Assembly: GCA_019694615.1 (NCBI GenBank)
Contig: JAIBBP010000281.1
Coordinates: 1 to 64,000 of the forward strand
Source of the DNA: Microthrixaceae bacterium
GTDB taxonomy: Bacteria; Actinomycetota; Acidimicrobiia; Acidimicrobiales; Microtrichaceae
Direction of reading: 5' to 3'
Length of the DNA: 64,000 nucleotides
The notes beneath the pieces are model-generated. The model ran no database searches, had not been told where the DNA came from, and saw only the letters and a program-made list of their open reading frames with translations. Of this stretch, positions 1 through 64,000 are shown in pieces (the stretch's first letter is position 1; each line of letters opens with the position of its first letter). A program made the translations under genes and the position numbers.

Positions 1-732
1 TCGGTGCGGATCGGCCTTCAGGCGATGCGTTGGTCGCGGGGCGAGAGCGAACCGGACCGCCCCGAGGTGCCGTCGATTCGGGAACGCCTGGTGGTGCTTG
101 CCGTGGTGGCCACGGTCTTGGCTGTCTTTCTGCTGGTTCCCTTGGGCGTGGCGGCGATGCTGCGACCGACCGTGGGTGCCGCGTGGGGCGCGGCGTTCGT
201 CGAGGGTGTGGTCCGCCTCGTGCTGTTCGTGGGCTACTTGGCCATGCTGTCGCGGCTACCGGGAGTCCGGCGGACCCTCGAATACCACGGGGCCGAGCAC
301 ATGGTGATCGCGGCGTACGAGCACCACGATGTCCGTTCGGTCGACAGCGCTCGGGACTACAGCGTGCGCCACCCTCGTTGTGGCACCGACTTCTTCCTGC
401 TCATCTTTGTGATCTCGATCGTGGCGTTCGCGTTGGTCGGCCACCTTCCCGCTGCGGCGCTCGTGATCAGCCGCGTCGTGCTCGCTCCCGTGGTTGTGGG
501 CGTGGCCTACGAGTTGTTGCGGCTGGGTGGCACGTCGGAGCACGACGGTGTTGCGGCGGTGCTGTCGGCTCCCGGTCTCTTCCTCCAGCGGTTCACGACC
601 CGGATGCCCGACGATCGGCAGATCGAGGTGGCGCTCGCTGCACTCGAAACGCTTCTTCCAGAGCGATCGCGCAACGAAATCAGCGGTGAAGTAGCAGATA
701 CACAACCGTTTCAGTTGACAGCGGGCGCCTGA
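1..732 (+). CDS. DUF1385 (YqhQ-like) membrane protein, 5' end missing
   Basis: The frame is open to the window edge, so the N-terminus lies outside the window; the GTG at 4 is an unlikely start because the usual N-terminal G-G-Q-A-V block of the family is absent. The visible 242 residues contain the family signature, YHGAEHMVIAAYEH (near residue 95) followed by RHPRCGTDFF (near residue 125). Hydrophobic segments lie near residues 28-52, 60-82, 132-152 and 155-175. DUF1385/YqhQ proteins are integral membrane proteins of unknown biochemical function; the conserved His, Glu and Cys suggest metal binding, but that is inference. The downstream aminotransferase starts 18 nt after the stop. Confidence 0.85.
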   Translation, partial: SVRIGLQAMRWSRGESEPDRPEVPSIRERLVVLAVVATVLAVFLLVPLGVAAMLRPTVGAAWGAAFVEGVVRLVLFVGYLAMLSRLPGVRRTLEYHGAEHMVIAAYEHHDVRSVDSARDYSVRHPRCGTDFFLLIFVISIVAFALVGHLPAAALVISRVVLAPVVVGVAYELLRLGGTSEHDGVAAVLSAPGLFLQRFTTRMPDDRQIEVALAALETLLPERSRNEISGEVADTQPFQLTAGA

Positions 733-749
733 GGATCGAACCTTGAGGC

Positions 750-2141
750 ATGAGCCTCGACGTGGTCAGCGCGGTGGATCGGAACCGGCTCGCTGAACTA
801 CAGGTCCGGGAGGAGCGTCGCTTCGTCGACACCCACGCCCGGTCCGCCGAGCAGGCGGCCCGGAGCGGACACCTGCTCGGCGGTGTGCCGATGGCATGGA
901 TGACCCGCTGGCCAGGAGCGTTTCCGATCGTGTTCGAGGAAGCGTCCGGAGCTCGGTTCCGTGACGTCGACGGCCACGACTACGTCGACTTCTGTCTCGG
1001 TGACACCGGAGCCATGGCTGGCCACGCCCTCCCCGCCGTCGCCGACGCGCTGGCACGCCAGGCCGGTCGAGGAATCACGACGATGCTGCCCAGCACCGAC
1101 GCCGCCTGGGTCGCCGACGAGCTCGCACGCCGGTTCGGGTTGCCGCAGTGGCAGATGGCGATGACCGCGACCGACGCCAACCGCTTCGTGCTCCGCTTTG
1201 CCCGCCACATCACCGGTCGCGACAAGATCCTGGTGTTCGACTGGTGTTACCACGGCACCGTCGACGAAGCCTTCGCCACGCTCGACGACGCGGGCCGGGT
1301 GCACACCCGGCCCGGCACGATCGGCGCGCCCATCGGTGTGTCGTCGACGACCAAGGTGGTGCAGTTCAACGACCTCGCCGCGCTCGAGGAAGCCCTCGCG
1401 CCCGGTGACGTCGCATGTGTCCTCGCCGAGCCGGCGCTCACCAACGTCGGTATCGTCCTTCCCGAGCCCGGCTTCCACGAGGCGATGAGGGAGATCTGCG
1501 ACCGCACGGGCACGCTGCTCGTGATCGACGAGACGCACACCTTGTGCGCCGGCCCCGGCGGCGCCACGAGTTCGTGGGGGCTGCGTCCCGACTTCTTCGT
1601 GATCGGCAAGGCGATCGGTGGCGGAATGCCGGTCGCCGCCTACGGCATGACCGCCGAGGTTGCAGAGCGGTTGTACCCGGCGATCGGTGGGATCGAGGTG
1701 GACACCTCCGGCGTCGGCGGGACGCTGACGGGCAACGCGCTCGCGCTCGCGGCGGTGCGGGCTACGTTGTCGACGACCCTCGGCGAGGACGACTTCGCAC
1801 GGATGATCCCACTCGCCGAGGCGTGGACCGACGGAGTGCAGGGCGTCATCGATGTTCACGATCTCCCGTGGTGTGTCAACCGTCTGGGCTGTCGAGCCGA
1901 GTACTGGTTCTGTCCACCTCCGCGAAACGGTCGGGACGCCGCACTCGCCGTGGACGCCGAACTCGACGCGTACCTCCACCTGTACACGCTCAACCGGGGG
2001 ATCCTGATGACCCCGTTCCACAACATGGCGCTGATCTCACCCGCCCACGTGCGGGCCGACGTCGACCGTCACACCGAGGTGTTCGCCTCAGCACTCGATG
2101 AGTTAGTGGGGCAGCGCTCGTTCTGTTCCGCGAATCTCTAG
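750..2141 (+). CDS. Class III aminotransferase, glutamate-1-semialdehyde aminomutase-like
   Basis: A 463-residue PLP enzyme of fold type I, class III. The cofactor lysine is K287 in FVIGKAIGGGMP and the PLP-binding aspartate lies in VIDETHT, about 48 residues earlier. The arrangement resembles HemL-type aminomutases and related omega-transaminases, but no pathway neighbour fixes the substrate; the SDR downstream could act on the carbonyl product (inference). ATG at 750 has no strong Shine-Dalgarno sequence, and no upstream in-frame alternative is better. The last codons (RSFCSANL) and the stop lie inside a palindromic repeat that begins at 2120, so the natural C-terminus may have been replaced by repeat sequence. 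Confidence 0.85.
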   Translation: MSLDVVSAVDRNRLAELQVREERRFVDTHARSAEQAARSGHLLGGVPMAWMTRWPGAFPIVFEEASGARFRDVDGHDYVDFCLGDTGAMAGHALPAVADALARQAGRGITTMLPSTDAAWVADELARRFGLPQWQMAMTATDANRFVLRFARHITGRDKILVFDWCYHGTVDEAFATLDDAGRVHTRPGTIGAPIGVSSTTKVVQFNDLAALEEALAPGDVACVLAEPALTNVGIVLPEPGFHEAMREICDRTGTLLVIDETHTLCAGPGGATSSWGLRPDFFVIGKAIGGGMPVAAYGMTAEVAERLYPAIGGIEVDTSGVGGTLTGNALALAAVRATLSTTLGEDDFARMIPLAEAWTDGVQGVIDVHDLPWCVNRLGCRAEYWFCPPPRNGRDAALAVDAELDAYLHLYTLNRGILMTPFHNMALISPAHVRADVDRHTEVFASALDELVGQRSFCSANL

Positions 2142-2169
2142 GAAATCCTGAAGATTCGCGGGACAGAAC
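2120..2169. repeat. Palindromic repeat, family 2 (GTTCTGTYCCGCG)
   Basis: Arms 2120-2137 and 2152-2169 are complementary over 18 nt apart from one G-T pair. The centre AGGAAATCCT is itself palindromic. It closely matches the repeat at 30031-30084 in outer arms and centre. It overlaps the last codons and stop of the aminotransferase, which is unusual for a plain terminator. Confidence 0.85.
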
Positions 2170-2211
2170 CGGCTTCGGGCGGTGCGGTCCATTGATCGGA
2201 CTGCGGCGTGG

Positions 2212-2217
2212 TACAAC
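2212..2217 (+). promoter_or_regulatory. Candidate -10 (TACAAC) of leaderless SDR transcript
   Basis: TACAAC ends 6 nt before the ATG at 2224, so transcription would begin at the start codon. No Shine-Dalgarno sequence is present. The same geometry recurs at many other genes in the window. Confidence 0.45.
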
Positions 2218-2223
2218 CGGGAC

Positions 2224-3039
2224 ATGGCGATTCACGACCTTTCGTTGCCCGTCGCGCGTGACCTCGAAGGTCAGGTGGCGATCGTCACCGGATCAGGGAG
2301 CCCTGTCGGCATCGGCTTCGCGGTGGCGACCGATCTGGCCCGTCGAGGTGCGCTGGTGGTCATCGGGTCCACGACCGATCGCATCCACGACCGTGTCGCC
2401 GAACTCGTCGCGGATGGCCACGAGGCCCTCGGATTCATCGGCGACCTGGTGGATCCGCAGGTGTCGGTGCGCCTCGTCGGGCTCGTCGGCGACCGGATCG
2501 GTCGCCTCGACATCCTCGTGAACAATGCAGGCATGACGGCCCTCGGTGAGGAGGCGACGGGCCCGGTCGCTATCGACGACCTCACCGACGCTGCGTGGCG
2601 TCGAGGCATCGACCGCAACCTCACCTCGGCGTTCAACACCAGCCGCGCCGCGGTGCCCCTCATGCGAGCTTCCGGCTACGGCCGAATCGTCCACCTGGGG
2701 TCGGTCAGCGGGATGACGATGGCCTTCACCGGCGACGTCGCCTACCACTCGGCCAAGGCCGGCATCGGTGGGCTGACTCGGTCCATGGCCCTCGAGTTGG
2801 CACCGCACGGCGTCACGGTGAACGCGGTTGCTCCGGGCTGGATCGCTACTGCTGGGTCCGACGCGGCCGAGCTCGCGGCCGGCGAAGCGACCCCGGTCGG
2901 CCGGCCGGGGACGCCGACGGAAGTGGCGGCCGTGGTCGGCATGCTCGTGTCGCCGGCTGCCGCCTACGTCTGCGGCCAGGTGATCGTCGTCGACGGCGGC
3001 AACAGCCTCGAGGAGAACCGCGCCCTCCGCGCGTCATGA
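2224..3039 (+). CDS. Short-chain dehydrogenase/reductase
   Basis: A 271-residue classical SDR. The cofactor loop VTGSGSPVGIG lies near residue 19, LVNNAG near 98, the catalytic serine in LGSVSG, and the Y-x3-K pair is Y174/K178 (YHSAK). The C-terminal GQVIVVDGG motif is typical of FabG-like members. Start ATG 2224 is chosen because the -10-like TACAAC ends 6 nt upstream, whereas the longer frame from 2182 runs back over the promoter and near the palindrome. The reaction would be NAD(P)-dependent alcohol/ketone interconversion; the substrate is not indicated. The AsnC regulator follows 25 nt after the stop. Confidence 0.9.
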   Translation: MAIHDLSLPVARDLEGQVAIVTGSGSPVGIGFAVATDLARRGALVVIGSTTDRIHDRVAELVADGHEALGFIGDLVDPQVSVRLVGLVGDRIGRLDILVNNAGMTALGEEATGPVAIDDLTDAAWRRGIDRNLTSAFNTSRAAVPLMRASGYGRIVHLGSVSGMTMAFTGDVAYHSAKAGIGGLTRSMALELAPHGVTVNAVAPGWIATAGSDAAELAAGEATPVGRPGTPTEVAAVVGMLVSPAAAYVCGQVIVVDGGNSLEENRALRAS

Positions 3040-3051
3040 ACCCGGCCCTCG

Positions 3052-3057
3052 TAGGCT
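3052..3057 (+). promoter_or_regulatory. Candidate -10 (TAGGCT), leaderless regulator
   Basis: TAGGCT ends 7 nt before the GTG at 3065 and there is no Shine-Dalgarno sequence. It fits the window-wide leaderless pattern. Confidence 0.45.
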
Positions 3058-3064
3058 CGCCGGT

Positions 3065-3526
3065 GTGACGGGGCTGGCCATCGAGCTCGACGACATCGAC
3101 AAGCGCATCGTCACCGAGCTTCAGCGCGACGGGCGGATCAGCTACGCCGATCTCGGTCCCATCGTCGGCCTTTCGCCCGCAGCGGTGCGACAGCGCGTGC
3201 AACGCATTCTCGACGCCGGCATCGTGCAGGTGGTGGGGGTGACCGACCCTCAAGCGCTGGGGTTCCCGGTCATGGCCATGCTCGGCGTTCAAGTCGACGG
3301 CGACGTCACCGCGATCGCCGACCGCATCGCCGAGGTCGACGGTGTGATCTACATCGTGATGTCGGCAGGCAGCTTCGACCTGATGGTCGAGGTGATCTGC
3401 GAGGACACGATGGCGCTCCTCGACCTGATCAACGCTCGGGTGAAGACGGTTCCGGGCGTGCGGCGCGTGGAGAGCTTCGTCTACTTCGGCATCCACACCC
3501 ACCGGTTCGGGTGGGGGGTCCGCTGA
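3065..3526 (+). CDS. Lrp/AsnC-family transcriptional regulator
   Basis: 153 residues, the normal length for one-domain-pair Lrp/AsnC proteins. The N-terminal winged helix (LDDIDKRIVTELQRDGRISYADLG, then VGLSPAAVRQRVQRI as recognition helix) is followed by a RAM ligand-binding domain with the usual GVRRVESFVYFGIHTHRFGW end. Such proteins form dimers to octamers and respond to amino acids or related metabolites. The nearby aminotransferase and SDR are plausible targets (inference). GTG at 3065 is preferred over the overlapping GTG at 3063, which is in another frame. Confidence 0.9.
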   Translation: MTGLAIELDDIDKRIVTELQRDGRISYADLGPIVGLSPAAVRQRVQRILDAGIVQVVGVTDPQALGFPVMAMLGVQVDGDVTAIADRIAEVDGVIYIVMSAGSFDLMVEVICEDTMALLDLINARVKTVPGVRRVESFVYFGIHTHRFGWGVR

Positions 3527-3548
3527 TGCGCGAGACGGAGGTTCGGCC

Positions 3549-4013
3549 GTGACAACCAGGCAACCGAAGCCGTACACCGAGGCGCAGGAGCGCCGAGGTG
3601 ACCGCTTCATCAAGTTCATGTCATCGGTCAACACCGGGCTGTACCGCCGCACCGGTGGTCGCGTCGGCGGTCGCCTGGCCGGCGCTCCGGTGTGCCTGCT
3701 CACCACCATCGGACGAAAGAGCGGCGAGCCCCGGACCATGCCGCTCCTGTACCTGCGCGACGGCGCCGACATCGTGCTCGTTGCATCGAAAGGGGGGTTC
3801 TCCAGGCACCCGCAGTGGTACCTGAACCTGCTCGCGAACCCCGAGGTGACCGTGCAGATCAAACGCCGCCGCATGGACATGAGAGCCGAGGTCGCCGACG
3901 ACTCGCGGAAGGCGGAGTTGTGGCCCCGCCTCGTGGAGATGTATCGGCAGTACGACGACTACCAGGCCCGCACCGACCGCGAGATCCCCGTCGTGATCTG
4001 CACACCTCGGTGA
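3549..4013 (+). CDS. Deazaflavin (F420)-dependent nitroreductase family protein
   Basis: 154 residues matching the DDN/TIGR00026 split-barrel family: the block LLTTIGRKSGEPRTMPLLYLRDG (near residues 52-75) followed by VASKGGFSRHPQWYLNLLANP is characteristic. Members use F420H2, a cofactor widespread in actinobacteria, to reduce diverse acceptors; the physiological substrate is usually unknown. GTG start at 3549 follows the regulator stop by 22 nt, and the AI-2E-type permease begins 7 nt after its stop, so 3065-5467 may be one transcription unit. Confidence 0.85.
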   Translation: MTTRQPKPYTEAQERRGDRFIKFMSSVNTGLYRRTGGRVGGRLAGAPVCLLTTIGRKSGEPRTMPLLYLRDGADIVLVASKGGFSRHPQWYLNLLANPEVTVQIKRRRMDMRAEVADDSRKAELWPRLVEMYRQYDDYQARTDREIPVVICTPR

Positions 4014-4020
4014 GGGTGGT

Positions 4021-5109
4021 ATGACCGACACTCCGAGGCGCCGGCGAACCGACCCGGTTCCCGCATCGCTCGTCGCCGCGTCCGAATGGTCGTGGCGAAT
4101 CATCGTCGTGGTGGTTGCGATCGGACTCGTCGCCTACGGCGCGGCGGTCCTCGGGTTCATCGTCGGCCCCGTCTTCGTCGCTCTCGTGATCTCGGCACTG
4201 CTCGAGCCCGTGCGCCGGCTTCTCCTCCGCTGGGGTGCGTCGACCACCCTCGCGTGGGTCGCGACGTTTCTGTTCGGTGTGCTCGTCGTCACGAGCATTC
4301 TGGTGGCGGCGATCAGTGAGTTCTCGTCAAACTTCGACACGCTGTCGGAGCAGGCATTGGGTGGCGTGGACGAGTTCACGGACTGGCTGGCAACCGGACC
4401 GCTCAAGATGGACGCCGGAGGCTTGAACGAAGCGGTGGACAACGCACTGGAGACCCTCAAGGACGACCCGAGTGGCGCGATCACCGGAACGGTGTCGGTG
4501 CTCTCGACCACCTCAAGCCTGCTCGCCGCGGGAGTCCTGACGCTCCTCACCACGCTGTTCCTCATGAAGGACCGCGAGATCATGTGGTTGTGGTTCACGA
4601 AGCTCTTCCCATCCGGCGCCCAGCCGCGAGTCGACGCTGCGGGCCGAGCGGGGTGGGAGGTCCTGATCTCCTACACGCGGGTGACACTCACCTCCGCGGT
4701 GGTGGACTCCACCGTGATCGGCATCGCTTCGTGGATCGCCGGTCTCCCGGTCGCGTTCGCCCTGGCGGTCGTCGTGTTCCTGTTCGCGTTCATCCCGACG
4801 GTGGGCGCTATCTTCAGCGGCTTGCTCGTCGTCGCTGTCGCGCTCGTTTCCCAGGGTCCGACGACGGCGTTGGTGATGGCGATCGTGGTGCTCGTAGTGC
4901 AACAGCTCGACGCCAACGTGATGTACCCGATGCTGGCGAATCGCCATCTTGCCCTTCATCCGTTGGCGAGCCTGCTGCTCGTCGCTGCGGGAGGTGTGGT
5001 CGCCGGGCTGTTCGGGGCGTTCGTCGCCGTTCCCCTCGCCGCTGTCCTGATTGCTGTGGGCGGAGAGCTTCGGCGGTCCCAACTGTGCAACGATGCTCCG
5101 CATGGATGA
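4021..5109 (+). CDS. AI-2E transporter family (YdiK/PerM-like) permease
   Basis: 362 residues with paired N-terminal membrane segments (residues about 22-60 and 75-100), a soluble middle with an amphipathic stretch (100-150), and a C-terminal membrane block that includes VAFALAVVVFLFAFIPTVGAIFSGLL and LANRHLALHPL. These match PF01594. The family covers AI-2 exporters, Na+/H+ antiporters and uncharacterised permeases, so the cargo is unknown. Its 3' end overlaps the next ORF by 8 nt, implying translational coupling. Confidence 0.85.
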   Translation: MTDTPRRRRTDPVPASLVAASEWSWRIIVVVVAIGLVAYGAAVLGFIVGPVFVALVISALLEPVRRLLLRWGASTTLAWVATFLFGVLVVTSILVAAISEFSSNFDTLSEQALGGVDEFTDWLATGPLKMDAGGLNEAVDNALETLKDDPSGAITGTVSVLSTTSSLLAAGVLTLLTTLFLMKDREIMWLWFTKLFPSGAQPRVDAAGRAGWEVLISYTRVTLTSAVVDSTVIGIASWIAGLPVAFALAVVVFLFAFIPTVGAIFSGLLVVAVALVSQGPTTALVMAIVVLVVQQLDANVMYPMLANRHLALHPLASLLLVAAGGVVAGLFGAFVAVPLAAVLIAVGGELRRSQLCNDAPHG

Positions 5110-5467
5110 CCGTTTCATCGCCCGTTTCGTCGCCGCCGGCCGAGTCCTGTTCGGGATCGCGTGTCTCGCTGCACCACGCCAGATTCTCGCTCAGTGGGGC
5201 AAGGACGCGTCCCCGGTTGTTCTCTGGTGGATCCGAGTGTTCGGCATTCGTGATGTCGTGTTGGGGGCAGGTGCCCTCGTCTCGCTGAACGAGGACCAGC
5301 CATCCACCACGTGGGTCAAGGCTGGGGCGATGGCGGACTCAGCCGATGTGGTCGTCACGGTGCTCGGCCGTGACGAGCTCGGTGCGGCCTTCGTCGTGCC
5401 GAGCTTGGCGGTGGCCGGTTCTGCGGCTGCCCTGGGTTGGAAGGCCACCATCGGTCTCAGCCGGTAG
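5102..5467 (+). CDS. Small hydrophobic membrane protein, unknown function
   Basis: 121 residues from ATG 5102 (in-frame ATG 5093 is possible). Segments near residues 8-24, 35-52 and 90-112 are hydrophobic. The GRVLFGIACLAAPRQIL...RVFGIRDVVLGAGAL pattern resembles small actinobacterial membrane proteins of unknown role. It overlaps the end of the AI-2E-family permease and is followed 10 nt later by the acyltransferase, suggesting a membrane-related operon. No catalytic motif is evident. Confidence 0.65.
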   Translation: MDDRFIARFVAAGRVLFGIACLAAPRQILAQWGKDASPVVLWWIRVFGIRDVVLGAGALVSLNEDQPSTTWVKAGAMADSADVVVTVLGRDELGAAFVVPSLAVAGSAAALGWKATIGLSR

Positions 5468-5470
5468 GGT
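5465..5470 (+). promoter_or_regulatory. Candidate -10 (TAGGGT), leaderless plsC-like gene
   Basis: TAGGGT ends 7 nt before GTG 5478 and overlaps the stop codon of the preceding gene. It would allow the acyltransferase to be transcribed separately. Confidence 0.4.
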
Positions 5471-5477
5471 CGCGATC

Positions 5478-6089
5478 GTGAAAGCGACCAACGTGAAGGC
5501 AGCGATCGGGCGCTGGGCACTCTGGCTCTGGCGGTGGAAGCCGGTGGGAGTTCGACCGTCACGGGGATCGGTGGTGGTGTGTGCTCCGCATACGTCCAAC
5601 GTCGACTATCTGCTGATGATCTTCACGGCGTGGACCCAGCACATGAACCTGGCCTTCCTCGGCAAGACGGCGCTGTTCAAACCTCCGCTCGGATGGCTGA
5701 TGCGCGCCACGGGCGGAATCCCCGTCGACCGCTCGGCTCCCCAGGGTCTCGTGGGCCAGATGGCCGACGAGTTCGCGAAGCGACCCGACCTGATGCTGGC
5801 AATCCCCGCTGAGGGCACCCGCAGCCTCACAGAGTACTGGAAGTCCGGGTTCTACCGGATCGCCGAGAAGGCCGGTGTCCCGATCTCGCTGGCGTTCATC
5901 GACAAGTCGACTAGGACCGTCGGCTTCGGTCCCGAGTTCGAACCGAGCGGTGACCTCGTCGCCGACATGGATCGCATCCGAGCCTTCTACGACGGCAAGA
6001 TCGGCCTCAAGCACGAGAACTTCGGGCCGATCCGGCTCCGCGAGGAATCGCCGGCGGAATCGCCTGAGGAGGGCACCGAAGCGAGCTGA
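5478..6089 (+). CDS. 1-acyl-sn-glycerol-3-phosphate acyltransferase-like protein
   Basis: 203 residues from GTG 5478. The PlsC catalytic block H-x4-D is HTSNVD (near residue 37), and the later EGTRSLTEYWKSGFYRIAEKAGVPI matches motif III and motif IV of membrane-associated acyltransferases. It would transfer an acyl chain to lysophosphatidic acid or a related acceptor at the inner membrane face. It is at the short end for PlsC, and the glycine/proline pattern (GGIPVDRSAPQGLV) resembles single-domain acyltransferases of unknown acceptor. The start follows the -10-like TAGGGT at the leaderless distance; the upstream extension of the frame is a shadow of the previous gene. Confidence 0.85.
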   Translation: MKATNVKAAIGRWALWLWRWKPVGVRPSRGSVVVCAPHTSNVDYLLMIFTAWTQHMNLAFLGKTALFKPPLGWLMRATGGIPVDRSAPQGLVGQMADEFAKRPDLMLAIPAEGTRSLTEYWKSGFYRIAEKAGVPISLAFIDKSTRTVGFGPEFEPSGDLVADMDRIRAFYDGKIGLKHENFGPIRLREESPAESPEEGTEAS

Positions 6090-6126
6090 CCTTGCGCCAA
6101 TCCCGGTGGGGGCCGGTTCGAACTGG

Positions 6127-6759
6127 CTAGGACGGCGCGTCGCGCCACATGAACTGCATGGTCGGGCCGTTCCTGATCGTGTGCGGAGCGGTGACGCGGA
6201 ACCCCACTCGGGCGTAGAAAGGAACGTTCGACTGCTTCGACGATTCGAGGTACGCGGGCAGACCCTCGACGTCGCAGCGTTCGAGTACGGGCGCCATGAG
6301 CGCACCGCCGATGCCGCGTCCCCGATGGGCGGGATCGGTTCCGAGGACGGCGAGATAGTGGTGAGGTTCGGGGGGATGGTGCCGTTCGATGTCGGACAGC
6401 ACCTTGACCTTGGTGACTCCGCGGAGCCCGACGATATGGATGAGGGTGGGGAGGTGCCGGAGGTAGGCGGTGAGCGGGACTCGCCATCTGTTGGGTGGCG
6501 CCCACACCGCAGCGCCGAGGATCTCGCCCGACTTCGAGTCTTCAGCGACGAGCACGGACTCGTCGGGTAGATGCACCTGCGCGACGAGCCCGAGCAGGAG
6601 CCCGGCGCGGGGCGCGACGGGGCGGGATCGAATCACGAAGTTCATGACGGGGTCGTCGTCGAACGCTCGGCCAAGCACCTGCCCGATGGCCGGTAGGTCC
6701 GCTCGGGTGGCTCGCCGCACCCCGAAGCCGGTTCCGCCGTTGACGCCGGTGCCGGTCAC
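6127..6759 (-). CDS. GNAT-family N-acetyltransferase
   Basis: Chosen start is GTG at 6759, 2 nt after the uppP stop, giving 210 residues. The acetyl-CoA loop is DPAHRGRGIGGALM (near residue 134), with HYLAVLGTDP before it and VPFYARVGFRV after it. The longer frame to 6822 only reads into uppP. Substrate is unknown. It is the last gene of the Pcs-like/uppP/GNAT operon and converges with the acyltransferase across a 37-nt gap. Confidence 0.85.
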   Translation of the reverse strand: MTGTGVNGGTGFGVRRATRADLPAIGQVLGRAFDDDPVMNFVIRSRPVAPRAGLLLGLVAQVHLPDESVLVAEDSKSGEILGAAVWAPPNRWRVPLTAYLRHLPTLIHIVGLRGVTKVKVLSDIERHHPPEPHHYLAVLGTDPAHRGRGIGGALMAPVLERCDVEGLPAYLESSKQSNVPFYARVGFRVTAPHTIRNGPTMQFMWRDAPS

Positions 6760-6761
6760 GG

Positions 6762-7706
6762 TCAGATGCGGTCTGTGGCGATCAGGACGACTGCTGCGGC
6801 GCCGACCGCGAGGCGGTACCAACCGAACACCGCGAGCCCCCGCTTGTTCAGCCAGTCGATCATGAACTTCACCGACAGGAACGCAGTGACGGCCGCGACG
6901 GCGATACCGACGAGCGGTGACACGACTCCGAACGTGTCCACCAGGGTGTCGCCGTTCTGGACCAGTTCGAGCGCAGTGGCGGCGCTCAGGGTGACGAACC
7001 CCAGGAGGAAACTGAACTCGACCGCGGTCGCCATGTTCACGCCGAGGAGCATCGCGGCGAGGATGGTTACGAAACTGCGGCTGGTGCCGGGGATCAGGGC
7101 GAGCGTCTGTGCGACGCCGATGATCGCCGCGTTACGAACGCCGATCTCGGACACCGACTCGATCCGAGTGGTCAGACGCGACTGCTGAGCGACGAAGAGC
7201 AGGATGATCAACCCGCCGACGATCCAGGTGATCGCGACCGGTGTGGGGCTCAGGAGGTGCTCCTTGACGGAGTCGCCGAAGAGCTTGCCGATGATCCCGG
7301 CTGGGATGAATGCAACGACGACCGCGATCAGCGAGTTTCGTCCGTCCTCGTCACGGCCCACGAGTCCACCGGCCATGGACATGAAGCGCTGCCAGAAGAT
7401 CCCGAGGACGGCGACGATGGCGCCCAACTGGATGACGACCGTGTAGCTGTCCGTGGCTGCCTTGTCGTCACCGGTGCCGATGTCGAGCAGGCGTTCGGTG
7501 ACGAGGAGATGGCCCGTCGAGCTGACCGGGAGGTACTCGGTGATTCCCTCGACGGCTCCGAGGATGACAGCGTCGACAGTGCTCAGCGGGACAGCGTCGG
7601 GTCGAGGTTCGGTCGGCGTCGGAGCGGCACCGGCCACGAGCGGAGCGACGACCACGGTCCCGATCAGAGCGAGGAGCACGACCGCTGCGAGGCGAGCGAA
7701 CCTCAT
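6762..7706 (-). CDS. uppP: Undecaprenyl-diphosphatase (UppP/BacA family)
   Basis: 314 residues. After a signal-like N-terminus (MRFARLAAVVLLALIGTVVV) comes the catalytic motif AVEGITEYLPVSSTGHLL (near residue 52) and the second motif IPGTSRSF. It recycles undecaprenyl diphosphate to the monophosphate for peptidoglycan lipid carriers at the outer face of the membrane. The second motif normally reads GTSRSG; here the last glycine is phenylalanine, which is unusual and worth a structural check. The start ATG overlaps the upstream gene stop as ATGA, and the GNAT start follows its stop by 2 nt. Confidence 0.9.
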   Translation of the reverse strand: MRFARLAAVVLLALIGTVVVAPLVAGAAPTPTEPRPDAVPLSTVDAVILGAVEGITEYLPVSSTGHLLVTERLLDIGTGDDKAATDSYTVVIQLGAIVAVLGIFWQRFMSMAGGLVGRDEDGRNSLIAVVVAFIPAGIIGKLFGDSVKEHLLSPTPVAITWIVGGLIILLFVAQQSRLTTRIESVSEIGVRNAAIIGVAQTLALIPGTSRSFVTILAAMLLGVNMATAVEFSFLLGFVTLSAATALELVQNGDTLVDTFGVVSPLVGIAVAAVTAFLSVKFMIDWLNKRGLAVFGWYRLAVGAAAVVLIATDRI

Positions 7707-8470
7707 GTCGCCGTCGGCTGGGCGACGGGGTGGGGATCGCCCCTGAAGGTTCGCCAGATCCCGACACCGATGATCCACAGCGCACCGGCGTACACCACGC
7801 CTTGCGCTGCTCGGGCGGCGGTTGGGAGGCAGGCGCTGGCACACCCGCGGGTCTGGTCGTCGATGATCCAGGTGAGGTACAGCAACGCCGCGAGCCAGAC
7901 GACGAGGACGGTGATGGTGATGCGTCGAAAGTCGCGCACGCGGATCGGGTGGATGAACTTGACCGGCACGATCGTGAGCACGCTCATGACGATGACGATG
8001 ATCATGTTGGCGGTTGGTGGGCTCTGCAGCACGAACATGACGTTGACCACGAGGTTCCACATCGCCGGGAAGCCGTTGAAGTAGTTGTCCTCACTCTGGA
8101 TGTGCGTGTTGGAGAAGAGGTAGAGCGCCGTGAGGAGCATCAGGCTGATGCCGATGAGGTTGAAGTCCTTGGGAAGGAGGTCGAACTCGTGCAGGAAGAA
8201 CGCGGGTGCGATCACCGTGGTGACGTAGTCGATGATCAGATCGCCGACATGGCCGTCGATGTGGGGGAGCACCGCGGATATCTCGTACTTTCGGGCGAAC
8301 GGCCCGTCGAGGCCGTCGATGACCATCGCGACGGTCATCCAGGTGAGCGACATCCGGGGACTGCCGTCCAACGCCGACGTCAACGCCAAGAACCCGGCGA
8401 TGATGCCGATTGCCGTGAAGATGTGGATGGCCCAGGCGACGCGGGGATGGGCGGATTTTGGCTGGGACAT
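7703..8470 (-). CDS. pcs: CDP-alcohol phosphatidyltransferase, phosphatidylcholine synthase-like
   Basis: 255 residues with about eight membrane segments. The CDP-alcohol transferase motif is DGLDGPFARKYEI...GHVGDLIIDYVTTVIAPAFFL (near residues 45-85). The wording DG(I/L)DGP(L/F)AR and LIIDYVTYV-like tail is closest to bacterial phosphatidylcholine synthases, which condense CDP-diacylglycerol with choline, rather than to PgsA or PssA. Assignment to choline is therefore likely but not proven. It is first in an operon with uppP (4-nt overlap), so both lipid-carrier and phospholipid head-group steps are co-transcribed. The start is backed by a leaderless -10 8 nt upstream. Confidence 0.75.
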   Translation of the reverse strand: MSQPKSAHPRVAWAIHIFTAIGIIAGFLALTSALDGSPRMSLTWMTVAMVIDGLDGPFARKYEISAVLPHIDGHVGDLIIDYVTTVIAPAFFLHEFDLLPKDFNLIGISLMLLTALYLFSNTHIQSEDNYFNGFPAMWNLVVNVMFVLQSPPTANMIIVIVMSVLTIVPVKFIHPIRVRDFRRITITVLVVWLAALLYLTWIIDDQTRGCASACLPTAARAAQGVVYAGALWIIGVGIWRTFRGDPHPVAQPTAT

Positions 8471-8477
8471 TCGACCG

Positions 8478-8484
8478 TAGATTA
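8478..8484. promoter_or_regulatory. Shared symmetric -10 (TAGATTA) for two divergent genes
   Basis: Only 24 nt separate the two start codons. The heptamer reads TAGATT on the plus strand, 11 nt before the HemW-like ATG, and TAATCT on the minus strand, 8 nt before the phosphatidyltransferase ATG. One A+T-rich element could serve both directions. Confidence 0.45.
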
Positions 8485-8494
8485 GGCGAGGCCG

Positions 8495-9619
8495 ATGAGG
8501 ACGAACGTGAACTCGCAACTCGTGCGTCACCTCTATGTGCACGTCCCGTTCTGTCCGACGATCTGCCCCTTCTGCAGTTTCCACGTACTCGAGCGACGCG
8601 GCCCTGACGTCGAGGCTTATCTCACCCGACTCGACGAGGAGTTGGCCGAGCTCGCGGACCACTACGACGTGCGGCCCGACACCGTATACGTCGGCGGCGG
8701 TACCCCGTCGCACCTCCGGCCCTCGGAGTTGGAGCGGTTGCACAGGATCGTCGAGCGCCGGGTCGGATGGGCAGCGATCGAGGCGACCCTCGAGGTTCAC
8801 CCGTCGACTGCCTCGGCTCGGCGTATAGCCGACTGGTCATCCCTCGGGTTCACCCGGCTGAGCGTCGGGGCACAGTCCTTCGACGACGCCGTACTTCGGA
8901 CACTGGGGCGCCCCCACGACGGTGACGCAGGGCGACGAACCGTCGAGTGGTGTCTGGCAACGGGCGCGGTGACCTCCGTCGATATCATGACGGCGATCGA
9001 TGGTCAGGACCTCGGCTCCGATCTGTCGTTGGCAGTTGCCCTCGGGGCCGACCACGTGTCCGCGTACACCCTCACGATCGAGCCGGACACGCCGTTCGAG
9101 GCGATTGGGGTGGTGGTACCCGACGAGCGGGCGGCGTCGGCACTGCGAACTGCTTGCGATGTTCTCGGGGCTGCCGGGTTGGAACGGTACGAGGTTTCGA
9201 ACCACGCCCGACCGGGGAAGCGTTGCGTCCACAATCAGGCGTATTGGATGGGGGCGTGGTTCGCCGGTGTCGGACCATCCGCGTCGAGCATGCTCCCCGA
9301 TCCGGACGTCCCCGGTGGCGGTGCCGTGCGGTCCACGAACGCGGAGACTCCGGGATGGCTCGCGGGGGAGTCGGCGGACTGCGGGCGTCTCGACGGCGAC
9401 GACCTGTTGGGCGACGCACTGTTGTGTGGGCTTCGAATGGTCGAGGGGGTCGATCTCGATCGACTGGCGGTCCGGATCGGTCTCGACGCCCGGATCGTTC
9501 GGCGCGAGGCGATCTCCCAACTGATCGGTGACGGGCTGGTGGAACTCGACGGGCCACGTCTTCGAGCGACGGAGGTGGGGATGATGGTGCTCGACCGGGT
9601 AGCGGCTGAACTCCTGTAG
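8495..9619 (+). CDS. hemW: HemW-like radical SAM protein (coproporphyrinogen oxidase-like)
   Basis: 374 residues. The radical SAM cluster motif is C-x3-C-x2-C in FCPTICPFCSF (near residue 19), followed by TVYVGGGTPSHL, LEVHPST, RLSVGAQSFDDAVLRTLGR and the HemN C-terminal-type domain. These features match HemW, a heme-trafficking chaperone often misannotated as oxygen-independent coproporphyrinogen oxidase. The block YEVSNHARPGKRCVHNQAYWMG is typical of the group. HemW is the more likely function since the cluster motif is C-P-x-x-C-x-x-C without HemN-specific N-terminal residues, but this is a sequence judgement only. Confidence 0.85.
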   Translation: MRTNVNSQLVRHLYVHVPFCPTICPFCSFHVLERRGPDVEAYLTRLDEELAELADHYDVRPDTVYVGGGTPSHLRPSELERLHRIVERRVGWAAIEATLEVHPSTASARRIADWSSLGFTRLSVGAQSFDDAVLRTLGRPHDGDAGRRTVEWCLATGAVTSVDIMTAIDGQDLGSDLSLAVALGADHVSAYTLTIEPDTPFEAIGVVVPDERAASALRTACDVLGAAGLERYEVSNHARPGKRCVHNQAYWMGAWFAGVGPSASSMLPDPDVPGGGAVRSTNAETPGWLAGESADCGRLDGDDLLGDALLCGLRMVEGVDLDRLAVRIGLDARIVRREAISQLIGDGLVELDGPRLRATEVGMMVLDRVAAELL

Positions 9620-9774
9620 GCGACCGGGCCCACCAGTTGTGTGGCGTGAGTCACGATCTCCGACAGAACCCTGGGTTCGGATCGCCATCGCAGCGCGCTC
9701 ATCTTGGCGCGGGCGGACCGCATCGGTACCCTGCGCTGGAGGCGGTGGACGGACCGCCTGCTGGGAGAGTTCGT

Positions 9775-10815
9775 ATGTCACGCAGGAGTGAGAGACGCGC
9801 TGCCGCCGAGGCGGCTGCGAGGGCGGCGACACCGGAGGAGCCGACACCGGTCGAGGCCCTCGACGAGTTCATGGACGAGGCGTCCGACGTCGATGGCGCC
9901 GCGGTCTCGATCGAGACGGCGTCCGCGTCGGCGTCGGATCCCGACGCGGAAACCACCCCCGAATCCAGTGACGAGACGGAACCGGCAGCCGACCCAGAGG
10001 TGGAACCACTCCTCGACCCGACCTCCGATCTCGGCGAGCCGGGCGATGACCCTGCGGTCCTGTCGGAGCTGCGCGGTCGGCTCGACGATCTCCAGTCGGC
10101 AATGCGGGAGCTCATCGATCGAGCGGGAACGACAGTCGCTCCGACCCACGTGGAGGACCCGGAGATCGACAACGCGGCGCGGACGCTGCATTACGCCCAA
10201 CAGACCGCTGATCAGGTCATCGCCGAGGCACGCGAGGAGGCCGCCGCGATCGTCGCAGACGCAGAGCGGCAGCGCAGCGAGATCATCCGACGGGCACGGC
10301 AGCAGGCCGACTTGGACTACACGGCGGAACGCGATCGTGTCGTCGCGGCGAGCGCTGCGTGGCACGCGCAGCGGACCGAGGTCCTCTCGCACATCGAGGC
10401 GCTCACATCGGTGTTCGATCGCTACCACGAGGGCCTCAGCGAGCTCGACGCGATCGTCACCACGACCGTCAACGAGTTGCGGAGCGGGCCGTCATCGCAC
10501 GATGTGACCTCCGAGTGGGAGTCGCCCGGGGACCGCGGCCGTCGAGTCGCAGAGGCGCACCTCGCTGCTGTCGCCAACCTGGCGGACGAGAGCCAGGGTG
10601 ACGATCGCGACTCGACAGAATCTGATCCGGGCAACGACGACGAGTTCGCCCCCGGTCGGGATCGCCCGGCTGGCGCTTCGCCCTCCGCCACGTTCCGGGT
10701 TGTGGGGGCCGACGCCGATCCGTTCGTATTCGACGTGGCCGAGCTGCCGGAGTCGATCGGTGACTTCGGTTGGGAAGCCGACGATCCCGGGTCGGAGGCC
10801 AAGGGTTCGCTCTGA
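9775..10815 (+). CDS. Acidic coiled-coil protein, unknown function
   Basis: 346 residues from ATG 9775, with a GGGAG ribosome-binding site 7-11 nt upstream. A low-complexity acidic N-terminal third (rich in E, D, P, S, A, T; residues about 20-95) precedes a charged helical stretch around residues 135-230 with AREEAAAIVADAERQRSEI, similar in style to DivIVA or ATP-synthase b coiled coils. The C-terminal part is again acidic and disordered-looking. No membrane segment or catalytic motif is visible. A scaffold or cell-division role is possible but unsupported. Confidence 0.7.
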   Translation: MSRRSERRAAAEAAARAATPEEPTPVEALDEFMDEASDVDGAAVSIETASASASDPDAETTPESSDETEPAADPEVEPLLDPTSDLGEPGDDPAVLSELRGRLDDLQSAMRELIDRAGTTVAPTHVEDPEIDNAARTLHYAQQTADQVIAEAREEAAAIVADAERQRSEIIRRARQQADLDYTAERDRVVAASAAWHAQRTEVLSHIEALTSVFDRYHEGLSELDAIVTTTVNELRSGPSSHDVTSEWESPGDRGRRVAEAHLAAVANLADESQGDDRDSTESDPGNDDEFAPGRDRPAGASPSATFRVVGADADPFVFDVAELPESIGDFGWEADDPGSEAKGSL

Positions 10816-10847
10816 ACCCGGGCGACCCGCAGGCACCCGCGGAGTGG

Positions 10848-12485
<1,638 letters not shown>

Positions 12486-12507
12486 ACCTCCACGGTATGG
12501 CTCTGCT

Positions 12508-13098
12508 TCAGGACCGTGCGAGCCGAGCCGCCGCCTTCGTCCTTCGGCGTTCCCGTCGTTTCCGCACGATGACGACCGATACCCACACGAATCCAGCGAT
12601 GAAGACGATCACGAGGATCGGTGCCACGATGGCGATGATGGCGCCGGCGAGCGACAGCACGTCCTCGATGACGCTGGCGACCGGTGCACCGATTCCGCCG
12701 GTCGAAACGTTGATGACCCCGCGGCCCGCGGCCTTCGTGCCGTGCACGCAGAGTGCGGCAATGAAGCCGACGAGGAGCGCCAGCCAGGTGTGATCGCCGA
12801 ACGCCTCCTCCGATCCGGCAGCAAAGAGCACCGCACCTGAGGCCGGACGCACCAGGGACTGAACGATGTCGTTGACGTGATCAGCCCCGGGGATCTTGTC
12901 CACGACCTCCTCGATGAGGAGGAGCACCGTCAGCGTTGCCAGCACCCAGCCCGAGCTGAGGAAGGCGAACTCGTCGGGAAGCGTGACGAGTTCGGTGTAG
13001 CGCGCCAGCAGAGCGGTGATCAGCGCGGGGATGTATGCGTTGAGCCCCGCGGACGAAGCGAGGCCCAGGCCTCCCAGTGCGCCCAGCAGTTCGGTCAT
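12508..13098 (-). CDS. DUF4126-like membrane protein
   Basis: 196 residues from ATG 13098. The N-terminal [25 protein letters not shown] and the later [15 protein letters not shown] are characteristic of DUF4126 proteins. About five hydrophobic segments are seen, ending with a long one (residues about 150-178) and a basic tail ([18 protein letters not shown]). Function is unknown. It lies 22 nt upstream of the fumarase start on the same strand, so the two may be co-transcribed. Confidence 0.8.
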
Positions 13099-13177
13099 CC
13101 GACCGGAGTGTACGTCCCGGTTCGTCCTTCCAGTCGATGGCGGACGCGCCCCGGGGCCGAGACGCGGTCGCTCAGTG

Positions 13178-13669
13178 TCAGATAGCCGCGGCGAGCAGAA
13201 GAGTTCCCACGCCGAGCAACGCGAGTCCGACAAGCAGGAAGATGGCGATCAGGAGGGTCGACGGGCGCGTCGTGACCGTGACGCCGATCGGGTCGATGAC
13301 CGGCGTCGGCTCGGCGCGGTTCGCGGAGAACTCGAACAGGCCCGTGGCCTTGGTGCCGAGAGGCTCGGGGTAGGGGGCCGGAAACACGAGACCCGTTGTG
13401 GCGCCGGGGGAGCCAGTCGGCACAACGGCCGTCGACACAGCGGATCTCGAGAATGTGGCGGCGGGGTGCCGATCGACATCGGCGAGGGCCAACGCTCGCC
13501 GGGACGAGTCGGCTGACTCGGCACCGGCGAGATCGTTCTCGTCGAACGGCTGTCCGGTGAGAAACGGAGTGCCCTCCGAAGGATCGGTGTCGTGTGCGGT
13601 CCCGTCGCAGAACTCGCACCCTTCGGTGCCGTCGGAGATGAGGAACTGGCAGGTCGGGCACGTGCTCAC
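13178..13669 (-). CDS. Zinc-ribbon-like, tail-anchored small protein
   Basis: 163 residues from GTG 13669. Two CxxC pairs (CPTC near residue 4 and CEFC near residue 18) form a probable zinc ribbon. A Pro/Thr/Ser-rich linker follows, and one strong hydrophobic segment (LLIAIFLLVGLALLGVGTLLL) closes the protein. This gives a cytosolic zinc-ribbon head with a C-terminal membrane anchor. No enzymatic motif is seen and the role is unknown. Confidence 0.65.
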   Translation of the reverse strand: MSTCPTCQFLISDGTEGCEFCDGTAHDTDPSEGTPFLTGQPFDENDLAGAESADSSRRALALADVDRHPAATFSRSAVSTAVVPTGSPGATTGLVFPAPYPEPLGTKATGLFEFSANRAEPTPVIDPIGVTVTTRPSTLLIAIFLLVGLALLGVGTLLLAAAI

Positions 13670-13821
13670 ACCAGCGACATCGGCACGCCGACGAGCGACC
13701 TGTAAGAAACACTTGCCGAGGGTGGATCGGCGCGATGGGGGGCGGATACCCCGGAAACGTCAACAGGTTCCGTGTCGGTAGTCGACGTGACGTGGAACAT
13801 GGAGTGCGCCCGGCAGTGGGA

Positions 13822-13827
13822 TATGTT
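13822..13827 (+). promoter_or_regulatory. Candidate -10 (TATGTT), leaderless lipoprotein 1
   Basis: TATGTT ends 8 nt before ATG 13836 and no Shine-Dalgarno sequence is present. The 166-nt gap between 13669 and 13836 holds no other feature I can support. Confidence 0.5.
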
Positions 13828-13835
13828 CCCTCACC

Positions 13836-14360
13836 ATGAACCTGCGGAAACTCCTCTCCCCGGCACTGTTCGCCCTGCCGCTGACGGCGTGCCCGGTCGA
13901 GCCATCGGCGCCCCCCGCTCAGACGACCACTACAACCTCCACCACTACAACCTCCACCACGACGACGACCGTGCCCGACGGCACGCTCGTGTACACGGGG
14001 ACCGCGGACAAGACGGCGGGGTGTTTCTCCGGCGCTGGCGGCGACGATGCGTTCCAGCAGGCCCTCGGCGACGACGGATGGTTCGACTTCGCGTTGCAGG
14101 GTTGCACTGCGGGAGCCGGGGAGTCGGTCTCGTTGTGGGATCCGGCCGGTGGCCATGTGGGGGATGCGTTCAAGTCGCCGTCGGACCACATGTGCAAGCT
14201 GGGAATCGTCGGCACCGACGACGAGACGAACTACTACCGCGACCAGATCGCTGCGCCGGCCGACACCGGCGGCCAGGTCATCCTGTCCTCGATGAACGCG
14301 TGGCCCACCAGCGTGACGTGGCAGATCACCTGCATCTACTGGCCCGACCTCCCGTCCTGA
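13836..14360 (+). CDS. Secreted lipoprotein, Thr-linker family, paralogue 1
   Basis: 174 residues. Signal peptide MNLRKLLSPALFALPLTAC with lipobox LTAC, then a Thr/Ser linker (residues about 28-47) and a compact domain with four conserved cysteines: GCFSG, LQGC, CKLG and ITCI. The domain repeats in the next three genes (YTGTADKTAG...DDGWFDF...TSVTWQITC). It should be lipid-anchored on the outer face of the membrane, with the cysteines probably forming two disulfides. No known family was recognised. It is the most divergent of the four tandem paralogues. Confidence 0.8.
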   Translation: MNLRKLLSPALFALPLTACPVEPSAPPAQTTTTTSTTTTSTTTTTVPDGTLVYTGTADKTAGCFSGAGGDDAFQQALGDDGWFDFALQGCTAGAGESVSLWDPAGGHVGDAFKSPSDHMCKLGIVGTDDETNYYRDQIAAPADTGGQVILSSMNAWPTSVTWQITCIYWPDLPS

Positions 14361-14416
14361 CCGTCGACCCGATCGCTCGATCGTGGCCGGTTTGGATGAG
14401 CCGCGCCGTGGTGGAG

Positions 14417-14422
14417 TAGGTT
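14417..14422 (+). promoter_or_regulatory. Candidate -10 (TAGGTT), leaderless lipoprotein 2
   Basis: TAGGTT ends 8 nt before ATG 14431. It implies that each lipoprotein gene can be transcribed on its own. Confidence 0.5.
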
Positions 14423-14430
14423 TCCCGCCC

Positions 14431-15021
14431 ATGAATCTGAAGAAGATCCTTGCGCCTGCCCTGCTCGCCCTGCCGCTGACGGCCTGCCCGACGGAACCGT
14501 CGGGCCCGCCGGCGAGCACGACGTCGACCACCTCGAGCACGACGTCGACCACGAGCACGACCTCGACGACCTCGACGACCTCGACGACGAGCACGACGTC
14601 GACTACTTCGACGACGACGACGACTGAAGCGCCGTTGCCGACGTTGACGTACACCGGTACTGCTGAGCGGGCGGCGGGTTGTTTCTCGGGGGCGTTTGGT
14701 ACGACCAACGCGTTTGCGAACGTGTTGGGTGCGGATGGTTGGTGGAACTTCTACTTCCAGGGTTGCAACCTCGGGTCGACCGAGACGGTCGCGTTGCACG
14801 AGGCGGGTTCGGGTTCACCGGTTGGCAATGAGTTCCAGTCGCCGACGGGTTACAAGTGCCGGCTGTCGATCGACGGCGGGTCCGATGCGACGCCGTACTA
14901 CACGAACGACATCGGTATCGCCGATACCGGTGGTTTGATCTTCCTCAGCTCGTCGTATGACTGGCCTGATGGTGACGTTTCGTGGACGGTCACCTGCATT
15001 GATGTCGACACGCCTGTGTGA
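14431..15021 (+). CDS. Secreted lipoprotein, Thr-linker family, paralogue 2
   Basis: 196 residues from ATG 14431; upstream in-frame codons precede the leaderless start. Lipobox LTAC at residue 19 is followed by the longest Thr/Ser linker of the array (about residues 29-67, TST-type repeats), then the four-cysteine domain starting PTLTYTGTAERAAGCFSG. The mature domain is identical to that of the next gene except for one residue (T versus N after the first Y), because both come from the same duplicated DNA block. The linker difference appears to arise from expansion of a 9-nt type microsatellite. Confidence 0.8.
   Translation: MNLKKILAPALLALPLTACPTEPSGPPASTTSTTSSTTSTTSTTSTTSTTSTTSTTSTTSTTTTTEAPLPTLTYTGTAERAAGCFSGAFGTTNAFANVLGADGWWNFYFQGCNLGSTETVALHEAGSGSPVGNEFQSPTGYKCRLSIDGGSDATPYYTNDIGIADTGGLIFLSSSYDWPDGDVSWTVTCIDVDTPV
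14517..14628. repeat. Thr/Ser-coding microsatellite in lipoprotein 2
   Basis: Imperfect iterations of ACSTCGACS-type triplets encode the Thr/Ser linker. Shorter versions occupy the same place in the three sister genes, so the tract length is variable within the array. Confidence 0.75.
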
Positions 15022-15052
15022 TGGGGTTGTGATCGGCGGATAGTTCGGTTGT

Positions 15053-15088
15053 CGAAACAGCACCCGCCGTTCGGTGGGTGCTGTTTCG
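15053..15088. terminator. Hairpin after lipoprotein 2
   Basis: 13-bp perfect arms CGAAACAGCACCC/GGGTGCTGTTTCG around a 10-nt loop, 31 nt after the stop at 15021. The 3' side has TTTCGCGTTT rather than a clean U-tract. Confidence 0.65.
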
Positions 15089-15094
15089 CGTTTG

Positions 15095-15121
15095 GTGACG
15101 ATTGTCACACGGTGGTAGCGT
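15095..15121 (+). promoter_or_regulatory. Promoter with GTGAC-N4-GTCAC palindrome, lipoprotein 3
   Basis: GTGACGATTGTCAC (15095-15108) is an operator-like palindrome. The -10-like TAGCGT (15116-15121) ends 7 nt before ATG 15129. Bound repressor would cover the -35 region. The same unit recurs 641 nt downstream. Confidence 0.5.
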
Positions 15122-15128
15122 TTTTCGC

Positions 15129-15662
15129 ATGATTCTGCGCAAAGCCGTTGCCCCTTGTTTGCTTGCTCTGGTCGCGTTGCCGCTGGCCGGATGTCCGACC
15201 GAACCGTCGGGCCCGCCGGCGACGACCTCCACCACGACTTCGACGACTTCGACGACGACCACGACTGAGGCGCCGTTGCCGACGTTGACGTACAACGGCA
15301 CCGCTGAGCGGGCGGCGGGTTGTTTCTCGGGGGCGTTTGGTACGACCAACGCGTTTGCGAACGTGTTGGGTGCGGATGGTTGGTGGAACTTCTACTTCCA
15401 GGGTTGCAACCTCGGGTCGACCGAGACGGTCGCGTTGCACGAGGCGGGTTCGGGTTCACCGGTTGGCAATGAGTTCCAGTCGCCGACGGGTTACAAGTGC
15501 CGGCTGTCGATCGACGGCGGGTCCGATGCGACGCCGTACTACACGAACGACATCGGTATCGCCGATACCGGTGGTTTGATCTTCCTCAGCTCGTCGTATG
15601 ACTGGCCTGATGGTGACGTTTCGTGGACGGTCACCTGCATTGATGTCGACACGCCTGTGTGA
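15129..15662 (+). CDS. Secreted lipoprotein, hybrid paralogue 3
   Basis: 177 residues from ATG 15129. Signal peptide with lipobox LAGC (MILRKAVAPCLLALVALPLAGC) identical to paralogue 4, a short Thr linker, then a mature domain identical to paralogue 2 apart from one residue. The gene therefore looks like the junction product of the 641-bp tandem duplication: 5' part from the paralogue-4 type, 3' part from the paralogue-2 type. It keeps all four cysteines and an intact frame. Confidence 0.8.
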   Translation: MILRKAVAPCLLALVALPLAGCPTEPSGPPATTSTTTSTTSTTTTTEAPLPTLTYNGTAERAAGCFSGAFGTTNAFANVLGADGWWNFYFQGCNLGSTETVALHEAGSGSPVGNEFQSPTGYKCRLSIDGGSDATPYYTNDIGIADTGGLIFLSSSYDWPDGDVSWTVTCIDVDTPV

Positions 15663-15693
15663 TGGGGTTGTGATCGGCGGATAGTTCGGTTGT

Positions 15694-15729
15694 CGAAACA
15701 GCACCCGCCGTTCGGTGGGTGCTGTTTCG
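15694..15729. terminator. Hairpin after lipoprotein 3 (duplicate)
   Basis: Exact duplicate of the 15053-15088 hairpin, offset 641 nt, located 31 nt after the stop at 15662. Confidence 0.65.
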
Positions 15730-15735
15730 CGTTTG

Positions 15736-15762
15736 GTGACGATTGTCACACGGTGGTAGCGT
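15736..15762 (+). promoter_or_regulatory. Promoter/operator of lipoprotein 4 (duplicate)
   Basis: Duplicate of 15095-15121: GTGAC-N4-GTCAC palindrome and TAGCGT ending 7 nt before ATG 15770. Confidence 0.5.
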
Positions 15763-15769
15763 TTTTCGC

Positions 15770-16267
15770 ATGATTCTGCGCAAAGCCGTTGCCCCTTGTT
15801 TGCTTGCTCTGGTCGCGTTGCCGCTGGCCGGATGTCCGACCGAACCGTCGGGCCCGCCGGCGACGACTACCACCACGGCCCCCCCGCCGGTGCTCGAGTA
15901 CACCGGTCAGGTGGACAAGACCATCGGCTGCTACTCCGGCGTGATCGGTGACGCTGACGACGTCGTGGCGCTGCCTCTCGGCAACGACGGATGGTGGGAC
16001 TTCTACTTCCAGGGGTGCAGCGCGTTTGCCACTGAGACCGTCGCTCTGTGGGATCCGCCCGGCGGCGCTACCGGCAACGCCTTCCAGGCGCCGAGCGGCT
16101 ACAAGTGCAAGATGTCGATCGACGGCACGAGCGATGACACGCCGTACTACACCACCAACATCGGCCCGGCCGACACCGGTGGCTGGATCTTCCTGGAGTC
16201 AGCGGCGACGCTCACGTCGGACTGGGACAGCCCCACCACGTGGCGGATCACCTGCATCCTCGTCTGA
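15770..16267 (+). CDS. Secreted lipoprotein, Thr-linker family, paralogue 4
   Basis: 165 residues from ATG 15770. Same signal peptide and lipobox (LAGC) as paralogue 3, the shortest linker (TTTTTAPPP), and a mature domain diverged from paralogues 2 and 3 but with the same cysteine frame (GCYSG, QGC, CKMS, ITCI) and motif DGWWDFYFQGC. Likely surface-anchored; function unknown. A TTCG-loop hairpin follows its stop. Confidence 0.8.
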   Translation: MILRKAVAPCLLALVALPLAGCPTEPSGPPATTTTTAPPPVLEYTGQVDKTIGCYSGVIGDADDVVALPLGNDGWWDFYFQGCSAFATETVALWDPPGGATGNAFQAPSGYKCKMSIDGTSDDTPYYTTNIGPADTGGWIFLESAATLTSDWDSPTTWRITCILV

Positions 16268-16298
16268 TCACGAACTGACCGTCGCTAAGGCGGGGTAG

Positions 16299-16326
16299 AG
16301 CGGCGTCCACTTCGGTGGGCGCCGCT
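16299..16326. terminator. Bidirectional hairpin between lipoprotein 4 and pgl
   Basis: 12-bp arms AGCGGCGTCCAC/GTGGGCGCCGCT (one G-U) closed by a TTCG tetraloop, between convergent genes ending at 16267 and 16377. Confidence 0.75.
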
Positions 16327-16376
16327 TCGCGTTGTGGTCTCGATTCCGCTGCTCGGAACGTCGGGACCAGCTCTCG

Positions 16377-17066
16377 TCAGTCGGGTTCGTGCTGGAGCGG
16401 CTGGGGGAGAGCGATCAGCGCGTCCGTTCCGTCGGCGCTGACTCGTGCGGCTGGGATGTCGCCCGTCGCGGCGAGCTCGCCGATGGCGTGCTCCTTGTCG
16501 CCGCCTGTGATGAGGAACACCCGATGGCGCGCTCGGTTGATACACGGCACCGTCAGCGTCATGCGCACGAAGCCGCTGTAGAGCTTGCTGATCGCGACGT
16601 CGCGGTCGGCGATATCGACGACTGGGTCGCCGGGTGGCCAGCTTGCGGTATGACCGTCGGCCCCGAGGCCGAGATGGACGAGGTCCAGCGTGCCGTCGCA
16701 CAGACGGGAGAGGTCCGACGCGTACGCCGCCGCGGCCTCGCCCAGGTCGGGCGCGGTGACGTCCATGAGGTGGACGTTCGACGCCAGGATCGGAGCCAGG
16801 GCCAGCAGCGACGTCTTGAGGCCGACGCTGTTGCGATCGACGTCACGATCGGGAGCGACGCGTTCGTCGACCTGCCAGACGTGCACTTTGGCCCAGTCGA
16901 GGTCGGTGCGCGCGAGGACGCCGAACAGTTCCCAGGGCGCGCGCCCGCCGGAGAGAGCGAGATGACAGGCGCCGCGGGCATCGATTGCTCTCGTGATGTG
17001 GGCCGCCATCAGTGCTGCGCCCTCCGGCGCGAACTCCTCAGGGGCGACGTAGCGGAACTCGATCAT
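16377..17066 (-). CDS. pgl: 6-phosphogluconolactonase
   Basis: 229 residues of the DevB/Pgl family: [14 protein letters not shown] (near residue 35), [30 protein letters not shown] and a C-terminal [12 protein letters not shown] block. It hydrolyses 6-phosphogluconolactone in the oxidative pentose phosphate pathway. Its ATG overlaps the zwf stop by 4 nt (ATGA), making it the last gene of gnd-zwf-pgl. Confidence 0.95.
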
Positions 17067-18487
17067 GGCGAAATGGCCTCAGTGGCGGTCGAGGGGAGGT
17101 ACCAACTCCCCAAGCCTACGAGGTCGCCGGCCGACCCAGGACCCCAGCTCCCTCGGGGGTATCGGTGGACGGGTCCGCGGTGGTCGAGGGCAGGTTGCAC
17201 GATGCGCCACGTCTCCTCGACCACGTCGTAGCGGCCGAAGCGGCGAGGGTCGCCGTCGAGCGCATCGTCGAGAAGCCGTTCGTACGCCTCGGCGCGCTCG
17301 CCGAGTGCAGCGGCGAAATCGACCGCGATGTCCACCGGCTCGGAGTCCAGGTCTCGACCGGGCTGTTTCGCGTTGAGGGTGAACGTGACGCCATCGGCTT
17401 TGCCGAGGCGAAACCGCACCACGTTGGCGGCGGGGCCGGGCGGCCCGGACTCGTTGAACAACATCGCCGGCGGCTCGCGGAACTTCACGACGGCCTCGGT
17501 CGCCGAGACAGGCAGCGCCTTCCCGGCGCGGACGTAGAAGGGGACCCCCGACCAGCGCCACGACTCGATCAGTAGGCGGGTTGCCACGTAGGTCTCCGTT
17601 GTCGACCCCGCAGCCACACCGTCCTCGTCGAGGTATCCGTCGTACTGGCCCCGGACGATCGAGTCGGCCTCGATCGGGCGCATCGCCGAGAACACCTTGA
17701 GCTTCTCGTCGGTGAGGTGCTTTGCGTCGGCCCCGACCGGCGGCTCCATCGCGAGCAATGCGACGACCTGGAGCAGGTGGTTCTGAACGACGTCTCGGAG
17801 GCACCCGACCGAATCGTAGAACGAACCCCGCCCCTCGACGCCCATTGGTTCGGCCATCGTCAGCTGAACCGACTCGATGTAGTTCCGGTTCCACAGCGGT
17901 TCGAGCAGGGTGTTCGCGAAGCGGAACACCAGGAGGTCCTCGACGGACTCCTTGCCGAGGTAGTGGTCGATCCGGAAGATCTGCTCCTCGGCGAGGTGCT
18001 GGTGCAGTAAGCGGTTCAGGCTCTCCGCCGACTGGAGGTCGCGGCCGAACGGCTTCTCGACGACGAGGCGTGAGGTGGCGGTGAGGCCGACATCGGCGAG
18101 TGAGCGCACCACGGTGGGGAACATCCCCGGCGGGATGGCCAGGTAGTGGACCGGCAGCCGCGCTCCGAGCGACTGCAACGCCGCGGCGAGATCGACGAAC
18201 ACGTTGCTGTCGGCGTAGTCGCCCCTGACAAGGTGCAGATGCTCGCACATGGATCGAATCGTCGACTCGTCCGGGTCATCGAACGCCGTCCGTACGGCGT
18301 CGAAGACGTGGCGATGGAAATCGTCGTCGGTCCAGTCGCTTCGCGACACCCCGATGATGGGGACGCCGAGATGACCGCGCTCCGCCATGCGGTACAGCGC
18401 CGGGAACAGCTTGCGCTTCGCGAGGTCGCCGGTTGCCCCGAACAGAACCAGCGCGTCGGCGCGCCCGGCCGCCGCCCGTCCGGTCAC
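17063..18487 (-). CDS. zwf: Glucose-6-phosphate 1-dehydrogenase
   Basis: 474 residues from GTG 18487, which overlaps the gnd stop as GTGA. Dinucleotide fingerprint [18 protein letters not shown] at residue 14 and the substrate motif [21 protein letters not shown] near residue 170 are intact. It oxidises glucose 6-phosphate with NAD(P)+. The longer frame to 18760 is only the shadow of gnd. Neighbouring gnd and pgl confirm the pathway. Confidence 0.95.
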
Positions 18488-19539
18488 GCCGGCTTCTCGA
18501 CGTGACCGCCGAACTGCTTGCGCATGGCGGAGAGCACCTTGTTGCCGAAGTCGGCCGCGCCTCGGCTCGCGAAGCGGTCGAACAGGCTCGCGGCGAGAAC
18601 CGGAGTGGGGACACCTGACTCGATCGCTGCCTCGACTGTCCATCGGCCTTCGCCGGAGTCCGAGACCCTGCCGCCGAACCCGCCGAGGGTCGGGTCGTCG
18701 TGTAAGCCGATCGCGGTCAGGTCGAGAAGCCACGAGGCGATCACCGAGCCGCGCCGCCACAACTCGGTGATCGCTCCGATGTCGAGGTCGTACCGGAAGT
18801 GCTCGGGACTTCGGAGCGGAGTGGTCTCGGCATCGTGGGTCTGTCCCTCAGATCCGACATTCGCATGGTGAAGCACGTTTAGCCCCTCGGCGTAGGCGGC
18901 CATGAGGCCGTACTCGATGCCGTTGTGCACCATCTTCACGAAATGCCCTGAGCCCGACGGCCCGCAGTGCAGCCACCCTCGCTCCTCGTTGGCCGGAGCT
19001 CCGCTGCGGCCGGGGGTGCGTGGCGCGGCGTCGAACCCCGGTGCCAGCGAATCGAAGATCGGGGCGAGCCGCCCGACCGCGCCCTCGTCGCCACCGATCA
19101 TCAGGCAGTAGCCGCGCTCCAACCCGAACACCCCACCCGACGTCCCGACGTCGAGATAGTGGATGCCGTGCATGGCGAGCGCCCCCGAGCGACGGAGGTC
19201 GTCGTGGTAGTGGCTGTTCCCACCGTCGATGATCGTGTCGCCCTGGTCCAGGAGCGGGACGAGGCGGTCGATGGTTTCGTCGACGAAGGCTGCTGGCACC
19301 ATGATCCAGATCGAGCGTGGCGCAGCGAGCCTCGCCACCAGGTCGGCGACGTCGTTCACGCCGGTTGCTCCGTCAGCGATGACGGCCTTCACCGCTTCCG
19401 GGTTGATGTCGTAGGCAACGCAGTCGTGACCGCTGCGGAGCAAGCGACGGACCATGGCGGAACCCATGCGGCCGAGCCCGACCATGCCCAGCTGCGTGGT
19501 GGTCGGACGCACAGGAGTTGGGGCGAACTCGTCGGTCAT
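18484..19539 (-). CDS. gnd: 6-phosphogluconate dehydrogenase, short (GndA/YqeC-like) form
   Basis: 351 residues, shorter than the 470-residue classical enzyme and typical of the NAD-preferring short form. GLGRMGSAM at residue 20 is the dinucleotide site, [13 protein letters not shown] and [20 protein letters not shown] carry substrate and catalytic residues. It decarboxylates 6-phosphogluconate to ribulose 5-phosphate. First gene of the operon; ATG 19539 has an AAGACT hexamer 6 nt upstream, again fitting leaderless transcription. Cofactor preference cannot be settled by eye. Confidence 0.9.
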
Positions 19540-19568
19540 GGACGCAGTCTTTCAGTCCCCTCACGACG

Positions 19569-19609
19569 ATCGCGCCGAATCCTCGTGATCGGGCCAGGAT
19601 CGGCGCGAT
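19569..19609. terminator. Hairpin downstream of the Kelch-like gene
   Basis: Arms ATCGCGCCGAATCCT and AGGATCGGCGCGAT pair over 14 bp with one bulged A, 11 nt past the stop at 19621 (minus strand). It probably terminates the Kelch-like gene before gnd. Confidence 0.6.
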
Positions 19610-19620
19610 GTTCGGCCGAT

Positions 19621-20808
19621 CTACTGGGCGGTGATCGCGACCACGGTGTCGGTCGGGCCGTCGGTCTGCCCCCCGAACAGGTAGGCGGTCGTTCCCGAGA
19701 CCGCCACGGCGGCGTCGGATCGTGGTTCAGGAAGGGCTCCGGCTGCGGAGATCACCCCAGTGAGGGGGTCGATCCGGTAGATCTGGTTGGAACGCCCGTC
19801 AGGCGTGCGCCCGCCGGCGACGAACAACGACCCACCGAGCGTGAACGCTGACGCTCGGGACAGAGCGACGGGGAGTGGAGCGACGTCGGTCACGACCCCC
19901 GAATCGAGATCCACTCGCTGAATTCCCGAGCTCAGCACCTTGTCCCACTCCCCGCCGATCACCCACACCGACCGGCCGAGCATGGCGACGGCGGGGTAGC
20001 GGATCGGATGGAGCAGGGTCGTCACGGTCGTGAACGTCGCGCCGTCGACGGTGCGCAGGACCTCGAGCGTGCCAGACTTGCCGTCCCAACCTCCGAGCAG
20101 GAGCACGCTGGCGCCGTCACCATCGGTCAATGCTGCGGCGTTGGTGCGGGGCTGGGGCAACGTGCCGGTTGTGCGGAGCTTCCCCTCGGCATCGATGAGA
20201 TGAACGTCGTCGAAGGTTCCGTTGCCCTTGGCTCCACCCATCACGAGCGTGCCGGTTCCGAGTGCGGCAAGCGCCGGAGTGTGCAGAGCCGCAGGGAGTC
20301 TCCCGGCTTCGTCGGTGGCACCGCTCGTGGGGTCGAAGGACCAGAGCGTTGCGGAGGAACTCTTCGTGTCGTCGAGGCCACCAGCGATGAGGACGCGGGC
20401 ACCAGCAGAGGCAGCGCCGGCGAGTGAGCGTTTCGTCGGCAGTTTCGTCGGCAGCGCTGTCGCCGTTGCTGTGGTAGCAGCTACGGGTGCCATCGTCGTG
20501 ACCACTGCTGTTGTCGTGGCCGTGTCCCGCGTCGTCGTCGTTTCGGGGTCATCTCCGCCGCACTGCCACAGGATCAGGATCAGGACCAGCGCGATCCCGA
20601 CTGTCCGAGCAAGCCGCAGTTTGCGACGGTTGCTCCAGGCTGCGATTCCGCTGTTCGGCCGGCGGTAACTGCCGTTCTTCCCGATCGTCGGAGGGGGAGG
20701 CGCGAGTGGGCTCGATCCGCGTGCTCTCGGTCGACGATCTGGCGGAGTGCGCGTGGCTGGCCGGCGAGCTGACGCCGGACGCCGCGTGCTCGGCGTGCGG
20801 GACGGCAT
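19621..20808 (-). CDS. Membrane-anchored Kelch-repeat protein
   Basis: 395 residues from ATG 20808. A basic Pro/Arg-rich N-terminus (about 65 residues) precedes one membrane segment (VGIALVLILILW), then a Thr-rich stalk and six or so Kelch-like blades marked by GGxxD/GGWDG/GGEWD/GGRTPDG/GGQTDG repeats. Topology would be N-in with an extracytoplasmic beta-propeller. Ligand unknown. The frame upstream of 20808 runs through the BrkB gene and is not coding. Confidence 0.75.
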   Translation of the reverse strand: MPSRTPSTRRPASARRPATRTPPDRRPRARGSSPLAPPPPTIGKNGSYRRPNSGIAAWSNRRKLRLARTVGIALVLILILWQCGGDDPETTTTRDTATTTAVVTTMAPVAATTATATALPTKLPTKRSLAGAASAGARVLIAGGLDDTKSSSATLWSFDPTSGATDEAGRLPAALHTPALAALGTGTLVMGGAKGNGTFDDVHLIDAEGKLRTTGTLPQPRTNAAALTDGDGASVLLLGGWDGKSGTLEVLRTVDGATFTTVTTLLHPIRYPAVAMLGRSVWVIGGEWDKVLSSGIQRVDLDSGVVTDVAPLPVALSRASAFTLGGSLFVAGGRTPDGRSNQIYRIDPLTGVISAAGALPEPRSDAAVAVSGTTAYLFGGQTDGPTDTVVAITAQ

Positions 20809-20867
20809 GTGGTCGAGTCTGTCAGGGCCGACGGGGCGGGGCGCGGACGGGGCTGAGGAGCGAGCCG

Positions 20868-21797
20868 CTACAGCCGAACGTCGATCCCGGGTCCGTGGGG
20901 CGGGCCTGAGTTGTCGGGGCCGTCCTCGGTCGCTTCGAGGACTTCCTCGACGGTGGCGGTGCGTTCCCAGTACGCGGATGAGGCCACCGCGATCAGCACC
21001 CAGACGATGGCGACCACGTAGGTCCAGCTGAGCATCGCCAACGCTATGCCGATGCCACCGAAACCCCGGCCGTACCAGTCGAACCATCCCGGGAGGATCT
21101 CCGCACTGAGCCTCCAGAGCGCGGTGCTGGCGATCATGCCCATGACCGCGCCCGGACGAAGGTCGGGCGGGTCCAGATCCTTGTCGAGCAGGAGGCGCGG
21201 GGTGATGAGCCAGAACCAGTAGTTCATGATGAGGATGATCGGTATGACGGCGCCGTAGTACGGGCGGCCGAAGCGGACCGGCACCCCTAGCAGGAACTGG
21301 CTCAGCCCGAATGAGGCGAAGACCATGATGAACCAGAAACCGCCTCTCACCGCCCCGCGCCATCCGCCGTAGGGCTTGACCCCCCACGCCTCGGCGAATG
21401 TCTTCTCGAAGATCGAGCCGACGTCAAACCCGCTGATAGCGAAGGACAACACCACGATCACTGACGCCACGCGGAGGATGCCGCGGTTCGGTGGGAAGGC
21501 GTCACGCATGATGTCGGCGGTCGGGCCGTCGAGCCGGAACTGTTCGACCATTATCTGGCCGAGGTCGAGGTGGCGACGCGCCGTCGCGATGGCGGCGAAC
21601 AGCAGAACCATCAGTGGAATCACACAGATGAACAGGTTGAACGCAAGGAGGTTCGCCTTGCGAACTCCGGAGATGTCGAAGAAGCGGCGGACCGTGAGGG
21701 TCGGAATGCTGATCGCCCGATTGGCGAGGATGTGCTCGACACGGGAGCGCCAGTGCGCCTGGTCGAATGCCGCTCCGCGGTCCGTCTCCTCCGACAT
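20868..21797 (-). CDS. YihY/BrkB-family membrane protein
   Basis: 309 residues with six hydrophobic segments (about 48-70, 110-130, 150-172, 180-198, 215-235, 245-268). The motifs ANLLAFNLFICVIPLMVLLF and WYGRGFGGIGIALAMLSWTYVVAIVWVLIAVASSAYWE are characteristic of YihY/UPF0761. Once called ribonuclease BN, the family is now viewed as membrane proteins of uncertain function. A GAGACT hexamer 7 nt before the ATG is a weak leaderless -10 candidate. Divergent from the SpoIID gene across a palindromic repeat. Confidence 0.85.
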   Translation of the reverse strand: MSEETDRGAAFDQAHWRSRVEHILANRAISIPTLTVRRFFDISGVRKANLLAFNLFICVIPLMVLLFAAIATARRHLDLGQIMVEQFRLDGPTADIMRDAFPPNRGILRVASVIVVLSFAISGFDVGSIFEKTFAEAWGVKPYGGWRGAVRGGFWFIMVFASFGLSQFLLGVPVRFGRPYYGAVIPIILIMNYWFWLITPRLLLDKDLDPPDLRPGAVMGMIASTALWRLSAEILPGWFDWYGRGFGGIGIALAMLSWTYVVAIVWVLIAVASSAYWERTATVEEVLEATEDGPDNSGPPHGPGIDVRL

Positions 21798-21823
21798 GCC
21801 GGCAAGTCTCGCGCCGGCAACCC

Positions 21824-21873
21824 GTTCTGTTGTACGAAGCGCGCGCCCAGGCGCGCGCTTCGTACAACAGAAC
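21824..21873. repeat. Palindromic repeat, family 1 (GTTCTGTTGTACRAAGCGCG)
   Basis: Perfect arms of 24 bp (21824-21847/21850-21873) around a 2-nt centre; with one mismatch the symmetry extends to 56 nt (21821-21876). It sits between divergent genes, where a terminator would not be needed. Sister copies at 25239 and 47487. Confidence 0.9.
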
Positions 21874-21907
21874 CGGTTTGGGGCGCGAGGTTTTGTCCAC
21901 GCAGCCC

Positions 21908-21913
21908 TACCCT
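21908..21913 (+). promoter_or_regulatory. Candidate -10 (TACCCT), leaderless SpoIID gene
   Basis: TACCCT ends 7 nt before ATG 21921; no Shine-Dalgarno sequence. Confidence 0.45.
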
Positions 21914-21920
21914 GGCAGCC

Positions 21921-23483
21921 ATGTTTTGCCGCGCTCGCCTCCGAAGGACCCTGGGGTTGGTCATCATCGGGAGTCTGGTTGCGCCGGCGTGGGCCGTCGT
22001 CAGTAGCGGCACCGCCGCTCGGCCCGCGGCCGCGCAGACCTCCTTCACCATCTCAGGTGGCGGTTGGGGCCACGGCGTCGGCATGAGCCAGTACGGGGCG
22101 AAGGGCCGGGCCGACGCCGGGCAGAGCGCCGCGCAGATCCTCGCCGAGTACTACCCCGGAGCGGTCGTCGAGAGTCGAGCCTTCACCGGCCCGCGGGTGA
22201 AGCTGGGCGACGCCAACGTCACCGATCTCTCCTCGGCGACCGGGACCATCGCCGTTGACGGCTCGGGGCTCGCCGCACCCGGTGAGCGCGTCACGGTCCG
22301 GTCCGTGTCCGGCAGCCTCTTCTACGAGCGGTCCGGCCAACCCATCACGGCGCTCGCCGCGCCGGGCGCGCCCGCGACGTTGTCATGGAGCGGCGGCACC
22401 ATCACGGTGTCGGCAACCGGAAGGTCGTACCAGTACGGGGCGTTGCGGCTCATCCCGAACGGCAACACCTTCGAGATGGTCGTAGTCGGCATGTCGATGC
22501 AGCAGTACCTCTACGGCCTCGGCGAGATGCCCGCGTCGTGGCACGGCGAGGCGCTGAGGGCGCAGGCAATTGCGGGGCGGAGTTTCGCCGCATATCGCGT
22601 GTCGATCCGCCCACAGGACCCGGACTTCGACATGTACGCGTCGGTGAGCGACCAGGCTTATGTCGGCACGCAGGTGACATCGGGGGCGTCGGGGGCGAAC
22701 TGGACGGCTGCGGTCGACGCTACGGACGCGCAGGTACTGACCTCGGCGGGATCGCCGATCCAGGCGTTCTACTCGTCGAGCAACGGCGGGTACTCGGAGC
22801 GAACCGACTACGTCTTCGTGGCGTCGTTGCCCTACTTCGCGGCGTCGGCCGATCCGTTCGACGCCAACCCGGCCAACCCAAACGCCGTGTGGACTCGTAC
22901 GTTCGGCGGTGACGAGTTGGCCGGCTGGCTGAACGCGGGTGGGCGCGGCTGGGTCGGTTCGGTCACCGGGATCTCAATCGGCGGCAACGTCGGCGCGTCG
23001 GGACGCGTCGACAAGGCGACGGTGACGGTGACCGGCACCTTGCGCACCGTGACGATGACGGGCAACCAGTTCCGGCTGGCGGTCAATGCGGCTGCTCCCT
23101 CCTCTCGTGACCTGTTGAGCACGAAGTTCGTTATCGGCGGGCCGGCGACAGCAGAAACCTCTCCTGTGCCCCCGCCCGACACGACTGCTCCCGACCTGAA
23201 GGTTCTGGTCGCGAACCCGATGCGGTTCGGCCGGAGCGGTGACATCTGTGCCTTCGTCCTCAGCGACGAGGTGGCCATCACAGCGATTCACATTCGCCTC
23301 GGGCGAACTGAGCTGCGGAGTCGCGTCGGTGGCGTAGGTCCGGCGTTCCCCCAGATCATGTGCATCAACATCCCGCCGCGGCTTCGACCGAGGCGACCGA
23401 CCAGGGTCGTGCTGACCGGCGCTGCACTCGACGCAGCGGCCAACCTTCGCTTCGTCCAACCCACGGTCACGATCGCCCGGTAG
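21921..23483 (+). CDS. SpoIID/LytB-domain secreted protein
   Basis: 520 residues with a signal peptide (about 1-38, cleavage near AAAQTS). GGGWGHGVGMSQYGAKGRADAG near residue 42 is the SpoIID/LytB hallmark, and GLGEMPASWHGEALRAQAIAGRSFAAYRV near residue 195 is the conserved core. SpoIID proteins are lytic transglycosylases or amidase activators acting on peptidoglycan; in non-sporulating actinobacteria the role is cell-wall remodelling of unknown timing. The last 130 residues form a separate, less conserved Ig-like region. Confidence 0.85.
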   Translation: MFCRARLRRTLGLVIIGSLVAPAWAVVSSGTAARPAAAQTSFTISGGGWGHGVGMSQYGAKGRADAGQSAAQILAEYYPGAVVESRAFTGPRVKLGDANVTDLSSATGTIAVDGSGLAAPGERVTVRSVSGSLFYERSGQPITALAAPGAPATLSWSGGTITVSATGRSYQYGALRLIPNGNTFEMVVVGMSMQQYLYGLGEMPASWHGEALRAQAIAGRSFAAYRVSIRPQDPDFDMYASVSDQAYVGTQVTSGASGANWTAAVDATDAQVLTSAGSPIQAFYSSSNGGYSERTDYVFVASLPYFAASADPFDANPANPNAVWTRTFGGDELAGWLNAGGRGWVGSVTGISIGGNVGASGRVDKATVTVTGTLRTVTMTGNQFRLAVNAAAPSSRDLLSTKFVIGGPATAETSPVPPPDTTAPDLKVLVANPMRFGRSGDICAFVLSDEVAITAIHIRLGRTELRSRVGGVGPAFPQIMCINIPPRLRPRRPTRVVLTGAALDAAANLRFVQPTVTIAR

Positions 23484-23502
23484 CGGTGAGTCCGACGCCG
23501 GC

Positions 23503-24084
23503 TCAGGCAGGGCCGAGCTCAGGCGGAGCCGAGCAGGCAGGCGCGAGGAGGCAGGCGACCAACGACATGGGTAGGCCGACGACGTTGTCCCACGCTCCGT
23601 CGACCGACTCGACCAACTCGCCACCGATGCCTTGGATGGCGTACGCCCCAGCCTTGTCGCGAGGCTCTCCCGTCGCAACGTATGCCTCGATCTCGTCTCG
23701 ATCGAGCGTGCGGAACGTCACGACGCTGACCGCGACGTCGCTACGCGTCACGCCGTGATGAGCGACTGCCACTCCGGTCATCACCTCGTGAGAGCGCCCC
23801 GACAGTCGAAAGAGCATCGCTGCTGCCTCGGTGTCGTCGGCGGGCTTGCCGAGGAGAACTCCGTCGACGGTGACGATCGTGTCGGCGCCGAGCACCGTGG
23901 CCTCGGGGTGGCGGTGGGCTATGACCTCAGCCTTGTTCCGTGCGAGACGCTCGACGTAGCGCCGCGCCGACTCGTCGGCCAATGGCGTTTCGTCGACGTC
24001 GGCAGGGTCGATGTCGAAGGCGTAGCCGGCGTCGGCCATCAGCTTCGAGCGGCGCGGTGACGCCGACGCCAGGATCAAACTCAC
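23503..24084 (-). CDS. Maf-family nucleoside triphosphate pyrophosphatase
   Basis: 193 residues from GTG 24084. LASASPRRSKLMADAGY at the N-terminus, ADTIVTVDGVLLGKP (near residue 68) and KAGAYAIQGIGGELVESVDGAWDNVVGLP form the Maf signature. Members hydrolyse dTTP/UTP or modified nucleotides and are linked to septum formation. It starts 19 nt after the Dus gene on the same strand, suggesting co-transcription. Confidence 0.9.
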   Translation of the reverse strand: MSLILASASPRRSKLMADAGYAFDIDPADVDETPLADESARRYVERLARNKAEVIAHRHPEATVLGADTIVTVDGVLLGKPADDTEAAAMLFRLSGRSHEVMTGVAVAHHGVTRSDVAVSVVTFRTLDRDEIEAYVATGEPRDKAGAYAIQGIGGELVESVDGAWDNVVGLPMSLVACLLAPACSAPPELGPA

Positions 24085-24103
24085 GATGCTCGTCGCCTCG
24101 CCG

Positions 24104-25219
24104 CTACCCGCCGGAACTCACCGACTCGGCGGCGGCGCTCAATGCCTCGTCGCTGTCGGCCAACTCGAACCAGCGGTCGGGGAGCGACACCGTGCGTGGC
24201 CCGTTCTGGTGCCCTCGCTTTGCGCGTGGCCCCTCCGGTGTCATGCGGAGCGACCGGTCAAGACGACCCAGCGTGTCGGCGAGTTGGTCGCGGCTCTGGA
24301 GCTGGTTCAGCTCGCGGCGGACCTCGCTTCCCACCGGGTAGCCCTTGAGGTACCAGCCGGTGTGCTTGCGGAACTCGCGAACCCCGAGCCAGCCGCCGGC
24401 CCAGGCGATAAGCAGGTCGATGTGGCGGATCATCGTGTCGCACACCTCACCCAGCGTCGGCGGAGGCGGGACGTCGCGGCCCTCGAACGCTGCGACAAGG
24501 TCGCGGAACAGCCACGGTCGGCCGAGGCAGCCACGTCCGACGACCACGCCGTCGCACCCGGTGGCAGCCATCATCGCGACGGCGTCGGACGCCTCCCAGA
24601 TGTCGCCGTTGCCGAGCACGGGGATCGACGTTACGTGCTGCTTGAGCTCGCCGATGGCCTCCCACCGGGCGTCGCCGGAGTAGAGCTGCTCGGCGGTACG
24701 CGCGTGGAGAGCGATCATGGCGCATCCCTCGTCCTCGGCGATTCGGCCGGTCTCGAGGAAGGTCAGGGGATGGTCGTCGTCGATCCCCATCCGGAACTTG
24801 GCGGTGATCGGCACGGGTCCGGCTCCGGCGACGGCTGCGGCGATGATGTCGCGGAGGAGGCGCTTTCGGACGGGCAGGGCCGAGCCACCGCCGTTCTTGG
24901 TGACCTTGGGGGCTGGGCACCCGAAGTTGAGATCGATGTGGTCGACGTGGTCGGTGTCGACGAGTCGTCGGACGGCTTCGCCGACGTGGTAGGCATCGAT
25001 GCCGTAGAGCTGGATGCTTCGCAGCGGCTCGTCGTCGTCGAAGTGGGCCATGCGCTGAGTCTTGGCGTTGCCCTCGACGTACGCGCGGGCCGTGATCATC
25101 TCGCTGACATACAGCCCGGCCCCCTGGGCGCGGCACAGTCGTCGAAACGGCGCGTTGGTGACGCCCGCCATCGGGGCGAGCACCACGGGCACGTCGAGCG
25201 TCAGCGGGCCAATCTGCAC
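24104..25219 (-). CDS. dusB: tRNA-dihydrouridine synthase (DusB-like)
   Basis: 371 residues from GTG 25219. FMN-barrel motifs LAPMAGVTNAPFRRLC (near residue 14), HIDLNFGCPAPKVTKNGGGSAL with the catalytic cysteine, ALHARTAEQLYSG and VVVGRGCLGRPWLF are all present. It reduces uridines in the D-loop of tRNA. The frame stays open upstream through a palindromic repeat to 25285, but those residues have no counterpart in Dus proteins. A CAGAAT hexamer 6 nt before GTG 25219 fits leaderless transcription. Confidence 0.9.
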   Translation of the reverse strand: MQIGPLTLDVPVVLAPMAGVTNAPFRRLCRAQGAGLYVSEMITARAYVEGNAKTQRMAHFDDDEPLRSIQLYGIDAYHVGEAVRRLVDTDHVDHIDLNFGCPAPKVTKNGGGSALPVRKRLLRDIIAAAVAGAGPVPITAKFRMGIDDDHPLTFLETGRIAEDEGCAMIALHARTAEQLYSGDARWEAIGELKQHVTSIPVLGNGDIWEASDAVAMMAATGCDGVVVGRGCLGRPWLFRDLVAAFEGRDVPPPPTLGEVCDTMIRHIDLLIAWAGGWLGVREFRKHTGWYLKGYPVGSEVRRELNQLQSRDQLADTLGRLDRSLRMTPEGPRAKRGHQNGPRTVSLPDRWFELADSDEALSAAAESVSSGG

Positions 25220-25238
25220 TCGATCATTCTGCCCGCCA

Positions 25239-25294
25239 CCTGTTCTGTTGTACGAAGCGCGCGCCCAGCCGCGCGCTTCGTACAACAGAACAGG
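25239..25294. repeat. Palindromic repeat, family 1, second copy
   Basis: Arms of 25 bp (25239-25263/25270-25294), 56 nt in all. Near identical to 21824-21873 in the arms, but flanked by compensating outer bases (CCT/AGG). Lies between two codirectional minus-strand genes. Confidence 0.9.
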
Positions 25295-25306
25295 TTGGGG
25301 TTGGGG

Positions 25307-26485
25307 CTATGGGGCGGCGCCGACGATTCGTTCGTAGTTGGCGGGGTCGGTGGCGCCCTCGGTGCACAGCGCTAGCACCGTCGACGTGTCGTCGAGGCCC
25401 ATGTCGCGCAGCACCCCTGGCGCCTCCTCGGCGATGGCCAGCCACGCGGCGACCGCTGCCGCTCCTGTCTCACCGACGACGATGCCCTCGTTCGCCAGCA
25501 ATCGCATGGCATCGGCGGCGTATCGGTCCTCAATGGCGGTGCACCAGTCGATGCGGGCGGCCATGACCGGCCAGGCGACCATCGAGACGGTTCCACAGTT
25601 CATGCCGGCCATGATCGACTCGTGAGGACCCGGCACTGTCGCCGGTCGTCCCGCTTCGATGGACCGGAGGAGACAGTCTGCGACGGCCGGTTCGACGGCG
25701 ATCCGAACCGGGCCATCGGGCGGCGGCTCGGGCCAGTGGTCGAGCATCGCCTGGGCGAACGCTCCGACGCCAACGGGAACGACGACAGCATCGGGTCGGT
25801 CGACGCCGAAACCGCCGATCTGTTCGTCGATCTCGTCGAAGATCGTCGCGTAGCCCTCGGCGATCCAGCGAGGCACCTCGACGTAGCCCGGCCAGGACGT
25901 GTCGCTGACCACCAACCGGTCGGGTCCGGCGGTCGTCGCCGCGGTGGCGACGGCGTGGTCGTAGTCGCCGTCGACAACGGTGACCCGGGCGCCCTCCGAC
26001 TCGATGGCGCTGACCCGCGCCGCGGCGGTCCCGGCCGGCATGTAGATGTCGGCAGCGAGCCCGAACCACCGCGCTGCTCGGGCCACGGCCCGCCCGTGAT
26101 TGCCATCGGTCGCGGTGACGAGCGTGAGCCCGGCGTCGTCGGTGAACGCCCCACGCAGTTCGTCGAAGGAGCTGGCAGCGGGCAGCGAGCCGTGTCGCTC
26201 GACGGCGCGCTTCGCCAGCAGCCGATAGGTCGCCCACGACGCGCCGATCACCTTGAAAGCCGGAAGGCCGAGCCGTTGCGCTTCGTGTTTCACCAGGAAG
26301 CGCCCGACGCCGACCCGCTCCGCGAGCGGCGGCACGTCGAGCAGCGGAGTCAGTTCGTAGCCGTCGAGCAGCCGGTGTAGGTCGAGCGGGCGGGCGAGCG
26401 CACCCGGCGGTAGGTCGACCGGCTCAGCCGTTCCCGGCTCATCGGCCGACGTGGCCGCAACGTGCGGGTTGCGAAGGAGCCGCAT
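25307..26485 (-). CDS. Diaminopropionate ammonia-lyase-like PLP enzyme
   Basis: 392 residues, fold type II PLP family. PLP lysine in LPAFKVIGASWA (near residue 78), phosphate/substrate loop VTATDGNHGRAVARAARWFG (near 124), then ESIMAGMNCGTVS and ALCTEGATDPANYERI near the C-terminus. These match DpaL/YgeX lyases, which convert 2,3-diaminopropionate to pyruvate and ammonia, more than threonine dehydratase. Substrate remains to be confirmed. ATG 26485 is supported by a leaderless -10. Confidence 0.8.
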   Translation of the reverse strand: MRLLRNPHVAATSADEPGTAEPVDLPPGALARPLDLHRLLDGYELTPLLDVPPLAERVGVGRFLVKHEAQRLGLPAFKVIGASWATYRLLAKRAVERHGSLPAASSFDELRGAFTDDAGLTLVTATDGNHGRAVARAARWFGLAADIYMPAGTAAARVSAIESEGARVTVVDGDYDHAVATAATTAGPDRLVVSDTSWPGYVEVPRWIAEGYATIFDEIDEQIGGFGVDRPDAVVVPVGVGAFAQAMLDHWPEPPPDGPVRIAVEPAVADCLLRSIEAGRPATVPGPHESIMAGMNCGTVSMVAWPVMAARIDWCTAIEDRYAADAMRLLANEGIVVGETGAAAVAAWLAIAEEAPGVLRDMGLDDTSTVLALCTEGATDPANYERIVGAAP

Positions 26486-26491
26486 CCGGCG

Positions 26492-26497
26492 ATCGTA
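26492..26497 (-). promoter_or_regulatory. Candidate -10 (TACGAT), leaderless lyase
   Basis: On the minus strand TACGAT ends 6 nt before ATG 26485; the region to 26541 is a 56-nt divergent spacer with the next gene. Confidence 0.45.
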
Positions 26498-26541
26498 ACG
26501 GCGCGCGGGCGGGTCTCAGTCCCGCCTGCGATGATCTTCAC

Positions 26542-27096
26542 ATGACTTCGATCGCCGATCGCTACCGCAACATCGCCGGGACCTTTACCCAACGGGTGAC
26601 GGAGGTTGCCCCCGACGCCTGGGAGAACCAGTCGCCCGTGCCGGAGTGGACGACGCGCGACGTGGTGCGTCACCTCGTCGAATGGGTGCCGTCGTTCCTC
26701 GAGAGCGGGTGCGACGTGCGAATTCCAGAGGGTCCGTCCGTCGTCGACGACCCCGTCGGAGCGTGGGCCAACCTCAGCGATGCGCTGCAAGCGGTGCTCG
26801 ACGACCCCGCGGTCGGCACCAGGAGCTTCTCGCACCCGAGGGCCGGCGATCACCCTCTCGACCAGGCGATTGCGATGTTCATCATGGGGGACGTGTTGAT
26901 GCACACGTGGGACTTGGCCCGAGCCGCCGGTCTCGACGACACGATCGATGCCGAGGAGGCCGCGGCCATGTACGAAGGCATGTTGCCGATGGACGAGATG
27001 CTGCGCCAGAGCGGGCAGTACGGACCGCGGGTCGACGTGGCCGACGACGCCGACGTGCAGACCAAGTTGATGGCGTTCGTCGGCCGGCACCCCTGA
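26542..27096 (+). CDS. TIGR03086-like, DinB-fold mycothiol-dependent family protein
   Basis: 184 residues. The histidines in RDVVRHLVEW (near residue 47) and GDVLMHTWDLARAAGL (near 118) are the metal ligands of the maleylpyruvate-isomerase-like DinB fold common in actinobacteria. Members may use mycothiol as thiol cofactor. Specific substrate unknown. Divergent from the PLP lyase. A GATGAT hexamer 6 nt upstream may be a leaderless -10. Confidence 0.8.
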   Translation: MTSIADRYRNIAGTFTQRVTEVAPDAWENQSPVPEWTTRDVVRHLVEWVPSFLESGCDVRIPEGPSVVDDPVGAWANLSDALQAVLDDPAVGTRSFSHPRAGDHPLDQAIAMFIMGDVLMHTWDLARAAGLDDTIDAEEAAAMYEGMLPMDEMLRQSGQYGPRVDVADDADVQTKLMAFVGRHP

Positions 27097-27154
27097 AGCC
27101 GCGGCGCCAGCGGCGGCGCGTCAACGTCGTCTGCGATCGCGCGATGCTGGGCGG

Positions 27155-28171
27155 ATGCAACGTGTGGTCATCACCCGATACGGCGGACCCGAAGTCCTCG
27201 AGGTGCGCGACGCCCCAGACCCGTCCCCGATGCGGGGCGAGGTCCGCATCGCCGTCGCCGCAGCAGGACTGAACTTCGCCGACGTGTCGGCTCGGGTCGG
27301 CCTCTACCCCGACGCTCCGAAACCCCCGATGACCGTCGGCTACGAGGTGTCGGGCACCGTTGACGCTGTCGGCGGCGGAGTCGACGACTTCGAGGTCGGC
27401 GACAAGGTGGTCGCGCTCACCCGGTTCGGAGGGCAGTCGTCGAGCGTCGTGGTGCCTCAGCACCAGGTGGTGCACCTGCCGGACGGGTTGGACCTCGTCC
27501 ACGCCGCGGCCATCCCCGTCAACTACCTGACGGCCTACCTGATGCTGGTGCGCCTCGGAAACGTTCGGAACGGCGAATCGGTGCTGATTCACGCTGCAGC
27601 CGGCGGCGTCGGGTTCGCGGCGCTGCAGATCTGCAAGCAACTCGGTGCGGTCACCTACGGCACCGCCAGCGCCGCCAAGCACGAGCGGCTCCGAGCCGAA
27701 GGGCTCGATCACCCGATCGACTACCGCAACCAGGACTTCGCCGCCGAGGTGACCCGCCTCACCAAGGGGCGTGGCGTCGACGTGATCCTCGACGCCGTCG
27801 GCGGCAACACCAGCCGGAAGAACTATCGCCTTCTACGCCCGCTCGGTCGACTGTTCCTCTTCGGTGCGTCATCGGCGTCACAGGACCCGAAGCGGAACCT
27901 CCTGAAAGCGGCGTCGGCGATCGCGCAGTTCCCCGTCTTCCACCCGCTGCCGCTGATGAACGCGAACAAGGGTGTGTTCGGCGTGAACCTTGGGCACCTC
28001 TGGGACGAGAAGCAGCTGATGAACGAGGCGCTGACCGAGCTGCTGGCATGGTGGGCCGACGGGCGGATCGAGCCGGTGATCGATTCGACGTTCCCGTTCA
28101 GCCAGGCCGGGAAGGCGCACGATCAGCTGCAACAGGCTCGAAACGTGGGGAAGGTGCTCCTGATCCCCTGA
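27155..28171 (+). CDS. Zinc-independent quinone-reductase-like MDR protein (VAT1-like)
   Basis: 338 residues of the medium-chain reductase family without the structural zinc cysteines. GYEVSGTVDAVG near residue 65, HAAAGGVGFAALQICKQLGA near 146 (NADPH fold), and the late FGVNLGHLWDEK block resemble VAT1/quinone oxidoreductase members. Likely NADPH-dependent reduction of an enone or quinone. The last 74 nt overlap the convergent rarD gene. Confidence 0.85.
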   Translation: MQRVVITRYGGPEVLEVRDAPDPSPMRGEVRIAVAAAGLNFADVSARVGLYPDAPKPPMTVGYEVSGTVDAVGGGVDDFEVGDKVVALTRFGGQSSSVVVPQHQVVHLPDGLDLVHAAAIPVNYLTAYLMLVRLGNVRNGESVLIHAAAGGVGFAALQICKQLGAVTYGTASAAKHERLRAEGLDHPIDYRNQDFAAEVTRLTKGRGVDVILDAVGGNTSRKNYRLLRPLGRLFLFGASSASQDPKRNLLKAASAIAQFPVFHPLPLMNANKGVFGVNLGHLWDEKQLMNEALTELLAWWADGRIEPVIDSTFPFSQAGKAHDQLQQARNVGKVLLIP

Positions 28172-29045
28172 CTGCCTGGACTCCGTCCCATACCAACAGC
28201 ACGAGCGCCGCCCAGATGAGTGCGAATCCGGCCAGACGCGACGGCGGCATCTCTTCGCCGAAGTAGAGCCACCCCAACAGCAGCTGCCCCCAGGGTGTGA
28301 GGTATTGCAGGAGCCCGATCATCACCAACGGAATCCGTTGTGTCGCCGCGCCGAACAGCAGCAGGGGGACGGCGGTGACGATGCCGAGCGCGAGCAGCCT
28401 CACGTCGAGGAACACGCCGTGGTTGCCGAGCGCCGTGTCGCCACGGGCGAACGTCCACGCCAGCGCCACCGCCCCGATCGGGAAGAGGAGCGCCGTCTCA
28501 GCCGTGAGCGACGCGACCGTGTCGAGACCGACCTTCTTCTTGAGGTAGCCGTATCCGGCGAAGGTGAACGCCAGCGTCAGCGCGATCCACGGCACCTCTC
28601 CGTAGGCGATCGCGAGGATGAGCACCGCGATGGCACCGAGCGCCAGTGCCCCGATCTGGAGTGGGCGGATCGTCTCCTTGAGCAGCGTGACGCCCATCGC
28701 CACGGTCACGATCGGGTTGATGAAGTAGCCGAGCGACGCATCGATGACCCGGTCGATGCTGACCGCCCACACATAGACGAGCCAGTTCGCGCTCAGCAGG
28801 AGCCCGGCGACGACCAGAAGTCCGGCGGCGCGGGGATCTCGGCGAAGCGTCCCGATCCAGGACCAGTTCCGCTGGAGCGCCAGCACGGCGAGCATCAAGA
28901 CGAACGACCAGGTGACCCGGTGGGCCAGCACCTCCCACGGTTCGGCGGGTTCGAGCGAGTGGAAGTAGAGCGGGAACAGACCCCACAGCGCGTAGCAGCT
29001 GATGCCGGCGAGGACGCCGAGGTTGTGGTCGGACCGTTCGGGCAC
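28098..29045 (-). CDS. rarD: RarD-like EamA permease
   Basis: 315 residues with ten hydrophobic segments in two EamA repeats. GISCYALWGLFPLYFHSL near residue 14, NWLVYVWAVSIDRVIDASLGYFINPIV near 95, and QYLTPWGQLLLGWLYFGEE near 250 are typical of RarD. Transported substrate is not known. GTG start at 29045. The C-terminal 25 residues are charged and are encoded inside the convergent reductase gene, so the true domain likely ends before them. Confidence 0.85.
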   Translation of the reverse strand: MPERSDHNLGVLAGISCYALWGLFPLYFHSLEPAEPWEVLAHRVTWSFVLMLAVLALQRNWSWIGTLRRDPRAAGLLVVAGLLLSANWLVYVWAVSIDRVIDASLGYFINPIVTVAMGVTLLKETIRPLQIGALALGAIAVLILAIAYGEVPWIALTLAFTFAGYGYLKKKVGLDTVASLTAETALLFPIGAVALAWTFARGDTALGNHGVFLDVRLLALGIVTAVPLLLFGAATQRIPLVMIGLLQYLTPWGQLLLGWLYFGEEMPPSRLAGFALIWAALVLLVWDGVQAVRGSGAPSPRFEPVAADRAPSRPG

Positions 29046-29051
29046 GGCGTG

Positions 29052-29057
29052 ACCCTA
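29052..29057 (-). promoter_or_regulatory. Candidate -10 (TAGGGT), leaderless rarD
   Basis: On the minus strand TAGGGT ends 6 nt before GTG 29045. Confidence 0.45.
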
Positions 29058-29103
29058 CGTCGGGCGGCACCGGACCGACGGTGGGTTTACCGGACGAGCC
29101 GGG

Positions 29104-30015
29104 TTACACCAGCGACCGCAGCAGTTCCCGCGTGCGATCGGCCTCGTCGCCGGGCCTCCCCGACTCGACGGCCACGAACTCGGTGACCCCGATGTCGGCG
29201 AGGTGCATGATCTGGGTTCGGACCGCCTTCTCGTCGCCGACGATGGCCACGTCGGCCGGGCCGGCGGCTCCCTCGCGGTCGAGCATGGCGCGGTAGCTCG
29301 GGAGCAGTCCGTACATCTCGAAGAGGGAAGCACATCGTGCGCGGGCCGCGTCGGGGTCGGTCGTGACCGCGACCGGCAGGGCGGCCACGACCTGGGGCGC
29401 CGAGCGATCGGCCTCCGCTGCGGCAGCGGTGATGGTCGGAACGATGTGGCTCTCGAGTGTATTCGGGCCGGTCATCCACGTGACGGTCCCTGACGCCTCG
29501 CTCCCGGCGAGCGCGAGCATCCTCGGACCGAGTGCGGCGACGAGGACCGGCGGGGCCGATATGCCGCGAGGCATCGTCAGCGTCATCGCCGTGGTGATGA
29601 CATCGCCCTGATGGGAGACCCCTTCGCCGCGCAGCAGCGGTTGGAGCACGGCGAGGTACTCGGCCATGTGGCGGGCCGGCTTGTCGAAACTCATGCCGAA
29701 CATGTTCTCGATGACCATCTGGTGGCTGAGCCCGATGCCCAACGTGACCCGCCCATCGGCGGCGGCCTGCGCCGTGAGCGCCTCCTGGGCCATCGTCACC
29801 GGGTGGCGCGGGAACGTCGGGACGACGGCGGTACCGAGCGCGATCTCGGGAACCTCCCGCCCCACGATCCCGAGCAGCGCCAGCGCCTCGAAACCGAAGA
29901 TCTGTGGAACCCACCACGACGCGAAGCCGTCATAGTGGGCCTTCTCCGCCGAAGCGACGAGTCCGTCGATGGTTCCACCCGCCGAGGCGGCCGATTCGAA
30001 GATACCGATCTGCAT
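29104..30015 (-). CDS. LLM-class F420-type oxidoreductase
   Basis: 303 residues, luciferase-like (beta/alpha)8 barrel: SWWVPQIFGFEALALLGIVGR (near residue 32), PRHPVTMAQEALTAQAAADGRVTLGIGLSH near 68, and PPVLVAALGPRMLALAG near 155 match the TIGR03564-like F420-dependent group. Electron donor F420 is likely, substrate unknown. ATG 30015 is backed by a leaderless -10. A palindromic repeat lies just upstream. Confidence 0.8.
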   Translation of the reverse strand: MQIGIFESAASAGGTIDGLVASAEKAHYDGFASWWVPQIFGFEALALLGIVGREVPEIALGTAVVPTFPRHPVTMAQEALTAQAAADGRVTLGIGLSHQMVIENMFGMSFDKPARHMAEYLAVLQPLLRGEGVSHQGDVITTAMTLTMPRGISAPPVLVAALGPRMLALAGSEASGTVTWMTGPNTLESHIVPTITAAAAEADRSAPQVVAALPVAVTTDPDAARARCASLFEMYGLLPSYRAMLDREGAAGPADVAIVGDEKAVRTQIMHLADIGVTEFVAVESGRPGDEADRTRELLRSLV

Positions 30016-30022
30016 AGACCGC

Positions 30023-30028
30023 AACCTA
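30023..30028 (-). promoter_or_regulatory. Candidate -10 (TAGGTT), leaderless LLM gene
   Basis: On the minus strand TAGGTT ends 7 nt before ATG 30015. The expected -35 region falls inside the palindrome at 30031-30084. Confidence 0.5.
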
Positions 30029-30030
30029 TG

Positions 30031-30084
30031 CCGTTCTGTCCCGCGTTTCTTCAGGGAATCCTGAAGAAACGCGGGACAGAACGG
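30031..30084. repeat. Palindromic repeat, family 2, perfect copy
   Basis: Perfect 25-bp arms (30031-30055/30060-30084) around GAAT. Shares outer GTTCTGTCCCGCG arms and AGGGAATCCT centre with 2120-2169, while the inner arm differs (GTTTC versus GAATC) with compensating change on both sides. Confidence 0.9.
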
Positions 30085-30107
30085 GCCTTGAGGGGGTGCC
30101 GGGGCGC

Positions 30108-31046
30108 TCAGCCGCCGATCGGGAACGGTCGCGCCGCTCCTGTCGCGTCGACGACGAACAGTCCACCGACGAAGTTCGACACGAACGTTCGACCGTCGGG
30201 GAGCGACGCCATGTTGTCGCCGAAGTCCGCGGGGATCACCGACGATCGAGTGGCCACCCCGGTCGCGGGATCGATGTCGTAGACGCCGGCACCCACCGCC
30301 TCCAACGCCAACAGGCGGCCGTCGGGAGTCCACCTCACCGATGCTCCGAACCGGAGGCCCCGCTTGGATGAGTCGTGGGGGAACGACAGGCGGAGGGTGT
30401 CGACAGCACCGGTTCCGATGTCGATGCGGGCAATCGCCCCGTCGCCGGTCAACGCGGTCACCGCCCCGCCCGCCGGTGCCCACAACACCCCATCGGGGCC
30501 GAAGGAGAAGCCGTTGGTCTCGCCGACCCCGGCGGCCACCATGGTCACGGCACCGGTGGATAGCTCGATGCGGTCGATGTGGCTCGCCTCGCTGAACTCG
30601 TAGCCGACCACCACGGCCGTCCCGTCGGGCGTCAGCGCGATCGGATTGACGCCGATCGGTCGGTGGGCAAGAACCGACACCCGAGGGGTCGACCCGTCGC
30701 GTCGGACCCGCCCCACCACGCCCGTTTGCGGCGACGTGTAGATCACCGACCCATCGGGCGCGATCACCAGGTCGTCGGGCGCTGCGATGCCGTCGTCGGC
30801 GTTGAGGCGCTCCAACACGCGTCCTGTCGTGGCGTCGAGCCGCAGGAGTTGGCCGCCGAAGTAGTCGGCCAACCACAGGTCGGTTCCGTCGAAGACCAGA
30901 CCGTTGCTGCCGATGGGACCGGCCTGTGGCACGGTGCCGTCGGGCAGCGTCGAGGGTGGCACGCACGCCGCAAACACGAGGAGCAATCCGGCGACCGCCG
31001 CGAAGGTGGTACGTCGAACCCGATGAACAGCGATCCCAGCACGCAT
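30108..31046 (-). CDS. Beta-propeller (SMP-30-like) lipoprotein
   Basis: 312 residues. Signal peptide with lipobox VFAAC near residue 28, then NHL/SMP-30-like blades (VFDGTDLWLADYFGGQLLRLD, APDDLVIAPDGSVIYTSPQ, NGFSFGPDGVLWAP). Expected to be a lipid-anchored surface propeller. A lactonase role is possible but the metal ligands cannot be assigned confidently. ATG 31046 is supported by TACAGT at the leaderless distance. Confidence 0.75.
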   Translation of the reverse strand: MRAGIAVHRVRRTTFAAVAGLLLVFAACVPPSTLPDGTVPQAGPIGSNGLVFDGTDLWLADYFGGQLLRLDATTGRVLERLNADDGIAAPDDLVIAPDGSVIYTSPQTGVVGRVRRDGSTPRVSVLAHRPIGVNPIALTPDGTAVVVGYEFSEASHIDRIELSTGAVTMVAAGVGETNGFSFGPDGVLWAPAGGAVTALTGDGAIARIDIGTGAVDTLRLSFPHDSSKRGLRFGASVRWTPDGRLLALEAVGAGVYDIDPATGVATRSSVIPADFGDNMASLPDGRTFVSNFVGGLFVVDATGAARPFPIGG

Positions 31047-31053
31047 CGGGCCA

Positions 31054-31059
31054 ACTGTA
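31054..31059 (-). promoter_or_regulatory. Candidate -10 (TACAGT), leaderless propeller lipoprotein
   Basis: On the minus strand TACAGT ends 7 nt before ATG 31046. Confidence 0.45.
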
Positions 31060-31100
31060 GGACCCCTACCCGGCGGTCACATCCGGACTCCTGGTGCTCG

Positions 31101-31733
31101 TCAGACGAGCCGGCGGTGCAACGTGGTCTGGGTGAGCTCGGGCGACTCGACCCAGCAGCCGTCGGTCCCGTCAACCGTCTTGATCCACCCGGGATCGAGG
31201 CTGAGCGCATGGTCGGCTTCCTCAACCTCGGCGATTGATGCGTAACTCGTCAGCCAGCCCACCGAACCGTACGGTCCGGTCAGGGAGCGGACGAACATCG
31301 AGGAGCGGCCGGTGATCGAGTCGGCGGTCATGGCGAGCTCGACTCCGGCTGCCATCGCCCGTGTGGCGTGGCCGCTGGCGATGACTGCGCTCGTCACCCC
31401 GACGTAGGTGATGTCGCGCTCGGTGTCGGGCAGACCATGGAGCGGTTGGAACACCCCGTCGTCGAGGGTGCCGTCGAGATGCTCCGGGCCCTGGGCGACG
31501 AGCTCAAGGTAGGAGGCGTCGGCCATCAGTTGGTCGCCGACCGCTTCGAGACTCGTGAGGTCCTTGAACCAGGACGACCATGTGATCGTGCCGAACCCGG
31601 GGGAGAGGGTGGCGGCCCAGAGCCGCACGTCCTGACCGGTGATCTCGGTGACCTTGCTGCACACATCGGTTGCCCACTCGATGCCGGCGGGACCACTCCC
31701 GCTCAGGCGCGAGCGACGGGTAAAGAGAAACAT
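31101..31733 (-). CDS. Conserved hypothetical protein, possibly ferredoxin-like fold
   Basis: 210 residues from ATG 31733, preceded by a GGGGGTGG ribosome-binding site; GTG 31742 (three codons longer) is the alternative. No membrane segment or signal. The alternation of strand-like and helix-like stretches, in two similar halves (TSLEAVGDQLMADASYLELV and SIAEVEEADHALSLDPGWIKTV), suggests two dimeric alpha-beta barrel units as in NIPSNAP-like proteins, but this is guesswork. It is divergent from the HMG-CoA lyase. Confidence 0.6.
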   Translation of the reverse strand: MFLFTRRSRLSGSGPAGIEWATDVCSKVTEITGQDVRLWAATLSPGFGTITWSSWFKDLTSLEAVGDQLMADASYLELVAQGPEHLDGTLDDGVFQPLHGLPDTERDITYVGVTSAVIASGHATRAMAAGVELAMTADSITGRSSMFVRSLTGPYGSVGWLTSYASIAEVEEADHALSLDPGWIKTVDGTDGCWVESPELTQTTLHRRLV

Positions 31734-31827
31734 GGCGTCCACCCCCTGGAAGCTCCGGGAGAGCGGGGTGCCCCTCCTGTCAACTTCGTCTCATTTCGGA
31801 GGGCGGTCAAGGAGCACGTCCACGTGG

Positions 31828-31833
31828 GACAAT
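31828..31833 (+). promoter_or_regulatory. Candidate -10 (GACAAT), leaderless HMG-CoA lyase
   Basis: GACAAT ends 6 nt before ATG 31840; no Shine-Dalgarno sequence. Confidence 0.4.
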
Positions 31834-31839
31834 CGGGAC

Positions 31840-32781
31840 ATGGAGCAGCAACCGCAAGCCGGCACATCCGTGCAGATCGTCGAGGTCGCGGCCCGCGATG
31901 GACTCCAGTCGGATCCGACGATCCTGAGCACGGTGGACAAGGTCGAGCTGATCACCCGTGCAGTGCGGGCGGGCATCCGGCGGATCGAGACCGTGAGCTT
32001 CGTCAATCCCAAGCGGGTGCCGCAGATGGCCGACGCAGACGACGTGATGGCCGCACTGCACGCCGACACCGCGACCCGGGCGCTGGGTGCGTCCTACATC
32101 GGTCTCGTCCTCAATGAGCGCGGCCTTCAGCGCGCGCTGGACACCGGCGTCGACGAGATCAACGTCGTTGTCGTCTGCACCGACTCGTTCGCCGAGAAGA
32201 ACCAAGGGCAGAACGCTCAAGGTCTGATCGATGCAGCGACGGCAATCTGCGAGGACGCCCGATCGGCCGGGTTGCCGTCGTCGATCACGATGGCGGCCAC
32301 CTTCGGGTGTCCGTATGAGGGAGAGGTGTCCCTCGACCGCGTGCAGTGGGTGCTGGAACAGGTGGTCGCAGCAGGGCCGAACGAGATCGCTCTCGCCGAT
32401 TCGATCGGGGTCGCTGCCCCGACCGACGTGTCGACCCGCGTGGCCTTGGCTCACGACGTGATCGACGGCGCTCCGATTTCGTTGCGCTGCCATTTCCACA
32501 ACACCCGCAACACCGGGCTTGCGAACGCCGCGGCGGCGGCCAACGCCGGGGTGCGGGTCTTCGACAGTTCGCTCGGCGGGATCGGTGGCTGCCCGTTCGC
32601 CCCGAACGCGACCGGCAACGTCCCAACCGAGGACCTCCTCTACATGCTGCACCGCATGGGTTACACGTCGGGTGTCGACCTCAACGCACTCGCGTCTCAC
32701 GTGCCCTGGTTGGAGCAGGTGTTGCGTCACCCGGTGCCCGGCTACCTGTCCAAAGCCGGCAACTTCCCGCGAACCAGCTGA
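31840..32781 (+). CDS. Hydroxymethylglutaryl-CoA lyase
   Basis: 313 residues. EVAARDGLQSD near residue 15 supplies the catalytic Arg/Asp, RIETVSFVNPKRVPQMAD follows, and the C-terminal signature [24 protein letters not shown] carries the active cysteine. It cleaves HMG-CoA to acetoacetate and acetyl-CoA (leucine degradation). No other leucine-pathway gene is in view. The 201-nt upstream frame is not coding. Confidence 0.95.
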   Translation: MEQQPQAGTSVQIVEVAARDGLQSDPTILSTVDKVELITRAVRAGIRRIETVSFVNPKRVPQMADADDVMAALHADTATRALGASYIGLVLNERGLQRALDTGVDEINVVVVCTDSFAEKNQGQNAQGLIDAATAICEDARSAGLPSSITMAATFGCPYEGEVSLDRVQWVLEQVVAAGPNEIALADSIGVAAPTDVSTRVALAHDVIDGAPISLRCHFHNTRNTGLANAAAAANAGVRVFDSSLGGIGGCPFAPNATGNVPTEDLLYMLHRMGYTSGVDLNALASHVPWLEQVLRHPVPGYLSKAGNFPRTS

Positions 32782-32849
32782 GCCTCCGGTACCTGACAAG
32801 TCGTCGCTTCATGCTTGTCGGTGGTCGGCGCGGGTGGGAGATTGGAGTC

Positions 32850-33776
32850 GTGACCGACCCGGGAACGTCTCGGCCCGACCAATTCGACGCGGCGCTTGGT
32901 GCGGCGATGCGAATGACGCTCGACGTCGAGCTGGTCGCCGCCACGGTTGCTCACCTCGGGGCGCGGGCGGGCGGGCCACTCTCCCCGGCGATCGCCGAGG
33001 CCGTCGAAGATCTGGCGACGTTGACGCTGCCGCAGCTCGACGAACTCCAACCGTCACAGGTCCAGGCGCTTGCCGGGATCCTGACGACCATCTTCCGACA
33101 GGCTGCCGACCTGATCGACCACCCGGACCGGACGCCGGGGTGGACCTTCGACGACCCGGTGATCCTGCAGGCCACGGGCCGTGCGTCGATGTCGGTTGCC
33201 GATGTACTCGCCGAGGTTGCCAATGATCTGGGGGATCTCGCTGAGCGGATGAGCGCGGGCGGGACCTTCTGCGACGTTGGCACGGGAGTCGGGTGGCTGG
33301 CGATCGCGGCGGCCTCGCACTGGCAGCAGGCGAGAGTTGTCGGGATCGACATCCATGCGCCCGCGTTGTTGTTGGCCGAGCGAAACGTCGCGTCGAGCGG
33401 CGTTTCGGACCGGATCGAGATCCGTCGGCTCGACGTCCGTGATCTCGACGTCGAGTTCGACGCTTCCTTGGACCTCGTTTGGCTCCCGGGCCCATTCCTC
33501 CCGTTCGACGTCGTGCCATCGGCACTCGCAGCAGCCTCTCGTAGCCTGTGCCCGGGTGGATGGCTCGCGTTCGGCCTGTTCGGTGGCCCGCCCGACCCGA
33601 TTGGTCAGCGATTGGCCGACCTTCGCACGCTTCGAGCAGGCGGTCACCCCTGGTCAGCGGATGCGGCGGTCGCCGCGGTCGGAGATGCAGGATTCGCGAA
33701 CGTGCGCGAGGTCGATCGCTCGTGGAACGCGCCGGTTCGACTCGTTGTCGGCCAGGTGCCGGCCGATGGGCGCTGA
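32850..33776 (+). CDS. SAM-dependent methyltransferase
   Basis: 308 residues from GTG 32850; ATG 32811 is a longer alternative. After about 110 helical residues comes motif I GGTFCDVGTGVGWLAIAAA, then VVGIDIHAPALLLAERNV and the acidic post-motifs. This is a class I Rossmann methyltransferase with an N-terminal dimerisation domain, like small-molecule O-methyltransferases. Substrate unknown. It is convergent with the PLP decarboxylase across 25 nt and could serve that cluster, though on the opposite strand. Confidence 0.75.
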   Translation: MTDPGTSRPDQFDAALGAAMRMTLDVELVAATVAHLGARAGGPLSPAIAEAVEDLATLTLPQLDELQPSQVQALAGILTTIFRQAADLIDHPDRTPGWTFDDPVILQATGRASMSVADVLAEVANDLGDLAERMSAGGTFCDVGTGVGWLAIAAASHWQQARVVGIDIHAPALLLAERNVASSGVSDRIEIRRLDVRDLDVEFDASLDLVWLPGPFLPFDVVPSALAAASRSLCPGGWLAFGLFGGPPDPIGQRLADLRTLRAGGHPWSADAAVAAVGDAGFANVREVDRSWNAPVRLVVGQVPADGR

Positions 33777-33801
33777 TCGGCGCCTGACCCACCCCGGTTC
33801 G

Positions 33802-35178
33802 TCATGCGAGGGAGCTGACCAGCTCCCACAGCGCTACGACGTGGTGACGTTCCGTGTGGTGGGACCCGACACAGATGCGCATCGCCTTCCTCCCGTCGAG
33901 AACGGTCGGCGTCACCTGGGCCGCCCCGGAGGCGTTGATGGCCTCCACCAACGCCTCCGTCGCCTCGTCGCCGGCGCGATGGGCGATGCACACGAGGTTC
34001 ATCGAACGGGGCGCGAGCAGCTCGAACCGGTCGTCGGCTCGCACCCAGGACTCGACTTCGGTCGCCCACTCGATGTGGCGACCGATCATGTCGGCGATTG
34101 CGTCGACACCGTCGAGGCGCAGCACGAACCATGCTTTGAGGGCGCGGAACCGACGGCCCAACGGCACCTGCCAGTCCCGGTAGTCGATCACCGCTCCGGA
34201 CTGTGCCTGAGCTGTTCGCAGGTACGCGGGTTGGATCGACAACGCCTCGATGAGCGGCCCGCGGTCCCGAACCCAGAAGAAGGAGCAGTCGAAACCGACG
34301 CCCATCCACTTGTGGCCGTTGGTGGTGTAGCTGTCGGCCAGGTCGAGCCCGTCGTTCACCCAGCGGAGTTCGGGCGCCAACGCCGCGACTCCGCACATGG
34401 CTCCATCGACGTGGAGCCACGCCCCTGACGCGGCACAGATCGGTGCGAGGTCGACGACCGGGTCGAACGCCTCCGACGAGGTCGAACCGGCGTTGGCGCA
34501 CACGAAGAACGGTGTGAGGCCGGCGGCGACATCGCTCTCAATGGCGCGGCGAAGGGCGTCGGGGCGCATCGCGAATGCCTCGTCGTGGTCGACAACGCGG
34601 ATCTGGTCGGCACCGATACCGGCGATGCGCAACCCCTTCTCGATGGAGGAGTGAGCCTGCGCGGTGCAGTATGCGACGAGCTGGGCGGGCAACGCACCGA
34701 GCGCCGTCGCCCGGGTACGCGCCGCGAGGATGGCGCACAGCGTGGAACTCGACGCGCTGTCCTGGATGACTCCGTTGCCGACGAAGTGCTCCGGCAACCC
34801 GAGGAGCTCGACCATCCAGTCGAGTACGAGCGTCTCGACCTCAGTCACTGCCGGGCTCGTCGCCCAGCTGAACCCGTTGACCCCGAGCCCGGAGCTGACG
34901 AGATCGCCCAGTATCGACGAGAAGGTCGTGTTCGCCGGGAAGAAGGCGAAGAAGTTCGGCGACTGCCAATGGGTGAGTCCGTCCATGACCGGCCCGTCGA
35001 GGTCGGAGAGGACTGCGTCGAACGGTTCCGGTGCCGCCGGTGGATTCGCGGCGAGACGATCTCGGACCTCGCCAGGTTGCACCTGGGAGAGCACCGGCCG
35101 GTCGCCGACGTTCGCGTGGTAGTCGGCGATCCAGTCGATCAGGAGGTGTCCGGCCTTGCGGAACTCATCGGGCGTCAC
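33802..35178 (-). CDS. Group II PLP-dependent decarboxylase (aromatic amino acid type)
   Basis: 458 residues from GTG 35178. Fold-type I decarboxylase: SPNFFAFFPANTTFSSILGDL near residue 72, HVDGAMCG with the PLP aspartate near 260, and PLP lysine K290 in TTNGHKWMGVGFDCSFFWV. The usual motif is NPHKW; Pro is Gly here. Related enzymes decarboxylate aromatic amino acids to amines or act as aldehyde synthases. GTG overlaps the VOC stop (GTGA). It is last in the minus-strand ketosynthase/exporter cluster or a separate VOC-decarboxylase pair. Confidence 0.85.
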   Translation of the reverse strand: MTPDEFRKAGHLLIDWIADYHANVGDRPVLSQVQPGEVRDRLAANPPAAPEPFDAVLSDLDGPVMDGLTHWQSPNFFAFFPANTTFSSILGDLVSSGLGVNGFSWATSPAVTEVETLVLDWMVELLGLPEHFVGNGVIQDSASSSTLCAILAARTRATALGALPAQLVAYCTAQAHSSIEKGLRIAGIGADQIRVVDHDEAFAMRPDALRRAIESDVAAGLTPFFVCANAGSTSSEAFDPVVDLAPICAASGAWLHVDGAMCGVAALAPELRWVNDGLDLADSYTTNGHKWMGVGFDCSFFWVRDRGPLIEALSIQPAYLRTAQAQSGAVIDYRDWQVPLGRRFRALKAWFVLRLDGVDAIADMIGRHIEWATEVESWVRADDRFELLAPRSMNLVCIAHRAGDEATEALVEAINASGAAQVTPTVLDGRKAMRICVGSHHTERHHVVALWELVSSLA

Positions 35179-35552
35179 GGTTCTACGATGCAGAACTCGT
35201 GACCTTCGGGGTCGGCGAGCACGACGAAGGTGCCCGCGAGGTCGGTGACCGGATCTCCGAGACGAGAGGCACCGAGGTCGATGGCACGCTCCACGGTCGC
35301 CTCGATGTCGGCGGCACCGAGATCGAGGTGTAGGCGGACCTTGCCGGTCTTGGCCTCTGGCACCTTCTGGAACGCGATGCGTACGCCGTCGGCGTCGGCG
35401 GGACCACCCCCGCGCGTGGCCGGCTCGATCCATGTCCACTCCTCGTCGAAGGTGTGGAGCGAACAGTCCAGCAGGTCGGCGTAGAAGCGCCCGAGCAAGG
35501 CGGGCTCTGCGCAATCGACGACGACCTCGGCCAGATGCACGACGACGGTCAC
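35175..35552 (-). CDS. VOC/glyoxalase-like domain protein
   Basis: 125 residues from GTG 35552, with a GGAGAGGA ribosome-binding site. Two beta-alpha-beta-beta-beta halves (HLAEVVVDCAEPALLGRFYADLL and LHLDLGAADIEATVERAIDLGA) ending VVLADPEGHEFCIVEP are typical of the VOC fold. The family includes dioxygenases, isomerases and drug-binding proteins. Its close coupling to the decarboxylase suggests a related task. Confidence 0.8.
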   Translation of the reverse strand: MTVVVHLAEVVVDCAEPALLGRFYADLLDCSLHTFDEEWTWIEPATRGGGPADADGVRIAFQKVPEAKTGKVRLHLDLGAADIEATVERAIDLGASRLGDPVTDLAGTFVVLADPEGHEFCIVEP

Positions 35553-35619
35553 GATGGGTCCTCTCCAAACGGGGGTCTTCCCGGCGACGCTAGACCACGC
35601 GTGGCGCGCCCTCCCCCGG

Positions 35620-37932
35620 TTACAGCGTTCGTCCGCGCCGGTCGGCGCGTGCGCCCGCGATGGCCAGTCCCGCCGTTCCGAACACCACGTCAGATCCGAG
35701 CGCGATCAACAGCACGAGAGAACCCATCACACCGATCGTCCGGTTGGTCGGAAAGCCGGACACACCGAGGGCGAGGAACGACGCGATCAGCACCGCCGAC
35801 GACGACACCATCGCCCGTCGAACGGTTGCGAGGGCCTCGTCGAGGGCGGCGCGTGACGAGGTGTGTGTCGGCCGTAGCTCGCGGTAGCGGTTGAGGATGT
35901 GCACGGTGTCGTCCGCGGCGAGGCCCATGGCGACGCAGAACACCACTCCGGCAACGGGGTCGAGCGTTTCCTTGACCAGGGTGTAGATGGCGAGTCCGAC
36001 CGAGATCGGGACGACGTTGGGCAGCAACGCGACCAGCGCCAACGTGATGCTCCGGAAAGCGACGCCGATCGCGATCACGATCAGAGCAACGGCGATGATC
36101 GTGGCGAGGATCAGCTCTCTGCTCAGCTCGTTCATCCCCGCGTAGGCCACCGGCGCCTCGCCGGTCACCTGCACGTCGATGCCGGTGCCGGCGAACAACT
36201 CAGCGCCCTCCGCGTCGATTCGCTCGGCGAGATGCACGATGTCGGTCGAGCCGGTGTCGCGATGGAAGCCGCGCAGCCTGGTCCACGACCGGTCGTCGGT
36301 GAGCACGCGGGCGAGTGCGCCGCTTCGATCGATCGAACCGAAGCCGTCGAGGTAGGTCAAGACCTCGGCGTCGGTTGTAGGAGCGGGGATGCCAAGGTCG
36401 GCCATCGCGGAGAAGGCCGACGGCAACCCCACCGTTCGTATGCCTTCGTCGTCGGACAGCCAGTCGCGCAGGCGTTGCATTCGTTCGATTGTGTCGAGGC
36501 GCTCGAACGCCCCCGATTCACCGCGAAGGCTGATCTCGATCGGCACGATGCCGGCCAGCCGCGAGTCGACGAGTGCATTGCCGACGCTGGTCGGCCGGTC
36601 GGAGTTCAGCATGCCCGACAGCGAGTAGTCGTACCGGGCCGTCATCGAAACGAGCACCGACCCGGCGACGAGAGCGAGGCCGATCGCGTACACGACCCGT
36701 GATGTTCCGGCCTGCGTCAGGCGGGTTGCGACCGCGCCGGCGGGTCGGGTGTGATCCGTGAGATAGCGGGCCGGCGGTTCGCTGCGCCGCAGGACGAGGA
36801 GTGCCGGCACGGCGACCGACGTCGAGACGAAACAGAACCCGATACCGGCCGCGAGGTAGAGCCCGAACTCGTGGAGGATCGACATCTTCGCGGTGAGGAG
36901 CGATACGAACCCGATGGCGTTGGTGGCGGTGCACACGACCGCGGCGCGGCTGACCCGTTCGAGGGTGGTGCGGGCGGCCGTCTCCGGGTCCGCCCCGGCG
37001 GCGCGCTCGCGGTAGAACCGGTGGACTAGGTGGGTCGCCGTGGCGACGACGACACCCATCAGCAGCACGGGGTAAACGATCGTCACCTGGTTGATGTCGT
37101 CACCGGCGAGACCGATTACGCCGGCAGTGCACACGATCGACACAACGATGGCGACCATCGGCGCGATCACGGCGATTGGCCGCCGGAAGTACCACCACAA
37201 CAGCAGCGCCATCATCAGGGTCGCCAGCGGTGAGAGTTTGAGCAGGTCGCCCTGCATCTCGGAGATCGCGGCGATCCGGGTGAAGGCGACCCCGGCGTAG
37301 TGAACGCGGACGGAGGCATCGGTTCGTCCGATCTCCCGATCGACGATCGCGCGGAACTCGTCCGCAGGCCCGGTGACCTCCTCATAGGAGTTGTACTTGG
37401 CCGCAAGGTTGCCGACGACGAGTGTGGTGCGACCGTCAGGGGAGATGAGGTTGCCGGGGCCGAGGTCGCTCCGGGCTGCGAACTCGATGCGCTGGTCCAA
37501 CGGAAGGTCGGCGGTTTCGTCGGAGAACGCCGGGCCGAAACGCAACCCGATGTCGGGATCGGGCGAGCCGTCGTCGAGGCCCGGTCGGGCGACGTTCAGC
37601 GTGGTGACGCTGTCGACATGCTCGACCTCGGCCATGTCGGCGACTGCGGTCGAGATGCGGCCGACCGCCGCGAACATCGCCTCGCTCGGTCGGTCAGCAT
37701 CGAGCACGGCGACGAGGAGCCCGTCGTCGGCCCCGAAGGTCGTGCGGTACTCCTCGCGAAACCGGGCGTCGGCCGAACTCGTGCTGAAGAGCGCGGCGAA
37801 GTCATTGTCGAGACGGACGTCGCGGGCGCCGACGCCGAACGCGACAGTGAGCAGCGCCAGAAGCGCCAGTGCCTGCTTGGGGCGGCCGGTGATCCAGCCG
37901 GCGACGCGCCTCGCAACCGTGGTGACGCTCAC
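35620..37932 (-). CDS. RND/MMPL-family exporter (HAE3-like)
   Basis: 770 residues from GTG 37932. Twelve membrane segments in two halves; TM1 (ALALLALLTVAFGVG) is followed by the large external loop, then a six-helix block containing MALLLWWYFRRP and GLAGDDINQVTIVYPVLLMGVVVATATHLVHRFYRE. The second half has GVVFCVAMGLAADDTVHILNRYRELRP, typical of MMPL/sterol-sensing exporters. These move lipids or hydrophobic metabolites across the membrane. Its start overlaps the upstream 301-aa gene as GTGA, tying it to the ketosynthase operon. Confidence 0.9.
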   Translation of the reverse strand: MSVTTVARRVAGWITGRPKQALALLALLTVAFGVGARDVRLDNDFAALFSTSSADARFREEYRTTFGADDGLLVAVLDADRPSEAMFAAVGRISTAVADMAEVEHVDSVTTLNVARPGLDDGSPDPDIGLRFGPAFSDETADLPLDQRIEFAARSDLGPGNLISPDGRTTLVVGNLAAKYNSYEEVTGPADEFRAIVDREIGRTDASVRVHYAGVAFTRIAAISEMQGDLLKLSPLATLMMALLLWWYFRRPIAVIAPMVAIVVSIVCTAGVIGLAGDDINQVTIVYPVLLMGVVVATATHLVHRFYRERAAGADPETAARTTLERVSRAAVVCTATNAIGFVSLLTAKMSILHEFGLYLAAGIGFCFVSTSVAVPALLVLRRSEPPARYLTDHTRPAGAVATRLTQAGTSRVVYAIGLALVAGSVLVSMTARYDYSLSGMLNSDRPTSVGNALVDSRLAGIVPIEISLRGESGAFERLDTIERMQRLRDWLSDDEGIRTVGLPSAFSAMADLGIPAPTTDAEVLTYLDGFGSIDRSGALARVLTDDRSWTRLRGFHRDTGSTDIVHLAERIDAEGAELFAGTGIDVQVTGEAPVAYAGMNELSRELILATIIAVALIVIAIGVAFRSITLALVALLPNVVPISVGLAIYTLVKETLDPVAGVVFCVAMGLAADDTVHILNRYRELRPTHTSSRAALDEALATVRRAMVSSSAVLIASFLALGVSGFPTNRTIGVMGSLVLLIALGSDVVFGTAGLAIAGARADRRGRTL

Positions 37933-38834
37933 GCCGCGATGGCGTGCTCGGACAGCTGGGTCAGGCGGGTGTGGGCGTACTCGTGCACCATGATGTGCCA
38001 CAGCAGATCACGGGCGACGTCGCCGGTCTGGCCCAGCCAGTTGGTGAACCGGACCGGAGTCCACGTTCTGAACGTCGGGTCGCCCGTGAGTTCGGTGATC
38101 GCGCCGAGCAGCGACTCGTCCAACTGGAAGCTGTTGATCGCCCGCTCAGCGGTCTGCCAATCCATGTACCAGGCCAGCACCAGGCACATGAGCGACAGCG
38201 AGGTCTGCATGTCGAGGTTCAACCAGCGACGACGGCCGGCCTCGACATCGAGCTCCGGGATGCCGAGCATCGAGAAGTCGAGGTCGCCAAGGGGTCGGGT
38301 GAACAGGTCGGCCTGCTTCGACTCGCCGAGGTCGATGAACAGGTTGAAGATGTTGACGTCGTGCAACACGACGGCGTTCATGCCGTGGTGGTCGCCGAGT
38401 TCGGGAGTGGTCGTCGGGAGAAGGTCGACCTCCTCGACGTCGTCGGCGCCGCTGTTGCGGGCGACGAAGTTGACGAGTTGCGTCTCGATCACGAAGTGAC
38501 GGAGCACCATCTCGGCGGTTTCAGGTGAGCAGAACCGGACGAGCAGAGGAGCGGTGACCCGGGACAAACCGGCGGGCGAACCGAGGCGGCGGAGGCCGGG
38601 AAAACGTTTGATCGTCAACAACACCGTGATCAGGAACTGGCAGATCGGGCGAACGACGGGCGCGAGGAAATGCCGCGATGGGCGGCGAAGGTTGCGGATC
38701 TGAGAGGCCCGACTGTCGTTCGGAACCGGCAGCATCGGGTCGAGCGCGATCGACTCCCACAACGTGGGATTGCGCCGGTCGCGTGGGCCCAACTCCAGCT
38801 GATCGCGAAGGGACAGGTCGCTCGTCTGAACCAT
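37929..38834 (-). CDS. Unrecognised 301-aa protein in ketosynthase operon
   Basis: 301 residues from ATG 38834 (stop/start TGATG with the diiron gene). I recognise no family. It has a hydrophobic stretch near residues 60-78 (LAPVVRPICQFLITVLLTI) and a highly patterned second half with several His residues (FVIETQLVNF, DHHGMNAVVLHDVN, LLWHIMVHEYAHTRL). The final HxxxHEYAH cluster and the D-H-H-G motif could bind metal. Perhaps a membrane-associated processing enzyme, inferred only from its fixed position between the diiron enzyme and exporter. Confidence 0.7.
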   Translation of the reverse strand: MVQTSDLSLRDQLELGPRDRRNPTLWESIALDPMLPVPNDSRASQIRNLRRPSRHFLAPVVRPICQFLITVLLTIKRFPGLRRLGSPAGLSRVTAPLLVRFCSPETAEMVLRHFVIETQLVNFVARNSGADDVEEVDLLPTTTPELGDHHGMNAVVLHDVNIFNLFIDLGESKQADLFTRPLGDLDFSMLGIPELDVEAGRRRWLNLDMQTSLSLMCLVLAWYMDWQTAERAINSFQLDESLLGAITELTGDPTFRTWTPVRFTNWLGQTGDVARDLLWHIMVHEYAHTRLTQLSEHAIAA

Positions 38835-39538
38835 CAGATGTTGCCGATCTCTTCGAGTTGGAGCGCGTAGAGGCGGGCGACGATCTTGGCCGTGCGCACC
38901 AGTCGCTCGGCGAGCGCCATGTCGATGAGGGGGTGGCTGAGGATCATCCGCAGCTTCTCGTAGTGCGAGTCGTCGTTGACGCCGTGGTAGGCGAGGAACG
39001 ACACCTGCTCCTCCTCCAGGCCCAGAAGCTCCTGGATGCGCGCCGCCCAGCCGGCGGCCTTCGACGAGCCGAGTCCTTCGATGATGAACATCGCCCCGAA
39101 CAGGTCGAGCGGGTCGGGCTTGGCGGCCTGGTGGAACATGAACGCGCTGAACGCCTCCGAGCCGATGTTCTTCGGTTGGCTCAGCATCGTGGCGAGATCG
39201 CCGCCCACCGACACGTAGTTCTGTTCGAGCATCTGATAGTCGGTGTGCTCCTCCGCGGCGTGCTTGATCAGCAGCGACCGGACCGGGAACAGCTCGATTG
39301 ACATCGACGACGCCGCGAGCGCGATCCAACGGCCTCCCTCGACCACCTGCTGGCGCAGGTTGAGGAGCAGTTCGCGGTAGTCGTCGAGGGTGACGGTGCC
39401 CTCGTCGAGGCGACGGACCAGCGGCACCTGGTCGAGGCGGGACTCGAAGTCGTCCCACACCTTCTCCAACTCGCGGGCGAGGTACTGCGTGACCTCGGTG
39501 CCGTCGCGGCCGAAGTCGGCGCCGAGCGGCGAGGTCAT
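38834..39538 (-). CDS. Heme-oxygenase-like diiron protein (HDO superfamily)
   Basis: 234 residues, mostly helical. The set E67, H98, E154, H185, D189, H192 follows the HDO order E...H...E...H-x3-D-x2-H, with H185-GVN-D189-DS-H192 an exact fit. HDO enzymes such as SznF, UndA and BesC perform N-oxygenation, decarboxylation to alkenes or oxidative C-C cleavage. Position between a ketosynthase and exporter suggests it modifies a fatty-acid-derived product. ATG overlaps the ketosynthase stop as ATGA. Confidence 0.85.
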   Translation of the reverse strand: MTSPLGADFGRDGTEVTQYLARELEKVWDDFESRLDQVPLVRRLDEGTVTLDDYRELLLNLRQQVVEGGRWIALAASSMSIELFPVRSLLIKHAAEEHTDYQMLEQNYVSVGGDLATMLSQPKNIGSEAFSAFMFHQAAKPDPLDLFGAMFIIEGLGSSKAAGWAARIQELLGLEEEQVSFLAYHGVNDDSHYEKLRMILSHPLIDMALAERLVRTAKIVARLYALQLEEIGNI

Positions 39539-40734
39539 CGAACCACCTCCGGTTTGGAGTCGGGTGCGACGCAGGTGAACTGCATGACGCTCATGACGAA
39601 TCGTCCGGACTCGGGTACGAAGGCGAGGATGCGGTCGCCCTCCTTGAAGCGGCCTGACGACATGGCCTCCTCCAACATGATGAACATGGACGCGGACCCG
39701 GTGTTGCCGCGGGTCGTCAGGTTGGTGAACCAGCGATCCTCGGGGATGTCCAGGCCGATCTCCGAAAGGCCGACCGAGAGGAAGTCCTTGAAGAAGTACG
39801 AGCTCATGTGGGGGAGGAACCAGTCGTACCCCAGGTCGAGGTCGACCCGACCGGATTTGATGAGTCGCTTCGCCTCGTCCAGCCCGACGGGAAGAAGCGA
39901 CTCGGCGAGGAGTTGGGTGTCCTGGCGGATGACCATCATCCCGGCTTTGTCGGCTTCCGTAGCGTTGTCGACGCTGAGCCACGTGTTGCCGATCGAGGGG
40001 TTCCGGGGATCGGACGTGCCGAGGAACATGCAGGTGGGGTGGGCGTTGGCGTAGCTGGTGAGCTCGATCCAGTCGACGCGGAGCGACAGTTCGGTCGGAT
40101 GGGGCTCGGACTCGAACAGCACCGAACCGGCACCGTCGGACAGCATCCAGCGGAGGAAGTCGGCGTTGAAGTACTGGTAGGCCGTGGCCACGTCCTGGCG
40201 GTCCTCAGCGAGGGCGCTCTCCTGCTCGAACCGGCTCGCCTTCATCATCGAGCTGGGCAGCTCCGACGCGACGGCGATGGCCCGGTCGTGGTCGCCGAGG
40301 CGAATCGAGTTGTTCGCGGCGCGCATCGCCGCGGCTCCGGAGGCGCAGATTCCCGACGCGGACAGGATCTCCATCGGCGCCGCCGTGGGGTCGTCCTCGG
40401 CGAGGCGCCCGTGCACCATCGAAGCGAAGCCCGGCATCAGGAGGTCGGGCATCGTGGTACCGGCCGACAACATGCCGACTTCGCCGAGGCCGATGCCTCG
40501 TTTGGCGAGCGTGCGCTGCACCGCTTCCGCTGCGAGGTCCTGGTTGAGGTGGGTCTGGTTGCCCTGTTCATCGAGGGCGTAGTGACGGTTGGTGATGCCG
40601 TTCGACTCGAGAATGCGCTCCCGGAACCGCGAGGGAGCGCCCCCCACGAACCCGAGTCGCGACTCCATCTCGTCGTTGGAGACCCCGGGGCCTGGAAGGA
40701 AAGCGCCGAGTGAGGTGATGTAGCTCTGCCGCAT
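39535..40734 (-). CDS. StlD/DarB-type beta-ketoacyl synthase III
   Basis: 399 residues. KASIII triad C130 (SASGICASGAAA), H309 (YDWFLPHMSSYFF) and N344 (TRGNTGSASM). The openings PGPGVSNDEMESRLG and NGITNRHYALD, and FLRWMLSDGAGSVLFE, are the pattern of StlD/DarB ketosynthases, which condense beta-ketoacyl units toward dialkylresorcinols or cyclohexanediones, rather than the housekeeping FabH. No ACP or DarA-type aromatase is in the window. First gene of the operon; start set by the leaderless -10 at 40743. Confidence 0.85.
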   Translation of the reverse strand: MRQSYITSLGAFLPGPGVSNDEMESRLGFVGGAPSRFRERILESNGITNRHYALDEQGNQTHLNQDLAAEAVQRTLAKRGIGLGEVGMLSAGTTMPDLLMPGFASMVHGRLAEDDPTAAPMEILSASGICASGAAAMRAANNSIRLGDHDRAIAVASELPSSMMKASRFEQESALAEDRQDVATAYQYFNADFLRWMLSDGAGSVLFESEPHPTELSLRVDWIELTSYANAHPTCMFLGTSDPRNPSIGNTWLSVDNATEADKAGMMVIRQDTQLLAESLLPVGLDEAKRLIKSGRVDLDLGYDWFLPHMSSYFFKDFLSVGLSEIGLDIPEDRWFTNLTTRGNTGSASMFIMLEEAMSSGRFKEGDRILAFVPESGRFVMSVMQFTCVAPDSKPEVVR

Positions 40735-40742
40735 GCGTGCAG

Positions 40743-40777
40743 ACTTTACCAATCTGCCAACTGTTGCAAGCAAACAG
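40743..40777 (-). promoter_or_regulatory. Promoter of ketosynthase operon with CTGTT-N7-AACAG
   Basis: On the minus strand TAAAGT (40743-40748) ends 8 nt before ATG 40734. Just upstream, 40761-40777 carries arms CTGTT and AACAG, an operator-like inverted repeat near the -35 position. Confidence 0.45.
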
Positions 40778-40832
40778 ATGTCACATCACGAGCGTGGGGG
40801 CGAGATGAAGAGTTCCGAGGGGTCCGCTGTGC

Positions 40833-41099
40833 TCAAGGTCCCCGCCGTATCGGAACCGTGTGCATTTTGTGCCCTCTCAGGGCCGTTCCTGCACACGGTT
40901 CAACCGCGTTCAGTGAGCGCCGAGGCCCGAAGAACGTCGAGGTCGACGTCGCCGGCTTGGGTAACCCGAACTTCGCAGCGAAGTCGTCGCCGACGTAGAG
41001 CACGACGGGCCCGGTTTCGGCTTCGAGGCGTTCGACGAACGCCTCGACCTGGTCCCTGACCTGAGCCGCGAGTGCCCGACGTGTTCGCCTCCCCTCCAT
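40833..41099 (-). pseudogene. Fragment resembling GH25 muramidase, truncated at a palindrome
   Basis: 88-codon frame starting 1 nt after the dehydrogenase stop. The first 50 residues (VEAFVERLEAETGPVVLYVGDDFAAKFGLP) resemble the central strand-helix of GH25 lysozymes. The rest is unlike any protein and its last 16 or so residues are encoded by the palindromic repeat at 40853-40901. Probably a gene remnant; a real small protein cannot be excluded. No other gene was found between 40735 and 41100. Confidence 0.35.
40853..40901. repeat. Palindromic repeat, single type (GAACCGTGTGCA)
   Basis: 12-bp perfect outer arms (40853-40864/40890-40901) with an inner 5-bp stem GCCCT/AGGGC; 49 nt long. The start GAACCGTG is shared with the repeat at 63328. 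Confidence 0.75.
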
Positions 41100-41100
41100 C

Positions 41101-42372
41101 TCAGGACAAGTAGCCGCGGATCCTTGTCGCCTCGGCGACCCGGTGCAGCCCGATGCCGTAGGCCGCCTGCCGCAACGAGCAGCCGTGCTGTTCGGAGAAC
41201 AGGTGGACGGACGCGTACGCCGACTTCAGGCGATCGGACAGCTCACCGTTGAAGCGGTCGAGCTTCCAGGTGAACTGCTGGATGTTCTGGGTCCACTCGA
41301 AGTACGAACCCGTCACGCCGCCGGCGTTCGCCAACACGTCGGGGATCACCGTGACTCCGTTGGACCCCAGCACCTCGTCACCGCTGGGGGTCACCGGGTA
41401 GTTCGCTGCCTCGAGGATGGCTCGTGCCCGCACGGAAGGCGCGTTGGATCCGGTGATCACCTCGCCGAGCGCGGCCGGAGCCAGGAAATCGCATTGCATC
41501 GCCAACAACTCGGCGTTCGAGATGTGGTCGCCGACGCCCGCGTCGATCAACAGCCCCCCGCTGTCCGCGTGGTCCTTGAGTACCGCGATGTCGAGGCCAC
41601 CGTCATCGGCAACGCCGCCCGACACGTCGGACACGGCAACGACCTTGGCCCCGCGCTTGAAGAGCTCCCAGGCCATGTGGCGTCCGACGTTGCCGAAGCC
41701 CTGGATGGCCACGCGTTTGCCGATCAGCGAGAGATGGTTGTGTTCGCAGAACGCCTCCAGCACGTAGACGCAGCCGAGGCCGGTCGCCGCCTCACGACCG
41801 GGTGCCCCGCCCAGCGCCAGGGGCTTGCCGGTGACCATCGCCGGTGAGTAGCCGTACCGATCGGAGTACTCGTCCATGATCCACGCCATCACCTGGGCGT
41901 TCGTGTTCATGTCGGGCGCCGGGATGTCCTGGAACGGGCCGAGGATCGAGCCGATCATCAGCGTGAACCGGCGGGTCAACCGCTCCAGTTCGTACTGGGT
42001 CATGTCCCTCGGATCGATCTCGACGCCGCCTTTCGCTCCGCCGAACGGCAGGTCGACCAGCGCCGTCTTCCACGTCATCAACGAGGCGAGCGCGCGGACC
42101 TCGCTCAGATCGACGGTCGGGTGGTAGCGAATCCCTCCCTTGTACGGACCACGGCTGTCGTTGTGCTGGACCCGGTAGCCGCGGACCATGTGGATCGAAC
42201 CGTTGTCCATCCGAACCGGGATCTGCACCGACACCTCACGCGCCGGGTCTCGGAGGGCCGCCCGCATCTCCGCCGACAAATCGATGACATCGGCCGCTGC
42301 GTCGATGTAGCGGTTGATCGCCTCGTGAGCAGGCGGATCGATTGGCGACGGGTGCCCAGATGCGGTGCTCAC
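41101..42372 (-). CDS. Glu/Leu/Phe/Val dehydrogenase (glutamate dehydrogenase-like)
   Basis: 423 residues from GTG 42372. GYRVQHNDSRGPYKGGIRYH near residue 65 and PFGGAKGGVEIDPR near 106 carry the substrate lysines, APDMNTNAQVMAWIMDEYS follows, and GFGNVGRHMA near 225 is the NAD site. Reversible oxidative deamination of glutamate is most likely by length and motif. GTG overlaps the stop of the upstream small gene (GTGA). Confidence 0.9.
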   Translation of the reverse strand: MSTASGHPSPIDPPAHEAINRYIDAAADVIDLSAEMRAALRDPAREVSVQIPVRMDNGSIHMVRGYRVQHNDSRGPYKGGIRYHPTVDLSEVRALASLMTWKTALVDLPFGGAKGGVEIDPRDMTQYELERLTRRFTLMIGSILGPFQDIPAPDMNTNAQVMAWIMDEYSDRYGYSPAMVTGKPLALGGAPGREAATGLGCVYVLEAFCEHNHLSLIGKRVAIQGFGNVGRHMAWELFKRGAKVVAVSDVSGGVADDGGLDIAVLKDHADSGGLLIDAGVGDHISNAELLAMQCDFLAPAALGEVITGSNAPSVRARAILEAANYPVTPSGDEVLGSNGVTVIPDVLANAGGVTGSYFEWTQNIQQFTWKLDRFNGELSDRLKSAYASVHLFSEQHGCSLRQAAYGIGLHRVAEATRIRGYLS

Positions 42373-42713
42373 GTGGCGCCGTTCGCCGCAGCGCGCCACG
42401 GACGAACCGTGACCGACGACGCTGCGGGGTCGTCGGGATCGAGGTGCGCGTCGACATGACGCGGCTCGTGAGGCTCACCAGGGGCGTCCTGCACGATCGG
42501 TGGTTCCTCTCGGACGACCGGATCGAAGACGTCGCGCAGGCCCAGCGCCATGCCGTTGAGCACCGCTCCGACCGCGGTGTTGCGCCGGAACTTCTGCACA
42601 CCCGACGACGGCAGGATCTCCGACCGGTCGTCGAGCGCGGCGTCGAGATCAGGGTCGACCGTGCCCCCATCGTCGACCTCGGGACCATCGGGTTCGCCGG
42701 AGACGGGATCCAT
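42369..42713 (-). CDS. Small conserved acidic protein preceding glutamate dehydrogenase
   Basis: 114 residues from ATG 42713. An acidic N-terminus (DPVSGEPDGPEVDDGGTVDPDL), then KFRRNTAVGAVLNGMALGLRDVFDP, then a His/Pro/Asp-rich tail. I recall a similar small actinobacterial family with the GAVLxGxALGLxxVF core, function unknown. Coupled to the dehydrogenase by a 4-nt overlap. Leaderless -10 7 nt upstream. Confidence 0.7.
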   Translation of the reverse strand: MDPVSGEPDGPEVDDGGTVDPDLDAALDDRSEILPSSGVQKFRRNTAVGAVLNGMALGLRDVFDPVVREEPPIVQDAPGEPHEPRHVDAHLDPDDPAASSVTVRPWRAAANGAT

Positions 42714-42720
42714 ACGGATC

Positions 42721-42726
42721 ACGGTA
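42721..42726 (-). promoter_or_regulatory. Candidate -10 (TACCGT), leaderless gdh operon
   Basis: On the minus strand TACCGT ends 7 nt before ATG 42713; divergent to the ABC exporter promoter. Confidence 0.45.
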
Positions 42727-42771
42727 TCGCGGGGTCTGCGTGCTGTGACGGGGGAGGAGCAGGACGTTGTG

Positions 42772-42777
42772 TAACAC
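42772..42777 (+). promoter_or_regulatory. Candidate -10 (TAACAC) for leader ORF and ABC operon
   Basis: TAACAC(T) ends 8-9 nt before ATG 42787 of a 10-codon ORF, the same distance as in leaderless genes of this window. Confidence 0.45.
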
Positions 42778-42786
42778 TCGCGGCCG

Positions 42787-42819
42787 ATGAGTTTCCCCAC
42801 CCACGCTTCCCCGCGATGA
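42787..42819 (+). CDS. 10-residue leader peptide ORF coupled to ABC operon
   Basis: ATG 42787 opens a frame for MSFPTHASPR whose TGA overlaps the ATPase ATG (ATGA at 42816-42819). With the -10 8-9 nt upstream, a leaderless mRNA would be read first by this ORF and pass ribosomes to the ATPase, which lacks its own good Shine-Dalgarno sequence. The mechanism is inference. Confidence 0.4.
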   Translation: MSFPTHASPR

Positions 42820-43745
42820 CCGATCCGATCGTCGTCGGAACCGGCATCGTCAAGCGGTACGGGGCGAACACGGTGCTCGACCACACGGACATCACCGTCA
42901 ACCCCGGAGTCACCGGCTTGCTTGGCGCCAACGGCGCTGGCAAGACCACGATGCTTGGGCTGTTCCTCGGACTCCACGCGGCCGACGCCGGGACGCTGCA
43001 GATCCTCGGCGGCGACCCGCGCACGGCGGGTCCGGCGTTGCGTGCCCGCATCGGCTACTCGCCCGAGCACCACAACCTTCCTCCCGATCTGCCCGCCACC
43101 GATTTCGTGCAGCACATCGCAGAAGTGCACGGCATGCCCACCGTCGATGCCGTCGGCCGTGCGTCCGACGCACTGTGGTTCGTCGGAATGGGCGAGGAAC
43201 GCACCCGTCCCCTCGGCACCCTGTCGACCGGTCAACGCCAGCGGGTGAAGCTGGCGATGGCGATCGCGCATGACCCCGACCTCGTCCTGCTCGACGAGCC
43301 AACCGACGGCCTCGACCCCACCCAACGCGAGACCATGCTCGACCTGATCCGTCGACTGTCGGCGGATTTCGGAATGAACGTACTGCTCAGCTCGCATCTG
43401 CTCGACGAGGTGGAGCGCACCTGCAACCAGGTGGTGATCCTCAAGGACGGTCGGGTGACCGCCGCCGGAGACATCGACGACCTCAAGGGTGTGGGCAAGG
43501 GGATGACCGTCGAGGTCGACTGGGGAGCCGACGTGCTCGCCGACCGCTTCCGCGCGCGTGGCCTCGAAGTGGCCCAGGAGGCGAGCCGACTGGTGGTCAC
43601 CGTTCCGGCCGAGTCGGGTCCGATCAGCCAGGAGGACTTGTTCCGCGTCGCGCGCGACGACCTCAGCGAGTTGGCGTTGCCGGTCCGACGACTTCAGAAC
43701 CGGACAGTGTCGCTCGAAGAGGTGTTCATGGAGGTGGGGGTATGA
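42816..43745 (+). CDS. ABC exporter ATP-binding protein 1
   Basis: 309 residues. Walker A GANGAGKTT near residue 38, signature LSTGQRQRVKLA near 137, Walker B LVLLDEPTDGLD near 155, H-loop SSHLLDE. The C-terminal 90 residues form the DrrA-type regulatory domain ending RTVSLEEVFMEV. Pairs with the membrane protein encoded next (ATGA overlap). Likely lipid, antibiotic or cell-envelope export; cargo unknown. Confidence 0.9.
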   Translation: MTDPIVVGTGIVKRYGANTVLDHTDITVNPGVTGLLGANGAGKTTMLGLFLGLHAADAGTLQILGGDPRTAGPALRARIGYSPEHHNLPPDLPATDFVQHIAEVHGMPTVDAVGRASDALWFVGMGEERTRPLGTLSTGQRQRVKLAMAIAHDPDLVLLDEPTDGLDPTQRETMLDLIRRLSADFGMNVLLSSHLLDEVERTCNQVVILKDGRVTAAGDIDDLKGVGKGMTVEVDWGADVLADRFRARGLEVAQEASRLVVTVPAESGPISQEDLFRVARDDLSELALPVRRLQNRTVSLEEVFMEVGV

Positions 43746-44761
43746 GCACGATCACCCCGCCGACGGGGTCGTCCGCAGCGGCCGCCCGCATCCTGGACCG
43801 TGGCTACCGGCGTTACGAAGGGGAGCGGGGCGGCGTCGGGCAGTCGATGCGCAGCGTCGTCCGCTACACGATTCAGCGAGTGCTCGGCATCCACCGCAAG
43901 TTCCGGTTCAAGGTGATGCCGATCCTCACGATCGTCATCTCCTACGTGCCGCACATGGTGTTCGTCGGTGTCGTGGTGCTCACCAATCAGCTCGAGAATC
44001 GTCAGACGGAGGTCGGTGGGGGTGGTGTTCCCCAAGGGGCGGGTAGGGCTGTCGCCAGCCAGCTCATCCAGGACTACCCCGGGAGCTATACGACCATCAT
44101 CGGGGCGATCGTGCTGTTCGCGGCGTTCGTTGCACCGGAGGTGCTCTGCACCGATCGGCGCACCGGCATGCTCGGGCTCTACCTGGCGTCACCGTTGAAC
44201 CGCTGGAACTACCTGGCCGCCAAGGCGATCGCCGTGGGTGCGATCCTGCTGATGGTCACGCTCGGGCCGTCGCTCCTCCTTCTGATCGGCTACTCGACTC
44301 AGGGCTACGGACCGTCGTCGATCGGCGACTGGCTGTCGACGATCGGCCGGGTCCTCGCTGTCGGCGTCGGAATCGCGGCGTTTCACACGATGGTCTCGTG
44401 CGCCATCAGCTCGATCACTACCCGCCGTGCTGCCGCGTCAGCGGCCTTCGTTGTGCTGTTCTCGGGCACCGGAGTCCTCGTGCCGCTCGTCATCGAGGAG
44501 GCGAACGGACCGTTGTGGCTGTCGATGTTCGATCTGTTCCGGCTCCCCACCGAGTTCGCCTATCGGGTGTTCGGCCAGGTGTCGGAGGTCGGCTACATGG
44601 ACCGTGAGTCGATGGCCGGGTGCGGTGGCCTGATGTCGGAGTTCGGGTGCTTCCCGCCGGTCACCGATACGTGGATGATCTATGCAGGGTTCTTCGGGTG
44701 GATTCTCGTTGCAGCACTTGTGATCTGGGATCGGTACCGCCGTGTCGAGGTGACGAAGTGA
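43742..44761 (+). CDS. ABC-2-type permease 1
   Basis: 339 residues. A 40-residue cytosolic N-terminus (DRGYRRYEGERGG) leads to six hydrophobic segments (about 60-82, 115-135, 150-190, 205-235, 238-260, 308-328). The DRGYRRYEGER motif is common in actinobacterial ABC-2 permeases. Overlaps both neighbours (ATGA/GTGA). Confidence 0.8.
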   Translation: MSTITPPTGSSAAAARILDRGYRRYEGERGGVGQSMRSVVRYTIQRVLGIHRKFRFKVMPILTIVISYVPHMVFVGVVVLTNQLENRQTEVGGGGVPQGAGRAVASQLIQDYPGSYTTIIGAIVLFAAFVAPEVLCTDRRTGMLGLYLASPLNRWNYLAAKAIAVGAILLMVTLGPSLLLLIGYSTQGYGPSSIGDWLSTIGRVLAVGVGIAAFHTMVSCAISSITTRRAAASAAFVVLFSGTGVLVPLVIEEANGPLWLSMFDLFRLPTEFAYRVFGQVSEVGYMDRESMAGCGGLMSEFGCFPPVTDTWMIYAGFFGWILVAALVIWDRYRRVEVTK

Positions 44762-45789
44762 GCGCCACGTTCGTTCCTCGCGAGGCGGTCGGCCCTGCCG
44801 CTTCACCCGCAGCGTCCGCCGTCGCCGAAGCGGCAGCCGCCGGCGCGGCGGGGGGACCGATGGTGTCGGCGCGCAACCTCACGAAGTGGTTCAAGGGCCT
44901 GGTCGCCGTTTCCGACGTGTCGTTCGACGTGGGCCCGGGCGTCACGGCGTTGCTCGGGCCGAACGGTGCCGGCAAGTCGACGCTCCTGCGAATGCTCTGC
45001 GGACTGACCCCGCCCGACATGGGCGAACTTCGCCTGCTGGGCCGCGACCCGCGCCACGACACGTCCGTTCTCAAGTACGTCGGTCTCGTCCCTCAGCAGG
45101 AAGCGGTGTTCCCCCGGATGCGAGCACTCGACTTCGTGCGCCTCGCCGGAACGCTGCACGGCCTGGACGACCCCGACGCCGCCGCGCGCCTGGCGCTCGA
45201 TGCGGTCGAGATGGACGCCGACGACACCCGACCCGTCGACACCTACTCGAAGGGGATGCGCCAGCGGGTGAAGGTCGCCCAGGCCCTGGTGAACGGTCCG
45301 TCGGTGGTGATGGCCGACGAGCCGCTCAACGGTCTCGACCCGCGTCAACGGGTCCGCCTGATCGAGATCTTCCAGCGGCTCGGTGCCGAGGGCCGCTGCG
45401 TCATCATCAGTTCGCACGTGCTCGACGAGGTCGAACGCTTCGGGTCGCGGGTGCTCGTCGTGGCGCAGGGGCGCCTCGCCGCCGAAGGCGACTTCCGGGG
45501 CATCCGCGACCTCATGGACGACCGACCCCATATGATCCGCATCCGCAGCGATCGGATTCGGGCCCTCGCGTCGACGCTGCTGGCGAGTGAGATCGTCCGA
45601 GGTGCAACGATCGTCGACGAGTACACCGCTCAGGTATCGGTCACCGATGTCGGGCTTTTCCGACGCTCGGTCGCGCCGGCGGCGCAGCACGTCGGAGCGC
45701 TAATCGCCGAAGTGCTGCCGCTCGACGACGATCTCGAATCCGTGTTCCGGTACCTCGTCGGGGCGCCGGGCCGAGGGGGTTCGACGTGA
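44758..45789 (+). CDS. ABC exporter ATP-binding protein 2
   Basis: 343 residues from GTG 44758 with an Ala/Pro-rich N-terminal extension (about 30 residues). Walker A GPNGAGKST near residue 66, signature YSKGMRQRVKVA near 165, Walker B VVMADEPLNGLD near 183. The signature has K for the second G (SKGM versus SGGQ), a substitution seen in some exporter ATPases. Partner of permease 2. Confidence 0.9.
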   Translation: MSATFVPREAVGPAASPAASAVAEAAAAGAAGGPMVSARNLTKWFKGLVAVSDVSFDVGPGVTALLGPNGAGKSTLLRMLCGLTPPDMGELRLLGRDPRHDTSVLKYVGLVPQQEAVFPRMRALDFVRLAGTLHGLDDPDAAARLALDAVEMDADDTRPVDTYSKGMRQRVKVAQALVNGPSVVMADEPLNGLDPRQRVRLIEIFQRLGAEGRCVIISSHVLDEVERFGSRVLVVAQGRLAAEGDFRGIRDLMDDRPHMIRIRSDRIRALASTLLASEIVRGATIVDEYTAQVSVTDVGLFRRSVAPAAQHVGALIAEVLPLDDDLESVFRYLVGAPGRGGST

Positions 45790-46499
45790 AGCTCGTGTCC
45801 CTCTACCTCACCCTGCTTCGGGGAATCTCGAGCCGCGCCCGCGTTCTCGGGTTCGTCGTCGTAGCAGCGATTGAGATCGTCATCGCCATCCTGCTGCTCG
45901 GTCAGGACCTGAGCGACCCCACCGTGGCCGCCGTGCAGATCGTGGACAAGTTCGGGATGACCCTCATCATCCCCCTGGCGGCGCTCGTGTTCGGCACCGC
46001 GGCATTGGGCGACCCCATCGAGGACGGCACCTACGTGTACCTCTGGCTGCGTCCGATCGGTCGCTGGCAACTCACGGTGGCGGCCTACCTTGCAACCGTC
46101 ACGATGGTTCTTCCTCTCGCCGTCGCTCCGACGATCGTGAGTGGCGTCGTCGTCGACCCGACGTTCGACATGCTGACCGGGGCGATCGTCTCGAGCCTTC
46201 TTGCCGGCTTCGCCTATTCCGCCGTCTTCGTGTTGCTCGGTCAGGTCACGCAGCGCTCACTGATCTGGGGGGTCGCCTACCTCCTCATCTTCGAACAGTT
46301 CATCGCTCGGGGTGGCAAGGGCCTGGGGTTCATCTCGGTCCACAGCCACGCGGTCTCGATCCTGTCGAAGTCGGTCGGTGACGTCGACATCGCCCTCGAC
46401 TACTTCTCGCGGCCGGTGGCGTTCGTTGTGCCGATCGTGTTCGCGCTCGGGTGGTTGGTGTGGTCGGCCGCCCACCAGAACCGCATGAGCGTCGCCTGA
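45786..46499 (+). CDS. ABC-2-type permease 2
   Basis: 237 residues from GTG 45786, six hydrophobic segments, motif DPIEDGTYVYLWLRPIGRW near residue 75 (the loop that contacts the ATPase in NosY-like permeases). With the three previous genes it makes a double ATPase/double permease exporter operon joined by 4-nt overlaps. Confidence 0.85.
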   Translation: MKLVSLYLTLLRGISSRARVLGFVVVAAIEIVIAILLLGQDLSDPTVAAVQIVDKFGMTLIIPLAALVFGTAALGDPIEDGTYVYLWLRPIGRWQLTVAAYLATVTMVLPLAVAPTIVSGVVVDPTFDMLTGAIVSSLLAGFAYSAVFVLLGQVTQRSLIWGVAYLLIFEQFIARGGKGLGFISVHSHAVSILSKSVGDVDIALDYFSRPVAFVVPIVFALGWLVWSAAHQNRMSVA

Positions 46500-46509
46500 C
46501 GCGACGGCG

Positions 46510-46524
46510 GCCCGTCGTGCGGGC
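46510..46524. terminator. Weak hairpin between convergent genes
   Basis: GCCCG/CGGGC with a 5-nt loop between the ABC permease end (46499) and the DMT permease end (46534). Alternative pairing CCGTCG/CGACGG exists. Confidence 0.3.
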
Positions 46525-46533
46525 TCGACGGCC

Positions 46534-47454
46534 CTACTCGTCCTTCCGGCTGACGAGAAGCGCTGAGAGCAGCACCACCACGATCCCGACGAGTGACAGC
46601 CAGGCGATGTGGTCGTCGCGAATGAGCACGCCCAGCACGATCGCGACTGGGGGCATGAGGTAGGTGACGATCGAGCCGCGGGTCGCCCCCACCCGCCCGA
46701 GCAGCGACGCCATCACGGCGAACGCCGCCCCGGTGCCCACGACGCCCAGCGTGAGCACCGCGAGGAACGGTCGCCACTCGAAATGCGACGTCCGCAGGCC
46801 CCAGGCCGCGAGCGGGGCCGTGAGGAGCGCGCCGGTCGCCTCGACGTGCAGCATGAGGGTCGGCCCGCCGTAGCGCTGCTGCAGCGGCACCGCCAGGTTG
46901 GCGCTGAACGCGTAGCAGACGAGGGCGCCGAGGATCAGCACGACACCGAACGCCTGATCGCCACCGATGGCGAACGAGTCGGCCGAGATGAGCACCACGC
47001 CGACGAATCCGACGATCAGGCCGATCACCTGCACACGACCCGGCCTGCGAAGTCCGAGCGCGGTCGCGACGATGGCCGTGAGGATCGGCATGAAACCGTT
47101 GAGCATTCCGGCGAGCGCGGAGTTGATGTGCTGTTCGGCGAGGGGAAACAGCGTGAGCGGAACGGCCATCCAGATGACGCCCAGGAGCGCGACGCGCGGC
47201 CGGTCCTCGCGTTCGATCCGGTGACGGGCGGTGGGCACACAGGCGAGGGTGATCGCACCGAGTGCGATGCGGAGGAAGCCCACCAGGTACGGGCTGAACG
47301 AGTCGAGTCCGATGTCGATGAAGAGGAACGACGCACCCCAGGTGAGCGCGACCACCGCCAACAGGCCCCAGTCCGCGGGTCGGAACGCGCCGGTGCTCGT
47401 GCCGGCTGACACGGTCAGCAGCTTGTTGGTCTGGCGATTCGCGGTAGCGGCCAT
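46534..47454 (-). CDS. EamA/DMT-superfamily permease
   Basis: 306 residues with ten hydrophobic segments in two EamA repeats: ALTWGASFLFIDIGLDSFSPYLVGFLRIALGA near residue 35, AVAVIVLGVLI-like end. DMT permeases export amino acids or other metabolites; cargo not identifiable. Promoter TAGGTT and a family 1 palindrome lie upstream. Confidence 0.85.
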   Translation of the reverse strand: MAATANRQTNKLLTVSAGTSTGAFRPADWGLLAVVALTWGASFLFIDIGLDSFSPYLVGFLRIALGAITLACVPTARHRIEREDRPRVALLGVIWMAVPLTLFPLAEQHINSALAGMLNGFMPILTAIVATALGLRRPGRVQVIGLIVGFVGVVLISADSFAIGGDQAFGVVLILGALVCYAFSANLAVPLQQRYGGPTLMLHVEATGALLTAPLAAWGLRTSHFEWRPFLAVLTLGVVGTGAAFAVMASLLGRVGATRGSIVTYLMPPVAIVLGVLIRDDHIAWLSLVGIVVVLLSALLVSRKDE

Positions 47455-47463
47455 GGCCCGGTG

Positions 47464-47469
47464 AACCTA
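47464..47469 (-). promoter_or_regulatory. Candidate -10 (TAGGTT) for DMT permease
   Basis: On the minus strand TAGGTT ends 9 nt before ATG 47454. The -35 region would fall within the palindrome at 47487-47542. Confidence 0.45.
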
Positions 47470-47486
47470 CCGCGGCACCGCCGTAG

Positions 47487-47542
47487 CCCGTTCTGTTGTA
47501 CAAAGCGCGCGCCCACGCGCGCGCTCTGTACAACAGAACGGG
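47487..47542. repeat. Palindromic repeat, family 1, third copy
   Basis: Arms of 26 nt (47487-47512/47517-47542) with one A/C mismatch, loop CCAC, total 56 nt. GTTCTGTTGTACAAAGCGCG arm differs from its sisters by one base. Confidence 0.9.
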
Positions 47543-47564
47543 TTCGGGTGGCGTGGACCGGTCG

Positions 47565-48698
47565 CTATCGGAAGTGGAAGACGCTGGATCCGGTGACGGT
47601 GCCGGCGTTCCCTTGTTCGAGCAGTCCGCGTCGCCGCAGTTCGGGTAGCAGTCCCTCTCCGACCCACCACGCCTCTTCGAGATGCGGGTAGCCGGACAGG
47701 ATGAACTCCTCGAAGCCGAGTGCGGCGTACTCCTCGATGCGATCGGCGACCTCGATGAAGCTGCCGACCAGGGCAGTGCCGGCTCCGCCCCGCACCAGGC
47801 CGATGCCCGACCACACGTTCGGGTGGATCTCCAGGGCTCTCGGATCGGACAGGTCGCCGGTGCCGCCGCTCAACTGGGCCATGCGCCGCTGGCCCTCCGA
47901 CTGGGTCGACTCGAAGTCCTGACGCGCCGCGGCGATCGCTTCGCTCGACATCGCCGATTGCAGGCGAGCCGCTTCGGCCCACGCCTCCTCCGACGTCGGT
48001 CGCGCGATCGTGTGGAACCGGATACCAAATCGGAGCGTACGGCCGCGTTCGGCTGCCAGCTTGCGCATTCGTTCGACCCGCTCGGCGACCATCGCCGGTG
48101 GCTCACCCCACGCGAGGTAGACGTCGGCGCCGCCGGCGGCGACCAGTTCGGCCGCCTCGGACGCTCCGCCGAAGTAGATCTCCGGAATCGGCGACGGTGG
48201 TTCGCGGGTCGTGGCACCCTCCACGCGGTAGTAAGAGGACTCCTGGTCGTAGGGCTCTCCGCCCCACGCGCCGCGCATGATCTCGATGAACTCGCCCGTT
48301 CGGGCGTACCGATCGTCCTTGGCGGCGAAGTCGCCGAATCGGGCGAGCTCGCGTGGCTCAGCGCCGGTCACGAGGTTCACGAGCAACCGTCCACCCGAGA
48401 GCCGTTGGTAGCTCGACGCCATCTGCGCGGCGAGTGTGGGCGACAGCAGCCCGGGGCGGAACGCGACGAGGAACCGCAGCCGGGTCGTCTGCGGAACGAG
48501 CACGGCAGTGGTGATCCAGGCGTCCTCGCAACCGGTTCCGCACGGTGTGAGCACCGCGTCGAAACCGAGCTGATCGCAGGCCCGGGCGATCTGGCTCAGG
48601 TAGTCGATGGTCGGCGGGCGGGCAGGTGATCCGCTTGCTCCCGGAGCGACATCGCGCGAGTCGCCCCCGGTGGGAAGAAACCAGTGAACCTTGAGCAT
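47565..48698 (-). CDS. ssuD: Alkanesulfonate monooxygenase-like LLM protein
   Basis: 377 residues. WFLPTGGDSRD at the N-terminus, TPCGTGCEDAWITTAVL, VAFRPGLLSPTLAAQMASSYQRLSGGRLLVNLVTGAEPREL, GGASEAAELVAAGGADVYLAWGEPP and LVRGGAGTALVGS all follow SsuD closely. It would release sulfite from alkanesulfonates using reduced FMN. No SsuE reductase or sulfonate ABC importer is adjacent, so the role in sulfur supply is inferred from sequence alone. ATG 48698. Confidence 0.9.
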   Translation of the reverse strand: MLKVHWFLPTGGDSRDVAPGASGSPARPPTIDYLSQIARACDQLGFDAVLTPCGTGCEDAWITTAVLVPQTTRLRFLVAFRPGLLSPTLAAQMASSYQRLSGGRLLVNLVTGAEPRELARFGDFAAKDDRYARTGEFIEIMRGAWGGEPYDQESSYYRVEGATTREPPSPIPEIYFGGASEAAELVAAGGADVYLAWGEPPAMVAERVERMRKLAAERGRTLRFGIRFHTIARPTSEEAWAEAARLQSAMSSEAIAAARQDFESTQSEGQRRMAQLSGGTGDLSDPRALEIHPNVWSGIGLVRGGAGTALVGSFIEVADRIEEYAALGFEEFILSGYPHLEEAWWVGEGLLPELRRRGLLEQGNAGTVTGSSVFHFR

Positions 48699-48733
48699 GG
48701 GCGTCTCCGGGGCGGACGAACGGGCGCGAGGAT

Positions 48734-48769
48734 ATCGGGCACCCGACAACGTGAACGTCGGGCACCGAT
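48734..48769. promoter_or_regulatory. Imperfect inverted repeat between ssuD and alcohol dehydrogenase
   Basis: ATCGG and CCCGAC half-sites recur inverted (48734-48747, 48757-48769) in the 121-nt divergent spacer. Possible operator for both genes. Confidence 0.3.
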
Positions 48770-48819
48770 TCATACGGCCACAGTCGACCAGTCGGTCCGC
48801 AATATGGAGGGGGGAGCAC

Positions 48820-49959
48820 ATGAGAGCAGCGGTGCTGGAGCAGGCGGGTGCACCGATGATCGTCGTGGACGATGTCGAACTCGACGACCCCGGGCGTGGC
48901 GAGGTCCGCGTCGACATCGCGTGGTGCGGGGTGTGCCATTCCGACGTCTCCCAGGTCGACGGCGTTCACCCGGCGATCACCCCGACGGTGCTCGGTCATG
49001 AGGCGGCCGGGATAGTCGTCGAGCTCGGCCCTGGCGCGACACAACTTGCGGTCGGTGATCACGTCATCCTGAGTCCCAACGCCGCGTGCGGTCACTGCTA
49101 CTGGTGCGTGCGGGGGGAGCACAGCTCGTGCGCCAACTCTGCGGCGATTGCGATGTCGATGCTGCCCGACGGCTCGACGCGGCTGAGTCGACGCGGTGAG
49201 GTGGTGTACCGGGGCCTCGGTCTCGCTGCGATGGCCGAACAGGTGGTCGTGGCGGAGTCCGCCGCGATCCGGATCGACCGTGATCTCCCGCTCGACCTGG
49301 CCTGCATCATCGGCTGCGCCGTCCAGACCGGCGTCGGCGCGGCGCTGCACGCAGCGAAGGTGCGTCCCGGCGACTCGGTGTTGGTGATGGGAGCGGGTGG
49401 AATCGGGCTTTCGGTCGTCCAGGGCGCCCGGATCGCGGGGGCGACCCGGATCCTGGTGTCGGACCCCGTCGAGGCCCGGAGGACCACCGCGCTGGGGGTG
49501 GGCGCGACCGATGTCGTGGATCCCTCCATCGACGACATCGTGTCGGAGTGTCATCGGCTCACCGGAGTCGGCGTCGACCACGCGTTCGACGCCGTCGGGT
49601 CCGCCGCGTTGGTCGAGGCCGGGATTGCCGCGACCCGACACGGCGGCACCACTGTCATGGTCGGTGCCGCCCCCGTCGATCACGAGGCACGGATCCATGT
49701 GGTGACCGCCATGTTCACCGAGAAGCGCATCGTCGGCACGCTGCTCGGAGGGTGCCACGCGCCTCGGGATTTTCCGAGACTGGTCGCACTGTGGCAACGA
49801 GGCATGCTCGACCTCGAGGCGATGGTCACGGCGCGTCGACCCTTGTCGGAGGTCAACGAAGCGATGGGCGACATGCGCTCCGGTCGCGGAGTGCGAACCG
49901 TGCTCGACATCAGGAACTCCCCGAACGGGTTGTCTCTGGGAGTTCCGCCGATACATTGA
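48820..49959 (+). CDS. Zinc-dependent alcohol dehydrogenase
   Basis: 379 residues from ATG 48820 with GGAGGGGGGAG ribosome-binding site. Catalytic zinc ligands in CGVCHSD (near residue 37) and GHEAAG, structural zinc in CGHCYWCVRGEHSSC (C-x2-C-x2-C-x7-C), NAD fold VLVMGAGGIGLSVVQGA near 190. Resembles class III/NDMA-type alcohol dehydrogenases of actinobacteria. Physiological alcohol unknown. The longer upstream frame crosses the intergenic region and is rejected. Confidence 0.9.
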   Translation: MRAAVLEQAGAPMIVVDDVELDDPGRGEVRVDIAWCGVCHSDVSQVDGVHPAITPTVLGHEAAGIVVELGPGATQLAVGDHVILSPNAACGHCYWCVRGEHSSCANSAAIAMSMLPDGSTRLSRRGEVVYRGLGLAAMAEQVVVAESAAIRIDRDLPLDLACIIGCAVQTGVGAALHAAKVRPGDSVLVMGAGGIGLSVVQGARIAGATRILVSDPVEARRTTALGVGATDVVDPSIDDIVSECHRLTGVGVDHAFDAVGSAALVEAGIAATRHGGTTVMVGAAPVDHEARIHVVTAMFTEKRIVGTLLGGCHAPRDFPRLVALWQRGMLDLEAMVTARRPLSEVNEAMGDMRSGRGVRTVLDIRNSPNGLSLGVPPIH

Positions 49960-50120
49960 CGCGATCAAGAGACCGATCAGCCGAGTCCGACCCACTCGAC
50001 AGTGAATCGTTCGTTTCAGAGTCACGCCTGTTACGAAACGGTGACTGTCACCCAATCGGGTCGAAGGCGGGTGTAGGTTCCGCGACACAACCGGTATTCC
50101 CCATACCTGGAGGAGCTCAG
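49960..50120 (+). promoter_or_regulatory. Upstream region of oligopeptide transporter operon
   Basis: 161 nt without an ORF. Contains CGTTTC-N17-GAAACG (50009-50037) and a GGAGGAGC ribosome-binding site ending 5 nt before ATG 50121. A -10 could not be fixed. Confidence 0.4.
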
Positions 50121-51884
50121 ATGAGACAACGCTTGGGATCGCACTCGACTGCCGGAAGGAGTGTTGCCGCCCTAGCGCTTGCGTTCACGCTGCTGGCCAG
50201 CGGCTGTGGCGACTCGGAGGACTCCGGAACCGGCGACACCGACGGTGGAGCCACCACCGAAACGACGTTGCCGCCGAGCTCGGACGACTGCCGCACCTTG
50301 ACCTACGAGGACGCTCCGGAAGGTGGTGAGTTTGTCGACTACGCGCAGCTCGCGAGCGCCGGCGACAACACGAGCTTCGACCCGGGTGCCGTACAGACGC
50401 TCGACGAGTCGCAGATCACCAACGCTCTGTTCGACGGCCTGACCGACTTCGACTTCACCGACACCTGCAACCCCGAGCTCAAGCCGCTGGTGGCAGAGAG
50501 CTATGAGTCCAACGACGATGCAACCGTCTTCACCTTCAAGATCAAGGAAGGTCAGAAGTTCCACAACGGTGAGCCCGTCCTGCCTCACAACTTCAAGCAG
50601 GGTTGGGAGCGCGCCGGCAGCCAGGAACTCGCTTCGAGTTACGGCTACCTGATGGCCTACCTCAAGGGCGGCGCCGACCTCCTTGAGGGCAAGGTCCAGA
50701 CGCTTGACTCGATCGTCGCCGACGATGACGCAATGACCCTTGAGGTCACCCTCGAGAGCGCGCTAGCGGACTTCCCCGCGATCGCCTCGTTCTCGGCGTT
50801 CTCGCCGATCGCCGATGAGGACATCAAGCGGGTGGGCAACACCACCGGCTGGGGCGACAAGGGCGCCGTCATTGGCAATGGCCCGTTCAAGTTCGTGTCG
50901 GCCGGTTCGCCCGACAACGGCGAGGTCGTGCTCGAGCGCAACGACGACTGGGCGGGCAACGTCCTCGGCGACAAGAAGGCCAAGCTCGACAAGATCACAT
51001 TCAAGCTCACGACTGACGTCGAGTCGGCGTACACCGCGTTCGATTCCGGCGAGGGCGACAACGCCTCGATCCCCGGCGGCAAGTACGCCGAGGCCACGGC
51101 GAAGTACCCCAACGACACCAAGTCGCCGCAGCTCGGCACCTACTTCTTCGACTTCGGTTTCGAGGACTCCAACCTCGGTGGCGACGAGAACCTGAAGTTG
51201 CGCCAGGCGATCTCGATGGCGATCGACCGCGACGAGATCAACCAGAAGGCCTATGAGGGCGCTCGCATCGTCTCGACGGGCATCACGCCCCCCGGCATCC
51301 CCGGCTTCAAGGCCGACATCGGCAAGTACGCGAAGACCGATGCGGCTGAAGCCAAGAAGCTCTACGACGAGTGGGTCGCCGAGGGCGGCAAGCTCGACGG
51401 TCCGATCAAGCTCGACTTCAACACCGGCGGCAGCCACCAGACGGTGGTCGAGATCATGCAGGCCAACCTCAAGGACGTCCTCGGTATCGACGTCGAGCTG
51501 AACGGCATCGACGAGGACTACTTCAAGGTCATCGCCGAGGAAGGCGCCTGCCACATCTGCCGCTCCGGTTGGTACGCCGACTACCCGACGTACGGCAACT
51601 TCATGGTCGACCTTTTCGGTGCGGTGTCGATCGGCGGAAACAACCTCGGTCGCTACGACGATCCGACGTTCGAGAAGCACATCGCCAACGCGCTGAAGGA
51701 GACCGACCCCACCAAGCGCGGCGAGTTCTACCAGCAGGCGGAGGAGCAGCTGCTCAACGAGAGCGTCGCGGCGATCCCGCTCAACTGGTACACCGGCGAC
51801 CACGTCTTCCGTGACACGGTCATCAACTACGACCAGCAGCCACTGGGCAACGTCTTGTGGGAGAAGGTCGGCAAGAAGCAGTAG
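50121..51884 (+). CDS. Oligopeptide/dipeptide ABC importer substrate-binding lipoprotein
   Basis: 587 residues from ATG 50121. Signal peptide with lipobox LASGC (Cys 29), Asp/Gly/Thr-rich linker, then an SBP family 5 domain: FKIKEGQKFHNGEPVLPHNFKQGWER near residue 140, LRQAISMAIDRDEINQKAYEG near 365, and the C-terminal EQLLNESVAAIPLNWYTGD. Binds peptides or other solutes outside the membrane. The large copy needed relative to permeases is consistent with the hairpin after its stop. Confidence 0.9.
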   Translation: MRQRLGSHSTAGRSVAALALAFTLLASGCGDSEDSGTGDTDGGATTETTLPPSSDDCRTLTYEDAPEGGEFVDYAQLASAGDNTSFDPGAVQTLDESQITNALFDGLTDFDFTDTCNPELKPLVAESYESNDDATVFTFKIKEGQKFHNGEPVLPHNFKQGWERAGSQELASSYGYLMAYLKGGADLLEGKVQTLDSIVADDDAMTLEVTLESALADFPAIASFSAFSPIADEDIKRVGNTTGWGDKGAVIGNGPFKFVSAGSPDNGEVVLERNDDWAGNVLGDKKAKLDKITFKLTTDVESAYTAFDSGEGDNASIPGGKYAEATAKYPNDTKSPQLGTYFFDFGFEDSNLGGDENLKLRQAISMAIDRDEINQKAYEGARIVSTGITPPGIPGFKADIGKYAKTDAAEAKKLYDEWVAEGGKLDGPIKLDFNTGGSHQTVVEIMQANLKDVLGIDVELNGIDEDYFKVIAEEGACHICRSGWYADYPTYGNFMVDLFGAVSIGGNNLGRYDDPTFEKHIANALKETDPTKRGEFYQQAEEQLLNESVAAIPLNWYTGDHVFRDTVINYDQQPLGNVLWEKVGKKQ

Positions 51885-51892
51885 TGCCGCTG

Positions 51893-51924
51893 GAGGGGCG
51901 GGCACCAACCGGTGCCCGCCCCTC
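51893..51924. terminator. Attenuator-like hairpin after binding-protein gene
   Basis: 14-bp perfect arms GAGGGGCGGGCACC and GGTGCCCGCCCCTC around AACC (arms 51893-51906/51911-51924), 9 nt after the stop at 51884 and 18 nt before the permease start. Likely partial terminator or RNA-stabilising stem. Confidence 0.7.
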
Positions 51925-51941
51925 TCGGTTCCTCGCCCGAC

Positions 51942-52949
51942 ATGGCCGTCTTCATCATCCGTCGACTTTTCTCACTGGTCGTCACCCTGCTGGGTGGCTT
52001 CACGCTGCTGTTCATCCTCTTCTTCGCGCTGCCATCGGACCCAGCCACGAAGATCGCCAGCAACGGCGGCAGCAAGAATGTCCCTGCCGAAGTGGTCCGC
52101 AACGTCGAGAAGCGCCTTGGTCTCGACAAGCCGGTCTACGAGCAGTACTGGAACCGGTTGACCGACACCGTCACGCTGTCCGGCGAGAGCTACACAACCC
52201 GTGAGCCGGTTGCCGACATGGTGAAGCAGCGGCTTCCCGCCAGCCTTCGCCTGGCGATCTTCGCCATGATGATCGAGGCGACGATCGGCATCGGATCAGG
52301 CGTCCTGTCCGCTCGACGGCGGGGTTCGATCGCCGACACCATCACGACCATCGCCGCGGTCGTCGCGGGCGCGATCCCGGTGTTCGTACTCGGCTACCTC
52401 CTCACGTTGGTCACTGGCGTGTACGCGTTCGAGCACGGGTGGCCGGAGTGGGCGCGGCTCCCCGCCATCAGCAACAACTACGACCCCGATCAGTGGTCGC
52501 TGTTCATCATCCCCAACCTCGATCAGCTCGAACTGCTGATTCAACCGGCGGTCGTCCTGGCCTCGGTGTCCACCGCTATCGTTGCTCGTCTGACCCGCAC
52601 CACGATGCTCGAGGCACAGACCGCCGACCACGTGCGCACTGCCCGGGCGAAGGGCCTCCGTGAGAAGACGGTGTCGCGTCGGCACGTGCTTCGCAACGCG
52701 CTGATCCCGGTCGTCACGTTCATCGGCATCGACTTCGGCACGATCATCGGGTTCGCGATCCTCACCGAGACGGTGTTCCAGTGGCCCGGACTGGGTTCGA
52801 AGGTCGCGACCGCCGCCGGACAGTCCGACCTTCCCGTGGTTCTCGCTCTCTCGATGGTTGTGATGCTGATCTACGGCCTGATGAACCTGGTCGTCGACAT
52901 CAGCTACGCCAAGCTCGACCCGCGCATCCGGCTGGGTGGTGCGAAGTGA
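51942..52949 (+). CDS. Oligopeptide ABC permease, OppB/DppB type
   Basis: 335 residues from ATG 51942. N-terminal RRLFSLVVTLLGGFTLLFILF, then five further segments; the EAA loop is EAQTADHVRTARAKGLREKTVSRRHVLRNALIPV. First of two permease subunits; start overlaps nothing but follows the hairpin. Confidence 0.9.
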   Translation: MAVFIIRRLFSLVVTLLGGFTLLFILFFALPSDPATKIASNGGSKNVPAEVVRNVEKRLGLDKPVYEQYWNRLTDTVTLSGESYTTREPVADMVKQRLPASLRLAIFAMMIEATIGIGSGVLSARRRGSIADTITTIAAVVAGAIPVFVLGYLLTLVTGVYAFEHGWPEWARLPAISNNYDPDQWSLFIIPNLDQLELLIQPAVVLASVSTAIVARLTRTTMLEAQTADHVRTARAKGLREKTVSRRHVLRNALIPVVTFIGIDFGTIIGFAILTETVFQWPGLGSKVATAAGQSDLPVVLALSMVVMLIYGLMNLVVDISYAKLDPRIRLGGAK

Positions 52950-53878
52950 ACGGCCGGATCGACGCTGACACGGAGTCGGGAGCGGGCTCGGCCGCGATCG
53001 CAGGCGCGAGCCTCGACTCGTCGCTGCTCGACGTCGGCCCGTCGCGGTCGTTGTTCCAGGATGCGTGGCGCCGGTTCAAACGCAACAAGCTGGCGATGTT
53101 CGGGCTGTTCCTGGTTGGGTTCCTCGTCATCGTTGCGATCGTCGGCCCGTTCCTCGTGGACGACCCGACCAAGCTCAGCAAGACGGTGTTCCGTGAGCCG
53201 CCGACCAATCAGCATCCCTTCGGCGTCGATCACCGCGGTGCAGATGTGCTGGCGCGAGTGGTACACGGCATTCGTCTGTCCATGTTCATCGGGTTCATCG
53301 CGACAGTGCTGCAGACGGTGATCGGCATCTTCATCGGGGCGGTGGCGGGGTGGTACGGCCGGTGGGTCGACACCATCAGCATGCGCTTCGTCGACATCAT
53401 GCTGGGCATCCCCTACATCATCCTGGCGTACGCCTTCATCACCGTTCTGGGCCGGGGCGTTCCCGCCGTGATCCTCACGCTGGCGTTGACGGCGTGGTTG
53501 CAGACAGCGCGCACCGTGCGTGCAGGGTTCATCCAGGTGAAAGAGCTGGAATACGTCGAGGCTGCTCGGGCACTCGGCGTCGGATCGGTGCGGATCATGG
53601 TCCGACACATCCTCCCGAACGTGTTCCAGCCGGTGGTGGTACTTATGGCCGTCGGTGTCGGCGCGGCCATCCTGTCGGAGGCAGCGCTCAGCTTCCTCGG
53701 TGTCGGCATTCAGCCTCCCGAGCCGTCGTTGGGCCTGATGATCAACGACGCTCGTTCATTCCTCGGTAGCGATCCCTACCTGTTGTTCTTCCCCGGTTTG
53801 GCGATCGTGCTCACAGTGCTGGGCTTCCTCCTCGTGGGTGACGGCCTGCGCGACGCTCTCGACGTGAAGGACAACTGA
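52946..53878 (+). CDS. Oligopeptide ABC permease, OppC/DppC type
   Basis: 310 residues from GTG 52946 (GTGA overlap). OppC N-terminal domain (DAWRRFKRNKLAMFGLFLVGFLVIV) and EAA loop VKELEYVEAARALGVGSVRIMVRHILPNVFQPV. Forms the heteromeric channel with the OppB-type subunit. Confidence 0.9.
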   Translation: MNGRIDADTESGAGSAAIAGASLDSSLLDVGPSRSLFQDAWRRFKRNKLAMFGLFLVGFLVIVAIVGPFLVDDPTKLSKTVFREPPTNQHPFGVDHRGADVLARVVHGIRLSMFIGFIATVLQTVIGIFIGAVAGWYGRWVDTISMRFVDIMLGIPYIILAYAFITVLGRGVPAVILTLALTAWLQTARTVRAGFIQVKELEYVEAARALGVGSVRIMVRHILPNVFQPVVVLMAVGVGAAILSEAALSFLGVGIQPPEPSLGLMINDARSFLGSDPYLLFFPGLAIVLTVLGFLLVGDGLRDALDVKDN

Positions 53879-53879
53879 C

Positions 53880-54938
53880 GTGAGTACCTCACAACGTCTC
53901 CTGCAGATCGAGGACCTGACCGTCGGCTTCAAGACCGAGGACGGCCTGGTCCAGGCCGTGCGCGGCGTCGACCTGTCGATCGATGACGGCGACGTGCTGG
54001 CGGTGGTCGGCGAGTCGGGGTCGGGCAAGTCGGTCACGGCGCTGAGTGTGCTGGGACTTCACCCGCAGAACCGCACGACGATGGGGGGCCGCATCATGTG
54101 GCAGGGCGAGAACCTCATCGGCGCCCCCGAGGACCGGCTCCGTCGTGTCCGCGGCGGTGAGATCGCGATGATCTTCCAGGACCCGCTCACCGCGTTGAAC
54201 CCCGTCTATTCGGTGGGCCGCCAGATCATCGAGATGTTGCAGGCACACCGTGAGATGAGCCGCCAGGCCGCCAAGGCGCGTGCCGTCGAGATGCTCGGCC
54301 TCGTCGGCATCCCGCAGCCCGCTCGGCGCGTCGACAACTTCCCCCACGAGTTCTCCGGCGGGATGCGGCAGCGGGCGATGATCGCGATGGCCCTGGCGTG
54401 CGACCCGAAGCTGGTCATCGCCGACGAACCAACGACCGCGCTCGACGTGACGGTCCAGGCTCAGGTTCTGGAATTGCTCGTCGACATCACCCGCGAACAC
54501 GGGGCGGCCGTCATGCTCATCACCCACGACCTCGGCGTCGTCGCGGGCATGGCCAACAAGGTGGCGGTCATGTACGCGGGGCGAGTCGTCGAGGACGCGA
54601 CGTCGGAGGAGCTGTTCGACGCTCCCACCCACCCCTACACCGTGGGGCTGCTGCGGTCGCTGCCGCGTGTCGATTCCGACGGAGGCGAGCAGTTGATCCC
54701 GATCGGTGGCCAACCGCCGTCGATGCTGAACCCGCCTGCCGGCTGTGCGTTCCATCCGCGGTGCCCGATCGCCCGGTCCGAGTCGGGATGCGATTCGCAG
54801 ATCCCGCCCTTGCACGAGTCGGAGCAGGTGACGGTGGTGACCGGCACACGCTTGGGGTCGGGTTCCGACGACTCCGGTCACGGCGCGGCGTGTTGGCGCC
54901 GGGACGAGACGGACTCGCTCCTGGGGGTGCGCGCATGA
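53880..54938 (+). CDS. Oligopeptide ABC ATPase, OppD/DppD type
   Basis: 352 residues from GTG 53880. Walker A GESGSGKS near residue 42, signature [12 protein letters not shown] near 158, Walker [13 protein letters not shown] near 178. The C-terminal oligopeptide domain has the cysteine block [20 protein letters not shown] that in OppD-like proteins binds an iron-sulfur cluster. Last codons overlap oppF (ATGA). Confidence 0.9.
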
Positions 54939-55945
54939 CCGTGACCGACGAGGCCGTTGACGCGGCGACGACCACGGCCCCGGTGATGTCGGCGGTCGAT
55001 GTGGTCAAGGAGTTCCCGGTTCACGGGGGCGTGTTCGGTCGCACCATCGCCAAAGTGCATGCCGTCAGCGGTGTGTCGATGTCGGTACATCGAGGCGAGA
55101 CGCTCGGAATCGTGGGCGAGTCGGGGTGCGGCAAGTCGACGTTCGGGCGGGTGGTGCTGCGCCTGTTGACGGCGACGGCCGGTCGTGTCGAGCTCGGTGG
55201 CGAGGACACGGCCACGATGCCGAACAAGCAGCTTCGGCGCCGCGCTCAGATGGTGTTCCAGGATCCGTACGCGTCGCTCAACCCCCGGATGACGATTGGT
55301 GAGGTTCTGTCGGAGCCGTACCTCGTTCACCAGGGAAAGAAGCAGAAGGAGGTGGTCGACGAGGTCGGCGAGCTCCTGCAAACCGTCGGTCTCTCGCCCG
55401 AGCACCGGAGTCGGTATCCCCACGAGTTCTCCGGTGGCCAGCGGCAGCGCATCGGCATCGCCCGCGCGCTCGCCGTCGACCCCGAGGTGATCGTGCTCGA
55501 CGAGCCGGTCTCCGCACTCGACGTGTCGATCCAGGCGGGCGTGGTGAACCTGCTCGAACGGTTGCAGGACGAGCGGGGGATGGCCTACCTGTTCATCGCC
55601 CACGACCTGTCGGTGGTGCGTCACATCTCGGACCGCGTTGCGGTCATGTACCTCGGCAAGAACGTCGAGATCGGCCCCAAGTCTGAGATCTACAACCGGC
55701 CACGCCACCCCTACACCTACGCTCTGCTGTCGGCAGTACCGATTCCCGACCCCAAGAAGGAGAAGGAACGGCGGCGCATCGTGTTGACAGGCGAGGTGCC
55801 GTCGCCCATCGATCCGCCGTCGGGCTGCCGATTCCGCACCCGCTGCTGGAAGGCCACCGACGAGTGCACCACCGACGAACCGCCGCTACGGGTCGTCGCC
55901 GGCGACGACCCCGGCCACCTCGTCGCGTGCCACCACCCGGAGTAG
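54935..55945 (+). CDS. Oligopeptide ABC ATPase, OppF/DppF type
   Basis: 336 residues from ATG 54935. Walker [10 protein letters not shown] near residue 65, signature [12 protein letters not shown] near 168, Walker [13 protein letters not shown] near 187, C-terminal [18 protein letters not shown]. Completes a five-gene importer. A perfect palindrome follows 20 nt after the stop. Confidence 0.9.
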
Positions 55946-55965
55946 CCACAAGCTTCGCCCCACGG

Positions 55966-56021
55966 GGGGTTTTGTTCGGCGAACGTACACAGATCTGTGT
56001 ACGTTCGCCGAACAAAACCCC
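55966..56021. repeat. Perfect 56-nt palindrome centred on AGATCT
   Basis: Arms of 28 bp meet with no loop at 55993/55994, every base paired. Outer part GGGGTTTTGTTCGGCGAACG, inner GTACACAGATCT. Lies between convergent genes (55945 and 56055). With no loop it would form a cruciform or need a 3-4 nt forced loop. Confidence 0.95.
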
Positions 56022-56054
56022 GGGTCGTGGGGGTGTCGCTGGGATCGGGGACGG

Positions 56055-58439
56055 TCAGTTCGTTGGCACCCAGACGAGGGCGACCTGCTCGATGCCGATG
56101 TCGGACTTCTCGAGTGGGACGTCGAGCGTCGTGACATCGGCGGCGACATCGTTCCAATGGGCGACGATGTCGGCGATCTCATCCGCGAGCTGGTTCTGGA
56201 GCTCGTCGATGTCGGCCATCCTCTCGTCGATGCGCGCCAACGCCGCCTCGACCCGGTTGCCGGCTTTCTGAGAACGCGAGCGCCCGGTCGCGACACGGTT
56301 GGCGGCGGCACCGATCGACCGAGCCGAGTTGCGTCCACCGAAGATCGCACCGAGGACGCTCCCGCCAAGGCTGACGGCCTCGTTGCGGCGTGACGCTCCT
56401 GCCTCCTCCTCCAACTGTTGGGCGCGTGCCCGATCGGCGGCGAGGGCCTCGTTGACCCGATCGATCTTCACCTGGAGCTTCATCCGAATCTTGTCGGTGT
56501 CTGCGTCGGCTCCGGCGTCGGCCGCAGCCAGGCAGCGTGCGCGGAAATCGGCCTCGCCCTCGCCGGGGCGGCTGTAGAGCTTGAGGCCTTTGTTGGCATG
56601 GATGGTCGTGTGCCTCGACCGGAACAGGTAGTCCTTCACCGCCGCCTCGACGCCGGTGAAGTAGGACTTCGTCGCGATCGGCGCGGCGGGGAGCACATAG
56701 GCGGCTCCGGTGGGGGCGGACGTCAGTAGGTCACGGTCGTCGTAATCCACGCTGTAGGCCTTCGTCGCGTCGATCTGCGGCCCGTCGAGTGGAGCGAAGA
56801 TCGCTTCGAGCTGCTCGGTGTGGCGGAGGCCCGAGGCCGTGTCGTCGTAGAGGAGGTTGACCCGCACCGCAACGCACGCCTGGAGCCGCCGGCCCCCCGG
56901 GACTGCCCCCAGAGTTCCGGCCCACGGAGCCGCTGGGTCCAGGTAGCGGACAGGAACCCCGGCCGCGACCTCGGGCATCGCAGGTGTCTCGTCGTCAGCG
57001 TGAGGCATGGTCTGCGTTTCGGTCGTGGAAGCGCCCACCGGCTGGTCGGAAGTACGACCAGGAACGGCTGGGTTGGGGGTGGCGGCCGGTTGTCCCGGCA
57101 ACGACTTCACCTGGTCCTTGCTGATGGGACCGGCGAGGTAGCTCATGGCCCAGCGCACGCCGAAGGTGCGGGGCGGTTTGCCGCCGGTGGTGTGCAACAG
57201 GAACTCGCGTTTGGCGAGCGCCGAGATCGTGGCGTCTGTCGCCGCAACGTCGACCGTCCCCGCTGCCGAGGACATCCCCTCCAGAAGGCGCGCCTTGTCG
57301 CGCTCGGTTTGAAGGCGGCCGATCATCCACGTGCCGGCGTTGGAGATCGCCTTGTAGTCGAGGTCGACGGGGTTCTGCGTCGCGAGAACGACGCCGATTC
57401 CGAACGCCCGCGCCTGCTTGAACAACGTGAGGATCGGCTTCTTTGACGGGGGAACCGCGCTCGGGGGGACGTAGCCGTAGACCTCGTCCATGTAGACGAG
57501 CACCCGCAACCTGGTGGAGCCGGCCTGGCCCCGCATCCACGACACGAGCTTGGAGAGGATCCGTGTGACCACCATCTGCCGCTCCTCGTCGGAGAGGTGA
57601 GCGAGGTACACGACCGCAGCGTTGGCGGAGCCGTCGCCGGACCACAACAGCTGTTCAATGTCGATGGGGGCGCCCTGGCCCCAGGCGGCGAACGACGGCG
57701 ACGCCAGCAGGCCGTTCAGCCGCATCATCAGCGCGGCGCGATCGGGCTTGGGGAAGAACGTGTCGACGTCGATGACGCCGAGCTTCCGCAGCGGCGGGTC
57801 CTGGATCCTGATCAAGAGGGTGGGGAGGTCGAGCGTCTCGCCCGCTGCCCACGCTCGCTCGACGAGGTTGACCATCAGCACGTGTTCGCGCCCGCTCAGC
57901 GGGTCGGACGTGACGCCAACGAGGTTGAGGAGCGCCTGCACCAACGCCTCAGCTTCGTCGTGGATCGCCTCGGCGTCCGTCGTCGGCGGGGGAGCGAGCG
58001 ATCCGACGATGTTGAGCGGCACCCCGGCGGTCGAGCCCGGGGTGTAGACGGTCATCCGGTGGCCGGTCCGGAGCGTCGCGATCTCGGTCGGCGCGATCGA
58101 CCAGTCGGCGAGACCGTTCGTCCACGTCGAAGCGACGGCAGCGGCGTCCTCTCCGGTCGGAACCCACGGGGCGAAGTCGTCGGGCGCGAGGTTCGGGAAG
58201 GTGAGCAAGAGGTTGCCCATGTCACCCTTGGGGTCGAGGATCAACGTCGGCACTCCGGCAGTCAGCGTCTCCTCGAGCAAGACCATCCCGAGCCCGGTCT
58301 TGCCTGATCCGGTCATGCCGACGATGACGCCATGGGTCGTGAAGTCGTCGGGGTTCAGCCCGAGCGTGCTGCCACTTCGTTCGTGGGTGGCGGGGTCCGT
58401 CAGTTCCCCGACATACAGTCCCTGCGGTCGTTCGGTCAT
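56055..58439 (-). CDS. HerA-like ATP-binding protein
   Basis: 794 residues. Walker A GMTGSGKTG near residue 41, DPKGDMGNLLL, Walker B LVYMDEVYGYVP near 318, and FKQARAFGIGVVLATQNPVDLDYKAISNAG typical of HerA/DUF853 ATPases. Beyond residue 450 comes an unassigned beta-rich region and a helical, coiled-coil C-terminus (AAADAGADADTDKIRMKLQVKIDRVNEALAADRARAQQLEEEAG, 640-690). Related proteins act in DNA end processing or phage defence, but no NurA or defence partner is adjacent. Confidence 0.85.
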   Translation of the reverse strand: MTERPQGLYVGELTDPATHERSGSTLGLNPDDFTTHGVIVGMTGSGKTGLGMVLLEETLTAGVPTLILDPKGDMGNLLLTFPNLAPDDFAPWVPTGEDAAAVASTWTNGLADWSIAPTEIATLRTGHRMTVYTPGSTAGVPLNIVGSLAPPPTTDAEAIHDEAEALVQALLNLVGVTSDPLSGREHVLMVNLVERAWAAGETLDLPTLLIRIQDPPLRKLGVIDVDTFFPKPDRAALMMRLNGLLASPSFAAWGQGAPIDIEQLLWSGDGSANAAVVYLAHLSDEERQMVVTRILSKLVSWMRGQAGSTRLRVLVYMDEVYGYVPPSAVPPSKKPILTLFKQARAFGIGVVLATQNPVDLDYKAISNAGTWMIGRLQTERDKARLLEGMSSAAGTVDVAATDATISALAKREFLLHTTGGKPPRTFGVRWAMSYLAGPISKDQVKSLPGQPAATPNPAVPGRTSDQPVGASTTETQTMPHADDETPAMPEVAAGVPVRYLDPAAPWAGTLGAVPGGRRLQACVAVRVNLLYDDTASGLRHTEQLEAIFAPLDGPQIDATKAYSVDYDDRDLLTSAPTGAAYVLPAAPIATKSYFTGVEAAVKDYLFRSRHTTIHANKGLKLYSRPGEGEADFRARCLAAADAGADADTDKIRMKLQVKIDRVNEALAADRARAQQLEEEAGASRRNEAVSLGGSVLGAIFGGRNSARSIGAAANRVATGRSRSQKAGNRVEAALARIDERMADIDELQNQLADEIADIVAHWNDVAADVTTLDVPLEKSDIGIEQVALVWVPTN

Positions 58440-58536
58440 GTCGACTTCCTACACGCTCGGCGCGACCAGCGGAACCCGATCGCGTTCCGTGTAAGGATGG
58501 CCCTCGATCATCCAATCACGGACGAAGGAGCATTCC

Positions 58537-58752
58537 ATGGACCTCGGAAACCTCGGTGACAAGGCGAAGGATCTGCTCGAGGAGCACGCCGACAAGGTCG
58601 ACGACGGCATCGACAAGGTCGCCGATCTCGTCGACGAGAAGACTGGCGGCAAGCACACCGACAAGATCGAGGCTGCGGCCGAGAAACTCAAGGACGTGCT
58701 CCCCGGTGGCGGTGCCAGCGGGGGCGCTGCCGACGGGAGCGCGGCGGGCTGA
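58537..58752 (+). CDS. Rv0909-like putative antitoxin
   Basis: 71 residues from ATG 58537 with GAAGGAGC ribosome-binding site. MDLGNLGDKAKDLLEEHADKVDDGIDKVADLVDEKTGGKHTDKIE is the amphipathic helical pattern of the MT0933/Rv0909 antitoxin family (PF14013). A Gly/Ala tail follows. No toxin-like gene is adjacent (next gene is an oxidase 6 nt away), so it is an orphan or a stress protein. Confidence 0.75.
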   Translation: MDLGNLGDKAKDLLEEHADKVDDGIDKVADLVDEKTGGKHTDKIEAAAEKLKDVLPGGGASGGAADGSAAG

Positions 58753-58758
58753 GTCGCC

Positions 58759-60159
58759 GTGAGAACTGACGGAGCCGCCGCTGCACTTCGCTCGGCGGCT
58801 CCTGCAGTTCTCTGGCTCGACACCGGCCATCGGCCCGAGCCGACCGCTGCGGGGCTTCCGTCCCGAACCGACCTCGTCGTCGTGGGCGGCGGCTTCACCG
58901 GGCTGTGGGCAGCAGTTCAGGCGAAGGAGGACGACCCGTCGCGGTCGGTGGTTCTCATCGAATCAGGTCGAATCGCCGATCAGGCGACCGGCCGGAACGG
59001 CGGGTTCTGCTCGTCGTCGCTCACCCACGGCATCGAGAACGGGGTTGCTCGTTTCCCGAGGGAGATGGAGCGTATCGAGCGCATCGCGGCTGACAACTTT
59101 GCCGGGATCCAGTCCACGGTCGAGCGCTACGGGATCGACTGCGACTGGCGGCCCGCGGGCGGGCTGAGTGTGGCGACTGCTCCATGGCTCGTCGACGGTT
59201 TGGCCGAGGCAGCTGAGCTCGCCGAACGCTACGGGCACGACATCGAGGTGCTGGACCGGGATGCGACCCGGGCTCGGATCGCGTCGCCTACCTACGAGGG
59301 AGGTCTGCTCCAGCGAACCGGTGAGGCGCTTGTCGATCCGGCTCGGCTCGCGTGGGGGCTCGCCGACGTGGCGCGAACACTCGGAGTCGAGATTCACGAG
59401 AGCACCCCGATGACCGGGCTCGATCGTGCCGGGGCCGGCGTCGACGTGCGGACCGAGCGGGGATCGATCCGCGCCGGGGCCGTCGTGCTCGGTACCAACG
59501 CGTTCCACTCGCCGATCCGGGCCATCAACCGGCGGGTCGCCGCGGTCTACGACTACGTGCTCGCTACCGAACCCCTGTCCTCGTCGCAGCTCGCCTCGAT
59601 TGGGTGGGAAGGCCTAGAAGGCGTCAGCGACACCACGAACCAGTTCCACTACTACCGGATGACTGCGGATGATCGAATCGTGTGGGGCGGCTACGACGCC
59701 GTCTACCACTACGGCTCGCGGATCGATCCGTCACTGGACCAACGCGAGGCCACCCATACGCTGCTGGCCCAGCACTTCTTCGAGACGTTCCCCCAGCTCG
59801 ACGGGTTGTCATTCACCCACCGGTGGGGTGGTGCCATCGACACATGTACCCGCTTCTCCGCGACCTTCGGCACCTCGTTCGACGGTCGCGTCGCCTACGC
59901 CGTCGGCTACACCGGCCTAGGAGTCGGTGCCACCCGGTTCGGTGCGCGGGTGTGCCTGGATCTCCTCTTCGAGCCTGGGTCCGAGATCCTATCGCTGGAG
60001 ATGGTCCGCAAGAAGGCGATCCCGTTCCCGCCCGAGCCGGTGAGGTGGGCCGGGATCGAGCTGACGCGTCGCGCCATCGCTCGCGCCGATGCGAACCAAG
60101 GCCGCCGTGGTCCGTGGCTCCGCCTCCTCGACCGCGTCGGCCTCGGCTTCGATTCGTAG
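58759..60159 (+). CDS. FAD-dependent amine oxidase, PuuB-like
   Basis: 466 residues from GTG 58759. DAO fold: VVVGGGFTGLWAAVQAKE near residue 40, GRNGGFCSSSLTHG near 78, and C-terminal FSATFGTSFDGRVAYAVGYTGLGVGATRFGARVCLDLL. Best resembles gamma-glutamylputrescine oxidase and related amine dehydrogenases. The aldehyde dehydrogenase at 63417 could take the next step (inference). Confidence 0.8.
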   Translation: MRTDGAAAALRSAAPAVLWLDTGHRPEPTAAGLPSRTDLVVVGGGFTGLWAAVQAKEDDPSRSVVLIESGRIADQATGRNGGFCSSSLTHGIENGVARFPREMERIERIAADNFAGIQSTVERYGIDCDWRPAGGLSVATAPWLVDGLAEAAELAERYGHDIEVLDRDATRARIASPTYEGGLLQRTGEALVDPARLAWGLADVARTLGVEIHESTPMTGLDRAGAGVDVRTERGSIRAGAVVLGTNAFHSPIRAINRRVAAVYDYVLATEPLSSSQLASIGWEGLEGVSDTTNQFHYYRMTADDRIVWGGYDAVYHYGSRIDPSLDQREATHTLLAQHFFETFPQLDGLSFTHRWGGAIDTCTRFSATFGTSFDGRVAYAVGYTGLGVGATRFGARVCLDLLFEPGSEILSLEMVRKKAIPFPPEPVRWAGIELTRRAIARADANQGRRGPWLRLLDRVGLGFDS

Positions 60160-60213
60160 AACCACTTCGGCCACTCCGGGCATCAGCCGTCACGGCGACG
60201 TCTTCCCCGCCTC

Positions 60214-60267
60214 CCGAAATGTGATGCGAGGTGTGCGGTTGAGCGATTGTGGCGCAGCACATTTCGG
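60214..60267. repeat. Palindromic repeat, single type (CCGAAATGTG)
   Basis: Arms CCGAAATGTGATGCG and CGCAGCACATTTCGG pair over 15 bp with one mismatch around a 24-nt unpaired middle; 54 nt total. In the 143-nt spacer before the lyase gene. Confidence 0.65.
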
Positions 60268-60302
60268 ATGGGGGCGCGTCGACGCGTAACCTCGCTAGCC
60301 GT

Positions 60303-61364
60303 ATGCGCAGCTCCAAGGACTTCTTCAAACCACTCGCCGCCGGTGCCCCCGAGCCGTTGCGGGAGATCCCCTTCCCGCCCTCGCGGATGATCCACTTCTT
60401 CCCGCCACACCTCGACAAGGTGACAGCGAAGCTGCCCGACATAGCGCCGACTGTCGACATCCTCCTCGGCAACCTGGAGGACGCGATCCCGGCGGATCAG
60501 AAGGAGAACGCACGCGCCGGCCTTGTGAAGGTCGGCAAAGAACTCGACCTCGGTGACACCCAACTGTGGACCCGGGTCAACAGCCTCGACTCGCCGTGGG
60601 TGCTCGACGACCTCATCACCCTCGTCACCGAGATCGGTGACCGTCTCGACGTCATCATGATCCCCAAGGTGGAGGGTCCCGAAGACATCCACTACGTCGA
60701 TCGTCTCCTCGCTCAACTCGAGGTGAAGGCGGGGCTCACCAAGCCACTCATGGTGCACGCGATCCTGGAGACGGCGCGAGGTGTGGCCAACGTCGAGGAG
60801 ATCTGCCTCTCCAGCCCCCGGATGCAGGGCCTCTCGCTCGGCCCCGCCGACCTCGCCGCCAACCGCCGGATGAAGACCACCCGAGTCGGCGGCGGCCACC
60901 CCGGCTATCTCGTCCGTCAGGATCCGCCCCGTGGCGACGACGGTCCGATCTACGACGCCGAGCGCACCTCCTACCAGCAGGACCTCTGGCACTACACGAT
61001 CTCCCGGATGGTCGACGCGTGCGCCACCGCCGGCATCCTGCCGTTTTACGGCCCGTTCGGCGACATCAAGGACACGGTCGCCTGCGAAGACCAGTTCCGC
61101 AACGCATTCCTCCTTGGCTGCGTCGGTGCCTGGTCGTTGCACCCCGTGCAGATCGACATCGCCAAGAAGGTGTTCTCGCCCGACCCCAAGGACGTCGCCC
61201 ACGCGTTGCACGTCATCGAGGAGATGGGTGACGGCACCGGCGCCGTGATGATCGACGGGAAGATGGAGGACGATGCGTCGGTCAAGCAGTGCCACGTGAT
61301 GGTCAACCTGGCGAAGATGCTCGCTGCCCGCGATCCCGAGCTCGCCGCCCGCTACGGCTTCTGA
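60303..61364 (+). CDS. HpcH/HpaI-family CoA lyase, malyl-CoA lyase-like
   Basis: 353 residues. [43 protein letters not shown] near residue 30, [18 protein letters not shown], and [28 protein letters not shown] near 187, with [18 protein letters not shown] later. This long form is close to Mcl1-type L-malyl-CoA/beta-methylmalyl-CoA lyases. TAACCT 10 nt upstream may be its -10. Coupled to a second, shorter paralogue 13 nt downstream. Confidence 0.85.
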
Positions 61365-61377
61365 AGGAGACCGCACA

Positions 61378-62253
61378 ATGACTGATGTGATCATCCCGCG
61401 CCGTTCGGTGCTCTACATGCCCGGGGCTAACGACAAGGCTTTGGAGAAGGCGAAGACGCTGCCGTGCGACGCGATCATCCTCGACACGGAGGACTCGGTC
61501 GCCCCTGACATGAAGGCCTTAGCACGCGAGAAGGTAGCTGCAGCAGTGCGCAGCGGTGAGTACGGGCGCCGTGAGTTGACCATCCGCATCAACGGCCTCG
61601 ACACCGAGTGGTGGCGCGATGACCTGGAGTCCGCCGCGGCCGCTGGACCGTCGGCGGTTGTCGTTCCGAAGATCAACTCCGCCGACGACGTTGCGAAGGT
61701 CGAAGCGGTGCTCTCGGGTGTCGCTGGAGCGAACGACATCGCCATCTGGGCGATGCTCGAGACGCCCGCAGCGATGGAGCGGGCCGTGGAGATCGCCACG
61801 TCGTCGGACCGGCTGACCGTGCTGGTGATGGGCACGAACGATCTGGCGAAGGAACTCCGTGCCGGTCTCGTACCGGGTCGAGCGCCGCTGCTGTGGGGCC
61901 TCGGTCGTTGCCTCAACGCCGCCCGCTACGCGGGCAAGGTGATCCTCGACGGGGTGTACAACGACGTGAAGAACCCCGAGGGGTTCGCCGCGGAGTGCGC
62001 GCAGGGCGCGGAGATGGGATTCGACGGCAAGACGCTGATCCACCCCACCCAGGTCGAGCCGTGCAACGACGCGTTCGCTCCGTCGGAGGCCGAGGTCGAG
62101 CACAGCCGCAAGGTGATCGAGGCGTGGGAAGCCGGCATCGCCGAGGGCAAGGGTGTGATCACCGTCGGCGGCCGGATGATCGAGAACCTGCACGTCGACA
62201 ACGCCCGCCGGGCCCTGGCAATCGCCGCAGCCATCGACGCGCTCCAGGAGTAG
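61378..62253 (+). CDS. CitE-like CoA lyase or malyl-CoA thioesterase
   Basis: 291 residues from ATG 61378 with GGAG ribosome-binding site. RRSVLYMPGANDKALEKAKTLPCDAIILDTEDSVAPDMK near residue 9, VVVPKINSADDV near 97, VLVMGTNDLAKELRA near 145, and GFDGKTLIHPTQVEPCN near 216. Short HpcH/HpaI family member: citramalyl-CoA lyase or (3S)-malyl-CoA thioesterase. With the long paralogue it suggests C4/C5-CoA handling as in ethylmalonyl-CoA or 3-hydroxypropionate-type routes (inference). Confidence 0.85.
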   Translation: MTDVIIPRRSVLYMPGANDKALEKAKTLPCDAIILDTEDSVAPDMKALAREKVAAAVRSGEYGRRELTIRINGLDTEWWRDDLESAAAAGPSAVVVPKINSADDVAKVEAVLSGVAGANDIAIWAMLETPAAMERAVEIATSSDRLTVLVMGTNDLAKELRAGLVPGRAPLLWGLGRCLNAARYAGKVILDGVYNDVKNPEGFAAECAQGAEMGFDGKTLIHPTQVEPCNDAFAPSEAEVEHSRKVIEAWEAGIAEGKGVITVGGRMIENLHVDNARRALAIAAAIDALQE

Positions 62254-62263
62254 GCCCGCCCGT

Positions 62264-62314
62264 CGAACTGTGGGGAAACTCGGAGAACAGGTCTCCGAGT
62301 TTCCCCACAGTTCG
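62264..62314. repeat. Palindromic repeat, family 3 (CGAACYGTGGGGAAA), copy 1
   Basis: Perfect 23-bp arms (62264-62286/62292-62314) around ACAGG; 51 nt. Lies between the convergent lyase and AbiEi/DUF559 genes, 12 nt past the latter's stop. Confidence 0.9.
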
Positions 62315-62326
62315 GGCAAGGGCTGG

Positions 62327-63235
62327 TCACGCGGGTTCGCTCAGCGCCCGACTCATCCGAATCACGTGGTCAGGATCGCCGGTGATCTGTTTGTAGGTGA
62401 ACCGGCTTGTGCGGTATTTGTGAAACACCGCCAGCTGATCACGGAGCCGATCCGACTCGAACGAGTCGTTGCGGATGTGAAACTTGCGACCGTCGAGTTC
62501 GACGATCGACTTCACGTCCACGAACATCGCGTCGACACGGCCCGGTTGCCGTTCTGCCCACGGGGCGGTGACCTGCATCGTCGGGAGCGGAATTCCGGCT
62601 TCCCTGAGAAGGTCGAGGTACATCCGTTCGAGTTCGGACTCGGTCGGAGGATCTCCTTCGATGCGCTGAAGGACTCGGCGAGCGCGACTGATCCCAGGTC
62701 GTCCCCGACCGGCCAACGAGCGGAACATTTCCTCGAGTTCGTCCCACGAGAGTCGCCCCGCCACGAGCTCGTCCTCGATCACGCGCTGTAGGCGGGCGTC
62801 ACCGACGACGGTCGCGAGATCGATGCAGGTGCGGGCCCGAGTTGTGTGAGGTATCCCGTTGGTCGAGGTGATGTGTTCGGGAGGAAGGAAGCATGTGCGT
62901 CGAACCCGGACCCCTGAGAGACGCTGGTGTCGTTCAAGCGTCGTGAGCAGCGTGACGTGCGGGGTCTCCCGAAAGCCGAACAGGCGGAGAATTCGACCGC
63001 TCGCTTCGTGTCCGAGCGGCGCACCGGGCAAGGCGAGCGTGGCAGCGAGCGCCTCCTGCCTCCACGTCTGTGGTGCGCCGGCGACCGCGAACACATGGCG
63101 GTGGCGTCGCTCCAACACGCCGGCCGTAAGGCGGGTTCTCAATTGATGCTCGGTCATCCCGAGCTCGTTCATTACCTCGGACGTGACGATGCCAAGGGTG
63201 CGACGCGCTGCGATCGCGAGTTCGCGGTCGAGCAT
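62327..63235 (-). CDS. AbiEi-like winged-helix plus DUF559 nuclease-domain protein
   Basis: 302 residues from ATG 63235. The N-terminus (IAARRTLGIVTSEVMNELGMTEHQLRTRLTAGVLERRHRHVFAVAG) matches the AbiEi antitoxin winged helix; the C-terminus carries the Vsr-like core VDVKSIVELDGRKFH (near residues 240-253) and SFESDRLRDQL. Alternative start ATG 63313 has a GAGGAG site but its 26 added codons have low GC3. No AbiEii toxin is adjacent, so the antitoxin label is only structural. Flanked on both sides by family 3 palindromes. Confidence 0.75.
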   Translation of the reverse strand: MLDRELAIAARRTLGIVTSEVMNELGMTEHQLRTRLTAGVLERRHRHVFAVAGAPQTWRQEALAATLALPGAPLGHEASGRILRLFGFRETPHVTLLTTLERHQRLSGVRVRRTCFLPPEHITSTNGIPHTTRARTCIDLATVVGDARLQRVIEDELVAGRLSWDELEEMFRSLAGRGRPGISRARRVLQRIEGDPPTESELERMYLDLLREAGIPLPTMQVTAPWAERQPGRVDAMFVDVKSIVELDGRKFHIRNDSFESDRLRDQLAVFHKYRTSRFTYKQITGDPDHVIRMSRALSEPA

Positions 63236-63327
63236 GTTCCTGCCGTTCTGTCGAGCGTGTGCGCGATGGCCATGCAGGGGAAGATGCCCGACCGTAGCGG
63301 TGCGCCCCTCCATCGCCAAACGCTCCT

Positions 63328-63378
63328 CGAACCGTGGGGAAAATCCGCGGACAGGTCTCCGAGTTTCCCCACGGTTCG
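63328..63378. repeat. Palindromic repeat, family 3, copy 2 (decayed)
   Basis: 15-bp perfect outer arms (63328-63342/63364-63378), then mismatches inside; 51 nt. The right half ACAGGTCTCCGAGTTTCCCC equals that of 62287-62306, while the left half has changed. Confidence 0.8.
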
Positions 63379-63416
63379 GCGTCGCTGAGCGGCGGCACTG
63401 GGGCAGACTCGTCGCT

Positions 63417-64000
63417 ATGGCGAACGAGATGCAGACGCGCAACTTCATCGGTGGTGAGTTTCGGGACGCGGCGAACGGTGCTGTTGACGAAGTGTTGAAC
63501 CCGGCGACGGGCGAGGTGATCGCTGAGGTGGCGTCGAGCGGCACCGCCGACGCTGCGGCGGCCGTCGACGCTGCGGCGGCGGCATTCGACTCGTGGCGCA
63601 AGACGACCCCTCGCGAGCGCTTCGAGATGATCACGAAGCTGGCCGACGCCATCGAAGCGGACCTCCCCGAGCTCAAACGCCTCGAATCACTGAACGTCGG
63701 AAAGCCGGTGTCGATCATCGACTTCGAGTTCGACCTCACCGTCGACAACTTCCGGTTCTTCGCTGCCGCGGCGCGCTTTCAGGAAGGTCGCGCCGCGGGG
63801 GAGTACCTCGACGACCACACGTCGTTCGTTCGCCGTGATCCCATCGGCGTCGTCGCCGGCATCGCGCCGTGGAATTACCCGCTCAACATGGCGACGTGGA
63901 AGATCGGGCCGGCGATCGCGGCGGGTAACACCATGGTCCTCAAGCCGTCGGAGCTGACCCCGCTCACCGCGCTGCGGCTCGCCGAGCTGTCGGCCGACAT
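63417..64000 (+). CDS. patD: Aldehyde dehydrogenase, gamma-aminobutyraldehyde type, 3' end outside window
   Basis: 194 residues visible from ATG 63417, open to the edge. NFIGGEFRDAANGAVDEVLNPATGEVIAEV near residue 9, FRFFAAAARFQEGRAAGEYLDDHTSFVRRDPIGVVAGIAPWNYPLNMATWKIGPAIAAGNTMVLKPSELTPLTALRLAEL follow the E. coli PatD/YdcW pattern. The catalytic cysteine and glutamate lie beyond the window. It would oxidise 4-aminobutanal to GABA with NAD+, matching a PuuB-like oxidase nearby. A weak CAGACT -10 sits 7 nt upstream. Confidence 0.85.
   Translation, partial: MANEMQTRNFIGGEFRDAANGAVDEVLNPATGEVIAEVASSGTADAAAAVDAAAAAFDSWRKTTPRERFEMITKLADAIEADLPELKRLESLNVGKPVSIIDFEFDLTVDNFRFFAAAARFQEGRAAGEYLDDHTSFVRRDPIGVVAGIAPWNYPLNMATWKIGPAIAAGNTMVLKPSELTPLTALRLAELSAD

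Follow-up and report, generated by a model that had tools for sequence, protein, structure and literature searches.

The locus lies in a stretch of 64,000 nucleotides from a Microthrixaceae bacterium (contig JAIBBP010000281.1), hereafter called the window. It is read on the reverse strand and opens with a StlD/DarB-type ketosynthase of the KAS III fold family (399 aa, 39535..40734). This is followed by an HDO protein (234 aa, 38834..39538), an all-helical DUF6999 protein (301 aa, 37929..38834) and an MMPL/HAE3-type RND transporter (770 aa, 35620..37932). The genes are joined by overlaps: ATGA between ketosynthase and HDO (reading TTCGATGACC), TGATG between HDO and DUF6999 (ATCTGATGGTT) and GTGA between DUF6999 and the transporter (GCGGCGTGAGC). 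An earlier note on this DNA had proposed four genes with these same overlaps, which is borne out by the coordinates and the junction sequences. However, it had also equated the interval 33802-40734 with those four genes, and there are actually six. The other two, on the same strand, encode a Glyoxalase_6 (VOC-fold) protein of 125 aa (35175..35552; PF18029, 101 bits) and a PLP-dependent decarboxylase of about 458 aa from a GTG start (33802..35178; PF00282, 351 bits), and they share 4 bases. A sigma-70 promoter scan found no site. The idea that this might be a defence system was rejected because PADLOC returned no match.

A conserved three-gene core

The first three genes of the run recur together. 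A profile built from a three-sequence DUF6999 alignment was used to scan contigs of one genome per species and yielded 78 DUF6999 loci, whereas a single-sequence scan of the same collection had no matches. Two further genomes and the window bring the total to 81. The order ketosynthase-HDO-DUF6999 is found in 80 of these, the exception (L087) having a partial DUF6999. The 83 trio loci that were aligned belong to Actinomycetota, a Myxococcota MAG and Pseudoalteromonas, with phyla beyond Actinomycetota sampled via the one-per-species contigs and plasmids. In Pseudoalteromonas sp. THAF3 the trio, with this gene order, is carried by a large plasmid.

Because these loci were found via DUF6999, linkage was also tested in reverse. 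Three of 296 Actinomycetota genomes encode DUF6999, and the HDO subfamily is present in exactly those three. The ketosynthase occurs in the same three and in one more, where it sits inside a PKS cluster. Caulobacter vibrioides, used as a control genome, has matches to all three families when scored by presence. DUF6999 is found in 7 of 395 genomes of the class and in none of ten sampled family relatives of the window, so the distribution is patchy. One locus (L107), from a MAG of the same class, has an extra gene between HDO and DUF6999; this MAG has 6% contamination and its binning is uncertain. The recurrence of the trio in one order across phyla is far beyond chance, and the genes are linked rather than scattered, which is what the earlier note had suggested checking. 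The three-gene core is real, conserved and built from known kinds of enzyme, though with an unusual HDO metal site and a DUF6999 protein that has no fold match. It is apparently undescribed, and the literature search found no paper describing such a gene set.

One clue to how the core works is gene fusion. The ketosynthase and the HDO form a single reading frame in 30 of 80 loci, and a further genome (G356) is also fused, making 31 fusions among 83. These fusions strongly support the view that the two proteins act in sequence.

The transporter is a different matter. It carries MMPL domains well above the Pfam cut-off (PF03176, 124.8 bits against 20.5, in two stretches), but it scores 170 bits with the HAE3 subfamily model TIGR00921, for which the cut-off is 351.9. 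What if the exporter were integral and the four genes formed one make-and-export system? The GTGA overlap with DUF6999 would fit this, as would the predicted exporter that comes with flexirubin clusters (PMC3992019). However, the RND gene adjoins the trio in the window only, and none of the other trio loci examined has it in the flanking DNA, which reached at most about 8-10 kb. This argues that the exporter, which had been counted as part of the set, is not core, and a four-gene system is improbable.

Other neighbours fare no better. The PLP decarboxylase has a homologue close to the trio in just two Agromyces loci, where it sits upstream instead of downstream, and the VOC (Glyoxalase_6) protein has one in just two Pseudactinotalea loci. 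RND, VOC and PLP decarboxylase were all rejected as conserved partners on conservation. Clustering of all reading frames from the 81 loci revealed no other broadly shared neighbour, and the trio has no conserved ACP, aromatase or reductase next to it. The earlier remark that no ACP, aromatase or ketoreductase accompanies the set agrees with this. In 21 of the 81 loci a response regulator is encoded upstream, with the Glycomyces protein as the representative of its cluster. A His-rich membrane protein of 185 aa (seen in Pseudoalteromonas and L107) was considered as a fourth core part. This was rejected, as the protein was not found in the genome of the window or in the other trio loci, and it occurs alone in plasmids of many proteobacteria.

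The three core proteins

The best PDB match of the ketosynthase is StlD (5gk0, 303 bits, 42% identity over the length), and the next ketosynthase scores 52 bits. With the NCBIfam models it reaches 425.8 bits for StlD/DarB (NF005293, curated cut-off 450) and 364 bits for DarB (NF053539, curated cut-off 550). Since both scores are under the cut-offs, it is named StlD/DarB-type here rather than a member of the family. The Cys-His-Asn triad (C130, H309 and N344) is intact, in agreement with the earlier assignment, and is invariant across 83 trio ketosynthases.

StlD/DarB-type enzymes combine a beta-ketoacyl and an alpha,beta-unsaturated acyl thioester into a 2,5-dialkylcyclohexane-1,3-dione (PMC4578411). 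Perhaps the trio enzyme condenses its substrates in another way. An OleA/PpyS-like head-to-head condensation would give a linear or pyrone product with two chains, and the HDO would then cleave or desaturate a beta-keto acid to produce an enone or an alkene. Head-to-head condensations are performed by ketosynthases of the broad class (PMC4578411). There is also an HDO, UndA, that converts fatty acids to alkenes and CO2, and one of the mechanisms proposed for it involves H abstraction at C3 (PMC13108848). However, among solved ketosynthases StlD is by far the nearest in sequence to the trio enzyme, and an open-chain or pyrone product is unlikely.

Maximum-likelihood analysis places the trio ketosynthases in one clade (92/81), with the exception of L107, which has a very long branch. 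StlD and Bacteroidales plasmid ketosynthases make up their own supported group (98/95), and the trio is outside it. Within the trio clade, the window ketosynthase splits from the actinobacterial and myxococcal members, which have a joint clade (98/97). The inner clade consists mostly of fused forms with the separate Micrococcales forms nested within. This topology suggests that a single ketosynthase-HDO fusion might have arisen and later been split.

The HDO is matched weakly by PF14518 (32 bits). Its AlphaFold model has a pLDDT of 94.4, and Foldseek with this model finds 3dde (TM 0.84), CtCADD (0.79) and UndA (0.71), which supports a predicted heme-oxygenase-like helical fold. Only about a dozen HDOs have a known function, and the characterised ligand sets are 3H/3C and 3H/4C (PMC13108848). 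In a mononuclear form, two of the ligands from the third core helix are missing (PMC13108848). When the trio HDOs were aligned with other HDOs of the same order, 3dde and plasmid HDOs, five of the six canonical ligand positions were accounted for by E97, E154 and H185-x3-D189-x2-H192. The sixth, the canonical first-helix His three residues past E97, is Asp (D100) in 83 of 83 trio HDOs. Therefore, the earlier statement that all six ligand positions are present is correct for five and not for the first-helix His. One turn upstream of E97 is H93, which is Tyr in the plasmid HDOs. E97, D100, E154, H185, D189, H192 and H93 are all invariant in the 83 trio sequences, and H93 is a possible substitute for the sixth ligand.

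The DUF6999 protein had been called unrecognised, but it matches Pfam PF22523 with 213.5 bits against a gathering cut-off of 27, over profile positions 2-274 of 275. The family is mentioned in no paper of the library searched. Structure prediction gives a confident all-helical model (pLDDT 84.8, pTM 0.85) but no recognisable relative: the model has no significant fold match in the PDB or a viral structure library, and the profile has no match among PDB sequences. A scan of IMG/VR with DUF6999 found nothing. R112, H113, E117, H158, D159, D208, D239, H280 and E285 are identical in 83 of 83 sequences, and these residues are kept even in the divergent Pseudoalteromonas and L107 copies. This His/Asp/Glu set looks like a metal or catalytic site. 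Could DUF6999 be a remote relative of the HDOs? Comparison of profiles showed no signal, and the Foldseek hits in the PDB, among them PolF, TenA and UndA, have E values above 0.6 and rmsd of about 20 Angstrom, so the proposal was rejected. Identity with DarA was rejected as well, because DarA-like proteins have a flavodoxin motif and DUF6999 is all-helical.

A proposed pathway

The trio could be a three-enzyme module fed by ordinary fatty-acid metabolism. In the first step the ketosynthase would follow the chemistry of its family and join a beta-ketoacyl to an alpha,beta-unsaturated acyl thioester. Closure would lead to the 2,5-dialkylcyclohexane-1,3-dione, with the ring-carboxylate form arising first. 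In the second step the HDO would oxidise the ketosynthase product. The fusions point to joint action of the two proteins, and the favoured reaction would be UndA-like: removal of H beta to the carboxylate, accompanied by decarboxylation, would create a ring double bond, and a 2,5-dialkylresorcinol would result after tautomerisation. The HDO would thus replace the aromatase, which is DarA in the known pathway (PMC3949708). In the third step DUF6999 may carry out a further lipid reaction, and its invariant His/Asp/Glu residues suggest that it would probably do so with a metal bound. A fourth step, export of the product by the RND transporter, is conceivable in this genome only.

Is there a DarA in the vicinity? 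In two DarB-type loci that lack the HDO (L096 and L097), the ketosynthase is adjoined on its 3' side by a flavodoxin-like protein with a YSQ(T/S)GQL motif, which we take to be DarA-like. These two motif-picked actinobacterial examples served as queries, and by similarity to them a DarA-like protein was found in no trio locus. The same queries, in a search run with no positive control, did not find one in the genome of the window. The claim that the set is distinct from DarA-using dialkylresorcinol clusters agrees with these searches, in which DarA-like genes were recognised by way of the motif. Because DarA-like proteins were found neither in the trio loci nor in this genome, an HDO standing in for DarA is the simplest reading. 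Our tentative preference, at somewhat less than an even chance, is that the HDO oxidises the ring made by the ketosynthase, with aromatisation as the most likely reaction. Some observations were counted against it. A plain resorcinol requires two genes and the trio has DUF6999 too, the ketosynthase is under both curated NCBIfam cut-offs, and the HDO metal site departs from the canonical one, so the reaction may differ from that of UndA. The first of these has a bearing on the end product: DUF6999 is always present, so the pathway probably goes past the plain resorcinol.

Another possibility begins with the same ketosynthase chemistry. Here the HDO would hydroxylate or oxygenate the cyclohexanedione, the resorcinol or a side chain to give a hydroxylated or quinone-like lipid, and DUF6999 would finish an unprecedented scaffold. 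The altered ligand set of the HDO fits this scenario, as does the obligatory third protein with its invariant residues and lack of a fold match. However, no oxygenated product is known, and the characterised HDO reactions are desaturation, C-C cleavage, N-oxygenation and rearrangements (PMC13108848). Oxygenation of this kind is considered less likely than aromatisation.

Of the earlier scheme of condensation, oxidation and export, the part in which a ketosynthase works with an oxidase is upheld by the fusions and the exporter drops out, the whole being an inference. Taken together, the three genes appear to encode a pathway, so far unreported, to a ring compound derived from fatty acids. There is perhaps one chance in a few that it is a new system in the fullest sense, in which a DarB-type ketosynthase passes its ring directly to an HDO that is fused to it and has a rearranged metal site, DUF6999 is an enzyme family with a novel fold and the outcome is a new lipid scaffold. 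If the proposal is true, a diiron pathway would lead to ring lipids, among which are pigments and cell-cell signals. In the trio, moreover, an HDO comes physically linked to the likely source of its substrate, so that assigning its function becomes a two-gene expression test, and DUF6999 gains a context for testing function. The trio occurs in cultured genera, among them Microbacterium, Agromyces, Glycomyces and Demequina, with the ketosynthase and HDO genes fused in Glycomyces and separate in Microbacterium.

Relation to known systems

The trio HDO has the heme-oxygenase-like fold and five canonical metal ligands in common with UndA, CADD, SznF, PolF and BesC. In contrast to these, it has Asp for His in the first helix, an invariant His upstream and a ketosynthase fusion. 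PpyS and OleA resemble the trio in joining two chains derived from fatty acids, with no type III PKS involved. However, they are further in sequence from the trio ketosynthase than StlD is, and they are described without an HDO or DUF6999 partner (PMC4578411).

The nearest relatives are the DarA/DarB and StlD pathways of Chitinophaga, Flavobacterium and Photorhabdus, which share with the trio a StlD/DarB-type ketosynthase with an intact triad. Fatty-acid substrates are expected for the trio as well. In a heterologous host, DarB and DarA suffice for dialkylresorcinol formation and need no dedicated ACP (PMC3992019), and in this respect too DarAB is like the trio. The difference lies in what follows the ketosynthase: the trio is without DarA and has in its place DUF6999 and an HDO that is often part of the ketosynthase polypeptide.

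Genes flanking the trio

At 21 loci the DUF6999 gene is preceded, at a distance of about 2.7 kb, by a response-regulator gene (L054:5277-6038 is representative), and at 16 loci a second conserved gene is found farther upstream than the response regulator. This points to possible regulation of the trio of ketosynthase, diiron heme-oxygenase-like oxidase (HDO) and DUF6999 genes.

In the window, a Glyoxalase_6 gene and a gene for a PLP-dependent decarboxylase, joined by a GTGA overlap, occupy 33802-35552 just downstream of the RND transporter gene and on the same strand. A member of the same decarboxylase family adjoins the trio at two Agromyces loci.

Two trio operons include a gene for a His-rich small membrane protein. 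In Pseudoalteromonas it is upstream of the ketosynthase gene (L095:12648-13205), and in a metagenome-assembled genome (MAG) it separates the HDO and DUF6999 genes (L107:3968-4552). The two proteins (185-194 aa) are 49% identical, and a Pfam search with them returned no match. Lone relatives are encoded by plasmids from Pantoea, Erwinia, Azospirillum and other hosts; some of these proteins carry the annotation "diguanylate cyclase."

Partial DUF6999 copies

Partial DUF6999 copies are present on a Cellulomonas contig (L087:7965-8609) and a MAG contig (L112:11030-11404), with the ketosynthase and HDO missing beside both. The same Cellulomonas genome also has a full trio, at L035. The partial copies are probably remnants or assembly breaks.

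Related ketosynthase and HDO genes outside the trio

StlD/DarB-type ketosynthase genes on Bacteroides, Prevotella and Phocaeicola plasmids (L115, L116, L117) have a TetR or helix-turn-helix regulator gene directly upstream and no HDO, DUF6999 or annotated DarA alongside. On a Streptomyces linear plasmid, a cluster (L096:7706-17113) encodes an ACP, a DarB-type ketosynthase, a flavodoxin-motif protein, an FAD monooxygenase, an SCP2-domain protein, KAS II, a P450, a further ACP and FabG. A PKS locus in another genome (L097, G150) is similar to the first genes of this cluster.

HDO genes also belong to a second recurrent operon, distinct from the trio, on plasmids of Citrobacter, Vibrio and Pseudoalteromonas (L131, L132, L133). 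It encodes a "thermostable hemolysin," an AMP-binding protein, an HDO in which the canonical His is present, an SDR and a hypothetical protein.
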